Source: Crenothrix sp. D3 (GTDB taxonomy: Bacteria > Pseudomonadota > Gammaproteobacteria > Methylococcales > Methylomonadaceae). From it: a stretch of DNA of 64,000 nucleotides. This document shows positions 1 to 64,000 of the stretch, one piece after another. Where the stretch lies: contig MBQZ01000013.1 in NCBI GenBank assembly GCA_002134785.1, positions 1 through 64,000 on the forward strand, given 5' to 3'. The position numbers were made by a program, and so were the translations under genes. The stretch's first letter is position 1; every line of letters begins with the position of its first letter. A model generated the notes under the pieces. That model saw only the letters and a program-made list of their open reading frames with translations, did not search any database and was not told where the DNA came from.

Positions 1-2
1 CC

Positions 3-2225
3 AATCTAGCGACCTCGAATTTGAGTGCGACAGGGGGTAATGCCACGGGTTTAACCAACATCAATGCGACCAATGGTAATATCACTAATCTCCTTGGTAC
101 CAACGCTAATTACACCAATCTAGCGACCTCGAATTTGAGTGCGACAGGGGGTAATGCCACGGGTTTAACCAACATCAATGCGACCAATGGTAATATCACT
201 AATCTCCTTGGTACCAACGCTAATTACACCAATCTAGCTACCTCAAATTTGAGTGCGACAGGGGGTAATGCCACGGGTTTAACTAATGTCAATGCGACCA
301 ATGGTAATTTCACCAATATAAACGTAACGGGTGGCTTTACAGCAGGAAATATCACTGCGCTGAATAATGTTTCTGGCATCAATGGTAATTTCACCAATGT
401 GAATGCAACCAATGTTTCAGCAACTAATGGTAACTTTACCAATATAAACGTAACGGGTGGCTTTACAGCAGGAAATATCACTGCGCTGAATAATGTTTCT
501 GGAGTCAATGGTAATTTTACCAACCTGAATGCAACAAACAACATTACAGCAAACAACACCATTTCTGCGCCGAATGGTAATTTTACTAACTTGACTACGA
601 ATAGTATCACCGCGAATAACACGTTCACGAACAACCTGAATGCAACAAACAACATCACGGCAAACAACACCATTTCTGCGCCGAATGGTAATTTTACCAA
701 CTTGACTACGAATATTATCACGGCTAATAACACGGTTACCCGTGACCTCACTGTGACAGGAAATGCGACTTTTAACGGTGTGACTGATGTCAATGGCATA
801 CTGAATCTAACCAATGCTACCGTTATTGGCGCTCTTTCAGATCGAATCATGGGTGATTCAAAAGCACCCTTAAGTTCTAATGGTGTTACGGGTACAAATA
901 CCGTTGTCAATGGAACAGGTGCAGTAATTACTTATAAACAGGCGCTTACTCAAACCGTTGTGGCTAATACGACGATTGGTAATCGACTGACTGGCACGCA
1001 GTATCAGACTAAAGTCGCTGGTAATGAGTTCATAGATGGTAATCTCTATGTCAATGGTGATAGCGCGTTTGTCGGAACGACATCGGCGACCTCAACAGTT
1101 GATGCCAGTAAAAATCTCGCTAGCAGTAAACTTATTAATGCGACAACAGGTGTTATTGGTCAAATAGGTATTACCACCAATACGCCTGTGACTGATGTAC
1201 AAACGGGACTTACTAGCACAGAAGCTGTTGCTTCTGTTACTTTGACGAACGGTTATGGTCATACACATGGTATACAAGTGTTTGAAGATAGAACGCAAAT
1301 AACAGGGGGTACAGCTTCTAACGCATTTACCTTAGACAATAATGCGATTAGTTTATCAGGCAACATTAATGGTGCGCTGGCTAGCAACGGTGTTACGGGA
1401 TTAACTGGGACTGTTGGTGCTGGTGGTGTGTCAGTTCTGACTACAGCGGCGACTGTCGCAGCAGGTACAACGATAGGTGATCGATTAACTGGCGTGCAGT
1501 ACCTTAATGAAATCAATGGTAATACGCTGGTTGATGGTAATTTATATGTCAATGGCGATACTAATTTTGTCGGCAAGAATGGAGCGACTTCAACAGTGGT
1601 CGGTGATCCTGGCACCAGTAAACTAGCCAATGCTAATAGAGGTGTAACAGGGCAAACAGGCGTTGTAATGAAAGGAACACCAGTCGTTGATCCTGTGACA
1701 GGTTTTGCAATTCCTGCCTACGAGTCGGTCGCATCGACTACCTTGACTAACGGTGTCGGTCAAACCAATGGTCTGAAAGTGTACGAAGATAGAACCGAGT
1801 TGACAGGTGGTACACAACAGTCCGCTAAATTAACCATGAACGATAATGGTGCGACCTTTAGTAATTCTAATGGCGCACCTGCAAAAGTCACAGGGGTTGC
1901 TGATGGTACAACGAAGTACGATGCAGTCAACTTTGGTCAATTACAAGGGACAGCAGCTGCGCTATCAGATGATATGAATAATATTGCTCAGCGTGCTTAC
2001 AGCGGTATTTCACAAGCCTCGGCGATGGCTGCTATTCCAGCACCGATGGCAGGACATCATTACTCCGTCGGTATGGGTAGCGGGTTTTATGCGGGTCAAC
2101 AAGCAATTGCCTTTGGTGGTAAAGCGGATGTCGGTGAACATATTCGCTTAAGTGCTGCAATGGGTACTGGCTTTGGTAGCACCAGTCAAATGAGTGCCAA
2201 TACAGGCGCGGCTTTTAGTTGGTAA
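3..2225 (+). CDS. Trimeric autotransporter adhesin (YadA-type), 3' part
   Basis: The gene runs in from the left edge; the frame is open from base 3, so the N-terminus and signal peptide are missing. The visible start is built of 38-residue units (114 bp, at 21-134, 135-248 and a third that diverges from 249). These and the following stretch are full of N-X-T motifs (NAT, NIT, NYT, NFT). Two related modules follow, each with a DGNLYVNGD core and a VYEDRT or VFEDRT core. The C-terminus has the stalk-anchor motif DAVNFGQL and then about 90 residues ending in FSW, which matches a YadA-type outer-membrane anchor. Such proteins are trimeric adhesins that export their own passenger. A terminator follows directly. 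The family call is firm; the ligand is unknown. Confidence 0.85.
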   Translation, partial: NLATSNLSATGGNATGLTNINATNGNITNLLGTNANYTNLATSNLSATGGNATGLTNINATNGNITNLLGTNANYTNLATSNLSATGGNATGLTNVNATNGNFTNINVTGGFTAGNITALNNVSGINGNFTNVNATNVSATNGNFTNINVTGGFTAGNITALNNVSGVNGNFTNLNATNNITANNTISAPNGNFTNLTTNSITANNTFTNNLNATNNITANNTISAPNGNFTNLTTNIITANNTVTRDLTVTGNATFNGVTDVNGILNLTNATVIGALSDRIMGDSKAPLSSNGVTGTNTVVNGTGAVITYKQALTQTVVANTTIGNRLTGTQYQTKVAGNEFIDGNLYVNGDSAFVGTTSATSTVDASKNLASSKLINATTGVIGQIGITTNTPVTDVQTGLTSTEAVASVTLTNGYGHTHGIQVFEDRTQITGGTASNAFTLDNNAISLSGNINGALASNGVTGLTGTVGAGGVSVLTTAATVAAGTTIGDRLTGVQYLNEINGNTLVDGNLYVNGDTNFVGKNGATSTVVGDPGTSKLANANRGVTGQTGVVMKGTPVVDPVTGFAIPAYESVASTTLTNGVGQTNGLKVYEDRTELTGGTQQSAKLTMNDNGATFSNSNGAPAKVTGVADGTTKYDAVNFGQLQGTAAALSDDMNNIAQRAYSGISQASAMAAIPAPMAGHHYSVGMGSGFYAGQQAIAFGGKADVGEHIRLSAAMGTGFGSTSQMSANTGAAFSW
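21..300 (+). repeat. 114-bp in-frame tandem repeat in the adhesin gene
   Basis: Two almost identical 114-bp units start at 21 and 135, and a third starts at 249 and diverges after about 50 bp. Each encodes 38 residues starting LSATGGNATG. The DNA near-identity suggests recent expansion and likely copy-number variation. The array continues past the left edge, so the total copy number cannot be read here. Confidence 0.9.
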
Positions 2226-2270
2226 GTTGTTGTCTATAACAGTGATTTGCTAAAGCCAATCGCTCTATTG

Positions 2271-2298
2271 AAAGCCTCGATTTATCGGGGCTTTTTTT
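2271..2298 (+). terminator. Intrinsic terminator after the adhesin gene
   Basis: A 10-bp stem (AAAGCCTCGA paired with TCGGGGCTTT, with one G-U pair) closes a 4-base loop and runs into a T tract. It starts 45 bp after the adhesin stop codon. Confidence 0.85.
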
Positions 2299-2375
2299 CG
2301 CCTTATAATTAACGCGATAGATACCCGTTACGCTTTCCTATACAATCAAACTGTCTTCAAGGAGTTGGGCTGTTT

Positions 2376-3104
2376 ATGTTAAAGAATCATTTTATTAAGC
2401 AACTGTACAATAGTTTCCTCGATCTCGTGCCGATTCTTGCTGTTGTGCTGGTGTTTCAGGTTCTGATTATTAAACAACCTATTAACGATGTTGCCAGCTT
2501 AATCATCGGCACGCTGTTTGTTGTTTTGGGGTTGGCGTTATTTATTCAAGGGCTGGAACAAAGTCTGTTTCCACTGGGTGAATCAATGGCTTACGCGTTT
2601 GCGCGTAAGGGCAGTTTATTCTGGCTATTGACCTTCGCTTTTTGCTTGGGATTTGGTACAACCGTTGCAGAACCCGCACTGATTGCTATTGCCGCAGAAG
2701 CTGCCGACATTGCCAGCAAAGGTAATATTATTGCTCACAGTAGCGAAGCTAAAAGCAGTTATGCCTTAGGTTTGCGTATCACGGTTGCCTTATCGGTTGG
2801 CTTTGCAATTTTAGTCGGCGTGTTAAGAATTATCCGTGGCTGGCCATTGTATTACCTCATTATTGGCGGCTATTGCGGCATAATTCTCATCACCCCCTTC
2901 GCACCTGCTGACATTATCGGTATCGCTTATGATTCAGGTGGCGTAACGACTTCTACGATTACCGTTCCATTAGTTACTGCGTTAGGCGTGGGTTTAGCAA
3001 CGGCGATTAAGGGACGCAATCCGATGATAGACGGTTTTGGTTTAATTGCGTTCGCCTCATTAACGCCCATGATTTTCGTCATGGCTTATGGAGTCATACG
3101 ATGA
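2376..3104 (+). CDS. DUF1538 membrane protein, first subunit
   Basis: This 242-residue, very hydrophobic protein has about seven predicted membrane spans. It shows the DUF1538 signatures: AEPAL in a glycine-rich stretch (about residue 100) and [20 protein letters not shown] (about residue 188). An AAGGAG ribosome site lies 11 bp upstream of the ATG. It overlaps the next gene, a second DUF1538 protein, by 4 bp (ATGA). From memory, a DUF1538 pair from Halomonas (UmpAB) was reported as a two-component cation/proton antiporter; I infer a similar ion-transport role. Membership of the family is firm, the function is not. Confidence 0.75.
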
Positions 3105-3880
3105 TTGCGTGGTTGACGCATTTTGCTTTAGCCCTGTTGGCAACCTGCCGCGATGTATTACCGATTGCGGTGATTATCATCGGTTTTCAATTGCTGGTGA
3201 TTCGTAAACCCTTAGCTAATCCTAAAAAAACTGCGATTGGTTTTGTCTATGTGTTGTTGGGGATTGCTTTTTTTCTCGAAGGGCTGGATATGGCGTTGTT
3301 TCCACTGGGAAAATTAATGGCTAAGCAATTGACTAGCGCGGAATTTTTGGGTATTAACCCGCATGAATATGTTCTGAGTTGGCAAGCGTATTTCTGGGTG
3401 TATGTATTTGCTGCGAGTATTGGTTTTGCAACGACCTTAGCCGAACCCTCTTTATTAGCAGTGGCAATTAAAGCTGAACAAATTTCAGGCGGCACCATTC
3501 AAGCATGGGGTTTACGCATTGCGGTTTCTATTGGCGTGGCATTTGGTATTGCATTGGGGACGTTCCGCATTGTTACGGGCATAGAACTGTATGTTTTTAT
3601 CGTTATCGGTTATGTGCTGGTGCTGATACAAACACTATTCGCGCCTAAATTTATCATTGGTTTGGCTTATGATTCAGGTGGTGTAACAACTTCAACCGTG
3701 ACCGTACCGTTAGTCACTGCATTAGGTTTAGGCTTGGCGCAAGCAGTTCCTGATCGCAATCCATTAATAGATGGTTTTGGCTTAATTGCTTTTGCCAGTT
3801 TATTCCCTATTATCACTGTGTTAGGTTACGCACAACTTGCCGCGTGGCGTAGTAAGCGTAGTCTTTCCTCTAAATCTTGA
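3101..3880 (+). CDS. DUF1538 membrane protein, second subunit
   Basis: This 259-residue integral membrane protein is a paralogue of the upstream gene. It shares the AEPSLLAVA motif (about residue 117) and the block [20 protein letters not shown] (about residue 190). It overlaps both neighbours by a few bases, which implies translational coupling and a 1:1 complex. The shared block suggests duplication of one ancestral half-transporter. The next two genes encode a P-II-like and a CBS protein, which in other transport systems sense nucleotides, so the pair is probably a regulated transporter. The substrate is not visible from sequence; a monovalent cation is my inference. Confidence 0.75.
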
Positions 3881-3888
3881 GTGAAATT

Positions 3889-4239
3889 ATGCACTTTAAA
3901 TTAATTATTGCCTTCGTTGAAGACGACAAAACCGATTTGGTACTGGATGCAGCGCGTGAAAGCGGCGCGAAAGGTGCAACGGTGATTAATCATGCGCGTG
4001 GTGAAGGCATGAAACAATCGAAAACTTTCTTTGGCTTAACACTCGATACACCGAGAGACGTATTATTGTTTTTAGTTGAAGAACGTTTAAGTCGCCATAT
4101 TTTAGAAAAAATCGCCAAAGCAGGGGAGTTTGATAGTAAAGAAGGTGCAGGGATTGCCTTTAAAATTGATGTTGAGGATGCGATTGGTATCACGCAACAA
4201 GTGGAAAAATTAACTCAAGAATTGGTCAATGAATTATGA
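3889..4239 (+). CDS. P-II-like signalling protein
   Basis: This protein of about 116 residues has the P-II fold pattern: strand FKLIIAFVED, helix VLDAARESGAKGATVINHARG with the T-loop region after it, then LFLVEERLSRHILEKIAKAGEF. It lacks the classical GlnB uridylylation context, so it belongs to the P-II-like group linked to transporters. A TTG start at 3877 is possible, but the ATG at 3889 gives the usual MHFKLIIA beginning. It overlaps the CBS gene by 4 bp. P-II-like proteins usually bind a nucleotide and gate a membrane partner; here the DUF1538 pair is the obvious partner (inference). Confidence 0.75.
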   Translation: MHFKLIIAFVEDDKTDLVLDAARESGAKGATVINHARGEGMKQSKTFFGLTLDTPRDVLLFLVEERLSRHILEKIAKAGEFDSKEGAGIAFKIDVEDAIGITQQVEKLTQELVNEL

Positions 4240-4640
4240 ATGAGCCAAAAATTATTCGTGTTAAAGACGTGATGAAATCATCATTTTCGCGTATAGAAGC
4301 AACTGCCACTATCAGTGACGCGCTAAAAGAAATGAAAGCGGCAGGGACATCGGTATTAATTGTTAATAAGCGTCATGATGATGACGAGTACGGTATGATT
4401 ACCTCAGGCGATATAGCGCGGCAGGTGCTGGCAAAAGACCGCGCTCCTGACAGAGTCAATGTTTATGAAATTATGACTTGTCCCGTGATTCAAGTGCGTC
4501 CTGAGATGGATATACGCTACTGTTCACGGTTATTTGCAACTTATAATTTGGTGCGTGCGCCTGTAGTCGAACATGGAAAAGTCATCGGCATGGTGAGTCC
4601 TAATTCACTGGTATTGGATGGTTTATATCAAATCTGTTGA
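4236..4640 (+). CDS. CBS-domain pair protein
   Basis: This protein of 134 residues is made of two CBS motifs. The first covers about residues 8-65 (VKDVMKSSFSRIEATATISD, then YGMITSGDIARQVL) and the second about 75-132 (VYEIMTCPVIQVRPEMD, then VIGMVSPNSLVLDGL). A CBS pair forms a Bateman module that typically binds AMP, ATP or a related nucleotide. It starts in the ATGA overlap with the P-II-like gene and is the last gene of the DUF1538 operon, so it is likely a second nucleotide-sensing subunit of that transporter. An inverted repeat follows 10 bp after the stop. Confidence 0.8.
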   Translation: MNEPKIIRVKDVMKSSFSRIEATATISDALKEMKAAGTSVLIVNKRHDDDEYGMITSGDIARQVLAKDRAPDRVNVYEIMTCPVIQVRPEMDIRYCSRLFATYNLVRAPVVEHGKVIGMVSPNSLVLDGLYQIC

Positions 4641-4650
4641 AATCAATACT

Positions 4651-4682
4651 AACGACTGAGGTTTTTAAAGCCTTAGTCGTTA
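4651..4682. terminator. Bidirectional hairpin between the CBS gene and mmoR
   Basis: The repeat AACGACTGAGG pairs perfectly with CCTTAGTCGTT across a 9-base loop. It sits between the 3' ends of the converging CBS gene and mmoR. There is no long T run on the plus side, so it is a plausible but not ideal two-way terminator. Confidence 0.6.
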
Positions 4683-6485
4683 TCAAGCGTTTTTTAACCC
4701 ACACGTCACAACGCCTTCCCTATTTAAACCAAATCGTTCCATTTTTTTATAAAGTGTTGTACGAGTAACTCCCAATTTTTTAGCTGCCAGTGAGATATTG
4801 CCGCCGCAATTTTTAAGCGTGGTTTTGATACCGTAAAACTCCCAATCGGTTAAACTCATAGACACCGATTCATCTATCCGTGGATTAACAAAGTGAGTGT
4901 TACCCAAATTAAATTGCTGTATTTCAGCAACAAAATCAATTGGCAAATCCTGTAAGTTAATGACTGAGCCACTTGCCGTATAAAAAGTAGAGCGAATGAC
5001 GTTAATTAATTGGCGAATATTGCCTGGCCAAGGATGTTGTTCAATTAAACTGATGACTTCTGGAGAAATTTGTAGCCGACCATCGTCGGCAATGGTGTTC
5101 ATTTCTCGTTGTAAAATATGATGAATAATTGACTTTTTATCAGGGCGGTCGCGTAAGGGTAATAAATGAATCTGCGCGCCATTTAAACGATAATACAAAT
5201 CACGCCGAAAGCGACCTGCTTCAACCGCTTCCAATAACTTTACATTGGTTGCTGCAACCACTTGCACATCAACGTGAATAGATTTATTACCGCCAACTGG
5301 CATAAATTCAGAGGTTTCTAGCACACGCAATAAGGTGGATTGCAAATCAAAACTCATGTCGCCAATTTCATCAAGAAACAAAATACCTTTGTCAGCCAGC
5401 ATGAATTTACCCAGCTTACCGCTTGATTTTGCTCCCGTAAAACTGCCTGATTCATAACCAAATAATTCGCTTTCAATTAAATCACGCGGAATGGACGCGC
5501 AATTAATGGCGATAAGTGGTGCGTCTTTTCGTGGCCCTGCTTCTCTTAGCAATCTAACAAAATGATCTTTACCTACGCCTGATTCGCCCGTAATTAAAAT
5601 CGGTACTTTGTAATGCTGTAACTTGACGGCTTTTTTAATGAGCGCGTCTAATTCTGTGGAAATCTCTGAATTATTCAGCGGCAGCGGGATTTTTTTGGCA
5701 GGATTAAAGTGAATTTTTTCCAATACCCGTTCTTGTGCTGCTGTATTTTGGGCTAAAGGCAAATTGGTATTTACCAGTACACAAATTAAATGCAAAAACG
5801 CAAACAGCGAATTCATACTTTCTTGGTAATCGCTGATTAAACCAATGATGGCGATTAATTCCCCCGCCTCATTAAGCAACGGGTAGCCCACGGTAGTAAA
5901 GGGATGTAGCACATTGAGGAAATGTTCCATGCCTTGAAAGGCAACGGGTTTTTTAAGGATAGCTGTTGTGCCGATGCCGTTGTTGCCTAAAACCGATTCA
6001 GACCACACGCTCCCTGCAAGGTGCATTTGCGTCATAAAGGTATTCGGTAATTTTTGTTCACCTAGTGCATAAAGTAATCTGCCATCGGCAGTGGTTAGCA
6101 CCATCATCATGCCTGCGTCTTGCAAAGCAGTATGAAAGTTGTTGCTAAGGTGTTTAATGAGTTCTTTGATGTGCGTGGCTGGATTAGCCTGTTCAACAGG
6201 TGCCGCGATAATGGGATAGTCGTCCCAATTAGCGTAATGACCTAACGGTAAATGATAGTCATCAAGACACCGTTCCCACGCATCCCTGACTTCGGGTCTA
6301 ACCCAATCGTGTTGCTCAGGAACAGAGCGGGTTTGATTCATCCATTGCCACGCTTGTATGGGTCTATCTATTTCAAATTCAACCCTGTGTCTAAGCAATA
6401 AGGTTTCATGGATTAGCTTTATTTTGTGCGGTGATTTGAGTTCTATATCCATTTTCACTCTATTATTTTGGTGTTGAAACATCAT
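4683..6485 (-). CDS. mmoR: MmoR, sigma-54-dependent activator of sMMO
   Basis: This 600-residue enhancer-binding protein has an AcoR/FhlA-like GAF region (about 100-235, with WSESVLGNNGIGT) and an AAA+ domain. Walker A is GESGVGKD at 300-307, the sigma-54 contact loop is GSFTGA at 347-352 (a variant of GAFTGA), and Walker B is GILFLDEIGD near 367. A Fis-type helix-turn-helix lies at about 563-585 (GNISLAAKKLGVTRTTLYKK). In other methanotrophs MmoR activates the sigma-54 promoter of mmoX, and such a promoter is present here at 14834-14849. It lies behind mmoG but beyond a strong terminator, so it likely has its own promoter. The mmoQ/mmoS genes are not next to it. Several in-frame ATGs near the start leave the N-terminus uncertain by about 12 residues. 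Confidence 0.9.
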   Translation of the reverse strand: MMFQHQNNRVKMDIELKSPHKIKLIHETLLLRHRVEFEIDRPIQAWQWMNQTRSVPEQHDWVRPEVRDAWERCLDDYHLPLGHYANWDDYPIIAAPVEQANPATHIKELIKHLSNNFHTALQDAGMMMVLTTADGRLLYALGEQKLPNTFMTQMHLAGSVWSESVLGNNGIGTTAILKKPVAFQGMEHFLNVLHPFTTVGYPLLNEAGELIAIIGLISDYQESMNSLFAFLHLICVLVNTNLPLAQNTAAQERVLEKIHFNPAKKIPLPLNNSEISTELDALIKKAVKLQHYKVPILITGESGVGKDHFVRLLREAGPRKDAPLIAINCASIPRDLIESELFGYESGSFTGAKSSGKLGKFMLADKGILFLDEIGDMSFDLQSTLLRVLETSEFMPVGGNKSIHVDVQVVAATNVKLLEAVEAGRFRRDLYYRLNGAQIHLLPLRDRPDKKSIIHHILQREMNTIADDGRLQISPEVISLIEQHPWPGNIRQLINVIRSTFYTASGSVINLQDLPIDFVAEIQQFNLGNTHFVNPRIDESVSMSLTDWEFYGIKTTLKNCGGNISLAAKKLGVTRTTLYKKMERFGLNREGVVTCGLKNA

Positions 6486-6558
6486 TCAAAAAACGATGAA
6501 AATAAGCGATTCCGTCTAATTTTTTGTGGAATTTATAATAAGAGAATCAGAATAACAA

Positions 6559-6599
6559 AATAAAAAAAATAGGCAATGTGGCATGATGCCGCATTGCCT
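6559..6599 (-). terminator. Intrinsic terminator after mmoG
   Basis: On the minus strand a 12-bp stem (AGGCAATGCGGC paired with GCCACATTGCCT, one wobble) closes a short loop and is followed by a run of eight T. It lies 190 bp beyond the mmoG stop and upstream of mmoR. It should end the sMMO transcript and uncouple mmoR from it. Confidence 0.85.
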
Positions 6600-6788
6600 G
6601 TATTCCAAATGAAAAGAGGAATAGAAGGAGCTTCTTTGGGGAAGCTATAGCTAGGAAGATAAAGCACAATGATTGCCTGAAGTTGATTGTACTCAGGTTA
6701 GCAATGTTTGGTGTACTGAAGTTGCAAGATGTAGAGACAGTGCAATGCACCTTTCTCTACATGGGTTGTGTGCAACATCAGTGAAATT
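6600..6788. other. Spacer between mmoG and its terminator
   Basis: This stretch lies between the mmoG stop codon and the terminator hairpin. I see no supported gene in it. The open frame on the minus strand here has no family features. It would form the 3' untranslated region of the mmo transcript. Confidence 0.5.
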
Positions 6789-8474
6789 TTATAATCTGGG
6801 GTCTTCGCGCGTTGCTGCTGCCCATTCTGGCGAATAACCAGCCATAATGGATAAGTCGGGGACATTCATCACTACGGCTTCGGTGGTGATTAACGTTGTT
6901 ACCACGCTCACTGCATTGCGCAATGCCAAACGCATGACTTTCACTGGATCAATAATGCCGATGTCCAAAAAATTGCCGTAAAGTTGTCGTTGCGTATCAA
7001 TGGTTAAATGCTCATCGTCACTGGCATTTAAGCGAGCAATAACAGTTTCTGGATTCAATCCTGCATTGCGCGTGACACTTTCCAACGGTGCAACCAGTGC
7101 CAATTTCAGAATATTAATGCCCTGTTGTTGCTCGGCATTTTCGGCAATCACGCTATCAAGCATTTTGATACAACGAAACAACGCGACACCGCCGCCTGCC
7201 AGTACGCCTTCTTCCAGTGCGGCTTTAGCCGACATATAAGCATTTTCTATGCGCACCATGCGCTCTTTGATTTCAAAATCAGCCAGACCGCCGACACTGA
7301 ACACGCCTGTTTTAGCGGCTAATAGTGCAATACGATCTTCTAATTCGTCAAAATCGTGTTTATTGCCTGAGGCTGAACCTTCGCCGGGTTTTATTGCCAG
7401 AATAAAGTCGGCTTGGGCGCGTAGTGTCTCAATGCGTTGTTTAGCAAGTTGTTTATCACCTTTCGCACCGATGATGGTAATGCTGGTTTCTGTAACGACG
7501 ACGCGTTCTGCTTGCCCCAGCATATCCAAAGTAACGTGTTCTAATTTTGGGCTGCTGTAATCATCTAAAATCGCCTGTCCGCCTGTTAATAAAGCCAAAT
7601 CTTTGAAGCGGTCAAGTCGTCTATCACCAAACCCAGAAGGCTTAACGGCAACGACTTTAAACACGCCCTGCGTCAGATTGAGCAATAAGCCCGTCAAGGC
7701 TTTATCAATGACATTTTCGGCAATAATGAGCAATGAGCGTCTTTCTGCTCTGACTTCTTCCAATATCGGAATTAAATCCATTAAATCCTTGATTTCCCGG
7801 TCATAGAGCAGGATATACGGATTATCGAGTACCGCTTCTGCACGGGTTTTATCGGTAATAAAATACGGTGATAAATAACCTTGTTCATAGTGTATGCCAT
7901 CGACAATAGCCAGTTCATCTTCGCGTCCATTGCCCAATTGAAAAGTGAGTTGACCTTCAAGTCCCAGCTCGTTCAGAGCGTGAGCCAATAATTGTCCTAC
8001 TTTGGGTTCATTCTTAGTGGCAACCGCCGACATTTTTTCAATCCAATCGTCGGTTACGCCTGTCACCGCTTTATCCAACAACCGTTTTTCCACCAGAGCC
8101 AACGCTAAATCCAAGCCTTTTTTCAATTGCAAGGGATGAAAGCCTGCTGCGACACTACGCACGCTTTCATGAGCCAATTTTTGTGCCAACACAATAGCCG
8201 TGGTTGTACCGTCACCGACTTGTCGAGACACTGCGCCTGCCACATCACGCAACATTCGCGCCCCCAAATCAGCGATTCGATCATCAAAATTAATTGATCT
8301 GGCAACCGTTACGCCATCGCGGGTAAACACAGGCATAATGCCAGCGGTACGATGCTGAATCATCACCGCAGGGCCTGCACTGCCCATCGTCACAATAGCC
8401 GCGCGTGCCACACTGTCAATGCCGTATATCATTCTCGAAAGAGCTTCGGGATTATAAATAATTTGTTTGCTCAT
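6789..8474 (-). CDS. mmoG: MmoG, GroEL-like chaperonin of the sMMO cluster
   Basis: This 561-residue group I chaperonin homologue keeps the ATPase motif GDGTTTA (about residue 87) and the equatorial block LEEGVLAGGGVALFR (about 415). It is longer and more divergent than housekeeping GroEL. The C-terminus ends REDPRL instead of the usual GGM tail, and no groES is adjacent. In M. capsulatus and Methylosinus the equivalent gene beside mmoR is needed for sMMO expression, possibly by folding MmoR or the hydroxylase. It begins 18 bp after the 98-residue gene and is probably cotranscribed with the mmo genes; a strong terminator follows. The ribosome site is weak. Confidence 0.92.
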   Translation of the reverse strand: MSKQIIYNPEALSRMIYGIDSVARAAIVTMGSAGPAVMIQHRTAGIMPVFTRDGVTVARSINFDDRIADLGARMLRDVAGAVSRQVGDGTTTAIVLAQKLAHESVRSVAAGFHPLQLKKGLDLALALVEKRLLDKAVTGVTDDWIEKMSAVATKNEPKVGQLLAHALNELGLEGQLTFQLGNGREDELAIVDGIHYEQGYLSPYFITDKTRAEAVLDNPYILLYDREIKDLMDLIPILEEVRAERRSLLIIAENVIDKALTGLLLNLTQGVFKVVAVKPSGFGDRRLDRFKDLALLTGGQAILDDYSSPKLEHVTLDMLGQAERVVVTETSITIIGAKGDKQLAKQRIETLRAQADFILAIKPGEGSASGNKHDFDELEDRIALLAAKTGVFSVGGLADFEIKERMVRIENAYMSAKAALEEGVLAGGGVALFRCIKMLDSVIAENAEQQQGINILKLALVAPLESVTRNAGLNPETVIARLNASDDEHLTIDTQRQLYGNFLDIGIIDPVKVMRLALRNAVSVVTTLITTEAVVMNVPDLSIMAGYSPEWAAATREDPRL

Positions 8475-8492
8475 GGTTTTCTGTCTATGCCT

Positions 8493-8789
8493 TTAATTTA
8501 GAACACACAACATTAATGTATGGCCCACTTTCACTCGCGTATCATGGGTACGAGAACTATGCGCCCACACACGAATCAGTGATCTGTCCCAGTAATCCAG
8601 CGTGATTCTGAAAAATTTCTCTTCTTCCTCAGATAACGCTTGTTGCCAGAACTCTTTTAATTCCTCAACACGAACAACCCCCAGTTTTTCAGTGATTTCG
8701 CGTTCTTCAATCGCTAACTTTCTAATGGTTTCATCCAGTTGTATGACCATGTCATGGAGAAACGCTTCGTCTTCGGGCTTTATGCTCAT
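8493..8789 (-). CDS. Unrecognised 98-residue protein in the sMMO cluster
   Basis: I do not recognise this protein. Its first 60 residues are strongly charged and look helical, possibly a short coiled coil (LDETIRKLAIEEREITEKLG). The second half is less polar, with FFRITLDYWDRSLIRVW and a C-terminus VKVGHTLMLCVLN. There is no signal peptide or membrane span. It lies in line with the BLUF gene (37-bp gap) and mmoG (18-bp gap) on the same strand, so it is probably part of the same transcript. No clear Shine-Dalgarno sequence precedes the ATG, which leaves some doubt about the start. It could be a small partner of the BLUF protein or an sMMO accessory factor; this is speculation from position only. 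Confidence 0.6.
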   Translation of the reverse strand: MSIKPEDEAFLHDMVIQLDETIRKLAIEEREITEKLGVVRVEELKEFWQQALSEEEEKFFRITLDYWDRSLIRVWAHSSRTHDTRVKVGHTLMLCVLN

Positions 8790-8826
8790 TTCAAATAAAC
8801 ACCATAATCAAAAACGCCACTGATAT

Positions 8827-9252
8827 TCAAAAGAAAAGTTGATGCTTAAATTGATCCAAAACTGCCTCGGCTTCACTGGCACGCTCCATAAAAAACGCAG
8901 GCGTTGGATTATTTAAAAAATTCGTGTAACCATCAACAGCTTCGATATTCGTATCGTCAATTTTATTAAAACCCATCGTCCAATCTGCAAAACCTCTTTG
9001 TTGAATAGGTTTTTTATAAACCAATAGCAAACCACTGTGCCGTGCATCTTTTGAAATAGTGTCAAATAAGGCTTCGATGTCTTTTAACGCACCTTCAAGT
9101 GCCTGCATAAAAAATCCGTCTCGGTACAGCAACATCCCTGTAATATCCAACGTTTCATTTTTCGCTCGCGCTTTTTGGAGCATAGACTTTAGATGATCAT
9201 CAGACATCTCTTGATTTGCTAAGCTGACATACACCAGACAATGTAGTGACAT
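8827..9252 (-). CDS. BLUF-domain blue-light photoreceptor
   Basis: This 141-residue single-domain BLUF (sensor of blue light using FAD) protein keeps all key residues at canonical positions: Tyr8 (LVYVS), Asn32 (KNETLDITGMLLY), Gln50 (FFMQALEG), Trp91 and Met93 (FADWTMGF). The pattern DARHSG near 69 also fits the family. About 40 residues of C-terminal cap follow; there is no attached output domain, so signalling would go through a partner protein. The ribosome site AAGAGGGG is strong. It lies between mmoC and mmoG, within the sMMO cluster and on the same strand, behind a possible weak terminator. The family call is firm. A role in sMMO control is inference from position. Confidence 0.92.
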   Translation of the reverse strand: MSLHCLVYVSLANQEMSDDHLKSMLQKARAKNETLDITGMLLYRDGFFMQALEGALKDIEALFDTISKDARHSGLLLVYKKPIQQRGFADWTMGFNKIDDTNIEAVDGYTNFLNNPTPAFFMERASEAEAVLDQFKHQLFF

Positions 9253-9295
9253 TTTAATCCCCTCTTATAATGTTAATTACTTGTGTTAAATTCGC

Positions 9296-9335
9296 TAAAA
9301 GAGGTCACGCACTATCATGTGACAGACCGACCTCT
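9296..9335 (-). terminator. Possible weak terminator or attenuator between mmoC and the BLUF gene
   Basis: On the minus strand AGAGGTC pairs with GACCTCT over a 22-base loop that can form its own short stem (GTCAC with GTGAC), followed by only TTTT. It may reduce read-through from mmoC into the BLUF, 98-residue and mmoG genes. Confidence 0.4.
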
Positions 9336-9348
9336 GTGTGGCTATTGT

Positions 9349-10386
9349 TTAAGAACCGCTAGGTAAAAACTTTTCTAAATACACCCGTTCTTTTGGAATG
9401 CCTAAGGTTTCGCAGACGTTGAACGTTGCATCGACCATACCCGGAGGACCGCATAAATAAATGTCTGGTTTCGCGCCCGTTTCTGTTAGATCACGGCGTA
9501 AAATATCGACCACACTGCCTTTCTCGTAACGCCATTCATCACTGCATTTCCATACGCAGTTTCTCAGTTCCAAGGTCTTCATTTCTGAAGCCAATTTTTC
9601 CAACTCATCAAGGAAAAATATTTCTTCTTCCGTGTTTACACCGAAATAAATGATACATTTCTGCGGCTCATCCCACTGGTGCATATGTCTGACCATCGAC
9701 AAAATCGGTGCAAGTCCTGTGCCGCCTGCCACAAAATAACGCGGCGTAAAGCCATTTTCTTTTAAGCCGAAAATACCTGACGCGCCTTTAACGTTTATTT
9801 TTTGTCCAACGTGAGCCTCGTTTTTCAAATACGTTGAAAACTTGCCACCCTCGACCACACGAATTAAAAATTCTAATTCACCTTTTTTATTAGCGGTGTT
9901 AGCAGGGGAATACGAACGGGTGGTTGTAGTATTAGGAATTTCTAAATCAAAAAACTGTCCCGATTCAAATTTGATTTGCTTGTCATCGCCTGTGCGATTT
10001 AATAACAAACGCATGACGTTACTGGATACTTGAGACACGCCAACAACTTCCGCCTCAAAAGACAAACCTTCTGGCGAAAAACTGATACGTTCGTAAACAT
10101 AAGGTACTTCGACCTCAATGTCGGTGCTGGGATAACAACGGCATAATAAAACTTCGCCCGCCTCTTCTTCTTCATAAGGTAGAGCTTGCGAACTCACTTT
10201 CCCTAAAACGTAATCACCTTCCGTACAGAGTCCTTTACAAGTGGCGCAACCGCCTTCACGACAGGAGGACATTAAATAAATATCCTGCCGTACCGCCGCG
10301 CTGATAACGTCTTCATCCGAACGGCATTCAAATGTGACCGACTCGTCATCCTGAGTAATAATTGTGACTTGGTGTGTGTTTGCCAT
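9349..10386 (-). CDS. mmoC: sMMO reductase MmoC
   Basis: This 345-residue NADH-dependent reductase passes electrons to the diiron hydroxylase. An N-terminal plant-type 2Fe-2S ferredoxin domain has cysteines 42, 47, 50 and 82, the same numbers as M. capsulatus MmoC. It is followed by an FAD-binding domain with RSYSPANT and an NAD-binding domain with [11 protein letters not shown] and YLCGPPGM. An AGGAG ribosome site precedes the ATG, which begins 3 bp after the mmoD stop. It is the last of the six core genes. Confidence 0.97.
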
Positions 10387-10389
10387 TAG

Positions 10390-10659
10390 CTACAACTCCT
10401 GTGCTACCGTATTATTTTTATTATTCATGTTAAAAAATGCCATCACATGATTGACTGCCCGTTTTGACGCGTCTAAGGTCAATGAACAGCCTTCTTGAAC
10501 CAGCTTATTGTCGCGGTAAATAGTCCACCGCCACATAAATTCTAAATCTTCGGTGTAAGCCGTATAAGGCTCTGCATCATAGAGCTTAGTGAGTTCGGGA
10601 TTTTCATCCTGAATGTCATGATTTTGTGCAGGTGACGCGGTATTTAATGCTTCTAACAT
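10390..10659 (-). CDS. mmoD: MmoD, sMMO accessory protein
   Basis: The protein is short and carries the diagnostic MmoD segment YTAYTEDLEFMWRWTIYRD followed by LVQEGCSLTLDASKRAV, which closely resembles MmoD (formerly OrfY) of M. capsulatus. MmoD binds the hydroxylase and takes part in the copper-dependent switch between the two methane monooxygenases. I place the start at the ATG at 10659 (89 residues). The frame is open to a TTG at 10716, but that start falls inside a palindromic repeat and is unlikely. No good Shine-Dalgarno sequence precedes either start. The mmoZ-mmoD gap is unusually long because of the palindromes. Confidence 0.88.
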   Translation of the reverse strand: MLEALNTASPAQNHDIQDENPELTKLYDAEPYTAYTEDLEFMWRWTIYRDNKLVQEGCSLTLDASKRAVNHVMAFFNMNNKNNTVAQEL

Positions 10660-10693
10660 GGCGTGGTGTGTTTGTTTATATAGAGAGAATGTG

Positions 10694-10768
10694 TAGATTG
10701 GGTTGGCAATAGCCAACCCAACAAAACCCAGTAGTTTTAGGTTGGGTTGCCAAAAAGTGGCAACCCAA
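10694..10768. repeat. REP-like palindrome pair between mmoZ and mmoD
   Basis: Two hairpins stand in tandem. TTGGGTTGGC pairs with GCCAACCCAA (10698-10721, loop AATA), and TTGGGTTGCCA pairs with TGGCAACCCAA (10742-10768, 5-base loop). The TAGGTTGGGTTRGC core is shared with the palindrome at 18767-18845. In the mRNA it forms two stable hairpins directly upstream of mmoD. Confidence 0.85.
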
Positions 10769-10776
10769 GCGACAAC

Positions 10777-11274
10777 TTACTGTAAGGTAATGACTTTTAC
10801 GCCACGTTTTTTACGCAATTCCTCTAACGGCAAAGCGTAGTAATCCGTGTTTCTCAGTTCCATTAACTTAGTACCTAGCAGACGATCAGTGTCCAAAAAG
10901 ACATTGACAGGCATAACAGGTGGTTTGCACGCCAATCTAAAGTCAATATGAATTCTTTCCGCTTTGTACATATCAGTACAGGCATCCATTTCAGCAACGA
11001 CTTTATCAGCCATTTCTTGAGCATTCGCGCCACAAGTACAGTTGTTCATAAACTGTGTATCGTTGAACGCAGCACGTTTTAACAAGGCGACTTTTTCTTC
11101 GATTTTGCACTCAATCCATTGACCATCAAGCTCTAAAGACCAGTCGGTTTTAAAAGGATTTAAGTGTTTAACACGAAAATCTTTTAATAACGCATGACCT
11201 GCGGCTAATGTGGTCAGTGCGGCGATTTTTTTAACCCATTCGTCACGAGTGGGATTATCATGAATGTTAGCCAT
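10777..11274 (-). CDS. mmoZ: sMMO hydroxylase gamma subunit MmoZ
   Basis: This 165-residue small subunit of the (alpha-beta-gamma)2 hydroxylase matches the family in length and in blocks such as DEWVKKIAALTTLAAGHALLKDFR and RLLGTKLMELRNTDYYALPLEELRKKRGV near the C-terminus. A clear AGGAG ribosome site lies before the ATG, 9 bp after mmoB. It has no cofactor of its own and stabilises the hydroxylase. Confidence 0.96.
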   Translation of the reverse strand: MANIHDNPTRDEWVKKIAALTTLAAGHALLKDFRVKHLNPFKTDWSLELDGQWIECKIEEKVALLKRAAFNDTQFMNNCTCGANAQEMADKVVAEMDACTDMYKAERIHIDFRLACKPPVMPVNVFLDTDRLLGTKLMELRNTDYYALPLEELRKKRGVKVITLQ

Positions 11275-11283
11275 TGTTATCTC

Positions 11284-11709
11284 CTATGCTCTTGCAACGT
11301 CTTGCAGTTTGACATCAAGACCCATCAATTCTGATGTGATAGTGAAGGTTTCATCCAGTGTATAAGCACGACCGATAGTAGAAGAAACATCCACCAACAA
11401 ATCATAAACACTGTAACTTTTCCCTAACAACTCAGAGACTTCACGGCAATCAATTTCAATTTTGCCATTCGCTTTCAGCCACCAGAAACCAGCGCGATCT
11501 TCTACGATTAAGGTTGGGTTTTGGGCTTTATGAGAACCCAGCAGAATTTCTTCAACAACGGTGTTGAGTTCATCTGATTTTTTTAATACTAAAACCACCG
11601 TATCACTTTCATGAACGACTTGATTTTCTTCCGCGAAGTATTCATCAGCAAAGGCTTTGCCTGTTTTTTGCATGATGCCCGCGTTATACGCATTTGCACT
11701 TGTAGACAT
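11284..11709 (-). CDS. mmoB: sMMO regulatory (coupling) protein MmoB
   Basis: This cofactor-less protein of 141 residues, the family's normal length, binds the hydroxylase and controls substrate and oxygen access to the diiron site. Recognisable segments are HESDTVVLVLKKSDELNTVVEEIL and a core with VEDRAGFWWLKANGKIEID. The gene lies between mmoY and mmoZ with gaps of about 9 bp. An AAGGAAT ribosome site precedes it. Confidence 0.96.
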   Translation of the reverse strand: MSTSANAYNAGIMQKTGKAFADEYFAEENQVVHESDTVVLVLKKSDELNTVVEEILLGSHKAQNPTLIVEDRAGFWWLKANGKIEIDCREVSELLGKSYSVYDLLVDVSSTIGRAYTLDETFTITSELMGLDVKLQDVARA

Positions 11710-11718
11710 AATAATTCC

Positions 11719-12897
11719 TTATTTAAGACCAGATAACACGGTTTTAATCATTGCCGCAGTGTCCACTTTATAGCCGATAGGATCAGCGTAATCACGTTGC
11801 CAGTCATCAAATACACGACCCAAAGCCGCTTCGATAGCCGCTTTATCAGATACACCTGCGATGGTCGGAATTTTAGAGAAAATACCCATAAAATCCTTCA
11901 TTGCGTTGACTGTTCTCGGCAACCATTTGTCGCTCCACATATTCATCAAACTGACGTTGTAGTCACCAAAGTTTTCATCCGCAGCCAAACAAGTGTGAAA
12001 CATATCTTTAGTGATACCTTTCGTTTGTGAATGGTACAACTGCATTTGATTGATGAAGAACGGTGTTAAGTTGTCGCCGTAATACGAAGATAATCTCAAG
12101 AAGAATTCTCTACGCACAAATTGACCGAATAACGGATCGTAAATCATGTGACCTGCGAACAGAATTTCGTTCCAGTCATAAGTGCCTTGCCAGATTTCTT
12201 CAACGGTTTCTCTTGCACCTTTATAGATTGAACCTTTCGTCCACTCATTTTTAGGCACATCAGTTGATTCGTCAAAACCAGGAACCAATTTAGCCAAAAA
12301 CGTTCTTTCTGCTTGAATCATTTGCGCGTTATCGACTTTATCCAAGCCAATCATCGCAATACTCATACGCAGCGTATCACCCAAACAATCACGAGTCGGA
12401 GACGAGTGTGAGTTGAATAAGCCATATTCACTGAAACCGAACGCGCCTAAATAATCACCCAGCACTTCATCACGCCAGACAGGATCAATAGAACGCACAT
12501 GACCATCAGCCGAATAGGCTTTCAAAAAACGGTCGGTATAACGCCATTCTTCTGCTTTGTCTTTCACATACAGCGCGTGCCAGCGGAAAGCGGGATCACG
12601 GTGTCTGTGCCAGTCAGAACTGTGCATTTCAGTCGATTCATTACTCCAAGATGGACGACCGCCGTGAAATTTTTGCGTCCAATCACCCCAATCCAAACCA
12701 CCTGGAATCCAGTCGGGTGTGGGTTGTGTATAGCAACACAAGGTTTCATATTCATTAATCCGCTTACCGCGCGGTGTCATGAAATAGTTCATCTTGCGTT
12801 GTGTTTCTAAAGGTTTATCTGGAATAGCGGCTAAAATTACTTTCGCAATTTCTGGATCAGTTAAACCGCGTCTACCGCCACCTACTACAATTGACAT
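11719..12897 (-). CDS. mmoY: sMMO hydroxylase beta subunit MmoY
   Basis: This 392-residue beta subunit belongs to the ferritin-like family but lacks the diiron ligands. Typical blocks are RRGLTDPEIAKVILAAIP at the N-terminus and LDWGDWTQKFHGGRPSW and HRDPAFRWHALYVKDKAEEW further in. An AAGGAG ribosome site sits at the usual distance. It is separated from mmoX by 81 bp, which holds an inverted repeat. Confidence 0.97.
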   Translation of the reverse strand: MSIVVGGGRRGLTDPEIAKVILAAIPDKPLETQRKMNYFMTPRGKRINEYETLCCYTQPTPDWIPGGLDWGDWTQKFHGGRPSWSNESTEMHSSDWHRHRDPAFRWHALYVKDKAEEWRYTDRFLKAYSADGHVRSIDPVWRDEVLGDYLGAFGFSEYGLFNSHSSPTRDCLGDTLRMSIAMIGLDKVDNAQMIQAERTFLAKLVPGFDESTDVPKNEWTKGSIYKGARETVEEIWQGTYDWNEILFAGHMIYDPLFGQFVRREFFLRLSSYYGDNLTPFFINQMQLYHSQTKGITKDMFHTCLAADENFGDYNVSLMNMWSDKWLPRTVNAMKDFMGIFSKIPTIAGVSDKAAIEAALGRVFDDWQRDYADPIGYKVDTAAMIKTVLSGLK

Positions 12898-12923
12898 AAT
12901 TAACTCCTTTACAATTAGTGTGG

Positions 12924-12962
12924 GGCGTTGTTAATTCGGTCTAAAACTAAACTAACAATGCC
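12924..12962. repeat. Inverted repeat in the mmoX-mmoY spacer
   Basis: GGCGTTGTTAATT (12924-12936) and AACTAACAATGCC (12950-12962) form a 13-bp imperfect stem over a 13-base loop. In the mRNA it would fold just after the mmoX stop. There is no T tract, so it looks like an mRNA-stability or processing element rather than a terminator. Confidence 0.6.
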
Positions 12963-12978
12963 TTGTTTCAAAGAATGA

Positions 12979-14562
12979 TTACAATGCTTTCAAAGGATCA
13001 GCAAAGACACAGCCAATCTTTTTGATGTCATCTAAGGTCCACAATCTGCCGTCTTTGCTGGTGTGTGGTTGAGCAATCAAGGTAAAACCATCACTGCGTA
13101 CGCCGTGTCCTTCGGCAATCACTTCTGATAACTCACGACCTTCGTATTGTTCAAAGATGTTTTGGCATTCATAACGCTCTGGTTCAGACAACCACATACG
13201 CTCGCCCCATTGGTCGCTGAACGAATGTTTTTTGCCATTGAATTCAAGAACGCGCAACGTGCTTGCACCTTTAGAATAGCTAGGGCAGAACGGTACTTGT
13301 GACACGCGGTCTATATAAACAGGATGGTTGTTTTCGATAAACCATTGGATAGGTAAAAAGCCGCTGTTGGGATCTTCACAACCACGCGCACGCCATTCTT
13401 CATAAACTACGCCGTACATATCGTACCAACCAGGGTAATTCGCTTCGTACCATTCCGCTTCTTCAGCAGTTGGCAGAGTCAAACGAAAAAAGCCAGTTGG
13501 CCATAAGGCATAAGCAATTAAAAATAAATCGTGGTGCGCCCAGTAAGCGTCTTTTTTGGCATCGCGTAAGCTGGCAGGTGATTCAACACCGTATTTGCCT
13601 AAACGACCAATCCAGATACCGCCCCAATCTTCATACACCCAACGATTCCAAGTTTTTACCCAAGGCTCAACTTTGAAATGTGAACCGTACTCAAACATCA
13701 TGCCCAATACAGGCGTGAAGTATTTTTGTTGCGTCCAGAAGGCATTGTTTAAATCGGTGTTCAAATATTTTGAAGCTGCTTCGTCATTAGCAATTGATAC
13801 GACTGTTTGATAGCCGTTTGCCATGTGACGTAATTCATCGGTTTCAATTGACAGAAACACCGTTGGAGTCATTTCATCGCCGTTTGCAGAAGCCCATTCG
13901 GTGACTGCAACGATAAGCGGGTTAGTAAAGCAAGCCTCACCGACCAACTGTAAGTTGATAGAACACTCAACCGCATCACCTGAAATGAAGCCGTCAGAAA
14001 ATACCCGTTTCATGCCTTTCCATAAAGGCCCAATAGCACGAGTACGACGCGCATCGTTATGACCTGCCGCGTCCTGACCTTGTTTAGCGAAATAATAATT
14101 GATGTAACCGCATTGGTTAGTGTGACGAATTTCATCTAACACTTGACCTAAATAACCATTTTTTTGCTCAGGCGCAGTGGCTGAATCCCACAACATACCT
14201 GTCGCAGCAATCGCGTTATACTCACCGACTTCCAAAAAGTTAGAAATAACTTTCATGGACTCATTCCATTTCGGATGCACACGGTTAGCGGCATCAACAC
14301 GAGTCAATACGTCTTGCAAGCTACCAAACTGACGTTCGTCTTTAACTGATTCCATACGCGCATATTCTTTAGCGATTAGCTTGAACTGCTCTTTGGTATC
14401 ATTCGCCATTTTGTATTTGGTCGAATATTTAGTGCGGTTTTTATCAAAATCCCAAGTAAAGCTTTGTAACCAGCGGTGAACTTCTTGCGCCCCTACGCTG
14501 ACTGGCGCGTGATTAACGGCTAGCGCGTCCGTTGCTGCTTTTGTTGCTGCACTTATAGCCAT
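12979..14562 (-). CDS. mmoX: sMMO hydroxylase alpha subunit MmoX
   Basis: The catalytic subunit is 527 residues, the same length as in M. capsulatus Bath. All diiron ligands fall at the same numbers: Glu114, Glu144 and His147 (DEIRHTNQCGY), Glu209, Glu243 and His246 (ETDELRHM). Active-site Cys151 and Thr213 are also present. It oxidises methane to methanol with O2 and electrons from MmoC. A GAGGTAG ribosome site precedes the ATG. The gene is first in its operon, about 260 bp downstream of the inferred sigma-54 start site. The enzyme looks fully functional. Confidence 0.99.
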   Translation of the reverse strand: MAISAATKAATDALAVNHAPVSVGAQEVHRWLQSFTWDFDKNRTKYSTKYKMANDTKEQFKLIAKEYARMESVKDERQFGSLQDVLTRVDAANRVHPKWNESMKVISNFLEVGEYNAIAATGMLWDSATAPEQKNGYLGQVLDEIRHTNQCGYINYYFAKQGQDAAGHNDARRTRAIGPLWKGMKRVFSDGFISGDAVECSINLQLVGEACFTNPLIVAVTEWASANGDEMTPTVFLSIETDELRHMANGYQTVVSIANDEAASKYLNTDLNNAFWTQQKYFTPVLGMMFEYGSHFKVEPWVKTWNRWVYEDWGGIWIGRLGKYGVESPASLRDAKKDAYWAHHDLFLIAYALWPTGFFRLTLPTAEEAEWYEANYPGWYDMYGVVYEEWRARGCEDPNSGFLPIQWFIENNHPVYIDRVSQVPFCPSYSKGASTLRVLEFNGKKHSFSDQWGERMWLSEPERYECQNIFEQYEGRELSEVIAEGHGVRSDGFTLIAQPHTSKDGRLWTLDDIKKIGCVFADPLKAL

Positions 14563-14833
14563 GTTGACTACCTCATTTCATGTTATGGTTGTTTTAAAGA
14601 AACATATTATTGTTGTTGCTTAAAGAAACACTGGGTTGTCAAATCGCCTCTATTTTGAAAAATAGTCAAGCGACTGTTTTGGCTATCCCTAATCAAAACA
14701 GTCATACTCTTTTAATCTGCTGAATAAATAAAACAGATATACTCATTTCTAATAAGCGGTTTATGTACAGATGAAATTTACAATACGTCTTAATGCTATT
14801 GATCGCGTACATCGACAAACCCAATCTAAATAA

Positions 14834-14849
14834 AGCAATGACCGTGCCA
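14834..14849 (-). promoter_or_regulatory. Sigma-54 (-24/-12) promoter of the mmo operon
   Basis: On the minus strand the sequence reads TGGCAC, five bases, then TTGCT, a perfect match to the RpoN consensus. The start site would fall near 14823, leaving a leader of about 260 nt to mmoX. sMMO operons in other methanotrophs are driven from RpoN promoters by MmoR, which is encoded here too. Confidence 0.88.
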
Positions 14850-14933
14850 ATTATTGAATTCAACTATATTATCCTTATAAAACAATGCAGTATGCTTATT
14901 TTTCCTATTTAACCGCTAATGAGGTAAGGCGAT

Positions 14934-14961
14934 TAACTGTCCAGTTATTCGACACTGTCCA
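14934..14961. promoter_or_regulatory. Candidate MmoR enhancer site upstream of the mmo promoter
   Basis: A perfect dyad TAACTG-TC-CAGTTA (14934-14947) overlaps the first of two ACTGTCCA direct repeats (14936 and 14954, 18 bp apart). They lie about 85-115 bp upstream of the -24 box, the normal position for an enhancer-binding protein. Assignment to MmoR is inference. Confidence 0.45.
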
Positions 14962-15115
14962 TATTTTAAACGTCTATATTTGATGTCTGTGGCGACTGCA
15001 CAGAAGATGAAAAACGGTTTACAACGTACCATTGTTTACAACAGTGCGGATTTTCTTAGTACACACTGCACCGCCTACTTATATAATGACGGTATTTTTT
15101 TGACTAAAGAGTCTC

Positions 15116-16159
15116 ATGAGCAAGCAACGAAAAGCGGTCGCCCTTATTTCAGGTGGATTAGATTCCATGTTGGCGGCTAAAACCATCCTCGAACAAGGTG
15201 TCCACGTCGAGGGCATTAATTTTTTTACAGGGTTTTGTGTCGAAGGTCATACGCACGCTATCCGTGCCAAAGATAAAGCCAAAGTTAAGCGCAATAATTC
15301 TTTATGGGTCGCTGAACAACTGGGTATCAAACTGCATATTGTCGATGTTATCGAAGAATATAAAAATGTGCTGATTAATCCCAAACACGGCTACGGTCAA
15401 CATTTGAACCCGTGTTTAGATTGCAAAATCTTCATGGTCAATAAAGCCAAGCAATGGATAGTGGAAAATGATTTTGACTTCATCATCACGGGTGAAGTGA
15501 TTGGACAACGCCCGATGTCACAACGTAAATCGACCATGCCGATAGTTGCTAAACAATCAGGTGCGGATGATTTATTATTGCGTCCGTTATGTGCAAAAAA
15601 TCTACCCGCCACACTGCCTGAACGTGAAGGTTGGGTGGACAGAGAAAAACTCCACGACATTACAGGGCGTTCACGCAAGCCCCAAATGGCACTGGCTAAA
15701 CAATGGGAGATTGATGACTATGCTCAACCTGCGGGCGGCTGCTGTTTTCTCACCGACAAAAGTTATTCCGCTAAATTAGTTGATTTGTGGCAAGCGCATG
15801 GTCATAAAGATTATGAATTGGATGATGTCATGCTATTAAAAGTCGGCAGACATATCCGCCCCGCGCCGCATTTTAAGCTCATTATTGCGCGTGAAGAAGG
15901 CGAAGGTCGATTTTTGCAAGGCTATAAAAAACAATTTGTCAGTATGAATTGTGTAAGTCACCCTGGGCCGTTAGTGTTAATTGATGGTGAATTGAGCGCG
16001 GAAGATGTGTATTTAGCGGCGCGGATTGCTGCTCGTTTTGGTCAAGGACGTGATGCCGCGCAAGTTGATATGACGATCACTCAACCAGATGGTTCAGAAC
16101 GTATTATTCAAGTCGCCCCCTTGAATAGCGATGATTTGCCACAGGAATGGTATATTTAA
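15116..16159 (+). CDS. PP-loop (MnmA/ThiI-like) ATP-dependent enzyme
   Basis: This 347-residue protein has an N-terminal PP-loop ATP-pyrophosphatase motif SGGLDSMLAAK (residues 13-23), as in tRNA thiolases such as MnmA. Cysteines at NPCLDCKIF and GGCCFLTD could act in sulfur transfer. The C-terminal third (LLKVGRHIRPAPHFKLIIAREEGEG) is an extra domain not found in MnmA itself. Proteins of this type are often annotated as tRNA 2-thiouridylase-like. The exact substrate is not clear. It is divergent from mmoX, and the next gene starts directly at its stop codon, implying translational coupling. Confidence 0.7.
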   Translation: MSKQRKAVALISGGLDSMLAAKTILEQGVHVEGINFFTGFCVEGHTHAIRAKDKAKVKRNNSLWVAEQLGIKLHIVDVIEEYKNVLINPKHGYGQHLNPCLDCKIFMVNKAKQWIVENDFDFIITGEVIGQRPMSQRKSTMPIVAKQSGADDLLLRPLCAKNLPATLPEREGWVDREKLHDITGRSRKPQMALAKQWEIDDYAQPAGGCCFLTDKSYSAKLVDLWQAHGHKDYELDDVMLLKVGRHIRPAPHFKLIIAREEGEGRFLQGYKKQFVSMNCVSHPGPLVLIDGELSAEDVYLAARIAARFGQGRDAAQVDMTITQPDGSERIIQVAPLNSDDLPQEWYI

Positions 16160-17422
16160 ATGCGAATTCTATTTGTTCATCAAAACTTCCCCGCACAGTT
16201 TAAACACCTTGCACCTGCTTTAGCGGCTAATCCCGAGCATGAAATTATCGCACTCACTATGCGAAAAGACGTGCCAGAACAATGGCAAGGCGTGCGATTA
16301 ATCCGCTATCAAGCTGTGCGTGGTTCAACACCTAACGTCCATCCGTGGGTCAGTGATATTGAAACCAAAACTATTCGCGGTGAAGCAGTATTCCATGTGG
16401 CAAGCGCGTTGCGTGATTCAGGCTTTACGCCCGATTTGATTATTGCTCATCATGGCTGGGGGGAAAGTTTATTTTTAAAAGATGTCTGGCCAGATACCCA
16501 ATTAGCGATTTACTGCGAGTTTTATTACCATGTCCACGGCACAGACATGGGTTTTGACCCAGAATTTGCCAACCAAGACCCCAGTGATGATTGCCGTTTA
16601 CGTTTAAAAAACACCAATAATCTGCTGCATTTTGAAATCGCTGATGCGGGAATTTCCCCTACCCATTGGCAAGCGAGTACCTTTCCGCCGCCGTTTCGTG
16701 ACAAAATCACCGTGATTCACGAGGGTATTGATACCGAGGTTATTGCGCCGAACGCGACTGCCAGTCTCTCGGTTAACAGTGTGAACGGAAGCTTCTCATT
16801 GACGCGTGATGATGAAGTGATTACGTTTGTGAGTCGCAGTTTAGAACCTTATCGTGGCTACCATATTTTCATGCGGGCATTGCCTGAAATTTTACGTCGT
16901 CGCCCTAATGCAAAGGTGGTTATTGTAGGTGATGATACTGTTAGTTATGGTGCGCAACCACCGAAAGGGCAAACATGGAAAGATATTTTTTTAAACGAAG
17001 TTATCGATCAATTAGACATGAGTCGCGTGTATTTTGTAGGCCGTACCTCTTATGACCATTTCATTACCTTATTGCAATTGTCACGCGTGCATATCTATCT
17101 AACCTATCCTTTTGTTTTAAGCTGGAGTTTATTAGAAGCCATGAGTGCGGGTTGCTGTATTGTTGCCAGTGATACTGCTCCCTTACATGAAGCGATTATT
17201 GATAATAAATCGGGGCGGCTGGTGAATTTTTTTGATACAGCAGCCATCAGTGATGCGGTGTGCGAATTATTGGATCAACCTGAACAACGGGCTGAATTTG
17301 GGCGACAAGCGCGGGCATTTGCACAAGCCACTTATGATTTAAAAACCGTTTGTTTACCGCGTCAATTAGCGTGGGTAGATGGTTTATTAAAAACAGCGGC
17401 GGTAAGCACTGATTCGTTATAA
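16160..17422 (+). CDS. Family 4-like glycosyltransferase
   Basis: This 420-residue GT-B glycosyltransferase has an N-terminal half beginning RILFVHQNFPAQFKHLAPAL and a C-terminal group 1 domain. That domain shows ITFVSRSLEPYRGYHIFMRALP, then VHIYLTYPFVLSWSLLEAMSAGC and SGRLVNFFD, typical of nucleotide-sugar binding. It probably transfers a sugar to a surface polymer or small acceptor. The ATG lies directly behind the PP-loop gene's stop. The acceptor is unknown. Confidence 0.82.
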   Translation: MRILFVHQNFPAQFKHLAPALAANPEHEIIALTMRKDVPEQWQGVRLIRYQAVRGSTPNVHPWVSDIETKTIRGEAVFHVASALRDSGFTPDLIIAHHGWGESLFLKDVWPDTQLAIYCEFYYHVHGTDMGFDPEFANQDPSDDCRLRLKNTNNLLHFEIADAGISPTHWQASTFPPPFRDKITVIHEGIDTEVIAPNATASLSVNSVNGSFSLTRDDEVITFVSRSLEPYRGYHIFMRALPEILRRRPNAKVVIVGDDTVSYGAQPPKGQTWKDIFLNEVIDQLDMSRVYFVGRTSYDHFITLLQLSRVHIYLTYPFVLSWSLLEAMSAGCCIVASDTAPLHEAIIDNKSGRLVNFFDTAAISDAVCELLDQPEQRAEFGRQARAFAQATYDLKTVCLPRQLAWVDGLLKTAAVSTDSL

Positions 17423-17463
17423 TGCGGTCATACATACATATTTTTTATTAAGGCAGGAAGGTC

Positions 17464-18759
17464 ATGGCTGAAAAACATAATATAGTGATTGTCGGTGGTG
17501 GGGCAGCGGGCTTGGAGTTGGCGACCAGTTTAGGGCGTAAATTAGGCAAACAAGGTCTAGCGGATATTACGCTGATTGATGCGACAACAACCCATATCTG
17601 GAAGCCATTACTGCACGAAGTCGCCGCAGGTACGCTGGATGAATCGGAACAAGTCGAATATTTAGCGCAAGCCTACCGTAGTCATTTTCGGTTTCGTTTA
17701 GGTAAAATGGAAAATTTAAACCGCGCTAACAAAGAAATTACGGTTAGCCCAACCTTTAACGATGATGGTGAAGAACTTATTCCGCGTCGTACGTTTAGCT
17801 ATGACACCTTAGTGATGGCGGTTGGTAGTGTCAGTAATACCTTTAACATCAAGGGCGTGGCGGAACACTGTTTATTTTTAGATACCACCTCGCAAGCCTT
17901 TAGATTTCAAAAACATTTGTTTGAATCCTACATTAAAAACTATATCGGTAAAGACAGTGCAACGGTTAAACCGCTCTCTATTGCTATTATCGGTGCAGGT
18001 GCGACAGGGGTTGAGTTAGCCGCGCAACTGCATGAAGTCACTAATGTATTAGCCATGTATGGTTTGAATGAAACCAGCGATGTTAAGCTGACAATCATTG
18101 AAGCCGCCACGCAATTATTACCCGCGCTACCGATAAAATTAGCCACTGCGACCCAACAACAATTAGTCAGTTTAGGCGTGGATTTGCGTATGGGACGGCG
18201 CGTGACTGAAATTACCCGCGAAGGTATTACCACGCATGACGGTGAATTTCTCGAAGCCGATATTAAAGTCTGGGCAGCAGGCATTAAAGCCCCTGATTGG
18301 CTGAAAGAGTTGGATGGTTTAGCAACCAATCATATCAATCAGTTAGTGGTGAATAACACACTAAAAACCAGTGACGATAACATTTTTGCAATGGGTGATT
18401 GTGCTGCGTGTGTTTGGGAAGGGCATAGTGGCAATGTACCACCGCGTGCGCAATCAGCGCATCAACAAGCCTCTACGTTGGCTAAATCTATTGTTAATCG
18501 CTTAAAAGGCGGGCAATTAGTTAAATTCACTTATCATGATTACGGCTCGCTAGTGTCCTTAGGTAAATACACCACCGTCGGTAATTTGATGGGCAGTTTA
18601 ATGGGAACAGTGAGTATCGGCGGTTTTATTGCCAAAATAGTGTATCTGTCTTTATATAAAATGCACCAAATAGCGATACACGGTTATTTTAGAACCGCTA
18701 TGCTGACATTATCTAATGCGTTTCGCCGCAGTGTTTATTCAAAAATTAAAATGCACTAA
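17464..18759 (+). CDS. ndh: Type II NADH dehydrogenase (NDH-2)
   Basis: This single-subunit, non-pumping NADH:quinone oxidoreductase has 431 residues. It has two dinucleotide motifs, GGGAAGLELA for FAD near residue 10 and GAGATGVELA for NADH near residue 178, plus the FAD-contact motif NIFAMGDCA near 310. The C-terminal stretch after 360 (GSLMGTVSIGGFIAKIVYLSLYKMHQ) is amphipathic or membrane-associated as in the family. It has its own ribosome site and a palindrome after its stop. Confusion with other FAD-dependent pyridine nucleotide-disulphide oxidoreductases is unlikely given the C-terminus. Confidence 0.88.
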   Translation: MAEKHNIVIVGGGAAGLELATSLGRKLGKQGLADITLIDATTTHIWKPLLHEVAAGTLDESEQVEYLAQAYRSHFRFRLGKMENLNRANKEITVSPTFNDDGEELIPRRTFSYDTLVMAVGSVSNTFNIKGVAEHCLFLDTTSQAFRFQKHLFESYIKNYIGKDSATVKPLSIAIIGAGATGVELAAQLHEVTNVLAMYGLNETSDVKLTIIEAATQLLPALPIKLATATQQQLVSLGVDLRMGRRVTEITREGITTHDGEFLEADIKVWAAGIKAPDWLKELDGLATNHINQLVVNNTLKTSDDNIFAMGDCAACVWEGHSGNVPPRAQSAHQQASTLAKSIVNRLKGGQLVKFTYHDYGSLVSLGKYTTVGNLMGSLMGTVSIGGFIAKIVYLSLYKMHQIAIHGYFRTAMLTLSNAFRRSVYSKIKMH

Positions 18760-18766
18760 ATTAATT

Positions 18767-18845
18767 GTAGGTTGGGTTAGCGATAGCGTAACCCAAAATT
18801 TACCCACGATACGTTGGGTTACGGCTATCGCCTAATCTAACCTAC
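18767..18845. repeat. REP/REPIN-like palindrome after ndh
   Basis: A 79-bp imperfect palindrome begins GTAGGTTGGGTTAGCGATAG and ends in the reverse complement AACCTAC. It consists of two inverted REP-like arms around a short A/T-rich centre. The core is shared with the mmoZ-mmoD palindromes and resembles the one at 22154-22180. Confidence 0.8.
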
Positions 18846-18850
18846 GCCTG

Positions 18851-18892
18851 AACCTTTAACCTTTAACCTTTAACCTTTAACCTTTAACCTTT
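18851..18892 (+). repeat. Heptanucleotide microsatellite (AACCTTT)6
   Basis: Six perfect copies of AACCTTT end 3 bp before the ATG of the YcxB-like gene and occupy its ribosome-binding region. Changes in copy number would alter the promoter or leader spacing but not the reading frame. Confidence 0.95.
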
Positions 18893-18895
18893 GCC

Positions 18896-19426
18896 ATGTT
18901 TGAAATTGAATACGAATTCCAAGAAGAAGATTTAATCCATTTCAATGAAATCCAATTTATGCGAAATGAAGACATACAAGCCAACATCAGAAAAAACCGC
19001 TGGATAGTCCCTGGAATCATGGGCTTAATAGGGTCTTTTTATTATTTCTATTACGGTGATATGAACTCAGCGTCCTATATTCTTGTTATTGCCGTGTTAT
19101 GGGCAGTATTATCGCCAAGAATCATGATGTTAGATTTGCGCCGCCAAATTCTTAACAACTACACCAGCAAAGAAAAAAGCAATATGTTTGGTACTTACAC
19201 ACTCAGTATCGACCCTGAAAATTCTAAATACCTAATCGAAAACTCCCCCAGTGGTAAGCATAAAATGGCGTGGGAAGAATTAGTGCGCGTGGAATATGGC
19301 AAGCGTTATGTGTACATTTATATCAGTTTAACGACCGCGCTGGTTATTCCCGTCGATAAAGTAAAAAAAGGCGATTTGGAACAGTTTGCCGCTCAAGCAG
19401 CAAAAATGATTGAACGTTACGCATAA
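18896..19426 (+). CDS. YcxB-like membrane protein
   Basis: This 176-residue protein has two adjacent hydrophobic helices at about 40-80 (IVPGIMGLIGSFYYFYY and ASYILVIAVLWAVLS). A C-terminal soluble part follows with the YcxB-like pattern, in which HKMAWEELVRVEYGKRYVYIYIS is followed by ALVIPVDKV. The function of this family is unknown; it is a small membrane protein with a PH-like domain. No Shine-Dalgarno sequence is visible because a heptamer repeat fills that space. Confidence 0.75.
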   Translation: MFEIEYEFQEEDLIHFNEIQFMRNEDIQANIRKNRWIVPGIMGLIGSFYYFYYGDMNSASYILVIAVLWAVLSPRIMMLDLRRQILNNYTSKEKSNMFGTYTLSIDPENSKYLIENSPSGKHKMAWEELVRVEYGKRYVYIYISLTTALVIPVDKVKKGDLEQFAAQAAKMIERYA

Positions 19427-19458
19427 CCCCCCCCCTAAAACATCACCGAGATTTTTTC

Positions 19459-20973
19459 ATGACTGATTGGACGGACGGCACTGTAGCCGACATTGATACA
19501 CCCTTTGGCTATTACACTGAACTAAATCCACAGCGATTACGGTTGGCTTTTTTAAACACAGGATTACAATTTCCTACCGTTGGCACAGCCTGTGAACTGG
19601 GTTTTGGACAGGGCATGAGTGTTAGTTTACACGCCGCCGCTTCTGTGGTGCAGTGGTTCGGCACGGATTTTAATCCTGCTCATACTCAATTCGCTCAACA
19701 ACTGACCGACGTGTCGGCAACTCATGCGCAATTATTTGAGCAAGCCTTTGTTGAATTTTGTAGTCGCCCTGATTTACCCGATTTTGATTACATCGCCCTG
19801 CATAACATCTGGAGTTGGATGAGTGATGAAAATAGGGCAGTTATCGTGGATTTTCTGCGTCGTAAATTAAAAGTCGGTGGTGTAGTGTATGTGAGTTACA
19901 ACACTCAAGCGGGTTGCGCGGCAATGATGCCCCTGCGTGATTTATTGGCTGAACACGTCGATATTATGGGATCGCGAGGGCAGGGCAGTGTGGCGCGTGT
20001 GAACTCAGCACACCAATTTGCAGAAAAATTATTAGCCACTCAACCCAACTATAGCCGTGATAACCCACAGATTTCAGAACGCCTAGCAACACTAACAGCT
20101 GGCTATGTCAATCGTCACTGGCAACCGTTGTCATTTTCTCAAACAGCGGAATTATTATCAGCAGCAAAATTAACATTTGCTTGTTCCGCGCATTATCTTG
20201 ACCACGTTGATACCTTGAATCTGACCGATGAACAGCAAGCGTTGCTGGATGAAATTCCTGATTCATTATTTCGCGAAACTGTGCGGGATTTTTGTACTAA
20301 TCAACCAGTACGCCGTGATTATTGGGTCAAGGGCGCGATTCAATTAAGTGGTTTAGAACAGTTGGAAACGCTACGCGCGGAGCGTGTAATATTGGTAAAA
20401 GCTCGCGCCGATGTGCCGCTTACTGTGTTGGGTAGCTTGGGTGAATCTGCTTTATACGCTGCTATTTACAATCCTATTTTGGACGCATTAAGCGATTATC
20501 AACCCAAGACCATTGAACAACTTGGTCAAGTCGTGGGTGAGTTTGGTATTAGCTTAAATCAAGTGATACAAGTTGTGATGGTGTTAATTGGCGCAGGCGT
20601 ATTATGTCCTGCGCAAAATGACGCTGTTATTGCAACCGCTAAACAACAAACCGACAAACTCAATGCGTATTTATGTAATAAAGCACGCGGTAGTAGCGAA
20701 CTTGCGTATCTCGCTAGCCCAGTGACAGGCGGCGGTATTGCCGTACCGCGTTTTTTACAACTATTTTTATTGGCTAAAGCCCACGGTAATACACACCCAG
20801 AACAATGGGCGCAATTTACTTGGTCACTATTAGCAATGCAAAACCAATGTGTCATCAAAGAAGGTGTTGCATTAACAACAGACAGCGAAAACTTTACTGA
20901 ATTAGTTATTCAAGCCCACGCCTTTGCTAACAAACAACTGCCTATTTTTATGGCACTGGGTATTTGTTTTTAA
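19459..20973 (+). CDS. SAM-dependent methyltransferase with regulatory domain
   Basis: This 504-residue protein has a class I methyltransferase fold at about 10-180. The SAM motif is VGTACELGFGQG (about residue 40), acidic loop GTDFNP near 70, then DYIALHNIWSWM near 112. The middle region (about 200-290) resembles the methyltransferase regulatory domain family. The rest has a possible winged-helix segment (TIEQLGQVVGEFGISLNQVIQVVMVLIGAGVL). The substrate is unknown. A short open frame overlapping its 3' end is not supported as a gene. Confidence 0.78.
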   Translation: MTDWTDGTVADIDTPFGYYTELNPQRLRLAFLNTGLQFPTVGTACELGFGQGMSVSLHAAASVVQWFGTDFNPAHTQFAQQLTDVSATHAQLFEQAFVEFCSRPDLPDFDYIALHNIWSWMSDENRAVIVDFLRRKLKVGGVVYVSYNTQAGCAAMMPLRDLLAEHVDIMGSRGQGSVARVNSAHQFAEKLLATQPNYSRDNPQISERLATLTAGYVNRHWQPLSFSQTAELLSAAKLTFACSAHYLDHVDTLNLTDEQQALLDEIPDSLFRETVRDFCTNQPVRRDYWVKGAIQLSGLEQLETLRAERVILVKARADVPLTVLGSLGESALYAAIYNPILDALSDYQPKTIEQLGQVVGEFGISLNQVIQVVMVLIGAGVLCPAQNDAVIATAKQQTDKLNAYLCNKARGSSELAYLASPVTGGGIAVPRFLQLFLLAKAHGNTHPEQWAQFTWSLLAMQNQCVIKEGVALTTDSENFTELVIQAHAFANKQLPIFMALGICF

Positions 20974-21002
20974 ACTTAGAGTTAACGCACAATAAAGCGA
21001 CA

Positions 21003-21092
21003 CCGTTCGTGGTGAGTCATTCGACTATGCTGATGACAGACTTTAACAAGGCTCTCTTGAGGTATCGAAGTACTCAGTGCGAACGGTTTTTT
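21003..21092. repeat. Interspersed palindromic element with CCGTTCG/CGAACGG ends
   Basis: An element begins CCGTTCGTGGTGAGTCATTC and ends CGAACGG followed by six T. A related element with the same ends and the same GTGGTGAG core, inverted, stands at 48855-48913. The T run after this copy could let it act as a terminator for the methyltransferase gene. Confidence 0.65.
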
Positions 21093-21154
21093 AATCATGT
21101 TATTTATATCAAATGCTTGTCTACCATTCGCCATTCAAAACTTAACAATAAATC

Positions 21155-22174
21155 ATGTTAAACCCGTTAGAAACTTTACCCATAAACTCATTACCTAGTC
21201 TATTTTCAGTAGCCCCGATGTTAGACTGGACAGACCGCCATTGCCGCTTCTTCCACCGTTTATTATCAAAAAATAGCTTGTTATACAGCGAGATGGTAAC
21301 GACAGGGGCGTTAATTCATGCTGATCCACACCGATTTTTACACAAAGACTCAGCAGAAAATCCTGTGGCCTTTCAATTGGGCGGTAGCAATCCGCGTGAC
21401 TTAGCGTTGTGTGCCAAGATGGTCGCAGATTATGGTTATGATGAAGTGAATTTAAATGTCGGTTGCCCCAGTGACCGCGTTCAAAATGGACGCTTTGGCG
21501 CGTGTTTAATGGCAGAACCTGAGTTAGTCGCTGAGTGTGTGGCGGCGATGAATCAGGCGGTTAACATTCCTGTGACGGTTAAATCCAGAATTGGTATTGA
21601 TGACCGTGATTCTTACGAAGAACTGGTGCATTTTATTGATACGGTTGCCAAGGCGGGCTGTGAAACGTTTATTGTTCATGCGCGTAAAGCGTGGCTCAGT
21701 GGTTTATCGCCTAAACAAAACCGTGATGTACCGCCGTTGCGCTATGACATTGTCTATGCCCTTAAACAACAGTTTCCCCAGTTGAATATTATTATTAATG
21801 GTGGCATTACGACATTGGAACAGGCTGAAACTATGCTAACGCAAGTAGACGGCGTGATGGTTGGGCGCGAAGCCTATCACAATCCGTATTTATTAGCCGA
21901 AGTAGATCAGCGGTTTTATGGTGCAAATTACCCGTCTATGTCGCGTCAACAGGTAGTTGAATTATTAATTCCCTATATTCAAACTCAGCTTGCCAATGGA
22001 GTTAGATTAAACAGCATTGCACGGCATATTTTGGGCTTGTTTCATGGTGAATATGGCGCGAGATTATGGCGGCGGCATATCAGTGAAAATTCCTGTCGTG
22101 CAGGTGCGACTGAACAGGTGATTTTGGATGCGTTAAAATTTACCGAGTTGGAGGTCGGATTGACGATAGCGTAA
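21155..22174 (+). CDS. dusA: tRNA-dihydrouridine synthase A
   Basis: This 339-residue FMN-dependent enzyme reduces uridines in the tRNA D-loop. Family blocks are [21 protein letters not shown], then [11 protein letters not shown], then the catalytic-cysteine region [22 protein letters not shown] (Cys near residue 103). [15 protein letters not shown] and [16 protein letters not shown] follow, the latter typical of DusA. The last residues (VGLTIA and stop) are encoded inside a palindromic repeat, so the repeat has set the C-terminus. Confidence 0.95.
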
Positions 22175-22180
22175 TCCGAC
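22154..22180. repeat. REP-like palindrome overlapping the dusA 3' end
   Basis: GTCGGATT pairs with AATCCGAC across an 11-base loop GACGATAGCGT. The loop is shared with the palindrome at 18767 (GCGATAGCGTAA), so the same repeat family has inserted at the end of a coding gene. Confidence 0.75.
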
Positions 22181-22271
22181 AATTTAGTCACATTTTGTCC
22201 AGTTACACTGCGCTCTACCCATCCTACTTAGCCACGATGGAATAATTACTTTTGAATGAGTTGACAAAATA

Positions 22272-23147
22272 ATGACTACAAAATATTTTAATCCCTATAC
22301 CGATTTTGGATTTAAAAAATTATTTGGTGAAGAAGGGAGCAAAGATTTACTCATGGATTTTTTAAATCAATTGTTGCCTGATTATCATCAAATTGCAGAA
22401 TTAAGTTTTAAAAATCCCGAAAAAATAGCCAGTACACCAAAAGAAAGAAAAGCTATTTTTGATATTTATTGTCAGACTGCAAAAGGTGAACGCTTTATTG
22501 TCGAAATGCAGAAAGCCAAAGTGAATTTTTTTAAAGATAGAGCATTATTTTATTCAACTTTTCCGATTAAAGAACAGGCAAAAAAAGGCGAATGGACTTT
22601 TGAGCTAACGCCCGTTTATTTTATTGCCATTTTAAATTTTCATTATGACGAAGAAGAAGAAAGGCGTAAATTTCGCCGTGATGTCTGTTTAAAAGACCAA
22701 GATGGCGATATTTTTTATGATAAGTTTCATTTCAAATTTCTACAAATGCCGTTATTTACTAAACAGGAACATGAGTTAGAAACTCATTTTGATAAATGGG
22801 TTTATTTTTTAAAAAATCTGGAAAATTTTGACCATATTCCCAGCGTATTAAATGAACCTATTTTTCAAAGAGGTTTTGAAATAGCAGAACTCGCCCATTT
22901 AACGCCACGCCAATTTGATGCTTACTTAAAAAGTTTGATGGAATATTCAGAGGTTAAAAATGTAAATGATACTGCCTTTAACGATGGGGAAAAGTCTGGT
23001 ATTAAAAAAGGTGAAAAAATAGGAATAGAAAAAATTGCTAAAGGTATGTTAGCTGAAAAATTGCCTTTGGAGCTGATTGTGAAATTAACAGGTTTAACGC
23101 TCGCTGAAATTGAAAACTTGAGTGATGAGAATTTTAATGATGAATAG
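22272..23147 (+). CDS. Rpn-family nuclease / PD-(D/E)XK putative transposase
   Basis: This 291-residue protein starts with the family signature NPYTDFGFKKLFGEEGSKDLLMDFLN. The PD-(D/E)XK-like core shows AIFDIYCQTAKGERFIVEMQ near residues 68-88 (Asp, then Glu-Met-Gln). The C-terminal tail (KGEKIGIEKIAKGMLAE and LPLELIVKLTGLTLAEIENL) is the low-complexity helical tail common in the group. Rpn relatives promote recombination or cut DNA. It is more AT-rich than its neighbours, which suggests acquisition. Function beyond the family is unknown. Confidence 0.82.
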   Translation: MTTKYFNPYTDFGFKKLFGEEGSKDLLMDFLNQLLPDYHQIAELSFKNPEKIASTPKERKAIFDIYCQTAKGERFIVEMQKAKVNFFKDRALFYSTFPIKEQAKKGEWTFELTPVYFIAILNFHYDEEEERRKFRRDVCLKDQDGDIFYDKFHFKFLQMPLFTKQEHELETHFDKWVYFLKNLENFDHIPSVLNEPIFQRGFEIAELAHLTPRQFDAYLKSLMEYSEVKNVNDTAFNDGEKSGIKKGEKIGIEKIAKGMLAEKLPLELIVKLTGLTLAEIENLSDENFNDE

Positions 23148-23235
23148 CACAATAGAATGTGCCTATGTGCTTCATTCTTTAGCCTATCTTATGTTACGCA
23201 TTTTATCGTGTTGTTAATTTATTTTTGTTCAAAAA

Positions 23236-24987
23236 ATGCAATTAAATAATGTCAAACTGCCTTTTGGCTTAATTGATGACAAACTTAAGCATATAGATGA
23301 TGTTCCTAATGGAAGAGCGTGTGGCTGTGTCTGTCCAAAATGTAAGCGACCATTAGAAGCAAGGAATAAGGGAAAAATTCGCGCCTCTTATTTTGCTCAT
23401 TACAATTCTGAAGAATGCTCAGGAGCTACAGAAACTGCGGTTCATCGCATGGCAAAACAAATTATTGCTGAATCAAAAGTAATTAAAACACCTATATTTA
23501 ACAAAACACCAGAAAAGAGAGATATACAATATAATTCCCATTATGGAAAATCAGTAAAATTTGATTCACAAGAAATTAAAACGGAACAAGCGATACTTGA
23601 AGAGCAACGACAAGGTTATAAACCAGACATAACTCTTATTTATAAGAATAGACCGTTATTAGTTGAAATAAAAGTAACTCATAAGGTTGATGAAGATAAA
23701 CAATTAAAAGTTAAAAATAATAATGAGGAAATGATTGAAATTGATTTGTCCGATATTGATTCAGAAATATTATTGGATATGGCTAAATTTGAAAATTATG
23801 TTATTTACGAAGCACCACGTCATTGGATTCATAATCCTCACGGTGAATGGTTATATCAACAATCTTATAATGAATTAAATGCTCGTGTTGATAACATTAA
23901 CATTGCATTACTTCAAAAAGAAGAAGAGTTAAAAAATAAAAAAGAGCAACAAAATAAAAATCTCCTTAAAATCGCAGAACAAAAAGCACAGGAAAAGCTT
24001 AAACTTGAAATAAGAAAATCACAGGAGAGAGAAAAATACAAAGATAAATTAAGCGAGTTACAAACTTATTTATCATACGAATGGCAATATCAGCGCGAGT
24101 TATTACAATATAGTGAATCTGGTAGCTTTCCTATTGTTGCAAAAATAGAAAATGCTGAACGTATTTATGATCTACCACAATTAATTAATATGCCAGTTAA
24201 AAATGATTGGATTTTTAATGTTTACAGAAGTGTTTGGCAAGCCGATATTATTACTACAATGATATTTAACAGTGTAACAGGTAAAGAACTTAATGCTAAT
24301 AATGTAAAAAAAGTAATAATTTCAAGATATAGTATTTTACCAGTAGTAAAAGAATTAAATAATCTCAAGCAAGAACATAAAAAAATTGGAAGAGAACGTG
24401 ATGAATGGTATCAGGATTTTGGCTGTTGGTTCTTGTCTAAAGAAGAAAGTCGATTAATTCCTTCACCGTTCCAACCAATTATTGAATATCTAAATTATCT
24501 TTCAGACTATATAGGAATTATTAAGCCAATCGGTAATCATTGTTTTTCGATACTTGTTTCCAATTCTAAAGAGTATATTCATTTGGTTGATGAGGATAAA
24601 AAACGCCGACTTATTGCAGCTGAAAAATGGGAAGAGGAGCAAAAAATAATATTGGAAAAGGAAGAGGTTAGGAAAATAAAAAAGCAACAATTAAAAGATA
24701 TGCGTATCGAAGAAATTATTGCTTCCGAAAAAAGAGTATTTGAGCTTTTTAATGGAAATGGTCGCCTTTGCAAAGATTGCTATTTATTGTCTCATTCATC
24801 AGATGGTAACGATTGCCCATTTTGTGGGGCAAATGAATTTCAAGTATCATCAGCTACAGCATACCATATAGAAAATGCTCATCATCGTTACAGATGTTAT
24901 GCGTCACCAAGTCTATCAATTAAATCTCATGCAATCATAAATAACGAATTACTAGCTGAATGGCTAAACAACTTACCGACCGAATAA
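23236..24987 (+). CDS. CoiA-like nuclease with zinc ribbons and coiled coil
   Basis: This 583-residue protein has an N-terminal CoiA-like part. A zinc knuckle CGCVCPKCKRPLEARNKG (about 29-46) is followed by SYFAHYNSEEC and HRMAKQII, then a PD-(D/E)XK-type core GYKPDITLIYKNRPLLVEIKV near 130-150 (Asp, then Glu-x-Lys). Residues about 215-280 form a charged coiled coil. The C-terminus holds a second possible zinc ribbon, CKDC and CPFC. CoiA works in competence, but this protein is longer and the fusion is different. Base composition is strongly AT-rich against the neighbours, indicating transfer. It may act on foreign or incoming DNA; this is inference. Confidence 0.65.
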   Translation: MQLNNVKLPFGLIDDKLKHIDDVPNGRACGCVCPKCKRPLEARNKGKIRASYFAHYNSEECSGATETAVHRMAKQIIAESKVIKTPIFNKTPEKRDIQYNSHYGKSVKFDSQEIKTEQAILEEQRQGYKPDITLIYKNRPLLVEIKVTHKVDEDKQLKVKNNNEEMIEIDLSDIDSEILLDMAKFENYVIYEAPRHWIHNPHGEWLYQQSYNELNARVDNINIALLQKEEELKNKKEQQNKNLLKIAEQKAQEKLKLEIRKSQEREKYKDKLSELQTYLSYEWQYQRELLQYSESGSFPIVAKIENAERIYDLPQLINMPVKNDWIFNVYRSVWQADIITTMIFNSVTGKELNANNVKKVIISRYSILPVVKELNNLKQEHKKIGRERDEWYQDFGCWFLSKEESRLIPSPFQPIIEYLNYLSDYIGIIKPIGNHCFSILVSNSKEYIHLVDEDKKRRLIAAEKWEEEQKIILEKEEVRKIKKQQLKDMRIEEIIASEKRVFELFNGNGRLCKDCYLLSHSSDGNDCPFCGANEFQVSSATAYHIENAHHRYRCYASPSLSIKSHAIINNELLAEWLNNLPTE

Positions 24988-25008
24988 ATCCTACTCATCG
25001 AGGAAAAT

Positions 25009-26055
25009 ATGCAAATTGAACAACGCTGGCGGGGTCTTATTTTAGGAACAGCGGTAGGTGATTCTTTGGGTTTGGTTGCCGAAGGGATTTCTCGCAGCCG
25101 TAATGCCAAGCTATTTCATTCACACTGGCGACAACGGTTTTTTCTGCGTTGGGGGATGTGCAGTGATGATACCGAACACACGGTTTTTGTGGCTCAGGCG
25201 TTATTAGTTCATCCGCGTCATGTCGATTTGTTTGGTAAACGCTTGGCGTGGAGTTTGCGCTGGTGGTTTTTTGCGTTACCTGCGGGTGTGGGTTTGGCAA
25301 CAGGCAGGGCGATTATCAAACTGTGGCTAGGGTTTAATGCCAAAAAAAGCGGTGTTTATTCAGCGGGTAATGGCGTGGCAATGCGTGTCGCGCCGATTGG
25401 GGCATTTTTTGCTCAGCAACCAGACTTATTAACGGATTATGTTACCGCTTCAACCTTAATCACTCATACCGACCCTAAAGCGTTAATCGGTGCTAAGGCG
25501 ATTGCCGAGGTGACGGCTTGGATATGGCGGGAAAATTTAAGCGAAAAACCTGTGCTGTCTGCGTTTACGGACATTTTGCGGCAAGTGGATAACGATGACG
25601 AATGGCAAGCCTTGGTGGCTTTGATTGAACAAGGTTTGCAACGGCAGTTAAGTGTTCAACAATTTGCTGACTTAATGGGTTTAGGCAAAGGCATCACAGG
25701 CTATATTTATCACACAGTGCCGATGGTGTTATATGCGTGGTACACCCATTTTGGTGATTATGCTCAAACGCTCACCAGTTTATTAGATTGTGGCGGTGAT
25801 ACCGATACCACAGGGGCAATTGTCGGTGCATTAGCAGGCAGTGTGACGGGTGAACAAGGCATTCCTGCACAGTGGATAAGCGGTATTTTGGAATACCCGC
25901 GTTCTGTCAGTTTTTTACGGCGATTAGCCGATAACTTAGCGGCGGGTAACCATAAAGCGGTGTTTTGTTTTGTGCCAGCGGTGCTAATACGCAATGTGTT
26001 TTTCTTTATCATGGTTTTGCTGCATGGTTTTAGACGTTTGTTGCCACCGTATTGA
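25009..26055 (+). CDS. ADP-ribosylglycohydrolase family protein
   Basis: This 348-residue protein of the DraG/ARH family starts RWRGLILGTAVGDSLGLVAEG, followed by the metal-binding CSDDTEHTVF near residue 46. A second set, HTDPKALIGA (about 159) and GGDTDTTGAIVGALAGS (about 263), completes the magnesium site. Such enzymes remove ADP-ribose from proteins or cleave related nucleotides. The C-terminus has an extra hydrophobic helix (VLIRNVFFFIMVLLHGF), which might anchor it to the membrane. The substrate is not deducible. Confidence 0.85.
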   Translation: MQIEQRWRGLILGTAVGDSLGLVAEGISRSRNAKLFHSHWRQRFFLRWGMCSDDTEHTVFVAQALLVHPRHVDLFGKRLAWSLRWWFFALPAGVGLATGRAIIKLWLGFNAKKSGVYSAGNGVAMRVAPIGAFFAQQPDLLTDYVTASTLITHTDPKALIGAKAIAEVTAWIWRENLSEKPVLSAFTDILRQVDNDDEWQALVALIEQGLQRQLSVQQFADLMGLGKGITGYIYHTVPMVLYAWYTHFGDYAQTLTSLLDCGGDTDTTGAIVGALAGSVTGEQGIPAQWISGILEYPRSVSFLRRLADNLAAGNHKAVFCFVPAVLIRNVFFFIMVLLHGFRRLLPPY

Positions 26056-26163
26056 TAGGCAATTTTGAGGGACGGCAAACGGTAAGAGACGGTGAATGCG
26101 TTAAACCTCACAGTGCAATAATGGTATACTGCCGCCACTTTTTTTAACCTGAGAACCCTAAAC

Positions 26164-26706
26164 ATGGAAGAGCATTTTGCTAAAATTATCACAGCTATCG
26201 GTGAAGACTTAAGCCGTGAAGGGCTAGTTGATACGCCTAAACGCGCCGCTAAAGCCTTTAAATTCCTTAACAACGGCTATGATAAAACACTGGAAGAAGT
26301 GTTGAATGGGGCGATTTTTACCGCTGATACCGAAGATATGGTTATCGTGAAAGATATAGAATTGTATTCGTTGTGTGAGCATCATTTGTTACCGTTTATC
26401 GGCAAATGTCATGTCGGTTATTTGCCAAATGGTAAGGTGTTGGGTTTGTCTAAAATAGCTCGCGTAGTGGATATGTATGCCCGTCGTTTACAAATTCAAG
26501 AGCAGTTGACGCGCCAAATAGCGGATGCGATTGAAACCGCTGTCGGTGCAAGAGGGGTTGCTGTGGTCATTGAAGCCAAGCATTTATGTATGATGATGCG
26601 TGGTGTGGAAAAACAAAATTCTGTGATGACTACGTCAGCTATGACAGGAATTTTTCGTAAAGACTTCAGCACGCGTACTGAATTTTTAACACTTATCAAT
26701 AGATAG
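26164..26706 (+). CDS. folE: GTP cyclohydrolase I
   Basis: This 180-residue enzyme makes 7,8-dihydroneopterin triphosphate from GTP for folate or pterin synthesis. The zinc-binding and active-site motifs are present: [20 protein letters not shown] near residues 74-93 and [19 protein letters not shown] near 138-156. Length is slightly short but complete. The hemH ATG is 3 bp after its stop, so the two genes are probably cotranscribed. Confidence 0.97.
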
Positions 26707-26708
26707 TC

Positions 26709-27674
26709 ATGACAACAAAAAAGACAGGCATATTATTAGCAAATTTAGGTTCACCGACTGCACCGACTACCAAAGCAGTGCGGCGTTTTCTGGCAGATTT
26801 TTTGTGGGACAAACGGGTCGTTAATATTCCTCGTCCTGTCTGGTGGGTGATTCTCAACTTTTTTGTGTTGCCGTTTCGCCCCAAAAAATCCGCTCATGCG
26901 TATCAAGCAGTATGGAATGCTGAAAAAGGCTCACCGTTAGCCTTTTTAACACGCCAATTAACTGAAAAAGTCGCCGAAAAATTGCAAGCGAAAGACATCA
27001 CTGTAGATTATGTGATGCGTTACGGCGAGCCGTCGATGGCGACGCAGTTACGTCGTTTTAAAGAGCAGGGGATTAACGATATTATTGTGTTGCCCTTGTA
27101 TCCGCAATATTCGTCAACCACGACCGCGTCTATTTATGATGATTTGGTTAAGGAGTTAAATACATGGCGACATTTGCCCAATTTTCGCTTTATTAGCGAT
27201 TATCATCAAGATGAAGCCCATATTACCGCGCTTGCCAATTCGATTACGCAAGCATGGCAGGAACAACCAAAAAATGATTTATTAGTGATGTCATTTCATG
27301 GTCTGCCTGAGCAATTGACGAAATGGGGTGATCCGTACTTTTATCAATGCCAAGAAACGGCGAAGTTAATTGCGAACAAACTAGGTTTGAAAGACAGCGA
27401 ATGGATGCTGGTTTTTCAATCCCGTTTTGGTAAGGCTGAGTGGTTAAAACCCTATTGCGTGCAGACTTTGGAAACGTTACCGACTCAAGGCGTTAAGAAA
27501 GTTGATTTGGTTTGCCCTGGTTTTGCGGTGGATTGCTTGGAAACCTTAGAAGAAATAGCCATGACTAATAAAGACATTTTTATGGAAGCAGGTGGTGAGC
27601 AGTATCGTTATATCGCTTGTCTTAATGATAGCGATGCTCATGTTGATAGCATTATCAGCCTGCTTGGACTATAG
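26709..27674 (+). CDS. hemH: Ferrochelatase
   Basis: This 321-residue enzyme inserts Fe(II) into protoporphyrin IX, the last step of haem synthesis. Characteristic blocks are GILLANLGSPTAPTTKAVRRF at the N-terminus, LPLYPQYSSTTTASIYD, the catalytic His region VMSFHGLPEQ, and LVCPGFAVDCLETLEEI near 255-275. It is placed 3 bp after folE. No unusual truncation is visible. Confidence 0.97.
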   Translation: MTTKKTGILLANLGSPTAPTTKAVRRFLADFLWDKRVVNIPRPVWWVILNFFVLPFRPKKSAHAYQAVWNAEKGSPLAFLTRQLTEKVAEKLQAKDITVDYVMRYGEPSMATQLRRFKEQGINDIIVLPLYPQYSSTTTASIYDDLVKELNTWRHLPNFRFISDYHQDEAHITALANSITQAWQEQPKNDLLVMSFHGLPEQLTKWGDPYFYQCQETAKLIANKLGLKDSEWMLVFQSRFGKAEWLKPYCVQTLETLPTQGVKKVDLVCPGFAVDCLETLEEIAMTNKDIFMEAGGEQYRYIACLNDSDAHVDSIISLLGL

Positions 27675-27757
27675 TGTAAGGGTAATTTTTTGATAGGCAG
27701 TTCACGAAAAATCGGTTTTTCCAAAGAAGAGTTAGACAACTATTTAGCGAGTTCAAC

Positions 27758-28960
27758 ATGATAATAGGTACAGCATTAAGCAATAGCGCGACCAAGGCTT
27801 TATTACTCGGTAGCGGTGAATTAGGTAAAGAATTGACCATTGCATTGCAACGTTACGGCGTTGAGGTCATTGCCGTTGACCGTTATGCCAATGCCCCAGC
27901 TCATCAAGTTGCGCATCGCAGTCATGTAATTGATATGACCGATGGTGATGCTGTCAAAAAATTGATTGATTTAGAACAACCTGATTTTATTATTCCCGAA
28001 ATTGAAGCGATTGCGACAGCGGCATTGGCTGAGATTGAAGCTGAAGGTGTATGTACCGTTGTCCCCAATGCCAGAGCGATTCAACTCACTATGAATCGTG
28101 AAGGTATTAGAACGCTGGTCGCTGAACAACTAAAAATTCCCACGTCACGTTATGCGTTTGCCCAGTCGTTTGACGAATTAAAAGCCGCTGTTGATAGAGG
28201 CATTGATTATCCGTGTTTTATTAAGCCTACTATGTCCTCCTCAGGTAAAGGGCAATCAATGGTAAAAACCCCAGATCAACTGCAAGCCGCTTGGGATTAT
28301 GCCAAAGCTAGCGGGCGGGTTGATACGGGTAAAGTTATTGTTGAAGCAATTGTGCATTTTGATTTTGAAATCACCTTATTAACGGTACGCGCTAAAAATG
28401 CAGTCGGCGATATTGAAACGTATTTTTGTGAACCTATCGGACACGTTCAAGAGCACGGCGATTACCGCGAAAGTTGGCAACCACAAGCTATGACAGCAGC
28501 CGCATTGGCTTTATCGCAAGACATTGCCGCTAAAGTCACCACTGAAATCGGTGGCTTGGGTTTATTTGGTGTGGAATTATTTATTCAAGGCGATGAAGTG
28601 TGGTTTAGTGAAGTCAGTCCAAGACCACACGACACAGGTATGGTGACGATGATTACCCAAGCACAAACTGAATTTGACTTACACGCCAGAGCGATTTTAG
28701 GCTTGCCTGTAAATACCGCCTTACAAAAAATAGGCGCGAGTGCGGTTATTTTGGGTGGTATTAATGCGGTAGGTGTTGTCTATGAAGGCTTAGCTGAGGC
28801 TCTTAGCGTTCCTGACAGTGAAGTCCGTTTATTTGGCAAACCTGAAGCCTTTATCAACAGACGCATGGGGGTCGCATTAGCAAGTAGCACAACTGTTGAT
28901 GAGGCAAGAGCAAAAGCGGTGCAAGCCGCTAACTGCATAGTGGTTAAAGCTAGCGAATAG
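27758..28960 (+). CDS. purT: Formate-dependent phosphoribosylglycinamide formyltransferase
   Basis: This 400-residue ATP-grasp enzyme converts GAR to formyl-GAR with formate and ATP in purine synthesis. Seen motifs are [18 protein letters not shown] at the N-terminus, [12 protein letters not shown] near 162-173 for ATP binding, and [14 protein letters not shown] near 286-299. Use of formate suits a C1-metabolising organism. A 23-codon TTG frame overlaps its ATG but lacks support. Confidence 0.96.
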
Positions 28961-28968
28961 GGTTAAAA

Positions 28969-29583
28969 ATGTTAAAAATTACAGTTGTTTCAATCGCTTT
29001 ACTGGTCTCAACTGAGGCAATGGCAGATGTGTTCAAATATGTCGATGACAGTGGACACGTTTTTTATACGGATGAACCCAGAAGTAAGCTCTATAAACGC
29101 ATCATTAAAACACCGCTTCATACACTATCCGCCAAAAGTAGTAACAGCGGTAGCCCATTTATGACGGCTGTTCTTAAACGGCATTCGTTTTCAGGGGCGA
29201 ACAAAGCTAGATACAATGAACTAATTGCCGATGCTGCGCAACGTCATCAAGTTGATGAAAAATTGCTTCATGCGGTGATTCAAACTGAATCCGCTTACAA
29301 TTCAACCGCCATTTCATCCGCAGGTGCGGCTGGATTAATGCAGTTAATGCCCGCGACCGCGCAACGCTTTGGTGTGCTGGATCGCAATGATCCCGATCAA
29401 AATGTGGATGGTGGTACGCGCTATCTAAAGCACTTAATTGGGCTGTTTGGCCCAAGACTAGACCTTGCTATCGCTGCTTATAATGCAGGTGAAAATGCTG
29501 TTATTCGACACAACAACACCATTCCGCCCTATCGTGAAACTCAGGATTATGTGAGACAGGTGTTAGCGTTGTATAGGCAATAA
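28969..29583 (+). CDS. Lytic transglycosylase (SLT) with DUF4124 domain
   Basis: This 204-residue secreted protein has a signal peptide ending near AMA. A short DUF4124 module follows (DVFKYVDDSGHVFYTDEP). The SLT domain lies at about 85-195 and has the catalytic glutamate in VIQTESAYNSTAISSAGAAG followed by LMQLMPATAQRFGV, then LAIAAYNAGENAV. It cleaves peptidoglycan in the periplasm, releasing 1,6-anhydromuropeptides. It starts 8 bp behind purT, but a functional link is unlikely. Confidence 0.9.
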   Translation: MLKITVVSIALLVSTEAMADVFKYVDDSGHVFYTDEPRSKLYKRIIKTPLHTLSAKSSNSGSPFMTAVLKRHSFSGANKARYNELIADAAQRHQVDEKLLHAVIQTESAYNSTAISSAGAAGLMQLMPATAQRFGVLDRNDPDQNVDGGTRYLKHLIGLFGPRLDLAIAAYNAGENAVIRHNNTIPPYRETQDYVRQVLALYRQ

Positions 29584-29593
29584 GCGTTGTTGA

Positions 29594-30628
29594 TTAAGGG
29601 GCTGTAGAGGTAGGTTCGGACTCGGTTTGATACAGATTTTTAAAAGCTTCAACTTGAGTACTTACACTGCCTTTTTCTTGTACCAAAGCATCCAAGTCCG
29701 CGTTCACCACCGTGTTAATATCAGTTTGCCGAGTAACCAATAAATTACGCACTTCCTGAATATAACGCTCTGCTTCATCGGTATTTTCCAAAAAATATAA
29801 AGTGAACGATAAGCATAGATAAGCATAACTTTTTTTCTCATCTAGTTTAGTCAGAGTAATTGTTTGCTCATCACTGATTTTAAACGTCCACGCATCTTGA
29901 TTTTCAGGCTTAGCCATTACGGTTTTATCATTTAGCCACTTAACGGCTTGAAGTTGACGGATTAATGCAATGTCAAATCGGTCACGCTGCCAGTAAATTT
30001 CTGCAACATCTAGTGCAGATAGTGGATATTCAGAACTTTTTTCATACTCAGCGATGGCGGCATCGATATGTTTTTGTTGAATATAACCATGTGCCAGTTT
30101 ATTTCTATATCTAGCAAGCGGGGCAATATCGATTGCTAACGAAATTTCTGATTTAGCCGAATTAATATTGCCTTGTTGATTAAAAAGTATTGCTAAATTG
30201 AAATGCGCTTCAGCCAGTTTTGGATTTTGGTTAATCGCTTGTTCTAAGTAGGGGCGTGCCGTATCCAGTTCATGATTAGCCAAATAAAACTCACCTAGAA
30301 ATAAATTAACATGAGCATCACTGGGATTTTGTTGATAAAGCCCATCAACCGCCTCTTTAAATGTGGTCAACGATGTAAAATCCTTCGCCTCCGCTTTTTT
30401 CAAGCCCCACGCTGCCTCGACGTTTTTTGGGTCAGTGGTTAACGCGCTTGAAAATAATCGCTTAGCTTCATCATAACGCCCTATATTTAAAAAGCCATTG
30501 CCCTCGTTGACTAAATACCCAACACCAACGTCATCGGTTTTGGCTTGTGAATGGTGATAAGTGTGAACCGCCCAGCCACCGCCTATTATCACAACGAGAA
30601 ACGCACAGATAAGCCCCAGTTTTTTCAT
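29594..30628 (-). CDS. TPR-repeat protein with N-terminal membrane anchor
   Basis: This 344-residue protein has an N-terminal hydrophobic helix (LGLICAFLVVIIGGGWAV) that could be a signal anchor. Tetratricopeptide repeats at about 40-230 follow, including GRYDEAKRLFSSALTTDPKNVEAAWGL and HELDTARPYLEQAINQNPKLAEAHFNLA. The C-terminal half is less regular. TPRs mediate protein interactions; no enzymatic motif is visible. Its partner is unknown. It converges with the upstream transglycosylase gene. Confidence 0.78.
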   Translation of the reverse strand: MKKLGLICAFLVVIIGGGWAVHTYHHSQAKTDDVGVGYLVNEGNGFLNIGRYDEAKRLFSSALTTDPKNVEAAWGLKKAEAKDFTSLTTFKEAVDGLYQQNPSDAHVNLFLGEFYLANHELDTARPYLEQAINQNPKLAEAHFNLAILFNQQGNINSAKSEISLAIDIAPLARYRNKLAHGYIQQKHIDAAIAEYEKSSEYPLSALDVAEIYWQRDRFDIALIRQLQAVKWLNDKTVMAKPENQDAWTFKISDEQTITLTKLDEKKSYAYLCLSFTLYFLENTDEAERYIQEVRNLLVTRQTDINTVVNADLDALVQEKGSVSTQVEAFKNLYQTESEPTSTAP

Positions 30629-30964
30629 AATTTTTTAGTAAACTATTTTACAGATAGCGGAAAAATTCATAATGTCGATTTAAACTTGAGTTAACTGTTT
30701 GCCTGAATGTGGTTCGCCATGAAAAGCGTCTCGTTAGCCATTTCAATCAACGGATGATTATTGCCATTTAAGTCTTACAACAAAGTAGTTAAAAAATGCG
30801 TCAAGTTGCAATTTTTCATCATGATTCTATCACATCAACCAACAGCAATCATCGCTGGTCTCGACTGCAAAGCCCTGCTTTTTTCTTAAAAAGTGAATTA
30901 TACAAAAACATCTGGTTTATAATCGACCATTCTTATCGTTTTCATCGTCTCTAATTAGTCAACC
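30629..30964. other. Intergenic region before prfB
   Basis: This 336-bp spacer separates the TPR gene from prfB, which are divergent. A TATAAT hexamer at 30918-30923, 42 bp before the prfB ATG, is a candidate -10 box; no good -35 box lies at the right distance. I see no gene or strong hairpin here. Confidence 0.4.
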
Positions 30965-32063
30965 ATGCAAGAAATAAACCCCATTAAAAACAAAATAGCC
31001 GACCTTAAAAGCCGTGGAGACGCGCTTAGGGGGTATCTTTGACTTCGACAATAAAAGCGAACGCTTAGTTGAAGTCCTGCTCGAATTAGAAAACCCCAAA
31101 ATTTGGGACAATCCAGAACTCGCTCAAGAGTTAGGCAAAGAACGCGGGCAACTGGAAATTATCGTTAATACCATCACCGAATTAGAACGCGGTCTTACCG
31201 ATGCCGAAGAGCTGTTACTCATGGCTATCGAAGAAGACGATGAAGAAACCGTTGACACCGTTGTTACTGACTTAGACCATTTTGAACAGCGTGTGGCTAA
31301 CCTTGAATTTCGCCGTATGTTTTCAGGACAAATGGATGCAAATAACGCTTTCTTGGATATTCAATCAGGTTCAGGCGGCACGGAAGCGCAAGATTGGGCA
31401 TCCATGATAGAACGGATGTTTTTACGCTGGGGCGAGCGCAAAGGCTTTAAAACCGAACTGATTGAAGAATCACAAGGTGACGTGGCAGGTATTAAAAGTG
31501 CCACCATTCGCTTTGAAGGCGAATACGCGTTTGGCTGGTTACGCACCGAAACAGGTGTACACCGCTTAGTCAGAAAATCACCATTCGACTCAGGCAATCG
31601 TCGTCATACCTCATTCGCCTCGGTATTTGTATCACCCGAAATTGACGATGACGTAGACATAGACATCAACCCCGCCGACATTCGCGTAGACGTATACCGC
31701 GCAAGTGGTGCAGGTGGTCAGCACATCAACAAAACCGAATCTGCCGTGCGTATGACCCACGCGCCCTCAGGTATCGTCGTCCAATGTCAAAGCGACCGCT
31801 CACAACACAAAAACCGCGCCACCGCGATGAAACAACTCAAAGCCAAATTGTACGAACTGGAAATGCGCAAACGCTCAGAAACCCAACAAACGCTAGAAGA
31901 CTCTAAGTCTGACATTGGCTGGGGCAGTCAAATCCGCTCTTATGTCTTAGATCAATCACGCATCAAAGACCTACGCACAGGCGTAGAAACAGGCAATACC
32001 CAAGCGGTATTGGACGGCGACTTGGATCAGTTTATTGAGGCGAGTTTGAAGAGCGGACTATAA
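30965..32063 (+). CDS. prfB: Peptide chain release factor 2, with programmed +1 frameshift
   Basis: RF2 recognises UGA and UAA stop codons. The true start is the ATG at 30965; codon 26 is an in-frame TGA (31040-31042), and the rest is in the +1 frame, giving 365 residues. The slippery site CTT-TGA-C is preceded by the internal Shine-Dalgarno-like AGGGGG at 31028-31033, the classic autoregulatory arrangement. Downstream are the RF2 tripeptide SPF (RKSPFDSG) and the catalytic GGQ ([14 protein letters not shown]). Low RF2 favours the shift and so raises synthesis. Confidence 0.97.
31028..31043 (+). promoter_or_regulatory. Programmed +1 ribosomal frameshift site in prfB
   Basis: AGGGGG, three bases, then CTT TGA C reproduces the E. 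coli prfB frameshift signal, at the same codon number (26). The ribosome shifts from CTT to TTT and continues with GAC at 31041. Confidence 0.97.
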
Positions 32064-32070
32064 AAAACTG

Positions 32071-32970
32071 ATGGCAATACCAGATTTTCAAAGCATCATG
32101 CGCCCCTTACTAGAATATCTGGCTGATGGCAAAATACCTTCCAGTCGTGAAACTCTTGATGTGTTAAGTAAGCATTTTCAAATGACCGATGAAGAGTTTG
32201 CACAGTTGTTGCCTAGTGGACAACAGTCGATTTTTGTAAATCGTATTGGTTGGGCAAAGTCGTATCTAAAAAAATCTGAACTTTTGGAATCGCCTGCTCG
32301 AGGCTTATACAAAATAACGGCACGCGGTTTAGAAGCAGTTGAAAGCAATCAAAAAATCAATCTAAAGTATCTCAAACAATTTAAAGAATACGATGACAAA
32401 AATTCTAGCAATGGTACTGTCAAATTGATTGATGAAAATAAAACGTCAAGTACATTAACACCTTACGAATATATTGAAATTGGCTACCAGCGCATTAGAG
32501 AAGAATTAGAAGATGAATTACTCTCTAAAATTAAAAACTTATCACCTGCATTTTTTGAACGTCTAGTCGTTGAGCTTTTAGTCGCAATGGGTTATGGCGG
32601 TTCACGCAAAGATGCTGGACAAACCATTGGACGCTCAGGGGATGGAGGTATTGATGGTGTTATCAAAGAAGACCGATTAGGGCTTGATGTCATTTATATT
32701 CAAGCCAAACGCTGGGAAGGTGTAGTGGGGCGACCAGAAATTCAAAAATTTGCGGGTGCCTTACAAGGGCAACGTGCTAAAAAAGGCGTATTCATCACCA
32801 CATCCAGTTTCAGTAAAGAATCAATTGAATATATTTCTTTAATTGAAAGCAGAATAGTTTTAATAGATGGCAAAAAATTAACCAGTTTAATGGTTGATTT
32901 TGATTTGGGTGTTTCAAAAATAGCCAGTTATGATGTTAAACGGATAGATTCAGATTATTTTGAAGAATAA
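32071..32970 (+). CDS. mrr: Mrr-type restriction endonuclease
   Basis: This 299-residue protein has a winged-helix Mrr N-terminal domain (about 1-90, with LPSGQQSIFVNRIGWAKSYLKK). The C-terminal nuclease domain starts at about 165 (FFERLVVELLVAMGYGGS) with the catalytic pattern SGDGGIDGVI, then YIQAKRW (Asp, then Gln-x-Lys). Mrr enzymes cut modified DNA. The gene begins 8 bp after prfB and precedes phrB, interrupting the common prfB-lysS pair, so it is probably a late insertion. Confidence 0.9.
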   Translation: MAIPDFQSIMRPLLEYLADGKIPSSRETLDVLSKHFQMTDEEFAQLLPSGQQSIFVNRIGWAKSYLKKSELLESPARGLYKITARGLEAVESNQKINLKYLKQFKEYDDKNSSNGTVKLIDENKTSSTLTPYEYIEIGYQRIREELEDELLSKIKNLSPAFFERLVVELLVAMGYGGSRKDAGQTIGRSGDGGIDGVIKEDRLGLDVIYIQAKRWEGVVGRPEIQKFAGALQGQRAKKGVFITTSSFSKESIEYISLIESRIVLIDGKKLTSLMVDFDLGVSKIASYDVKRIDSDYFEE

Positions 32971-33040
32971 GAAAATCAAAATTAATAATGTCGATTAATT
33001 AAATTCATCAACTAATAATAATTTCAGTAAAAAATGATTA

Positions 33041-34399
33041 ATGATTACTTATAACACGACATTATTTATATTTCGGCGTGATTTACGGCTTATTGATAAT
33101 AGCGCGTTAAATGCGGCATTGCGTAGTTCTAAACAAGTTATTGCGAGTTTTATTTTTGATGAACGGCAAATTAAACCTCATTCGTATCAGAGTAAGCCTG
33201 CATTGCATTTTATGTTGCAATCGTTGGCGGATTTGGCGGAACAATTTGAGGGTATCAATAGCAATTTAGCGTTATTTCAAGGTTTACCAGCGCAGGTTAT
33301 TGAACAGCTATATCAGCAACAAAACATACAGGCGGTGTTTATTAATCGGGATTACACGCCGTTTAGCCGTCAACGGGATGCAGAAATAGCTCACGTTTGT
33401 CAGCGATTAAATATTGCTTTACACGTTATGCCTGACGCGCTACTCACTGAGCCAGAACAAGCCGTTAAAAATGATGGGAGTGCTTATAAAGTATTTACTG
33501 CTTTTTATAATAATGCGCGGCGATTTCCTGTAGCATTGCCACAGGCGTTAGTAGAGGGGCGATTTTTAACGGTTAATTCTACAACTACGTTGGTAGATGC
33601 AGTTTCTGAGAACAGTGTCACAACAAGCATACAGGGCGGACGTACTGCGGCGTTAACTAAACTAGGTGTGCTTGATAAGTGTGCCGATTATGCAGCAACG
33701 CGGGATTTTCCAGCGTTACAAAGCACCAGCCAATTATCGGCACATTTGAAATTTGGCACGGTATCGGTACGCGAAGTTTTTTATGCAACTACGCAGTGTT
33801 TGGGTGCTGAACATCCATTATTACGGCAACTGTATTGGCGCGACTTTTTAACCCATATTGCCTATCATTTTCCTAGCGTTTTTGGTCATGCGTTTATTGA
33901 TAAATTTGATCGATTCGCTTGGGATAATAATCAGGATTATTTTCACGCGTGGGCAGAGGGTAAAACGGGTTTTCCGATTGTTGATGCGGGAATGCGCGAG
34001 TTAAATGCCACGGGGGGTATGCACAACCGTGTGCGGATGATTGTTGCGTCATTTTTGATTAAAGATTTACGCATTAGTTGGCGGTGGGGTGAACGCTATT
34101 TTGCACAACATTTGGTTGATTACGATCCTTGTTTAAATAACGGTAATTGGCAATGGGCTGCATCAACAGGCTGTGATTCTCAGCCGTATTTTCGTATTTT
34201 TAATCCGTGGCTACAGCAACAAAAATTTGATGCCAATGGCGACTATATTTACCGCTGGCTACCCGAATTGCGTGCCGTCCCTATTAAAATAATTCATCAG
34301 TGGGATACAAAGTATTATGGTGATTTTTATCCCAGACCTATTATTAATCACAGTGAAGAAGTCGCCATAACTAAACAACGCTTTAAAATAATGGCGTAG
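33041..34399 (+). CDS. phrB: Deoxyribodipyrimidine photolyase
   Basis: This 452-residue enzyme repairs UV-induced pyrimidine dimers with blue light using FAD and an antenna pigment. The N-terminal photolyase domain starts TLFIFRRDLRLIDNSALNAAL. The FAD domain holds LYWRDFLTHIAYHFP, the signature GFPIVDAGMRELNATGGMHNRVRMIVASFL, then the C-terminal block GNWQWAASTGCDSQPYFRIFNP. It lies between mrr and lysS on the same strand. Together with the BLUF gene it is one of two blue-light flavoproteins in the window. Confidence 0.95.
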   Translation: MITYNTTLFIFRRDLRLIDNSALNAALRSSKQVIASFIFDERQIKPHSYQSKPALHFMLQSLADLAEQFEGINSNLALFQGLPAQVIEQLYQQQNIQAVFINRDYTPFSRQRDAEIAHVCQRLNIALHVMPDALLTEPEQAVKNDGSAYKVFTAFYNNARRFPVALPQALVEGRFLTVNSTTTLVDAVSENSVTTSIQGGRTAALTKLGVLDKCADYAATRDFPALQSTSQLSAHLKFGTVSVREVFYATTQCLGAEHPLLRQLYWRDFLTHIAYHFPSVFGHAFIDKFDRFAWDNNQDYFHAWAEGKTGFPIVDAGMRELNATGGMHNRVRMIVASFLIKDLRISWRWGERYFAQHLVDYDPCLNNGNWQWAASTGCDSQPYFRIFNPWLQQQKFDANGDYIYRWLPELRAVPIKIIHQWDTKYYGDFYPRPIINHSEEVAITKQRFKIMA

Positions 34400-34445
34400 C
34401 ACACTCCTATAACCTATTAAATTTTTACATTTATATTAAAACAAT

Positions 34446-35942
34446 ATGTCAGAACAAATCCAAGACGAACAAGAACAAATTAAACAACGCCGTAGCAAAT
34501 TAACGGAATTGCGGGAACACAGTATTGCGTTTCCAACTGATTTTCGCCGCAATGTGGTTGCGGGGGAATTATTAGCACGGTATGCGGAACAGTCTAAAGA
34601 AGAATTAGAAGCTGAGCCGTTGCGCGTTAAATTAGCGGGTCGCATAATGACGCGGCGTGTTATGGGTAAAGCGAGTTTTGTACATATTCAAGATATGTCA
34701 GGACAAATTCAACTTTATGTCACACGCGATTTATTGCCTGAAAATTTTTATAATGAACAATTTAAAAAATGGGATATTGGCGATATTATTGGCGCGGAAG
34801 GGGTATTATTTAGAACGCAAACAGGTGAGTTAAGTATTAAAGTCGATGCGATTCGCTTGTTGACTAAAGCTTTGCGTCCGCTACCTGAGAAGTTTCATGG
34901 CATTGCCGATCAAGAAATTAAATACCGTCAGCGATATTTAGATTTAATTATGAGTGAGCAATCGCGGCAGACCTTTTTAATCCGCTCTAAAGTGGTGGCT
35001 TATATTCGCCAGTTTTTAATTGACCGTGATTTTTTAGAAGTCGAAACACCAATGATGCAAGTAATTCCAGGAGGGGCGACAGCGCGTCCTTTTATGACTC
35101 ATCATAATGCCTTAGACATGGATATGTATTTGCGTATCGCACCTGAGTTATATTTAAAAAGATTAGTTGTTGGCGGGTTTGAACGGGTATTTGAAATTAA
35201 TCGTAATTTCCGTAATGAGGGATTATCAACACGCCATAATCCTGAATTTACTATGCTGGAGTTTTACCAAGCCTACGCGGAATATCATGAGTTAATGGAT
35301 TTAACCGAAGCGATGTTGCGCGGTATTGCAGAAGAAGTAGTTGGTCATACGGTTATTACTTATCAAGGTGAAGAGTATGATTTTGGTCAGCCGTTTGTGC
35401 GCATGACGGTGGAAGAATCTATATTACATTTTAATCCTGATTTAACGGTTGATGATATTAATACCCGCGAAGTCGCCGTTAAAGTAGCTGAAAAACTGCA
35501 TTTACCTGTGAAAGACAGTTACGGTTTAGGTAAAATTCAGATTGAAATTTTTGAAAAAACGGTAGAAAGTAAGCTGATGAATCCGACGTTTATTACTGCT
35601 TATCCTGTGGAAGTGTCGCCACTTGCGCGTCGTAATGATGATAATCCTCATGTCACTGACCGCTTTGAATTCTTTGTAGGTGGACGGGAAATTGCGAATG
35701 GTTTCACGGAGTTAAATGATTCTGAAGACCAAGCGGCGCGTTTTCAGCAACAGGTAAATGAAAAAGAAGCGGGTGATGATGAGGCTATGCACTTTGATGC
35801 GGATTATATCACTGCATTAGAACACGGTATGCCGCCAACTGCGGGGGAGGGTATTGGTATTGATCGTTTGGTGATGTTATTTACTGATGCGCCGTCGATT
35901 CGTGATGTTTTATTATTTCCACACATGAGACCTAAGTTGTAA
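34446..35942 (+). CDS. lysS: Lysyl-tRNA synthetase, class II
   Basis: This 498-residue enzyme has an N-terminal OB-fold anticodon-binding domain ([23 protein letters not shown] near 60-82). The class II motifs follow: motif 2 [24 protein letters not shown], motif 3 [24 protein letters not shown] at the C-terminus. It commonly forms an operon with prfB; here mrr and phrB lie between them. Confidence 0.97.
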
Positions 35943-35949
35943 TATGTGG

Positions 35950-35979
35950 ACATGACAGGTTTTAAAAACCTGTCATGTC
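35950..35979. repeat. Palindrome after lysS
   Basis: ACATGACAGGTTT pairs perfectly with AAACCTGTCATGT, with three bases between the arms. The weak T run after it (CTTTGATT) could make it a terminator for lysS, but it also fits a group of long perfect palindromes seen in several spacers of this window. Confidence 0.65.
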
Positions 35980-36015
35980 TTTGATTAAAAGCTAAAAACA
36001 CATTGAGGTATATTT

Positions 36016-36309
36016 ATGACTACTGTAGCAGACCCCATTATCGGTAGCTGGTATAAAGACGTAGAAAATAGTCTGAAATTTAAGATTGTCGCGATTGATG
36101 ATGATTCTATTGAAGTGCAATATCTGAACGGGGATATTGGTGAATATGATTACGATACTTGGTATGCGTCAACGTTTGATACGATTGAAGCTCCTGAAGA
36201 TTGGAGTGCGCCATTTGGTGAAATGGAAGTTGATGATTTGGGTTATTCAGATAACGATGAACATAAACCCAATGCTGAAGATATGGACATTGAAGATTAT
36301 TTTGATTAG
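36016..36309 (+). CDS. Small acidic protein, DUF6763-like
   Basis: This 97-residue, very acidic protein starts TTVADPIIGSWYKDVENS and ends MDIEDYFD. The first half (IVAIDDDSIEVQYLNGDIGEYDYDTWY) looks like a small beta-barrel and resembles small gammaproteobacterial DUF6763 proteins, though I assign it only from memory of the pattern. Function is unknown. The following ATPase gene starts 15 bp after its stop. Confidence 0.65.
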   Translation: MTTVADPIIGSWYKDVENSLKFKIVAIDDDSIEVQYLNGDIGEYDYDTWYASTFDTIEAPEDWSAPFGEMEVDDLGYSDNDEHKPNAEDMDIEDYFD

Positions 36310-36323
36310 TCAGGGATAATAGT

Positions 36324-37169
36324 ATGAGAATGAGTGCGCAGGATTTTTTGGATTGGCAGTCGAAGCGAATAACTCTGCTTGCTATGTCGGGTGCTGGTAA
36401 AACCACGCTTGCTAATAAATTACCCAAAGCGAAATGGTTTCATTATTCGGGTGATTATCGTATTGGCACTAAATATTTAAAAGAACCTATTTTAGATAAT
36501 ATAAAACGGCACGCGATTAGTGTGCCGTTTTTGCGTGAATTATTATTATCTGATTCTATTTATATTGCTAATAAAATTACCGTTGATAATCTTGCTGCGG
36601 TGTCTAGTTTTTTAGGAAAGCTAGGTAATTCAGAGTTAGGTGGTTTGTCGTTAAAGGAATTTAAACGGCGACAAAAATTACATCATCAAGCCGAAGTCGC
36701 GGCAATGAATGATGTCCCCGATTTTATTCATAAAGCCGATGATATTTATGGCTATAAACATTTTATTAATGATGCGGGTGGTAGTGTTTGTGAATTAGAT
36801 GAGTCTGGGGTATTGGAAAATCTCGCTAAAAATACACTAATTATTTACATTAAAATTCCGCCTACCTTAGAACAAACTATTATCGAGCGGGCTAAAACTG
36901 ACCCTAAGCCGTTATATTATCGAGAGGCGTTTCTCGATGAAAAACTGGCTGAATTTTTGGCGTTAAAAAATTACAGTTCTACAGAAGAGATGCCGCCCGA
37001 TGAATTTGTTACTTGGGTATTTCCTGAGTTATTTAAATCACGGTTGCCACGTTATCAAGCGATTGCCGATCAATACGGCTATACCGTTGATGCCGATGAT
37101 ATTGCTAAGGTAAAAACGGAGGCGGATTTTATCGCTTTGATTGCTGACGCTCTGGCAAAACAGCCATGA
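36324..37169 (+). CDS. P-loop ATPase of unknown function
   Basis: This 281-residue protein has Walker A LLAMSGAGKTTLANKLP at about residues 18-34. The fold of a kinase-like NTPase is suggested by FHYSGDYRIGTKYL after it and by NTLIIYIKIPPTLEQTIIERA further on. No clear family name is visible; it could be a shikimate- or adenylylsulfate-kinase-like protein. It is directly followed by the homoserine succinyltransferase gene, whose ATG is 16 bp downstream. Its substrate is not predicted. Confidence 0.6.
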   Translation: MRMSAQDFLDWQSKRITLLAMSGAGKTTLANKLPKAKWFHYSGDYRIGTKYLKEPILDNIKRHAISVPFLRELLLSDSIYIANKITVDNLAAVSSFLGKLGNSELGGLSLKEFKRRQKLHHQAEVAAMNDVPDFIHKADDIYGYKHFINDAGGSVCELDESGVLENLAKNTLIIYIKIPPTLEQTIIERAKTDPKPLYYREAFLDEKLAEFLALKNYSSTEEMPPDEFVTWVFPELFKSRLPRYQAIADQYGYTVDADDIAKVKTEADFIALIADALAKQP

Positions 37170-37185
37170 CAGAAGGGGTAATATT

Positions 37186-38247
37186 ATGCCTTTAGTTGCT
37201 CACACTGATTTACCAACATTTCAACGTCTGCGTGAAGAAGGCGAGGAAATAGTTGATGCTGAACGCGCCAGTCATCAAGATATTCGAGAACTGCACATTG
37301 GTTTATTAAATATGATGCCCGATGCGGCACTGGAAGCCACGGAACGGCAATTTTTTCGTTTAGTCGGTGCGTGTAATCAGATTGCCCAGTTTCATGTACA
37401 TCTGTTTACCATTGACGGCTTGCCGCGTGGCGAAGAAGCGCGAGTGCATATTGATAAATACTACGAATCGTTTGAGAAAATTAAAGCCGATGGTTTGGAT
37501 GCACTGATTATCAGTGGTGCGAATGTTATTCGCTCACGCTTACCTGAAGAAGATTTTTGGCAGCCATTGACGGAGGTGTTTTCGTGGGCTAAAGAAAATG
37601 TCACGTCGGTATTGTGTTCCTGTTTAGCCACACACGCCTTGATTCATTACTGTTACGGAGTCGAGCGTACCCGTCTGCCAGAAAAACGCTGGGGGGTGTT
37701 TTCCCATAAACTGGTCAATCGCCATCATCCCTTAGTCGCGGAAATTAATACCCGTTTTGATGTGCCGCATTCACGGTTTAATGAGATATTTCAAACTGAT
37801 ATGGAAGCACACGGGTTACAAGTATTAGCCGCGAGTAAAGAAGCGGGCGTGCATCTTGCGGTCAGTCCCGATGGATTTCGCATTGTATTTTTTCAGGGGC
37901 ATCCTGAATATGACGATATTAGCTTGTTAAAAGAATATAAACGCGAAGTGCTACGATTTTATCGCGGTGAAATTAACGATTACCCACCGTTTCCAGAAAA
38001 TTATTTTGATGCGGATGTGCAGCAAATCTTTGCTGATTATGAGCATGAAGTTAAAAAAGCAAAACGGTCAGGACAAACACTTAGCGAATTTCCTGAAGCC
38101 TCAGTTATCAGCCATCTCGACAATACTTGGAGCGATACTGCAAAAGCCGTCTTTAATAATTGGTTAGGCAAAGTCTATCAATTAACGAATCAGGATAGAC
38201 GCTTGCCCTTTATGGAGGGTATTGATCCTAACAATCCATTGGGTTAA
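37186..38247 (+). CDS. metA: Homoserine O-succinyltransferase (MetA family)
   Basis: This 353-residue enzyme acylates homoserine in methionine synthesis. I take the ATG at 37186 (MPLVAHTDLPTF) because a GAAGGGG ribosome site precedes it; an upstream start would overlap the ATPase gene. Family blocks are LHIGLLNMMPDAALEATERQF, LIISGANV, a nucleophile region VLCSCLATHALIHY (one Cys catalytic), RWGVFSHKLVNRHHPLV and FFQGHPEYD. Specificity for succinyl- or acetyl-CoA cannot be told from this view. Confidence 0.85.
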   Translation: MPLVAHTDLPTFQRLREEGEEIVDAERASHQDIRELHIGLLNMMPDAALEATERQFFRLVGACNQIAQFHVHLFTIDGLPRGEEARVHIDKYYESFEKIKADGLDALIISGANVIRSRLPEEDFWQPLTEVFSWAKENVTSVLCSCLATHALIHYCYGVERTRLPEKRWGVFSHKLVNRHHPLVAEINTRFDVPHSRFNEIFQTDMEAHGLQVLAASKEAGVHLAVSPDGFRIVFFQGHPEYDDISLLKEYKREVLRFYRGEINDYPPFPENYFDADVQQIFADYEHEVKKAKRSGQTLSEFPEASVISHLDNTWSDTAKAVFNNWLGKVYQLTNQDRRLPFMEGIDPNNPLG

Positions 38248-38419
38248 TGCCAGTAATTCTAAGTATCGTGTCATTATTATAGTAACCAGTCTGTGTTTGT
38301 TACCTTGTTTTGAAAGCGGGAAAAACCACGATTTAGCCACCTCTTTACTTGATGAGCAATACTGATTGCAACACCGTGTATCGACTGTACTGAGGTATTA
38401 AAACGCTTTTTATATTAAG

Positions 38420-39592
38420 TTAGTTATTTCGATTAATAAACCGCTCTAAACGCTGTATAGCAATCGCCATGCGTTCTATGGATGTGGTGTAAGCGAATCG
38501 TAGTGCGTGGTGTGCGTTGTATGTGCCAAAATCTTTTCCAGGGGTGACTGCTACGCCTTCGGCTTCTAATAAGTCGAGGCAAAATTGATAGCTGTCATCG
38601 GTAAATTTTCGACAGTTGGCGTAAATATAAAACGCCCCTTCGGGTTTTACAGGAATTTCAAAACCGAGACGTAATAGGTTTTCATACAGAAAATCACGGC
38701 GGTGAGCAAATTCTGCACGTCTTCGTTCTAGTTCTGCGAGGGTTTCGGTATCAAAGGCAGCCAGTGCGGCATATTGGGCATCGGTAGCCGTGGCAATGAA
38801 AATATTTTGTGCGAGTTTTTCGGTGGCTTCAATAAAGCCTTCTGGTACGATTAGCCAACCGATACGCCAACCTGTCATGGCAAAATATTTGGAAAAACTG
38901 TTGATAACAAAGACATTATCGCTAAATTCCAACGCGGAGGCGGCGGGTTGGTCATACACTAAGCCGTGATAAATTTCATCGGAATAAAAACAGCCCCCTA
39001 ACTCATTGACGGTTTGAATGCTTTGTTTTAAATCGTCGGCAGTAATGAGTGTTCCTGTGGGATTAGACGGCGAGGCGATTAACACGCCTTTAGTTGATGT
39101 CGTCCAGTGTTGCCGTATGAGTTCAGCGGTGAGTTGATAGTTAGAATCTGCATCGACAGGGATGGTTTTTGCGTGGGCATCAAATAAGGTCGCGAAGTTA
39201 CTATTACACGGATAGCAGGGGTCAGGCATTAATACGTCGTCTTGGGGGTTTAAGCTCGCAGCAAATGCCAGTAAAAATGCACCCGATGCACCAGGCGTGA
39301 CAAAAATACGCTGGGTGGCAACGGTTACACCATAACGTTGTTGATAATATTGGGCTATTTTCTCGCGCAATGCAGGTAAGCCAGCTGCGGGGGTGTATTT
39401 AACCTCGCGCGTAAGTAGTTGTTTAGCCGCTGCATCGACTATAGTTTGCGGTGCGGCAAAGTCTGGCTCACCAATTTCCATGTGAATAACGTCTCTACCT
39501 TGTGCTTCCAATTGCTTGGCACGGCGTAGTAAGTCCATGACATGAAATGCAGATATGTCGAAAGTTCGCTTTGCTAATCGTTTATCCATCAC
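38420..39592 (-). CDS. Pyridoxal-phosphate aminotransferase, class I/II
   Basis: This 390-residue protein of the fold-type I aminotransferase family shows GEPDFAAPQTIVDAA near the N-terminus and PGASGAFLLAFAA. The pyridoxal-phosphate lysine lies in NSFSKYFAMTGWRIGW (about residue 231), and a terminal arginine stands in LRFAYTTS. Substrate specificity, such as aspartate or aromatic amino acids, is not clear. It is convergent with metA and divergent from dksA. Confidence 0.85.
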   Translation of the reverse strand: MMDKRLAKRTFDISAFHVMDLLRRAKQLEAQGRDVIHMEIGEPDFAAPQTIVDAAAKQLLTREVKYTPAAGLPALREKIAQYYQQRYGVTVATQRIFVTPGASGAFLLAFAASLNPQDDVLMPDPCYPCNSNFATLFDAHAKTIPVDADSNYQLTAELIRQHWTTSTKGVLIASPSNPTGTLITADDLKQSIQTVNELGGCFYSDEIYHGLVYDQPAASALEFSDNVFVINSFSKYFAMTGWRIGWLIVPEGFIEATEKLAQNIFIATATDAQYAALAAFDTETLAELERRRAEFAHRRDFLYENLLRLGFEIPVKPEGAFYIYANCRKFTDDSYQFCLDLLEAEGVAVTPGKDFGTYNAHHALRFAYTTSIERMAIAIQRLERFINRNN

Positions 39593-39700
39593 TCAAACCA
39601 CTTATTAAAACGTAGGATGATACCAATAATTCTTGCTAAGCTGTGACTATTCTGCTAAAAATGCGCAGTTTTTATTTACCTTGCCCTTTGGAGTTAATGG

Positions 39701-40135
39701 ATGACCGCTAGTGCTAAACCGAATGTGTCACCTTTTAGTTTTACGCCTTATGTAGAAGTAGAAGGCGAAGAATACATGAATGAACATCAACTGAAACATT
39801 TTGAGAACATTCTTCGTAATTGGAAATCTGAATTAATGCACGAAGTAGACCGTACCGTCCACCACATGCAGGATGATGCAGCTAATTTTCCTGATCCCAA
39901 TGATCGGGCAACTCAAGAATCCGAGTTCAGTTTGGAGTTACGAACTCGTGACCGTGAACGTAGATTGATTAAAAAAATTGATGAGTCGCTGAAAGAAATT
40001 GAATCAGGCGATTATGGTTTTTGTGAGTCATGCGGTATTGATATAGGCATCCGTCGCCTAGAAGCTAGACCGACAGCAACCTTGTGTATCGACTGCAAAA
40101 CACTGGATGAAATTCGAGAAAAACAAATGGGGTAA
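39701..40135 (+). CDS. dksA: DksA, RNA-polymerase-binding transcription factor
   Basis: This 144-residue protein has the long coiled coil (about 30-105) and the C-terminal four-cysteine zinc finger [17 protein letters not shown] followed by TLCIDC. The tip acidic residues lie in the DPNDRATQ stretch. It works with ppGpp to adjust rRNA and biosynthetic promoters. The adjacent downstream gluQRS gene, 2 bp away, is the usual arrangement in gammaproteobacteria. Confidence 0.95.
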
Positions 40136-40137
40136 AC

Positions 40138-41019
40138 TTGTCTAATCCAGACAAACCCATTATAGGTCGGTTCGCACCCTCGCCAACCGGCCCTTTACAT
40201 CTAGGTTCACTCTACACCGCGCTGGCTAGTTTTCTGCACGCTCGTTCGCAGCAAGGTAAGTGGTTATTACGCATTGATGACTTAGACACTCAGCGCAATG
40301 TTAAAGGCGCGACCGATGCTATTTTAACAACACTGGATACCTTTGGTTTGCATTGGGATGATAGCGTTGTTTATCAAAGCCGATGTCTCGCTGTTTATCA
40401 CGATGTTTTGAATGAATTGGCGAAAAACCAGCTTATTTATCCCTGTAGTTGTAGTCGAAAGATGCTTGCATCAACGGCTATTTATGATGGTCTGTGTCGC
40501 AATCAATCAATTACAGCCGATAGCCTCTACGCGCTACGCATTAAAACTGACTCACGACTTATTAGCGTTGAAGATGGTCTACAAGGTTTAATTTCGCATA
40601 ACATAGCGAAGCAATATGGCGATTTTATTTTAAAACGTAGGGATGGCATTGTTGCCTATCAATTTGCAGTGATTATCGACGACGACAGGCAACACATAAA
40701 TCAGATTGTACGCGGTGTTGATTTATTGACAGAAACGCCTAAGCAAATTTATTTACAGCAGGTACTGGGATTGCCTTGCCCTGATTATCTACACGTTCCC
40801 ATCATTATTGACCAACACGGCTATAAACTCAGCAAACAAACACAAGCAACCGCTGTTAATTTAACAAGACCACAAGGCGTTATTTTTGAATTATTAGGCT
40901 TGTTAAAACAAAATCCACCCAGTGAATTACAATACGCGTCCGTCACCGAATTATTAGATTGGGCAATTGAGCATTGGAATATTGAGTGTTTAAAAAATAT
41001 TAAACAAGTAACTGCTTAG
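40138..41019 (+). CDS. gluQRS: Glutamyl-queuosine tRNA(Asp) synthetase
   Basis: This 293-residue glutamyl-tRNA synthetase paralogue lacks the anticodon-binding domain. It attaches glutamate to queuosine of tRNA(Asp). Seen are GRFAPSPTGPLHLGSLYTAL with the HIGH-like HLGS, and the KMSKS-like loop in HGYKLSKQTQA near 233-243. The zinc-binding cysteines are in YPCSCSRK. The start is TTG at 40138, 2 bp after the dksA stop; no ATG is available near it. Confidence 0.93.
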   Translation: MSNPDKPIIGRFAPSPTGPLHLGSLYTALASFLHARSQQGKWLLRIDDLDTQRNVKGATDAILTTLDTFGLHWDDSVVYQSRCLAVYHDVLNELAKNQLIYPCSCSRKMLASTAIYDGLCRNQSITADSLYALRIKTDSRLISVEDGLQGLISHNIAKQYGDFILKRRDGIVAYQFAVIIDDDRQHINQIVRGVDLLTETPKQIYLQQVLGLPCPDYLHVPIIIDQHGYKLSKQTQATAVNLTRPQGVIFELLGLLKQNPPSELQYASVTELLDWAIEHWNIECLKNIKQVTA

Positions 41020-41117
41020 GCTTAATGCGGAAATAATTGAAATAGGACAGATTAAACTAACTGTTCAGGAAACAGAGGACTTGTAGTGTGTGATTGGTAA
41101 TGCGAGTAAATTAGATG

Positions 41118-41191
41118 TGGGGTTAGCAGGACTCGAACCTGCGACCCTCGGCTTAGAAGGCCGATGCTCTATCCAGCTGAGCTATAACCCC
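41118..41191 (-). tRNA. tRNA-Arg (anticodon TCT)
   Basis: A full 74-nt cloverleaf is visible on the minus strand, starting GGGGTTATAGCTCAG and with anticodon loop CTTCTAA. The acceptor stem GGGGTTA pairs with TAACCCC and the T-loop is TTCGAGT. CCA is not encoded. Confidence 0.97.
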
Positions 41192-41262
41192 ATAGAATTT
41201 ATGATGTATCGTAGCGATAATATAAGCAGGGATGGATTGTTATAAAACTCAACGCAAAAAAA

Positions 41263-41339
41263 TGGTCGGGGTGGAGGGATTCGAACCCCCGACATCCTGC
41301 TCCCAAAGCAGGCGCGCTACCAAACTGCGCTACACCCCG
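41263..41339 (-). tRNA. tRNA-Pro (anticodon TGG)
   Basis: A 77-nt cloverleaf including an encoded CCA end starts CGGGGTGTAGCGCAG on the minus strand. The anticodon loop is TTTGGGA and the T-loop TTCGAAT. It lies 71 bp upstream of tRNA-Arg, so the two are probably one transcript. Confidence 0.97.
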
Positions 41340-41512
41340 ACAAACTTTTTATTACCTAACAATCATCTCTCAAAACCCCTAGATGAGACGGACATAATAA
41401 CCAAATACTTTATTTTGGTCAACTCTTTTTGTATCGTTAACCACCTATAATTTTATTTTACCGATTCATTATTCAATAATAATAGGCAGATACACTACAA
41501 TTATTAAGAAAT

Positions 41513-41549
41513 CCCTTTAATTTGCCTGACTACCTTTAAAATTAAAGGG
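41513..41549. repeat. Inverted repeat before the pyruvate:ferredoxin oxidoreductase gene
   Basis: CCCTTTAATTT (41513-41523) and AAATTAAAGGG (41539-41549) are perfect 11-bp inverted arms around 15 bases, ending about 40 bp before the ATG. It could be an operator or a leader hairpin; no known regulator is implied by sequence. Confidence 0.5.
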
Positions 41550-41590
41550 TAAACTGTAAAAATATTTCTATTCATCTAAGAGGTCGTCTT

Positions 41591-44500
41591 ATGCACAAGC
41601 AGCAAACACTTACCATCGATGGTAACCAAGCGGCGGCGAGTATCGCGCACAAACTCAATGAAGTTATTGCCATTTATCCGATAACACCGTCATCCAATAT
41701 GGGTGAATGGGCGGATGAGTGGTCGGCGAAGGGGCAGACTAATTTGTGGGGTACTGTTCCGCAAGTTATCGAAATGCAGAGTGAAGCAGGGGTAGCGGGT
41801 GCTATTCATGGCGCGTTACAAGCGGGTTCTTTAGCAACCACGTTTACTGCGTCACAAGGTTTATTATTAATGTTGCCCAATATGTACAAAATTGCGGGCG
41901 AATTATCACCGGCGGTATTTCATATTGCGGCGCGTTCTTTGGCGTGTCAGGGCTTGTCTATTTTTGGCGATCACAGTGATGTGATGTCCGCACGGATGAC
42001 AGGCTTTGCGATGCTATGTTCCAACTCACCGCAAGAAGCAATGGATTTTGCTCTGATTGCTCATGCGGCAACCTTAGAAAGTCGTGTACCGTTCATGCAC
42101 TTTTTTGATGGTTTTAGAACCTCACATGAAGTGGCAAAAATTGTTGATATTAGTGATGACGTAATCCGCGCCATGATTAATGAAGAGTGGGTAACAGCAC
42201 ACCGTAACCGTGCGCTAACACCCAATAATCCTGTGTTACGCGGTACGGCACAAAATCCAGATGTGTATTTTCAGGCACGCGAAACGGTGAATTCGTTTTA
42301 TAACGCCTTGCCTGCTATTGTTCAAGCTACCATGAACCGTTTTGCTGAACTCACAGGTCGGCAGTATCGTTTGTTTGATTATATCGGCGCGGAAAATGCA
42401 GAACGTGTGATTGTTATCATGGGTTCAGGCGCGACAGCCGTGGAAGAAACGCTGAATTATCTGAATGCCCACGGTGAATCGGTAGGCGTGTTGATTGTAC
42501 GTTTATATCGCCCATTGGATGCTAAGACACTATTAGCTGCATTACCTGCCTCCGTGCGTAAAATTGCGGTATTAGATCGCACTAAAGAACCAGGTGCAGA
42601 CGGCGAACCGCTCTATAAAGATATATTGGGTGCAATTGCTCAAGATTTTATCAGCGGTGGCGCGAAGTTTCCGATATTGCCGAAAATAGTCGGTGGTCGT
42701 TATGGTTTGTCATCTAAAGAGTTCACGCCCGCCATGATTAAAGCGGTTTATGATGAACTAAAAAAAGACCAACCTAAAAATGATTTCACTATCGGTATTC
42801 ATGATGATGTCACTCACACCAGTTTAGACTGGGATACTAATTTTCGCACGGGTGCTAATGCGGATACTATTCAAGCCATGTTCTACGGTTTGGGCAGTGA
42901 TGGCACAGTGGGCGCGAATAAAAACACTATCAAAATTATCGGTGAAGATACCGATTTAAATGCTCAAGGTTATTTTGTTTATGATTCAAAAAAATCAGGC
43001 GCGGTCACAGTGTCGCATTTGCGCTTTGGTGCAAAACCGATACAGTCCAGCTACTTAATCGGTGAAAACGATGCTAATTTTATTGGTTGTCATCAAACCA
43101 TTTTTCTACAGCGTTACAATATGCTCGATAACGCGGCAGACAATGCGGTGTTTTTGCTGAATTCGCCCGAACCAGCGGATAAAGTTTGGGACTCTTTACC
43201 CACCAAAATGCAGCAACAAATGCTGGCGAAAAATATTCGTTTTTATGTGATTGACGGTTATGCAGTCGCAGAAAAAACGGGCATGGGTAAGCGTATTAAC
43301 ACCATCATGCAAACCTGTTTCTTTGCCATTTCTGGCGTGTTACCACAAGACCAAGCGATAGCCGCCATTAAACACGCAGTGGAAAAAACTTATGGAAAAA
43401 AAGGTCAACGCATCGTCGAATTGAATTTTCAGGCAATTGATGAAACGCTGGCGAGCTTGAATTCTGTGCCATTGCCTATTCAAGTCAGCAGCACGTTTGA
43501 TATAGTTTCTGTGATTAAAGACACCGCACCTGAGTTTGTTAAACGAGTTACAGGCGAAATTATCGCAGGGCGTGGTGATTTGTTACCCGTCAGTGCAATG
43601 CCGATTGACGGCACATTCCCAGTCGGTACAGCGGCGTTTGAAAAACGTAATCTTGCTTTAGAAATTCCTGTATTGGAAACCGATTTATGCACCCAATGTG
43701 GTAAGTGTGCGATGGTTTGCCCTCATGCCGCGATTCGTAGCAAAATTTATCCGACTGAATTATTAGCGGATGCTCCTGCCACCTTTAAACACGCGGCTAT
43801 GCTGGGCAAAGATTTTCCTGCGGGTTTGTCGATGACTTATCAAGTCGCGCCCGAAGATTGCACAGGCTGTACGCTGTGCGTCGATATTTGCCCGATTCGT
43901 GATAAATCCAACGCTAGTCGTAAAGCCTTAAACATGAGTCCACAACCTGCGTTGCTGGAAGCTGAGCGCGAAAATTGGGATTTCTTTTTAAATATCCCTG
44001 AATACGATAGAACGAAGTTAAAAACCAACACCATTAAAGGCGTGATGGTTCTGCAACCGTTATTTGAATTTTCTGGTGCGTGTGTCGGTTGTGGTGAAAC
44101 ACCGTATTTAAAACTGGCTTCGCAATTATTTGGTGATCGTATGGTGATTGCTAATGCCACGGGCTGTTCATCGATTTATGGCGGTAATTTACCGACTACA
44201 CCTTGGACTAAAAATGCCGAAGGTCGCGGGCCTGCTTGGAATAATTCCTTATTTGAAGACAATGCCGAATTTGGTTTAGGAATGCGGGTGTCTATTGATA
44301 AGCACGCAGAACAAGCCAGTGAATTATTAGCGTCATTGAGTGACTCGCTGAATGGTGAATTGGTTGATGCGATTTTAAATGCTGACCAATCCAATGAAGT
44401 GGGTATTCATGAGCAACGCGAACGCGTGGCAGAACTCAAACAAGCACTCAGCAACACGACAACTCCAGCCGCTAAAACGCTAACCCAGCTTGCCGACAAT

Positions 44501-45229
44501 CTTTGTAAAAAGAGTGTGTGGATTATTGGTGGTGATGGTTGGGCGTATGACATCGGTTTTGGTGGCGTGGATCACGTTCTTGCCAGTGGTCGTAATGTGA
44601 ATATTCTGGTATTAGATACCGAAGTGTATTCCAACACGGGCGGACAAACTTCAAAATCCACGCCATTAGGTGCAGTTGCTAAATTCTCCGCTGGCGGTAA
44701 AGCCACTGCGAAAAAAGACCTCGCCTTATTAGCAATGGATTACGCGAATGTCTATGTGGCGCATATTGCCTATGCAGGTAAAGATGTACAAACCCTAAAT
44801 GCGTTTATCGAAGCCGAAGCGCATGATGGTCCATCGATTATTATTGCTTACGCGCCTTGTATTGCACACGGTGTGGACTTGTCCAACAATCACCGTCAAC
44901 AAAATCTAGCGGTAAAAAGTGGGCATTGGCCATTATTCCGTTTCAATCCAAACAAGATAAAACAAGGTAAAAATCCGATGCAGTTGGATTCCGCTGAGCC
45001 TTCCATTCCGTACCGCGATTTTGTCAAAACCGAAACCCGCTTCAGTATGTTATGGCAAAGTCATCCCGAAGATGCTGAACGCTTTTTAGCGCAAGCCCAA
45101 CAAGATGTAAAAAATCGCTATCACTATTACAAACAACTGTCCGAACTGGCATGGAATGAAACCACCAGTGTCTCGGCAATCAAAGTCCAATTAAAAACTG
45201 ACAGTGCAAAGGAGCAAAACAATGGTTGA
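41591..45229 (+). CDS. nifJ: Pyruvate:ferredoxin (flavodoxin) oxidoreductase
   Basis: This 1212-residue single-chain enzyme converts pyruvate and CoA to acetyl-CoA, CO2 and reduced ferredoxin. The N-terminal domains hold YPITPSSNMGEWADEW and the CoA and transketolase-like regions. A ferredoxin-like domain at about 695-780 has two clusters (CTQCGKCAMVCPHAAIR and CTGCTLCVDICPIRDK). The thiamine diphosphate domain holds ATGCSSIYGGNLPTTPWTKN and GGDGWAYDIGFGGVDHVL. It is complete and overlaps the next gene by 8 bp. It suggests fermentation or low-oxygen metabolism. Confidence 0.95.
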   Translation: MHKQQTLTIDGNQAAASIAHKLNEVIAIYPITPSSNMGEWADEWSAKGQTNLWGTVPQVIEMQSEAGVAGAIHGALQAGSLATTFTASQGLLLMLPNMYKIAGELSPAVFHIAARSLACQGLSIFGDHSDVMSARMTGFAMLCSNSPQEAMDFALIAHAATLESRVPFMHFFDGFRTSHEVAKIVDISDDVIRAMINEEWVTAHRNRALTPNNPVLRGTAQNPDVYFQARETVNSFYNALPAIVQATMNRFAELTGRQYRLFDYIGAENAERVIVIMGSGATAVEETLNYLNAHGESVGVLIVRLYRPLDAKTLLAALPASVRKIAVLDRTKEPGADGEPLYKDILGAIAQDFISGGAKFPILPKIVGGRYGLSSKEFTPAMIKAVYDELKKDQPKNDFTIGIHDDVTHTSLDWDTNFRTGANADTIQAMFYGLGSDGTVGANKNTIKIIGEDTDLNAQGYFVYDSKKSGAVTVSHLRFGAKPIQSSYLIGENDANFIGCHQTIFLQRYNMLDNAADNAVFLLNSPEPADKVWDSLPTKMQQQMLAKNIRFYVIDGYAVAEKTGMGKRINTIMQTCFFAISGVLPQDQAIAAIKHAVEKTYGKKGQRIVELNFQAIDETLASLNSVPLPIQVSSTFDIVSVIKDTAPEFVKRVTGEIIAGRGDLLPVSAMPIDGTFPVGTAAFEKRNLALEIPVLETDLCTQCGKCAMVCPHAAIRSKIYPTELLADAPATFKHAAMLGKDFPAGLSMTYQVAPEDCTGCTLCVDICPIRDKSNASRKALNMSPQPALLEAERENWDFFLNIPEYDRTKLKTNTIKGVMVLQPLFEFSGACVGCGETPYLKLASQLFGDRMVIANATGCSSIYGGNLPTTPWTKNAEGRGPAWNNSLFEDNAEFGLGMRVSIDKHAEQASELLASLSDSLNGELVDAILNADQSNEVGIHEQRERVAELKQALSNTTTPAAKTLTQLADNLCKKSVWIIGGDGWAYDIGFGGVDHVLASGRNVNILVLDTEVYSNTGGQTSKSTPLGAVAKFSAGGKATAKKDLALLAMDYANVYVAHIAYAGKDVQTLNAFIEAEAHDGPSIIIAYAPCIAHGVDLSNNHRQQNLAVKSGHWPLFRFNPNKIKQGKNPMQLDSAEPSIPYRDFVKTETRFSMLWQSHPEDAERFLAQAQQDVKNRYHYYKQLSELAWNETTSVSAIKVQLKTDSAKEQNNG

Positions 45230-46235
45230 TTTAACGACTACTTACCTCGGTTTAAAACTGGCGCATCCATTAGTACCGTCATCATCGCCGTTCAGTAAAG
45301 ATGCAGCGTCTGCAAAACGCTTGGAAGATGCAGGCGCGTCTGCCATTGTCATGCACTCCTTATTTGAAGAAAAAATTGAAGAAGAATCCCAACAAATGGA
45401 GAGGTTCTTTTTTCAACAAGGATTAGGTACAGGTGAAGCCAATTCATTTCACCCTGTCCCTCATAACATTCAAACTTATCAAGAGCAGTATTTAGAAAAT
45501 TTACAAGCCGTTAAATCAGCATTATCTATTCCTGTGATTGCCAGTTTAAACGGCTCATCACTCAGCGGTTGGATAGATTACGGCACACAGTTACAACAAG
45601 CAGGCGCGGACGCGCTGGAATTGAATATCTACCATCTAGCGGCAAATGTTGAGGACAGTAGCGAAACGGTAGAAAATCATTATGTGGAAATTCTACAAGC
45701 TCTAAAAAGCCACGTCACTATTCCCATCACCATGAAATTGTCACCACAATTTAGCTCGCCTGTGCATTTTATTAAACGCCTAGAAACGGCGGGCGCAAAT
45801 GGAGTAGCGATTTTTAACCGTTTTTATCAACCTGATATAGACTTGGAAACGCTAAATGTTATTCCCAAGTTGGAACTATCCACCGCCTCAGAATCCTTGC
45901 TACGCGTGCGTTGGACGGCATTATTATACGGACGCACCAATTTATCATTGGCAGTCACAGGCGGTTTTCATCAAACTGATGATGTTATTAAAGCTTTATT
46001 AGCGGGCGCAGATGCAGTGCATTTATGCAGTGTGTTACTCAAAGAAGGCACGGGGAAATTAACACAAATACACGATGAATTAGAGCAATGGCTGATTGAG
46101 CATGAATATGACTCTATACAGCAACTCAAAGGCAGTGTCAGCCAACAACACGCGATTGATCCAAGTGCATTCGAACGCGCTAATTATGTACAGGTGTTGG
46201 ATAGTTATAGCAGTCCTAAGGGCGTGTTGCGGTAA
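45222..46235 (+). CDS. Dihydroorotate-dehydrogenase-like flavoprotein
   Basis: This 337-residue TIM-barrel flavin protein is of the DHODH-like family. I choose the ATG at 45222 behind the ribosome site AAGGAG; it overlaps the end of the nifJ gene by 8 bp, so translation is coupled. It shows LTTTYLGLKLAHPLVPSSSPFS, PVIASLNGSSLSGWIDY, LELNIYHLAA and the FMN-binding ITMKLSPQFS. Genes of this kind often accompany single-chain pyruvate:ferredoxin oxidoreductases. It is probably not the pyrimidine enzyme pyrD; its substrate is unknown. Confidence 0.82.
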   Translation: MVDLTTTYLGLKLAHPLVPSSSPFSKDAASAKRLEDAGASAIVMHSLFEEKIEEESQQMERFFFQQGLGTGEANSFHPVPHNIQTYQEQYLENLQAVKSALSIPVIASLNGSSLSGWIDYGTQLQQAGADALELNIYHLAANVEDSSETVENHYVEILQALKSHVTIPITMKLSPQFSSPVHFIKRLETAGANGVAIFNRFYQPDIDLETLNVIPKLELSTASESLLRVRWTALLYGRTNLSLAVTGGFHQTDDVIKALLAGADAVHLCSVLLKEGTGKLTQIHDELEQWLIEHEYDSIQQLKGSVSQQHAIDPSAFERANYVQVLDSYSSPKGVLR

Positions 46236-46579
46236 TTATATAGCTGGAGTGTCCTGCCTTAAATTCACTTTAAATCATTAAAATTTTAGGTGCTTATTTA
46301 TTAACTGGATTCCAACATGGATGTTGGAATCCAGTTTCAGGGAAGAATATTGCCATAAATCAATACTTCTACCATCCGACAATTCAATATTTGACTGTTA
46401 TTTCGCCGAAGATATGCAACGGCAACGATTTTGTCCTAAGCGGTTTCATACTGTATCATCTCAGCCTTGTTTTTATGTGTACTAATAAACATACTTTAAA
46501 ATCAATTTGTTATGCCGTTATTTTAATGGCAGGTACAATTAAATAAGCGGGTGAGGAATGTGAAGCAAGGAAACTTTTA
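46236..46579. other. 344-bp spacer with a perfect palindrome
   Basis: Apart from the palindrome at 46304-46335, no gene or promoter can be supported here. The frames are short and lack family features. Confidence 0.5.
46304..46335. repeat. Perfect 15-bp palindrome
   Basis: ACTGGATTCCAACAT is repeated in inverse orientation after a 2-base centre GG. It lies 69 bp after the flavoprotein gene and has no long T run. The GGA-TCCAA ... TTGGA-TCC pattern resembles the centre of the element at 47814-47953. Confidence 0.85.
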
Positions 46580-47809
46580 ATGCGTTTTTTTAATAATGAA
46601 GTGCCACCAACAGTCGCAATTATTGGCGGTGGCCCTGCGGGCTTAATGGCAGCAGAGGTTTTGTGTCATGCGGGTGTCAAAGTTGACTTGTATGATGCAA
46701 TGCCATCAGTGGGACGAAAATTTTTGATGGCGGGTAAAGGTGGGTTGAATATTTCTCATGCTGAAAATTTCGATACTTTTTTATCACGTTATGCTGAGCG
46801 GTGTGTTTATCTTGAACCGATGCTCACTCACTTTCCACCTGACGCGTTAAGAGCGTGGGTGCAAGGTTTGGGCTTTGATACCTTTGTCGGTTCATCAGGG
46901 CGCGTATTTCCTACGGAGATGAAAGCCGCGCCGTTACTGCGTGCGTGGTTGCAGCGATTGCGTAGGGCAGGGGTGGTGTTTCATGTACGCCATCGGTGGT
47001 TAGGGTGGGCTGATAATGATTTGTTACGCTTTGCCACGCCTCAGGGCGAACAACTGATTAAAGCCGATGCCGTGTTGTTAGCGTTAGGCGGTGGAAGTTG
47101 GGCGCGGTTGGGTTCTACGGGTGCGTGGGTGGAGTTATTGCAACAGCGCGGTGTTGACATTGCACCGCTAAAACCTGCCAACTGTGGTTTTGATGTTGAT
47201 TGGAGTGAACATTTTCGCAGTCGGTTTGCGGGGCAGCCGTTAAAGTCGGTGCAACTGTCTTATGGTGATTTTCAGCAACGTGGGGATTTAATAATCACCA
47301 CAACAGGCGTTGAAGGCGGCTTAATCTACACTGCGTCAGCTCAATTACGCGACAGTTGCGCGGCGACAGAATCAGCAGTCATTCATCTCGATTTACTGCC
47401 TGATAAAGCGGTGTCGATGATTGTTGCTAAATTAACACAGCCACGCGGTAAAGACTCGATGGCAAATCATTTGCGCAAACGACTAGGCATTTCAGGTGTT
47501 AAAGCAGGCTTATTGCGTGAATTATTACCCGCCGATGTTTTTAATAACCCCGAAAAATTGGCTTCAGCGATTAAAGCCTTACCCATTAAATTACTCGCCC
47601 CTAGACCGATTGATGAAGCAATTAGCACGGCGGGTGGGGTAACATTTGATGCAGTAAACAAGCAATTAATGATAAACAAGTTAGCGGGCGTGTTCTGTGC
47701 GGGTGAAATGCTTGATTGGGAAGCACCCACAGGCGGCTATTTATTGACCGCTTGCTTTGCCAGTGGGCGAACCGCTGGGGAAGGCGTGTTAAAATGGTTG
47801 CAACAATAG
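46580..47809 (+). CDS. BaiN/HI0933-like FAD-dependent oxidoreductase
   Basis: This 409-residue flavoprotein of the HI0933/BaiN family starts with the FAD motif AIIGGGPAGLMAAEVL. It continues with GRKFLMAGKGGLNISH near 47-62 and the C-terminal FAD contact VFCAGEMLDWEAPTGGYLL. It ends with the FASGRTAGEGVL helix. Members reduce various organic substrates, but the physiological role in this genus is unknown. It is separated from the neighbours by palindromic elements. Confidence 0.83.
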   Translation: MRFFNNEVPPTVAIIGGGPAGLMAAEVLCHAGVKVDLYDAMPSVGRKFLMAGKGGLNISHAENFDTFLSRYAERCVYLEPMLTHFPPDALRAWVQGLGFDTFVGSSGRVFPTEMKAAPLLRAWLQRLRRAGVVFHVRHRWLGWADNDLLRFATPQGEQLIKADAVLLALGGGSWARLGSTGAWVELLQQRGVDIAPLKPANCGFDVDWSEHFRSRFAGQPLKSVQLSYGDFQQRGDLIITTTGVEGGLIYTASAQLRDSCAATESAVIHLDLLPDKAVSMIVAKLTQPRGKDSMANHLRKRLGISGVKAGLLRELLPADVFNNPEKLASAIKALPIKLLAPRPIDEAISTAGGVTFDAVNKQLMINKLAGVFCAGEMLDWEAPTGGYLLTACFASGRTAGEGVLKWLQQ

Positions 47810-47813
47810 TATT

Positions 47814-47953
47814 GGAATTCAAACCTAGTAGTCAGTCCATTTTATTGTGACGAGTATAATAGGAGTCCAAGACAGGTCTTGGACTCCAGACCTCAGAAAT
47901 CTAGCAATTTTACCCGTCATAACTAAACTGACGCTGTACTAGGTTTGAACTCC
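47814..47953. mobile_element. MITE-like element of about 140 bp
   Basis: The element has 17-bp terminal inverted repeats with one mismatch: GGAATTCAAACCTAGTA at the left, TACTAGGTTTGAACTCC at the right. Its centre is a second palindrome, GGAGTCCAAGAC, two bases, then GTCTTGGACTCC (47862-47887). No open frame is present. No clear target duplication is visible, so the mobile origin is an inference. Confidence 0.55.
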
Positions 47954-47966
47954 CAAAAGGACGAGA

Positions 47967-48812
47967 ATGAAAACACCAAAAAGTATTGAACCCCTCGTGC
48001 GTGATGGGTTCGTTGATGAAGTATTGCGACCGTTAAAAAGTGGCAAAGAAGCGGCGGTTTATGTCGTTAGCTCGGAAGGCGAAATTCGGTGTGCCAAAGT
48101 CTATAAAGAGGCGAATAAACGCGGCTTTCATAAACAAGCGTTGTATCAAGAAGGGCGCAAAGTGCGTAATACACGCCAAGCACGCGCTATGCAAAAAGGC
48201 TCTAAGTTTGGTGCGCAACAGCAAGAAGCCGTGTGGCAAAATGCCGAAGTCGATGCGTTATATCGCTTAGCGGCTGCGGGTGTGCGCGTGCCTAAACCGT
48301 ACAATTTTATCGAAGGCGTGTTGTTGATGGAATTAGTCACCGATGCACACGGCAGTGCAGCACCACGGTTGAATGATTTGACCTTAACCGCTGAACAAGC
48401 CTTGGAATATCACGCCTTATTGATTAAAGAAGTGGTGCGGATGTTGTGTGCAGGTATCGTGCATGGTGATTTATCTGAATACAATATTTTGATTGATACC
48501 CACGGCCCTGTCATTATTGACTTACCGCAAGCTGTGGATGCGGCGGCGAATAACAATGCCCCGCGAATGCTAGAGCGTGATGTCAATAATCTGGCTCTGT
48601 ATTTTGGGCAATTCGCGCCTGAATTATTAACAACGCAGTACGGTAAAGAAATTTGGAAATTGTACGAAAGCGGTTTATTACACGCGGATGTTAAATTGAC
48701 AGGACGCTTTAAGAGTAGTGAAGCCATCGCCGATGTAAAAGGTATCATGCGGGAAATTGATGATGCGCGTGAAGATGCGATACGGCGTAAGTATGAGCAA
48801 AATGATTTTTAA
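47967..48812 (+). CDS. RIO-family serine protein kinase
   Basis: This 281-residue atypical kinase has a lysine in the N-lobe block SGKEAAVYVVSSEGEIRCAKVYKE, the catalytic loop GIVHGDLSEYNILID near residues 164-178 and the metal loop VIIDLPQAVD. RIO kinases in bacteria are poorly studied; archaeal and eukaryotic ones act in ribosome maturation. The C-terminus is basic and helical (IREIDDAREDAIRRKY-like). It is likely a soluble protein. Confidence 0.87.
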   Translation: MKTPKSIEPLVRDGFVDEVLRPLKSGKEAAVYVVSSEGEIRCAKVYKEANKRGFHKQALYQEGRKVRNTRQARAMQKGSKFGAQQQEAVWQNAEVDALYRLAAAGVRVPKPYNFIEGVLLMELVTDAHGSAAPRLNDLTLTAEQALEYHALLIKEVVRMLCAGIVHGDLSEYNILIDTHGPVIIDLPQAVDAAANNNAPRMLERDVNNLALYFGQFAPELLTTQYGKEIWKLYESGLLHADVKLTGRFKSSEAIADVKGIMREIDDAREDAIRRKYEQNDF

Positions 48813-48854
48813 AACCGACTGATATAGCTAACGTAATTTAAATTGATTAAAAAA

Positions 48855-48913
48855 CCGTTCGCCCCGAAGCTCCTCGAAGGGCTGTGGTGGTTCGACAAGC
48901 TCACCACGAACGG
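48855..48913. repeat. Interspersed palindromic element, second copy
   Basis: It begins CCGTTCGCCCCGAAGCTCC and ends CACCACGAACGG; the ends and the inverted GTGGTGAG core match the element at 21003. It also contains GGTTCGACAAGC, common in interspersed repeats of this type. Confidence 0.65.
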
Positions 48914-48968
48914 CATCATTTTATTGTGCTTTAGCTGTAACAATTAACAATGATTAAAGCGGTTGAAA

Positions 48969-49005
48969 CAAAAAAGCCACATTGGATTCCAATGTGGCTT
49001 TTTAT
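48969..49005. terminator. Bidirectional terminator between the RIO kinase and porin genes
   Basis: AAAAGCCACATTGGA pairs perfectly with TCCAATGTGGCTTTT, with A and T runs on both outer sides. It would terminate transcription from both the kinase and the porin genes. Confidence 0.88.
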
Positions 49006-49036
49006 TTAAAACAACTTGAGGGGGTTAGTTGTTACT

Positions 49037-50521
49037 TTAGAACGCTACTTGAGCGCGTAACGCGAATGTATCCAAGTTATTTGGATTACCGCCTGTTGAT
49101 GTCGTTATCTGCGAGTCTTTAACGCTTAGAAGACGCGTGTAATCAGCTTGGAAACGGAAGTTTTTGTTGATGTACCAGTTCAATGCGGCGGTTGCGTTAG
49201 CCATATTGCCACCATTGAAACCACGATTAGACACATCTACCGCTGAGTAACGCGCTGCAAGTTCCCACGCGCCCCATTGACCTTTGCTAATACTGAACGG
49301 TTTTTCAGGAGCTAGATACATGAAGTTACCATTTTTATAAGTACGCGATTCACCTGTGATACTCCACCCTGCATCGACATACCAGCCATCAAAGGTTAAG
49401 TTTTTATTAGCCGAACCGTTTTTACGATCTATCCACGTCCGCGTATATTCACCACTGACTGAGAAGGGCCCATATAATGCCGCTGCTTCTAAGCCTAACA
49501 TTTTAATGTCTTTGATATTCGCTACGCTGGAGTTTATCGGGTCATAGTTAGACATATTGGTGCTTTCATAGCTATAAGCGAGTGCCTTACTTTTAGCAAC
49601 GCCGCCGTCATCAGCAGGTGTGCGGTAGTTACCCGCAATACCTAAATGAACAACTTTGGTTTTTTCTAAAATCGGCGCATAAGTCACGCGTGAAGAAATG
49701 CCCCAGCCTTCATCAGCTTTATCAGTATTGACGTTAGGCGTAATTGAATCGCCATATATACCCAGTTTAGCCACCCAATTTTTGTCAAAATGTTCAAAGT
49801 TTAAACCGATAGCACGGTCTACAGTCGGTGCGTTTAATACGTTCATTAATGAACGTTCCGTAAACATCATGTCATTTGAACTTTCTTGTAATTCCTTACT
49901 GAAGTTTTGCTTTTGTTGACCCACGGTAATGATGGCGAATTTTGGTACACCCAAATACTGTATGTAAACATCTTTCATAGCGACTTTATCATCAGCAAAA
50001 TCGGCTTCTGTTCTAAATAACCAATCTTTGTAAAAAACCCCTTCCATACGCATACGAGCGCGACGAATTTCTGTGCCGTCATTGGCTTCAACACGCGTTG
50101 CAGGTACAGTCCCACGATTAATATAGCCATCGCCACTGTGATAGGACGCATCAGCGTGAATACGACCGCCAAAACGGAATTTAAAGTCATTATCAGCCGA
50201 GCGAACTTGTAAGCCATTAGTATCCATGCTGACTTTAACTTTTTCAGCTTCGGTAATATGTTCTTGAAGGGCTTTTATTTCATTTTCTTTTAATTCTAAA
50301 TCCTGATGAATACCCGCCGCATCAATGAAATCGCGTTCGCCTTTGTGTGGCACATGATCGCCTACTTTTTCAAATGAACCCATTAACTCACGTCCTGCGG
50401 CTGGTTCTGCGTAAATTTGCTTGGTTTTGGTGTCAACGTAAAGGTCAATCGCAAACGCGCTAGAAGACACGCTTGCTGTTAATGCAACAGCGATTGCCAT
50501 TGTCAATTTAGAAAATTTCAT
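49037..50521 (-). CDS. OprP/OprO-type phosphate porin
   Basis: This 494-residue outer-membrane porin has a signal peptide ending SSAFA. The mature start is followed by a short coiled coil (DLELKENEIKALQEHITEAEKVK), then a beta-barrel ending TFALRAQVAF with a terminal phenylalanine. It matches the phosphate-selective porin family (OprP/OprO), which is usual behind a Pho box. Upstream, four PhoB half-sites at 11-bp spacing strongly suggest phosphate-starvation control. Substrate specificity (phosphate or polyphosphate) is inferred from family and control, not from binding residues. Confidence 0.88.
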   Translation of the reverse strand: MKFSKLTMAIAVALTASVSSSAFAIDLYVDTKTKQIYAEPAAGRELMGSFEKVGDHVPHKGERDFIDAAGIHQDLELKENEIKALQEHITEAEKVKVSMDTNGLQVRSADNDFKFRFGGRIHADASYHSGDGYINRGTVPATRVEANDGTEIRRARMRMEGVFYKDWLFRTEADFADDKVAMKDVYIQYLGVPKFAIITVGQQKQNFSKELQESSNDMMFTERSLMNVLNAPTVDRAIGLNFEHFDKNWVAKLGIYGDSITPNVNTDKADEGWGISSRVTYAPILEKTKVVHLGIAGNYRTPADDGGVAKSKALAYSYESTNMSNYDPINSSVANIKDIKMLGLEAAALYGPFSVSGEYTRTWIDRKNGSANKNLTFDGWYVDAGWSITGESRTYKNGNFMYLAPEKPFSISKGQWGAWELAARYSAVDVSNRGFNGGNMANATAALNWYINKNFRFQADYTRLLSVKDSQITTSTGGNPNNLDTFALRAQVAF

Positions 50522-50574
50522 ACCTTGCTCTCGGTTATTATTAAGAAAAACTTAAGCAAGGATAATGGCGAAAA

Positions 50575-50614
50575 ATGACGTTCTTATGACAGGATTGTTA
50601 CGATTCCGTGACAA
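50575..50614 (-). promoter_or_regulatory. Tandem Pho boxes upstream of the porin gene
   Basis: Four PhoB half-sites are spaced exactly 11 bp apart on the minus strand: TTGTCAC (50608-50614), TCGTAAC (50597-50603), CTGTCAT (50586-50592) and ACGTCAT (50575-50581). A likely -10 element CATTAT follows 7 bp after the last one. This arrangement is typical of PhoB-activated promoters, where the box replaces the -35 region. Confidence 0.8.
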
Positions 50615-50688
50615 GCAACAAAATGAGGATTGAAAACAACAAGGGTTGGAGTGAGAAGTACAAACCTTGGTTTGCACTCCTTTATGAT

Positions 50689-51726
50689 TTAATCGAGAGG
50701 TTTGCAAGGATTAGCGGTCTGTGCTGCAAGTTCTCTTTTGTAGAGAATAGACGAGTACACAGATAAACCAATTAACACCGCACCGACTAAACCTGTAACG
50801 ACTTCAGGAATGTGATACATCATGCTAATTAACATAATAGCCGCCAGTGTGCCGATGGCGTAATGTGCGCCGTGTTCTAAAAACACATATTCGTCTAACG
50901 TGCCTTGACGTACTAAATACACGGTCAGACTCCGCACAAACATTGCACCAATCGCTAAACCTAGCATGATGATAACGACATCTTGCGTAATCGCAAATGC
51001 ACCAATCACGCCATCGAATGAGAACGAAGCATCTAACACTTCAAGGTATAAAAAGCTCATCATGCTACCTTTTTTCAGTGCGGCGGCGACTTCTTCACCT
51101 TCTTCTTCGTCTTCAAATAACGCTGCCATACTGCCAACGACAACATAAAGCATGACACCGCCAACACCTGCCATGAGGACATCTAAACGCATCGCTTCAG
51201 GTAACCAGTGGTTAATAACCAATAATAGCCCTAATGACAAAATCACTTCGATAGATTCAAGTTTACCGAAATCAGATAATTTTTCTTCGATATAGCCCAG
51301 CCAATGCAATTCTTTTTTGTCATTAAAGATAAAAGAGAAAAATACCATCAATAAAAACATACCACCAAACGCCGCGATTTGAACGTGCGCACTGTTTAAG
51401 TGTTCAGCATAAACCGCAGGATTGTGTAACGCCATATCAGCAACACCCACAAATCCCATGCCTGTCGCCACGGACACAATGGCAATAGGGAATATTAAAC
51501 GCATACCAAATACCGCGACTAAAATACCGTAAGTTAAAAAGTATTGCTGCCAGCGTTCATCCATGCGTTTTAGTATGGAGGCGTTCACTACTGCGTTATC
51601 AAATGATAAACTGACTTCCAGAACGCCTAAAATAATGGCGATAAACGCACCCATTATGCCGCCCCAATACAGCGCGGCAGCTAAACAAATAGCGGTAACA
51701 ATAAAAGAAAGACGAAAATGCTGCAT
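50689..51726 (-). CDS. DUF475/TerC-family membrane protein
   Basis: This 345-residue protein has about eight to nine membrane spans and the TerC-like signature VLEVSLSFDNAVVNASIL near residues 35-52. A second match, VLDASFSFDGVIGAFAIT, near 230 repeats the acidic-aspartate pattern. TerC relatives export metal ions (for example Mn2+) or take part in tellurite resistance; for DUF475 the substrate is unknown. The start has no strong ribosome site. It is upstream and on the same strand as the porin but across the Pho box, so likely a separate transcript. Confidence 0.83.
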   Translation of the reverse strand: MQHFRLSFIVTAICLAAALYWGGIMGAFIAIILGVLEVSLSFDNAVVNASILKRMDERWQQYFLTYGILVAVFGMRLIFPIAIVSVATGMGFVGVADMALHNPAVYAEHLNSAHVQIAAFGGMFLLMVFFSFIFNDKKELHWLGYIEEKLSDFGKLESIEVILSLGLLLVINHWLPEAMRLDVLMAGVGGVMLYVVVGSMAALFEDEEEGEEVAAALKKGSMMSFLYLEVLDASFSFDGVIGAFAITQDVVIIMLGLAIGAMFVRSLTVYLVRQGTLDEYVFLEHGAHYAIGTLAAIMLISMMYHIPEVVTGLVGAVLIGLSVYSSILYKRELAAQTANPCKPLD

Positions 51727-51999
51727 AAAAATTCCTACGATGTTAGTGTTTTGATTGATTAACTATAAATTGATTTTTTTTAAAATCAACTTTTAATACG
51801 AAGCGAAACAATGACTAAGGCTGGTATTCATAAATTATGAAAAACTGCTATAGTCATTGATACTTACTGACTTGGTATTTGGGCTAAATTTTTTTAGAGA
51901 AAACTACTACACTTTGCATAATAGCGATGCTGTTATAAATACCAACGTAAAAAAATCAACCCATAAGCACTTAATATCACAACCTTAATGTGAACTAGA

Positions 52000-52617
52000 A
52001 TGAATTATAGTAAAGACTTTTTTAACCTTGCCAACCAGCTCATTGCTGCGGGGCAACTGATTGATAGTAAAGGCTGGGTGCCTGCAACCAGTGGTAATTT
52101 TTCTGCACGAATGCCAAATGGGACCATTGCTATTACCGTTTCTGGTAAGAATAAAGGTCGTTTGCAGGTCGAGGATATTATGCTCATTGATACAGAGGGT
52201 AACGCGCTGGATGGTAAAAAACCCTCCGCAGAAACGTTGCTACATACGGCATTATACAATCGATTTCCTGATATTCAGTGTGTGCTACATCCGCATTCAC
52301 TGAATGCAACCTTGATTTCAAGGATTTGTAAAGTAGCTTGTGTGTTAGAAAATTATGAGCTATTAAAAGGCTTGTGCGGTATTAATACGCATGAAAGTCG
52401 TGTTATCGTGCCTATTTTTGCTAATGACCAAAATATTCCTCGTTTAGCCTCTGAAGTAGAACAACATTGGGATCAATGCGCACGCGGCTATGGGTATATT
52501 ATTGCAGGTCATGGACTTTATACTTGGGGTGCGTCAGTTTCAGAAACACTACGCCATCTTGAAGTGTTAGATTTTTTATTTGAATGTGAATTACGACTAC
52601 ATGGAGTCAAAAATTAA
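52000..52617 (+). CDS. mtnB: Methylthioribulose-1-phosphate dehydratase
   Basis: This 205-residue zinc-dependent class II aldolase-like enzyme of methionine salvage shows GWVPATSGNFSARM near the N-terminus. The metal-binding histidines are in VLHPHSLNATL and IIAGHGLYTWGASV. It is the first of three salvage genes; mtnD begins directly at its stop (52617). It converts methylthioribulose 1-phosphate to the diketo compound used by MtnC. Confidence 0.95.
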   Translation: MNYSKDFFNLANQLIAAGQLIDSKGWVPATSGNFSARMPNGTIAITVSGKNKGRLQVEDIMLIDTEGNALDGKKPSAETLLHTALYNRFPDIQCVLHPHSLNATLISRICKVACVLENYELLKGLCGINTHESRVIVPIFANDQNIPRLASEVEQHWDQCARGYGYIIAGHGLYTWGASVSETLRHLEVLDFLFECELRLHGVKN

Positions 52618-53177
52618 TGAGCGTATTAACTATTTACCCTGAACATCAACCAGATCAATGCACACGTTATAGCGATTTGGATGCCATTCAAAGTCATCTA
52701 CAAGGTTTAGGTGTACAGTTTGAACATTGGGATGCTGAGTATGAATTAGCACTCGATGCCGATCAAAATACGGTATTGGTTGCCTATCGTGACCCTATCA
52801 ATGAATTAAAACAAAAGCACTATTTTCAGTCAATTGATGTTATTCGTGTGCATCCAGATCAGCCTGAAAAAGAAGAAATTAGAAAAAAATTCTTATCTGA
52901 GCATACTCACGATGATTTTGAAATACGGTTTTTTATTGAAGGCAGTGGCTTATTTTATCTCCATGTAGCCGATAAAGTGTATGCGGTTTTGTGTGAAAAA
53001 GGTGATTTAATCAGTGTCCCTGCTAACGTTACGCACTGGTTTGATATGGGTGAAAACCCTAATTTTACTTGTATTCGTTTATTTACTACGCCTTATGGCT
53101 GGGTTGCTAATTTTACAGGCAACCCTATTTCAGCCGCGTTTCCAACTTTAGATCAATTCGTTGCTGAACACTCATGA
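52617..53177 (+). CDS. mtnD: Acireductone dioxygenase
   Basis: This 186-residue cupin enzyme acts in methionine salvage. The metal-binding cupin motif is FLSEHTHDDFEIRFFIEGSGLFYLH near 96-120 (His-His-Glu), with a final histidine in SVPANVTHWFDMG near 139. It turns acireductone into the 2-keto acid precursor of methionine and formate. It overlaps mtnB by one base and mtnC by 4 bp, so the three genes are one operon. Confidence 0.95.
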   Translation: MSVLTIYPEHQPDQCTRYSDLDAIQSHLQGLGVQFEHWDAEYELALDADQNTVLVAYRDPINELKQKHYFQSIDVIRVHPDQPEKEEIRKKFLSEHTHDDFEIRFFIEGSGLFYLHVADKVYAVLCEKGDLISVPANVTHWFDMGENPNFTCIRLFTTPYGWVANFTGNPISAAFPTLDQFVAEHS

Positions 53178-53848
53178 TTAAAGCTATCGTCACTGATATT
53201 GAAGGCACAACCTCATCGTTATTATTTGTTAAAGACGTGCTGTTTCCTTATGCTCGCGCCCATATCGCTGATTTTGTGCGCAACCATGCTGACGAGCCAG
53301 CCGTTAAAGCCCTACTGGAAGACGCTTGCCACGTTGTCGGCGCAAAACTCGATACCGAACAAGTAATTATCCAATTAATAAATTGGATAGACGAAGATAA
53401 AAAAGTCACTCCATTAAAATCATTACAAGGCTTAATCTGGGAAGCGGGTTATGAACACGGTGATTTTACGGGGCATTTGTACAGTGACGCAGCAGAAAAT
53501 CTGAAAAAATGGCATTCCCAAGGCTTGGCGTTGTATGTCTATTCATCGGGTTCTGTGTATGCCCAGAAATTATTATTTGCGCATACAGAATTTGGTGATT
53601 TAACACCTTTGTTTTCTGATTATTTTGATACCCACATCGGTGGAAAACAACAGTCTTCGTCTTATCTCGCTATCGCTGAGCATATTGGTTTACCCGCCAA
53701 TCAGCTATTGTTTTTATCAGATATTATTGAAGAATTAAACGCCGCTAAAACCGCAGGCTTTGCAACCATTCTGCTCACTAGAGAAGGTTCGCTTGATGAA
53801 AAAACTATCCACCCGCAGGTGCGTAGTTTTGATGAGATTAGTTTCTAG
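53174..53848 (+). CDS. mtnC: Enolase-phosphatase E1
   Basis: This 224-residue HAD-superfamily enzyme converts the diketo phosphate to acireductone. The motif DIEGTT at residues 8-13 and the motif 2 region YVYSSGSVYAQKLLFA are seen, followed by SDIIEELNAAKTAGFAT near 173-189. It overlaps mtnD by 4 bp. mtnA, mtnK and mtnE are not next to it, so the pathway's other genes must be elsewhere. Confidence 0.95.
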   Translation: MIKAIVTDIEGTTSSLLFVKDVLFPYARAHIADFVRNHADEPAVKALLEDACHVVGAKLDTEQVIIQLINWIDEDKKVTPLKSLQGLIWEAGYEHGDFTGHLYSDAAENLKKWHSQGLALYVYSSGSVYAQKLLFAHTEFGDLTPLFSDYFDTHIGGKQQSSSYLAIAEHIGLPANQLLFLSDIIEELNAAKTAGFATILLTREGSLDEKTIHPQVRSFDEISF

Positions 53849-53862
53849 CTATTGCCATTTAT

Positions 53863-53903
53863 AATGTTGTACAGACGTTGTGTAGCAACGTCTGTACAAC
53901 ATT
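53863..53903. repeat. Perfect 18-bp palindrome between mtnC and the LuxR gene
   Basis: AATGTTGTACAGACGTTG pairs perfectly with its inverted copy after the 5-base loop TGTAG. It lies in the 58-bp gap between convergent genes, so it could act as a two-way terminator, though no T tract follows. Confidence 0.8.
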
Positions 53904-53906
53904 AAC

Positions 53907-54725
53907 CTACGCTACTTCTGCTGTTAAAAAGAAAATATTGGTGTTTTTCTTGTATTCCAAACCAATTAATTTTCCATCTATCGCCTTTGCAATAGCATGA
54001 GTGCGGTTATTGGTATTCAGTAACTTAGACGTGGAATCGAGGTGTTTATTAACAGTGGAAACAGAAATACCAAGAATTAACGCAATTTCTTCGGTGTCTT
54101 TGCCTTCCGCAGCCCAAACCAAACAGTTGCGCTGTTGTCTAGTCAACACCACAGGCTCTTGTTTTAAAGAATTGAAGAGCATTGGCGATGGCAATTTTTT
54201 TTGAATTAAAGTGAAACTTGCTTTGATAATGTGTTGCGTCAAACAAATCACGAAGGGTTGAATATATTGTAACCAACTGGCTATTTTTTTTTGCGTAGTG
54301 CAGTAAGTGAAATGCAGAAAACCAAAAAAATGATTAGGTCCGTGTACGGGAATCGTCATGCCATCCAAAACCCCCATCATAATATCAGTGGCAATAAATT
54401 CAGCTAGATGAGGAAGATTGCTCCAGCAAAAAGGAGTAACTTGCTTACGCGCTACAATAATCCGCGTATCTATTTTCCAATATTCATTTTCAATGTAAGT
54501 TTGCTTACATTCTGAAGAATCCTCTGAGTAAATGTAATAATCCTCGCTTCTAAAATTATTTTGTACAACAAAGCCATAAGAAGTGCTGTGAAAACCAAAT
54601 TGCTGCTTGATGTCCATGACAATATCAATCAGCTGCTGTGAACTCTCAATAGCATCCAATAACTTCAATGTATTGTTAAACCATTTTGTAGGAATGCGAC
54701 TATTTTTGACCCAATTGACCTTCAT
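53907..54725 (-). CDS. LuxR-type transcriptional regulator with autoinducer-binding-like domain
   Basis: This 273-residue regulator (ATG at 54725 behind a strong GGAGGAAAG ribosome site; a longer frame to 54788 is unlikely). Residues about 15-170 resemble an autoinducer-binding domain with YWKIDTRIIVARKQVTPFCW, but the usual Asp-Pro is Asp-Thr, so the ligand pocket differs. The C-terminal LuxR helix-turn-helix is LTRQQRNCLVWAAEGKDTEE followed by IALILGISVSTVNKHLDS near 205-240. No luxI gene is in the window. It is divergent from the curli genes and a likely regulator of them. Confidence 0.8.
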   Translation of the reverse strand: MKVNWVKNSRIPTKWFNNTLKLLDAIESSQQLIDIVMDIKQQFGFHSTSYGFVVQNNFRSEDYYIYSEDSSECKQTYIENEYWKIDTRIIVARKQVTPFCWSNLPHLAEFIATDIMMGVLDGMTIPVHGPNHFFGFLHFTYCTTQKKIASWLQYIQPFVICLTQHIIKASFTLIQKKLPSPMLFNSLKQEPVVLTRQQRNCLVWAAEGKDTEEIALILGISVSTVNKHLDSTSKLLNTNNRTHAIAKAIDGKLIGLEYKKNTNIFFLTAEVA

Positions 54726-55250
54726 AACTTTCCTCCGTTGCAATTTATTAGATTTAAAGTAACGATACGCGCTGCCCTTGGATAACATCCGTTATAAAAA
54801 CAGCTAGAAAACATTGTCGTATTTTCCTTAAGAAAGGTGAAAGAGGCAATGGTGTTTTAAAGGGTATAAATTTAGATATAACAAATATCCCTTCTGAAAT
54901 GCGAATGCCAATTTATAAGCATTAGCGGTTAAACCACTCATTATGTCTTCCGCATACAAACTGCCTCTTCCCGCTTTATCATTCTTAAATTAGTAGCACT
55001 ATCAAAAAATCAAAGAGCAATAACAATGCAATTACCAGTCTGTTAATGTGCAAAAACTGACGATTTCCTATTTTTAAATATACAAAAATAACAATGCTTT
55101 TATTTTCTTTTATTTCAATAAGTTACGTTAAAAAAATAAGAAAATAATACATTATTGTGCCATTGTTTTGCGGCAGTATTGTCCACTAGAATAACCGACA
55201 GTTGTTAAGGTAAATGATGCTCTTAAAGACCACACTAGGAATGGCAGGTG
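54726..55250. other. Intergenic region between the LuxR gene and the first curlin gene
   Basis: This gap of about 525 bp is very AT-rich. I find no supported gene or a clear promoter motif. It is the likely control region for both divergent units. Confidence 0.5.
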
Positions 55251-55889
55251 ATGATGAAAAATCCGCTAACACAAAGCCGACTAACCGCGATTTTAGCGGG
55301 CGTTTGTTTGCTTGTTCCGTTTGTTTACGCTGATTCGGATTTTGGCAATCTAGCTTCAATCGAACAGGTGGGGAATAACTATCAGGCGACTATTCGTCAA
55401 TCAGGTGACAGCAACACCGCGCATATTCGTCAGATTACTGCAAGTGCCGAGCTTGGCAACGGAACTGCTGGAATCAAACAAACAGGCAATCAGCACACCG
55501 CCGCAATAAATGACTTTGGCAATAGCAATGAGATAACCGTTCATCAAAGTCAAAGTGACGACAATGCCTTGGTTAATTTAGAAGGCAACAATAATCAGGT
55601 CGATGTTAATCAGAATGGTATAGGGCAGAATTTAATTGCCAATTTGAACGGCAACAATAACGAGCTACTGGCAACACAGCAGGGCAATGACAACCGCGCT
55701 GACGTTGGTATGAATGGCAACGATAACGGTGTATGGGTGTCACAACTAGGCGATAACAATATCGCTTTGGTGGATGTTCATGGCAACAATAACAACGTAT
55801 CGGTATCGCAGAATGGCGACGCGTTTGTGGGTTTTGGCATTATTAGTGGTAACAACACTAACATGAGTGTTACCCAAAATAAACTTTGA
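55251..55889 (+). CDS. Curlin-repeat protein, CsgB-like
   Basis: This protein of about 212 residues has a signal peptide ending near VYA. The mature part has at least seven imperfect curlin units of the type Q-x-G-x2-N-x-A-x-V-x-Q (for example IEQVGNNYQATIRQSGDSN and VNQNGIGQNLIANLNGNNN). Curlins form cell-surface amyloid fibres; the first gene upstream of csgA in other species is the nucleator CsgB. Three adjacent start codons (GTG, ATG, ATG) leave the exact start uncertain by one or two residues; I use the ATG at 55251. CsgB identity is inferred from position. Confidence 0.8.
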   Translation: MMKNPLTQSRLTAILAGVCLLVPFVYADSDFGNLASIEQVGNNYQATIRQSGDSNTAHIRQITASAELGNGTAGIKQTGNQHTAAINDFGNSNEITVHQSQSDDNALVNLEGNNNQVDVNQNGIGQNLIANLNGNNNELLATQQGNDNRADVGMNGNDNGVWVSQLGDNNIALVDVHGNNNNVSVSQNGDAFVGFGIISGNNTNMSVTQNKL

Positions 55890-55924
55890 GGCGGGAGGCT
55901 TCAGCAGGATGCAGATAGAGATGA

Positions 55925-56005
55925 TTGGTTGGCAATAATAGCGTAGCTAATAATCAGGTAGGTAATAAGGCAGGTTTTCTGCCAGTGGGTGTTAATTTTT
56001 ATTAA
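55925..56005 (+). pseudogene. Possible remnant of a curlin-related C-terminus
   Basis: Between the two curlin genes a 26-codon frame reads GNNSVANNQVGNKAG followed by FLPVGVNFY and a stop. The Asn/Gln/Gly pattern resembles the curlin repeat. There is no start or ribosome site, so it could be the tail of a deleted copy. Weak evidence. Confidence 0.35.
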
Positions 56006-56023
56006 TTTACTGAGGAATTTACC

Positions 56024-57031
56024 ATGAAAAAATCTATTTTATCAGCAGCAATTTTGGCTGCACTTTTTGGGCTGTCTGGTGCCGCGTTGGCAGGCAATAA
56101 CGCCACATCTACATCAACAGGTGATCATAATAAAGTTACTGTATCTCAAATAGGAAATGGGCTGACATCTGGAATCACCCAAAATGGTACTTACAATGAG
56201 GCGACAGATACTCAAACAGGTACAAACAACACTGCGTCAACAACACAACACGGATATAACAACAAATCAACTAATATCCAGTCAGCTAATGGCAATACAG
56301 CTGCTGTTAACCAAGACGGTGATAGTAACGAATCCCATGTTACACAAACAGGTTCTGGAAATCTTGCATCTGTTAGTCAAGCTGGACCTCCAGTAAATGG
56401 CAACTCTAATTACTCTGAAATTCGGCAAACAGGTAATAGCAATCAAGCGTATGTAACTCAAGATGACGGTAATAAATCTTGGGTTACTCAGAATGGCAGC
56501 AGTAACTTGGCGAGTGTTAATCAAACAGGTTTTAATGGTTGGGATAATAACGAATCCACAGTCACTCAAAATGCAGATGGCAATAAAGCTTATGTTGTCC
56601 AAAGTGGCAGTCTGAATAAGTCTACTATCGCACAATGGAACGGCAATACAGCCTCTGTTAGTCAAACTGGTGACAATAATACATCGGATATTAATCAAAA
56701 TGGATTTGGTGCAGGTAGCGGCTCCTACAGTAACACTGCTTACGTTACACAAGGTGGTAATTTTAACAACGCCCATGTTAATCAGGATGATGGTAACTTT
56801 GCCTCTGTCACACAAAATGGTCAGGGAACGGCTGCCCATCCAAACGAAGTTACAATCAGCCAGTATGATAATAATGACATAGCTTACGCCACTCAAACTG
56901 GTGGGCAAGGCAATAGCATTACTATTGAACAGGATAAAGGTCGCGCTAATGGCAATGGTTCGGATAATTCAGCAAATGTAACTCAGTCAGGTGCATTTAA
57001 CACCGCGAGTGTTTACCAAAACCTGAACTGA
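56024..57031 (+). CDS. csgA: Major curlin-repeat protein, CsgA-like
   Basis: This 335-residue protein has a clear signal peptide ending ALA. The rest is a run of roughly eighteen to twenty curlin-type units (for example TGDNNTSDINQNG, QTGNSNQAYVTQ, QNGSSNLASVNQ), so it is over twice as long as E. coli CsgA. Such proteins are secreted through CsgG and polymerise on the nucleator to amyloid fibres. An intrinsic terminator follows at 57107. Ribosome site GAGGAA is good. The exact repeat count would need alignment. Confidence 0.87.
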   Translation: MKKSILSAAILAALFGLSGAALAGNNATSTSTGDHNKVTVSQIGNGLTSGITQNGTYNEATDTQTGTNNTASTTQHGYNNKSTNIQSANGNTAAVNQDGDSNESHVTQTGSGNLASVSQAGPPVNGNSNYSEIRQTGNSNQAYVTQDDGNKSWVTQNGSSNLASVNQTGFNGWDNNESTVTQNADGNKAYVVQSGSLNKSTIAQWNGNTASVSQTGDNNTSDINQNGFGAGSGSYSNTAYVTQGGNFNNAHVNQDDGNFASVTQNGQGTAAHPNEVTISQYDNNDIAYATQTGGQGNSITIEQDKGRANGNGSDNSANVTQSGAFNTASVYQNLN

Positions 57032-57106
57032 GTTTGGTAAATTGTTGGATGTACATAGGGTGCGTTTAGATGTTACGCAACCTATGAATTAACAATGAAA
57101 GGAAAA

Positions 57107-57137
57107 GAAAGGAGTGGATAACACTCCTTTCTTTTTT
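57107..57137 (+). terminator. Intrinsic terminator after csgA
   Basis: GAAAGGAGTG pairs perfectly with CACTCCTTTC across a 5-base loop and runs into six T. It separates the fibre subunit genes from the secretion genes, so subunit expression can exceed that of the apparatus. Confidence 0.93.
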
Positions 57138-57172
57138 GTTGTATTATTTTATCCCATTCGAGTAACATTACT

Positions 57173-57541
57173 ATGAAGCAGTTTAAAGGTACTCTGTATT
57201 TTGCTGTATTGGGGGGGCTTTTCATTTCGTTCGCCTATCAAACGCCACAAGCAGCTTGTCTTTCTTCAACTAATATTGAGCAGGAAAAAACCATGCAGCA
57301 GGATAGTCACGGTAACCGCAAAACCATCGAACAGCACGGTCAGCGCAATGAAAAATTTATCAGTCAAAACGGTGAAAACAACGCCTTGACACTCAAACAA
57401 TCTGGTGATGACAATAGCGCAGGTATACATCAGAAGGGCGATTGCAATGACAGCGAAGTATCACAAACAGGAGATAACAATCAAGCAACAGTCAAGCAAA
57501 ATGGAAATAGCAACCGCGTGGTAATTCATCAGAGTAATTAG
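57173..57541 (+). CDS. Short curlin-repeat protein with two cysteines
   Basis: This 122-residue protein has a signal peptide ending QAA and about four curlin units (QHGQRNEKFISQNG, QSGDDNSAGIHQKG, QTGDNNQATVKQNG). Two cysteines remain in the mature chain, one at the N-terminus and one in GDCNDSEV, which is unusual in curlins. It stands directly before csgE, with one base of overlap. It could be a minor subunit or a nucleator; I do not assign a name. Confidence 0.75.
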   Translation: MKQFKGTLYFAVLGGLFISFAYQTPQAACLSSTNIEQEKTMQQDSHGNRKTIEQHGQRNEKFISQNGENNALTLKQSGDDNSAGIHQKGDCNDSEVSQTGDNNQATVKQNGNSNRVVIHQSN

Positions 57542-57906
57542 TGAAGCATCCTATTTTCGGTATTTTATTATTGATGCTATCCTTAGTAGCGGTAGCCGAA
57601 CCGAATTTTGAAATCGGCGGATTGGTCGTCGATCAAACGTTGTCGCGGGTCGGTCATTTATTTTACGAAGAATTAATTAACGGTTGGGATGTTCCCGTTG
57701 ACGTGGGTACAATCACCGTGCGGGAGCGTCCCGATATAATCGCGGGCAATCTCGTTTGGATAGAAATCAACGACGACATCATCTATCAGGAACGGGTTGG
57801 TTTCCGTACCAGCGGCATCGAAGAAAAAGCCCAAGCGGCACGAACATTAGCTGAATTCTATATTCAGCAAAACAAAGAAGCTTTGCGTGATCTAGGAGGT
57901 TATTGA
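57541..57906 (+). CDS. csgE: Curli assembly protein CsgE
   Basis: This 121-residue periplasmic protein has a signal peptide ending VAVA. Family blocks are IGGLVVDQTLSRVGHLFYEE, TVRERPDIIAGNLVWIE and the C-terminal FYIQQNKEALRDLGGY. CsgE caps the CsgG channel and selects subunits. The start is GTG, overlapping the preceding stop by one base. csgF starts one base after its stop. Confidence 0.9.
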   Translation: MKHPIFGILLLMLSLVAVAEPNFEIGGLVVDQTLSRVGHLFYEELINGWDVPVDVGTITVRERPDIIAGNLVWIEINDDIIYQERVGFRTSGIEEKAQAARTLAEFYIQQNKEALRDLGGY

Positions 57907-57907
57907 T

Positions 57908-58402
57908 ATGCGTTCATGGATTTATTTCGGCTTACTAACCTTATTTTCGCTACCAGTGACGGCCACAGAGCTGGTACATCGTTTTGAAAACCCAAATTTT
58001 GGTGGCAGTCCTTTAAACGGTTCCGTTTTGCTGGGTGAGGCAAATGCGCAAAATGGTTTCAAAGAGCCAAAAGACCCGCCTGTTGTTAAACCCCCAACGC
58101 CGCCAAAGTCCCAGCTTGAACTATTCAAAGAAAATTTTCAACGCGCACTTCTCAACAAAGTATCAAACAACACGGTGAACAATCTGTTTGACGATAACGG
58201 CAATATTAAACCCAATTCTAATCTTAATTTTGATATAGACGGAGATGGTCAAAGCGATTTTTCAGTGGCAGTGAGTGACGCAATCAACGACAATGTGAAT
58301 ATTAGAATTTCTGATGGTATCACCGAGACTGTGTTAGTCGTCCCCTATGTACCTACCGCTGTAGCTACGCCCGCAACCTCAACCAACACAACCACACCAT
58401 GA
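57908..58402 (+). CDS. csgF: Curli assembly protein CsgF
   Basis: This 164-residue protein has a signal peptide ending VTA. The N-terminal family region includes LVHRFENPNFGGSPLNGSVLLGEANAQN, similar to the CsgF part that inserts into CsgG. A proline-rich linker (KDPPVVKPPTPPKS) and a longer acidic region follow. It overlaps csgG by 4 bp. CsgF couples CsgG to the nucleator at the cell surface. Confidence 0.88.
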   Translation: MRSWIYFGLLTLFSLPVTATELVHRFENPNFGGSPLNGSVLLGEANAQNGFKEPKDPPVVKPPTPPKSQLELFKENFQRALLNKVSNNTVNNLFDDNGNIKPNSNLNFDIDGDGQSDFSVAVSDAINDNVNIRISDGITETVLVVPYVPTAVATPATSTNTTTP

Positions 58403-59328
58403 TTCATTTTTATCGTAACTTGTTGTGTGGTGTTTTGACTGCACTCACTATCACGTCGTGTTCTAGCGTTTTTCAACCCATTAGTTCTGGCAAAGCAACC
58501 ACCGATTATCGTTCAGGTATATCTGATTTGTTGCGATCTTTACCCCCGCCAGAGCAACCCATTGTAGTCGCGCTTTATAAATTTCGTGATCAAACAGGGC
58601 AATACAAAAGCAGTGAATTGCTAACGCAATATTCCACCGCTGTCACGCAAGGCGGTACCTCTATGCTGATTCGCGCCTTAATGGAGGCGGGTAACGGCAA
58701 GTGGTTTACTGTACTGGAAAGAGAGGGGCTAACCGATCTGATGAATGAACGCAAAATCATTAATCAAACGCGGGAAATGTATGCGGGCGATGCCAAAAAA
58801 GCCGAAGCACAGAGTCCCAGCCTGCCGCCTCTACTGTATGCCCCAATTTTACTGGAGGGCGGGGTTATTGCTTACGAGACTAATTTATTAACAGGCGGAA
58901 TTGGCGCACGTTACTTCGGTATAGGTGGATCTACCGAGTTTAGGCGGGATACTGTAACCAGTATGTTGCGAGCAGTTTCTGTCAAAAATGGCGCGGTTCT
59001 CAATCATGTCGATGCGAGGAAAACCATTTTTTCCATGCAGCTGGATTCAGGTTTATATCGGTTTGTGTCTTTTCAGCGATTATTGGAAATTGAAGCAGGC
59101 GTTTCCAGTAATGAACCACCACAAATGGCAGTGATGGAATCCATAGAAGCCTGTGTTTATGGAATGATTATGGAAGGCATGATTAATAAATTATGGGGTC
59201 CTAAAGATCAAACAAAGGTCAAATTATTAATTGAAAATTATTTAAAACAACGCGACTCAGAAATGACGGCTAATTTTGATAACAAAGGTCATTTGGTTAA
59301 TGTAAATCCTGTTGCAAGTAAGGACTAG
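58399..59328 (+). CDS. csgG: Curli secretion channel CsgG
   Basis: This 309-residue outer-membrane lipoprotein has the lipobox TITSC with Cys21. Family features are VVALYKFRDQTGQYKSSE, WFTVLEREGLTDLMNERKIINQTRE and the transmembrane region GGVIAYETNLLTGGIGARYFG. Nine copies form the export pore. The gene starts in the ATGA overlap with csgF and ends the curli operon. Confidence 0.95.
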   Translation: MIHFYRNLLCGVLTALTITSCSSVFQPISSGKATTDYRSGISDLLRSLPPPEQPIVVALYKFRDQTGQYKSSELLTQYSTAVTQGGTSMLIRALMEAGNGKWFTVLEREGLTDLMNERKIINQTREMYAGDAKKAEAQSPSLPPLLYAPILLEGGVIAYETNLLTGGIGARYFGIGGSTEFRRDTVTSMLRAVSVKNGAVLNHVDARKTIFSMQLDSGLYRFVSFQRLLEIEAGVSSNEPPQMAVMESIEACVYGMIMEGMINKLWGPKDQTKVKLLIENYLKQRDSEMTANFDNKGHLVNVNPVASKD

Positions 59329-59474
59329 CGGTTAGCAGGTCTAAAAGACCGCCCTTGCTTTACATTACTCGAAAAATATCCTAATCAACACAAGTACACA
59401 CAGGTATTAAATCTGTTGTTGTTTTTACTACTGAATGCCTTGTTTTTCTAGGCTGTAAAGTTGCTAACAACAGG

Positions 59475-59523
59475 TTTAATCCGCTACCCAATATCAATAT
59501 TACCTCTGCTTAAGCGGATTAAA
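59475..59523. repeat. Inverted repeat in the csgG-ampD spacer
   Basis: TTTAATCCGCT and AGCGGATTAAA form 11-bp perfect arms around a 27-base loop. The whole spacer between the convergent csgG and ampD holds no gene. It may be a weak terminator. Confidence 0.5.
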
Positions 59524-59605
59524 GCCGTTAAACTGACACCCGAACTCATCAGCAATATAAGCACCTTGTTGAAGGAGGACTGAAGTTCAGAACAATTACA
59601 CCCTT

Positions 59606-60148
59606 TTATCTCCATGTTCTATTGATGCGATTCCAATCGAATGATACACCTGGATCAGTTTTGCGGTTGGGTGCAATGTCACTGTGACCTGTAATGTGTT
59701 GTTTTGATAAAGTCGAATAGTTTGCCAATAACGCAGTAATCACGGCGTTAAGTTGCTCATACTGCGCATTGGTATAAGGGATAAGCTCAGTCCCTTCCAA
59801 TTCAATCCCTATCGAAAAATCATTACACCGCTCTCGCCCTTCATAATTGGATTGTCCTGCGTGCCAAGCACGTTTATCAAATGGAACATACTGTACTATT
59901 TCGCCTGTGCGCCGAATCAATAAATGTGCTGACACTTGCAATTGATAGATGGTTTGAAAATACGGATGCGCGGCAGGATTTAGCTGGTTACAAAATAACT
60001 GATTGATATAGTCTCCGCCAAATTTACCCGCTGGCAGACTGATACAGTGAATGACCAGCAATGAAATATCATTCACATTGGGTCTATCATCAAAATTTGG
60101 TGACGCTATTTGTGTCGCTTGCGTGAGTTTATGTTGTTCTATGTTCAT
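59606..60148 (-). CDS. ampD: N-acetyl-anhydromuramyl-L-alanine amidase AmpD
   Basis: This 180-residue zinc amidase cleaves anhydromuropeptides during cell-wall recycling. I choose the ATG at 60148. Motifs are LLVIHCISLPAGKFGG with the first zinc histidine, RAWHAGQSNYEGRERCNDFSIGIELEG, and HITGHSDIAPNRKTDPGVSFDW with the second histidine and the catalytic site. It lies on the minus strand, probably with the DUF1097 gene. Confidence 0.94.
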   Translation of the reverse strand: MNIEQHKLTQATQIASPNFDDRPNVNDISLLVIHCISLPAGKFGGDYINQLFCNQLNPAAHPYFQTIYQLQVSAHLLIRRTGEIVQYVPFDKRAWHAGQSNYEGRERCNDFSIGIELEGTELIPYTNAQYEQLNAVITALLANYSTLSKQHITGHSDIAPNRKTDPGVSFDWNRINRTWR

Positions 60149-60211
60149 AAAAGCAGGGTAGATTTTAAATCGTAGGGGCAACGTTATTCATTGCCCCTAT
60201 TCATTAAGCAA

Positions 60212-60739
60212 TTATTTTTTGTTGGCTAATTCTTGTATTTTGTTGCTGAGTAATACTGAACCTTCACCGAAATACGCGCCAAGTGCAAGAGAGAAAGACA
60301 CGATTAATAAAGGATTACCCCAATGCGCACTGAGCAATACATCTTGGGTTAATTTGCTGCCTTCTAATAAATAAGCAAAGGTCGCTGAATAACCCAATAC
60401 GCTGGCTGGGATGGTTGCAAATTGTGGAAAATGAGCAGCAAGACATAAAACAACCACAGAAACAGCAACCGCAACAGAAGCCATTACTGGGAAAGCAAAT
60501 GATCCTGCTGGAATAGTGGTAATTAACACAGCCGCTATCCACGCCATCGCCACACCAAACACGCCACAGACGATGACATTTTTCAAGGCTTCTTTAGTCG
60601 CACCAAACGCAAAGTAAGCTGCCCACGCAATGGTTAATGCCCATATTAAAAATAAGCCAGCCGTAGGGCCAACTGCTAAAAATGTGGCAACGCCACTTAA
60701 TGCGCCAATGCTTAAAGAAAGTGCGGTAAGATTGTTCAT
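60212..60739 (-). CDS. DUF1097 membrane protein
   Basis: This 175-residue, very hydrophobic protein has about five to six membrane helices, with the family pattern FLIWALTIAWAAYFAFGATKEALKN near the N-terminus and FAYLLEGSKLTQDVLLS further on. A GGAGAT ribosome site precedes the ATG. No function is known for this family; it may be a transport protein. Confidence 0.75.
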   Translation of the reverse strand: MNNLTALSLSIGALSGVATFLAVGPTAGLFLIWALTIAWAAYFAFGATKEALKNVIVCGVFGVAMAWIAAVLITTIPAGSFAFPVMASVAVAVSVVVLCLAAHFPQFATIPASVLGYSATFAYLLEGSKLTQDVLLSAHWGNPLLIVSFSLALGAYFGEGSVLLSNKIQELANKK

Positions 60740-60807
60740 AGATACATCTCCAAATTATTCACCTCGGTTATGTTAATTAGCTTTCATGTTGAGGCAATCC
60801 ATGTAAG

Positions 60808-62352
60808 CTAAGGTTTAGAATTTGCTACCGTTAAATGGCGTGGTTTTAAGCCTGTGAGTAACAGGGTTACACTATAGATTATCATGCCTATGCTTATCCA
60901 CTTGAGCAAATGCAGCACTCGCTCTGTTGAACTCCACGCAGTCCACCAACTGGCATCAACCCAATAATACAACGCCGCTGTCATCGTAGCACTTGCCAAT
61001 AATACGCGGCTAAAAAATAATAGCCAACCGTTTGCAGGTTGATAAATTTTGTCTTTTAGTAGTTTTTTTAGCAATAAGGCAGCATTAAAAAACGCACCTA
61101 ATGAGGTGGCTAAGGCTAAACCCGCGTGTGCTAAAGGAAACACTAAAACTATATTTAACGCTAAGCTGATTATCATAGCGTAAATTCCATAACGCACAGG
61201 GGTTTTTACTTCCTGACGGGCAGTAAATGCGGGAACTAATACTTTAATTAACAGATAGCCAAGCAAACCTACCGCATAACCCCTTAAACTTTGGGCGGCT
61301 AAATGGACATCATTGATAGTAAACTCGTGGTATTGAAAGAGTGTCGATAACATAGGTTCGGCTAAGACAAACAAGCCAATGGTGGCAGGCATTCCGACTA
61401 ATAAGACTAAACGCAAGCCCCAATCTAAAGACTGAGAAAATGCCACGCTATTTTCTGCGGCATGATTCTTAGCCAAACTAGGTAAAATGACTGTCCCCAA
61501 TGCCAGCCCTAAAATACCTAGTGGAAATTCGACTAAACGATCTGAATAATACAACCATGACACGCTACCCACGGTTAAAAATGAGGCAATTAGGGTATCT
61601 AGCAATAAATTGATTTGCGTAACGGAAACGCTAAACATAGCAGGTAGCATGAGTTTAATCACCCGATTAACGCCTGCGTCTTTAAAATCAAGTCGCGGAC
61701 GGGGCAGTAAACCTAAACGCACTAAACTAGGTATCTGAAATAAGAGCTGCACGATACCTGCAATAAAAACCCCCCAAGCGAGTGCCACGACAGGCGTGTC
61801 CATTAACGGTGCTAACCAAATTGCTGTCGCTATCATGCAAATATTGAGAAAAACAGGGGTGAGGGCAGGGATAGCAAATTTACTGTGGGCATTTAAAATG
61901 CTACCCGCGAATGCCGTCAAGGAAATAAGTAACAAGTACGGAAAGGTGATTTGTAACATCAACACCGATAAATCATGTTGTGTGCCTTGCCATGAAAAAC
62001 CAGGTGCCAATAATAAAATCAGCACAGGCGCAAGTACGACACCTGCTAAGGTCATTAACAGTAAGCACACGGCTAATGTGCCAGCGGTTTTATCAATGAA
62101 CAACTTCAATGCGGCTTTACTGCCTTGTTCTTTGTAATCCGTTAGCACGGGTACAAACGCATGAGCAAACGCGCCTTCGGCAAATAAACGGCGCAAAAAA
62201 TTGGGAATTTTAAAGGCCACAAAAAAAGCATCGGTCGCTAAATCGACACCAAATAACCGTGCGATTAACATATCACGAACAAATCCCAATAGTCGGGAAA
62301 TAAGCGTCATGCTACCAACTACCATCGTGGATTTAAAAAGTAGCCTACTCAT
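60808..62352 (-). CDS. murJ: Lipid II flippase MurJ
   Basis: This 514-residue protein of the MOP/MVF superfamily has about fourteen membrane helices. It starts FKSTMVVGSMTLISRLLGFVRDMLIARLFG and continues AFFVAFKIPNFLRRLFAEGAFAHAFVPVL, both typical for MurJ. It moves lipid II across the inner membrane in peptidoglycan synthesis. It is divergent from rpsT. Confidence 0.96.
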   Translation of the reverse strand: MSRLLFKSTMVVGSMTLISRLLGFVRDMLIARLFGVDLATDAFFVAFKIPNFLRRLFAEGAFAHAFVPVLTDYKEQGSKAALKLFIDKTAGTLAVCLLLMTLAGVVLAPVLILLLAPGFSWQGTQHDLSVLMLQITFPYLLLISLTAFAGSILNAHSKFAIPALTPVFLNICMIATAIWLAPLMDTPVVALAWGVFIAGIVQLLFQIPSLVRLGLLPRPRLDFKDAGVNRVIKLMLPAMFSVSVTQINLLLDTLIASFLTVGSVSWLYYSDRLVEFPLGILGLALGTVILPSLAKNHAAENSVAFSQSLDWGLRLVLLVGMPATIGLFVLAEPMLSTLFQYHEFTINDVHLAAQSLRGYAVGLLGYLLIKVLVPAFTARQEVKTPVRYGIYAMIISLALNIVLVFPLAHAGLALATSLGAFFNAALLLKKLLKDKIYQPANGWLLFFSRVLLASATMTAALYYWVDASWWTAWSSTERVLHLLKWISIGMIIYSVTLLLTGLKPRHLTVANSKP

Positions 62353-62454
62353 TGTTATAACCTCTTAAATTCTTTAAATAGATTGACAATAATAACAGTT
62401 AAAAAGATAATACGCGGCTATTAACTAACTTTGAAGAATCGAGACACTGACACT

Positions 62455-62724
62455 ATGGCTAATACAGCACAAGCTAAAAAGCGTGCGAAGCAAGCGGAAA
62501 AAAGCCGTATTCGCAACGCAGGACAACGCAGCAAATTACGCACTTTTGTAAAGAAAGTGCTTGCTGCTGTAAAATCAGGCGATAAAGAAACCGCACAAAC
62601 TGCCTACAATATCGTAGTGCCAATTATCGATTCTGCTGTCAACAAAGGCATTATCCATAAAAATAAAGCCTCACGCGGTAAAAGCAGATTGAATGCAAAA
62701 GTAAAAGCGATTGCAGTCGCTTAA
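62455..62724 (+). CDS. rpsT: 30S ribosomal protein S20
   Basis: This 89-residue protein starts at the ATG at 62455 ([18 protein letters not shown]), not the in-frame ATG 24 bp upstream, because the family always begins this way. The basic sequence and [21 protein letters not shown] at the end are typical. It binds 16S rRNA. An intrinsic terminator follows. Confidence 0.97.
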
Positions 62725-62750
62725 TACCTTTTAGCTTTCATCGCTAATAA

Positions 62751-62783
62751 AAAGGCTGTCACTGTCGGGTGACAGCCTTTTTT
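62751..62783 (+). terminator. Intrinsic terminator after rpsT
   Basis: AAAGGCTGTCAC pairs perfectly with GTGACAGCCTTT across a 6-base loop, followed by more T. It starts 26 bp after the rpsT stop. Confidence 0.95.
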
Positions 62784-62813
62784 ATTGTCTAAAAGTTAAG
62801 GTAATTAACAACC

Positions 62814-64000
62814 ATGCCCACTGACAAACACAAACCCTTCAAACTACACAGCCCATTCCAACCCGCAGGGGATCAACCCGAAGCGATTGTGCAACTCATT
62901 ACAGGGCTAAATGACGGTGAAGTTCATCAAACCTTATTAGGTGTGACGGGTTCTGGTAAAACCTTTACGATTGCCAATGTCATCGCGCAAACGCAACGCC
63001 CTGCGATGATTATGGCTCCGAATAAAACCTTAGCGGCGCAGTTATACGGCGAAATGAAAGAATTTTTTCCTGAAAACAGCGTGGAATATTTCGTCTCTTA
63101 TTACGATTATTACCAGCCAGAAGCCTATATTCCTGCCTCCGATACCTTCATAGATAAAGATGCGTCATTGAATGAACATATTGAACAAATGCGTTTATCT
63201 GCGACTAAAGCCCTATTAGAGCGTACTGACACCATTGTCGTCGCCACGGTGTCGGCGATTTATGGCTTAGGTGAACCTGAATCCTATTTTCAAATGGTGC
63301 TGCATTTAGTCAAAGGCGATTTAATCAAACAACGTGACATCATTCGCCGTTTGGCTGAAATGCAGTACACTCGCAATGATACTGAACTACGCCGCGCTAC
63401 TTATCGAGTGCGGGGTGATGTGATTGATATATTCCCAGCAGAAGCCGATGCCGAAGCTTTACGCATAGAACTGTTTGATGATGAAGTTGAGCAGTTATCG
63501 CTGTTTGATCCCTTGACGGGTGAAGTCATTCGCCGCGTGGCGCGTTTTACCGTGTATCCAAAAAGTCATTATGTGACTCCGCGTGAACAATTATTAGCCG
63601 CTGTCGAGTCTATCAAAGCAGAATTAAAAGAGCGTTTAGCTGAATTGTACGCGCAGAATAAATTGGTCGAAGCCCAACGATTAGAACAACGCACGTTGTT
63701 TGATATAGAAATGATTTTAGAAATCGGCTATTGCTCAGGCATAGAAAACTACTCGCGTTATTTATCAGGCAGAGCGGAAGGCGAATCACCACCAACTTTA
63801 TTTGATTATTTACCCGCCAACGCGCTGCTGGTCTTGGATGAAAGCCACGTCACCGTGCCGCAAATCGGCGCGATGTACAAAGGCGACCGCTCACGCAAAG
63901 AAACTCTAGTTCAATACGGCTTTCGTTTACCGTCCGCCTTAGATAATCGCCCATTACGCTTTGATGAATTTGAAGCTAAATCACCGCAACGACTTTATGT
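62814..64000 (+). CDS. uvrB: UvrABC system protein B, 5' part
   Basis: The gene begins at the ATG at 62814 and runs off the right edge; about 395 codons are present. Walker A is [17 protein letters not shown] near residue 42, and helicase blocks [16 protein letters not shown] and the beta-hairpin [12 protein letters not shown] near 95 follow. The DEAD-like motif is [13 protein letters not shown] near 338. UvrB verifies DNA damage for nucleotide excision repair. The rest of the gene is outside the window. Confidence 0.97.

Follow-up and report, generated by a model that had tools for sequence, protein, structure and literature searches.

The window, the stretch of 64,000 nucleotides analysed here, carries the sMMO cluster of Crenothrix sp. 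D3 on its minus strand, in the order mmoX, mmoY, mmoB, mmoZ, mmoD, mmoC, a gene for a BLUF-type blue-light receptor, mmoE, mmoG and mmoR. mmoX (12979-14562) gave no NCBIfam match and was assigned by the Pfam family PF02332, its position and the family-wide synteny. mmoY (11719-12897, NF045802), mmoB (11284-11709, NF045804), mmoZ (10777-11274, NF045805), mmoD (10390-10716, TIGR04550) and the sMMO reductase gene mmoC (9349-10386, NCBIfam NF045803, 553 bits) each match the family given. The GroEL-like chaperonin encoded by mmoG (6789-8474) is recognised by both Pfam and NCBIfam. The last gene, mmoR (4683-6485), is named by position and class and encodes a sigma-54 activator of the Fis type, whose N-terminal 275 aa match no Pfam family at E values up to 1 and contain no recognised sensor domain. 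Four genes at 2376-4640 of the plus strand adjoin mmoR and encode a pair of membrane proteins of similar appearance, a P-II-like protein (Pfam match) and a protein that is CBS-domain-like by appearance. A very repetitive ORF of 734 aa at 21-2225 (+) resembles, also by appearance, a trimeric autotransporter adhesin.

The gene preceding mmoG (8493-8789, minus strand) encodes an all-helical protein of 98 aa and is termed mmoE, or orf1, by position rather than by comparison with a reference sequence. The name and place are those of orf1/mmoE of Methylomonas methanica MC09, and the gene is reported for some species (PMC9324122). All 70 clusters of the order in which both mmoC and mmoG can be seen contain it. 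The AF2 model of MmoE consists of two long and two short helices (pLDDT 90), and a fold search of this model against the PDB returned no significant match. Tandem copies of mmoE (4944-5252 and 5474-5782 of the turned locus) are present in L073 of genome G115, in which the mmoC frame is shortened.

The BLUF gene within the cluster

The BLUF gene (8827-9252) starts with ATG on the mmo strand, is separated from mmoC upstream by 96 nt and from mmoE downstream by 37 nt, and encodes a protein of 141 aa of the short PixD/BlsA type. The sequence-only reading had located it between mmoC and mmoG on the same strand; the strand is as described, while mmoE intervenes and the immediate order is mmoC-BLUF-mmoE. 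The identification as a canonical BLUF protein is borne out by Pfam, in which the protein matches PF04940 over profile positions 1-92 of 92 with an E value of 4.2e-30 (104.2 bits against a cut-off of 25). This is its sole Pfam match, so that the protein is single-domain and has no second output domain. Tyr8, Asn32, Gln50, Trp91 and Met93 are placed as had been proposed; we take them to be the photocycle residues in PixD numbering, which agrees with the alignment to Tll0078. All five are invariant in the 20 sMMO-linked copies discussed below (two alignments of 18 copies each, jointly covering the 20) and also in an alignment of 17 other short BLUFs. Compared with these 17 proteins, C5, L11, M49, A51 and K81 are lineage-specific, and P116, E127, E129, A130, H137 and Q138 in the C-terminal part are near-invariant, unlike in the other short BLUFs.

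The best PDB match by sequence is TePixD Tll0078 (E value of 7e-15), followed by other BLUFs. An AF2 model, obtained with a 35-row alignment (mean pLDDT 77.8), displays the ferredoxin-like beta-alpha-beta fold, and its best PDB match is likewise Tll0078 (TM 0.82, 29% identity). Photoactivated cyclases come next in the fold ranking, and the next short BLUFs in it are Slr1694 and BlsA. The C-terminal helices (110-114, 118-121 and 125-136) are in the less confident part of the model, with pLDDT of 58-71 per block; for the C-terminal part as a whole the range is 48-71. From these sequence features, the protein is predicted to be photoactive, i.e. it would bind FAD and show a red shift of 10-15 nm.

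PixD works together with PixE. The protein resembles PixD (TePixD Tll0078; Synechocystis Slr1694) in being a single-domain BLUF, ~140-150 aa in length, with C-terminal helices and the same numbering of the photo-residues. In contrast to PixD, no response-regulator gene is present among the cluster genes identified, and the BLUF gene is situated in a catabolic cluster. It is also similar in length and fold to BlsA of Acinetobacter baumannii, another short BLUF (6w72, TM 0.80). Whereas BlsA is described as a global regulator (PMC6595428), the lineage described here is linked to sMMO in every genome that has it. The cluster itself has all core parts of the mmoXYBZDC-mmoE-mmoG(-QS)-mmoR arrangement in order, and differs from it in two ways: an additional BLUF gene stands after mmoC, ahead of mmoE, and mmoQS are missing, as they are from the clusters seen outside genus g38.

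The mmoC-BLUF spacer of 96 nt (9253-9348, minus strand) contains a terminator-like hairpin at ~9300-9335 and a purine-rich stretch before the start codon. Spacer length varies between 31 and 476 nt across 17 clusters, and the value for Methylotuvimicrobium buryatense 5G is 476 nt. When folded against 200 shuffles, 10 of these spacers have z values between -1.6 and -4.0 and three window-like ones between -1.0 and -1.3 (window, -1.3), and four are unstructured; a terminator scan limited to loops of 3-8 did not have the window hairpin among its matches. The hairpin may lower the expression of BLUF-mmoE-mmoG relative to mmoX-C. A sigma-54-type promoter match lies at 14834-14849 (-), 287 nt before mmoX, and such matches precede mmoX in 48 of 71 stretches, in both cases uncorrected for chance matches; none of the 17 mmoC-BLUF spacers contains one. 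A sigma-70 scan yielded no minus-strand match in the window spacer, its total being no higher than in shuffles. We infer that the BLUF gene is presumably read through from the mmoX promoter and made together with sMMO.

Distribution and evolution of the sMMO-linked BLUF lineage

The comparison covered 311 genomes of the order, of which 64 have mmoY above the curated cut-off and at least 154 have a BLUF of any kind. Seventy stretches were fetched around mmoY matches; an above-cut-off match of G190 was left out, as were low-scoring matches, which are likely other diiron monooxygenases. Addition of the window and removal of L133, which ends in mmoY, resulted in 70 clusters with mmoC and mmoG. An intact BLUF gene is situated between mmoC and mmoE in 17 of them; all 17 belong to the window's family, f1, which contributes 58 of the clusters, and the 12 clusters of f4 have none. 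An alignment-based search of the 311 genomes returned 20 matches of at least 247 bits in 19 genomes and added G068 and a second cluster of G100, both with the BLUF gene between mmoC and mmoE. The total is thus 19 of 72 readable clusters, all from one family, and in each of them the gene has the same position and direction. The search across the order that had been proposed finds the arrangement to be recurrent rather than confined to one genome. A one-genome accident or an assembly artefact is ruled out by its occurrence in 19 genomes. The remaining match is a second copy in G122, ~330 nt beyond mmoR. The next-best matches score 220 bits (G285, beside anthranilate synthase genes) and 194 bits or less. 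Carriers belong to genera g1, g4, g13, g18, g20, g21 and g26, and also to g11 by way of the G100 contig, for which mis-binning is possible. Three genomes (G285, G210 and G100) have two sMMO clusters each, and in G285 and G100 one cluster is with and the other without BLUF.

A scan of a named genome collection with two peptide patterns of this lineage, and hence silent on other BLUFs near sMMO, e.g. in alphaproteobacteria, gave 42 loci, of which 17 (L134-L150) have the sMMO-linked gene. These include Methylotuvimicrobium buryatense 5G (L149), Methylobacter psychrophilus Z-0021 (L143) and two Lac Pavin MAGs. The available stretches around the other 25 loci, some of them short contigs, contain no mmo genes, and a plasmid search returned no close relative of the BLUF gene. 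The sequence-only reading knew of no published description of the arrangement. Searches for BLUF, photoreceptor or blue light together with methanotrophs or sMMO likewise found none among the open-access papers listed, as judged from titles and the beginnings of abstracts.

The BLUF gene is under purifying selection, as read from its sequences. Nei-Gojobori dN/dS values are 0.049, 0.074, 0.088, 0.093 and 0.099 in the five pairs with usable dS; dS was saturated in two further pairs, the pair G000-G286 (G000 being the window's genome) gave 0.127 with almost no changes, and the value of 0.298 for G000-G285 is inflated by a recombination patch. Together with the low dN/dS, the constant position and direction of the gene in 19 of 72 clusters argue for an association beyond chance.

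The presence of the gene is clustered but patchy. On a quick sMMO tree of six joined proteins from 70 clusters, constructed without G068 and the second G100 cluster, presence requires 11 changes against a shuffled mean of 15.4, and 2 of 500 shuffles were as low. The closest empty sites are clean, with mmoC-mmoE gaps of 15 nt (G284) and 3 nt (G100) in place of the 96 + 426 + 37 nt of the window. Decayed remnants of the gene were observed in the mmoC-mmoE gap of G233 (L085), where only the C-terminal end is left, and of G066 (L082), where the frame bears an in-frame internal deletion. Patchy presence, two remnants and clean empty sites indicate that the BLUF gene is optional, and 53 of 72 clusters without it, together with at least two decays, show that sMMO does not need it.

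The BLUFs of G218 and G203 are sisters whereas their sMMO clusters are far apart on the tree, which points to a probable transfer of the gene from one sMMO lineage to another, again into this slot. A patch spanning ~9036 to 8790 (window positions) has been replaced in L135 and L136, and both flanks are nearly identical to the window. The resulting mosaic gene, observed in L104/L136 (G285) and L135/L208 (G100), has a window-like first half and a second half from another BLUF lineage. An assembly chimera in G285 is unlikely, as the same mosaic occurs in two separately binned records, L135 and L136. On a BLUF tree of 68 rows, without two partial rows and six duplicates, the sMMO-linked copies need 3 changes. 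They fall on one side of a branch in 0 of 200 bootstrap trees, with the long-branch rows L062, L151 and L153 inside, and the AU test does not reject a single sMMO-linked clade (p = 0.147, or 0.243 without the second G122 copy).

Patchiness and replacement by recombination would also be expected of a general photoreceptor that controls other functions and is a mere passenger in the sMMO cluster. Among the matches listed, 10 of the 19 carrier genomes have other BLUFs, and the related BLUFs examined have unrelated neighbours that vary from locus to locus, which fits such a passenger as well. Against it, 19 of the 20 members of this lineage occupy one slot and the 20th stands beside mmoR, whereas the related BLUFs examined share no context: sMMO genes are present at none of 12 other related BLUF loci opened, two of which hold other sigma-54 activators. 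Furthermore, the sMMO-linked copy is the only BLUF in 9 of the 19 genomes among the matches listed. We consider a passenger role improbable; the lineage is found only at the sMMO cluster and would be an optional regulatory part of it.

Relation to the flavin sensor MmoS

MmoS of Methylococcus capsulatus, which binds FAD, is a flavin sensor tied to sMMO. The kinase gene and the response-regulator-like gene beside mmoG in L072 correspond, by place and domains, to mmoS and mmoQ of Methylococcus. No mmoS is present in the cluster of the window, and the sequence-only reading had accordingly suggested that one flavin sensor takes the place of the other. This idea does not hold up, and we regard it as highly improbable. 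The window's genome encodes a full-length MmoS homologue elsewhere (1193 aa, contig C103:25856-29299, unlinked to sMMO) with 57% identity over residues 11-1146 and 1349 bits. Among the genomes with the sMMO-linked BLUF, 4 of 19 encode an MmoS homologue that scores 1100 bits or more and begins no later than residue 20, against 7 of 38 among those without it (Fisher p = 1); if every MmoS match below 1e-200 is counted, the figures are 8 of 19 and 13 of 38, respectively (p = 0.57). These counts comprise 57 genomes, namely the f1 genomes with mmoY, minus G190 and plus G068. MmoS is moreover a PAS-PAS-GAF hybrid kinase of ~1180 aa in the Methylococcus-like genome G030, unlike the BLUF protein, and the two are not alternatives to each other. 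Beside sMMO, MmoS of orthologue level was observed in no genus other than the Methylococcus-like g38; G284, which has no BLUF, has a weaker hybrid kinase near sMMO (348 bits). We also note a second, partial MmoS homologue in G000 (contig C39:16125-18857, 50% identity). The link of light to sMMO that had been suggested along with this replacement is itself a plausible possibility.

Proposed mode of action and biological meaning

In BLUF proteins, blue light shifts the hydrogen-bond network of FAD, which involves Tyr8 and Gln50. The same shift would occur in the sMMO-linked protein and would lead to rearrangement of the C-terminal helices, which in turn would alter the binding of a partner in the sMMO system. 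A photoreceptor without an output domain must pass its output through contact with another protein, and lineage-specific C-terminal residues would be expected if that interface is dedicated. The most likely partner would be MmoR, contacted in a light-dependent manner, and light would thereby tune sigma-54-dependent transcription of sMMO in the manner of a feedback, with the cluster already being expressed. The sign of the effect is a guess, i.e. light would lower sMMO, which would fit the light inhibition of methane oxidation discussed for lakes. Photoactivity, cotranscription, MmoR as partner and the sign are what we infer here. Tentatively, and with rather less than even confidence, we favour a blue-light receptor of the PixD/BlsA type that is dedicated to sMMO and tunes its sigma-54-dependent transcription, most likely via MmoR.

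The choice of MmoR draws on BlsA: under blue light this protein binds AcoN and lifts the repression of the acetoin genes, and its partner regulator in Acinetobacter is annotated in the sigma-54-activator class (PMC6595428). By this analogy, MmoR, which belongs to the broad class of the BlsA partner and has 275 initial residues without a Pfam match, would be the first candidate. mmoR follows mmoG in 15 of 19 BLUF clusters (14 of 17, plus G100). In two BLUF-carrying genomes of genus g4, mmoR is found outside the cluster, ~190 kb away on the same contig in G067 (C25:18299-20083) and on another contig (C287) in G068. Both G067 and G068 retain the BLUF gene between mmoC and mmoE despite the distant mmoR, which argues mildly against MmoR as the partner. 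No mmoR was found in the fragmented genome G065 at 1e-120, and the contig of G285 ends after mmoG. BLUF distances correlate with those of MmoR at 0.66, against 0.65-0.73 for MmoX, MmoY, MmoE and MmoG (16 of 17 clusters), and no gene stands out. Per-column association with BLUF presence is highest for MmoR (14 columns over 0.25) and high for MmoD and MmoE, in a comparison that is confounded, with variable or gappy alignments and MmoR missing from 3 of 17 BLUF clusters.

The same observations bear on a light receptor that is dedicated to sMMO and acts after transcription, by binding MmoE, MmoG, MmoC or a part of the hydroxylase and gating assembly or activity. MmoE, MmoG and MmoC are nearer neighbours of BLUF than MmoR is. 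The gene immediately precedes mmoE-mmoG, a pair contained in all 70 clusters that show mmoC and mmoG, and MmoG is a GroEL-like chaperonin; as a downstream gene of the cluster, BLUF would be present only when sMMO is made; and it is with mmoC, mmoE and mmoG that it stays in G067 and G068. The precedent among short BLUFs, in contrast, acts on DNA-binding regulators (PMC6595428), and BLUF distances track MmoE and MmoG no better than the catalytic subunits. Such a post-transcriptional role is conceivable though unlikely. A BLUF-fold protein dedicated to sMMO that senses redox state, temperature or FAD supply instead of light is rather improbable: sMMO does employ a flavin reductase and BlsA responds to temperature too (PMC6595428), but Y8, Q50, W91 and M93 are invariant, and some loss would be expected were light irrelevant.

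Some short BLUF genes elsewhere lie near other sigma-54 activators. The window's genome contains a second short BLUF gene (contig C37, L210:8064-8636, minus strand) located 0.6 kb before the sigma-54 activator gene rtcR on the same strand and divergent from rtcB; the chance for a random point to fall within 1 kb of any of the nine activator genes in this genome is ~1%. In G187 (L219) a related BLUF is ~3 kb from a sigma-54 activator, and most other relatives opened have unrelated neighbours. A rhodopsin search in 8 genomes gave no match, and its control was likewise without match.

The known switch of sMMO is copper (PMC6189053), and a conserved light receptor in the cluster would bring in light as a further input to a process that curbs the release of methane from lakes. 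Daytime or light inhibition of lake methane oxidation has been discussed (PMC7474682, PMC12211021); in the passages considered, sMMO and the particulate enzyme are not told apart, and PMC7474682 describes a light effect as unproven in its own lakes. If the dedicated receptor does gate sMMO by light, it would provide a molecular cause for some of the reported inhibition. Genetic tools exist for M. buryatense (PMC9324122), and with the BLUF gene present in strain 5G the question is open to settlement in the laboratory. It is possible, though we hold it somewhat doubtful, that the gene constitutes an exchangeable blue-light gate on sMMO, a specialised lineage that is handed on among sMMO lineages and is lost or reacquired according to the light climate. 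Read from the sequences, the presence of an sMMO-only BLUF lineage within the cluster suggests that light may tune methane oxidation in some methane-oxidising bacteria.
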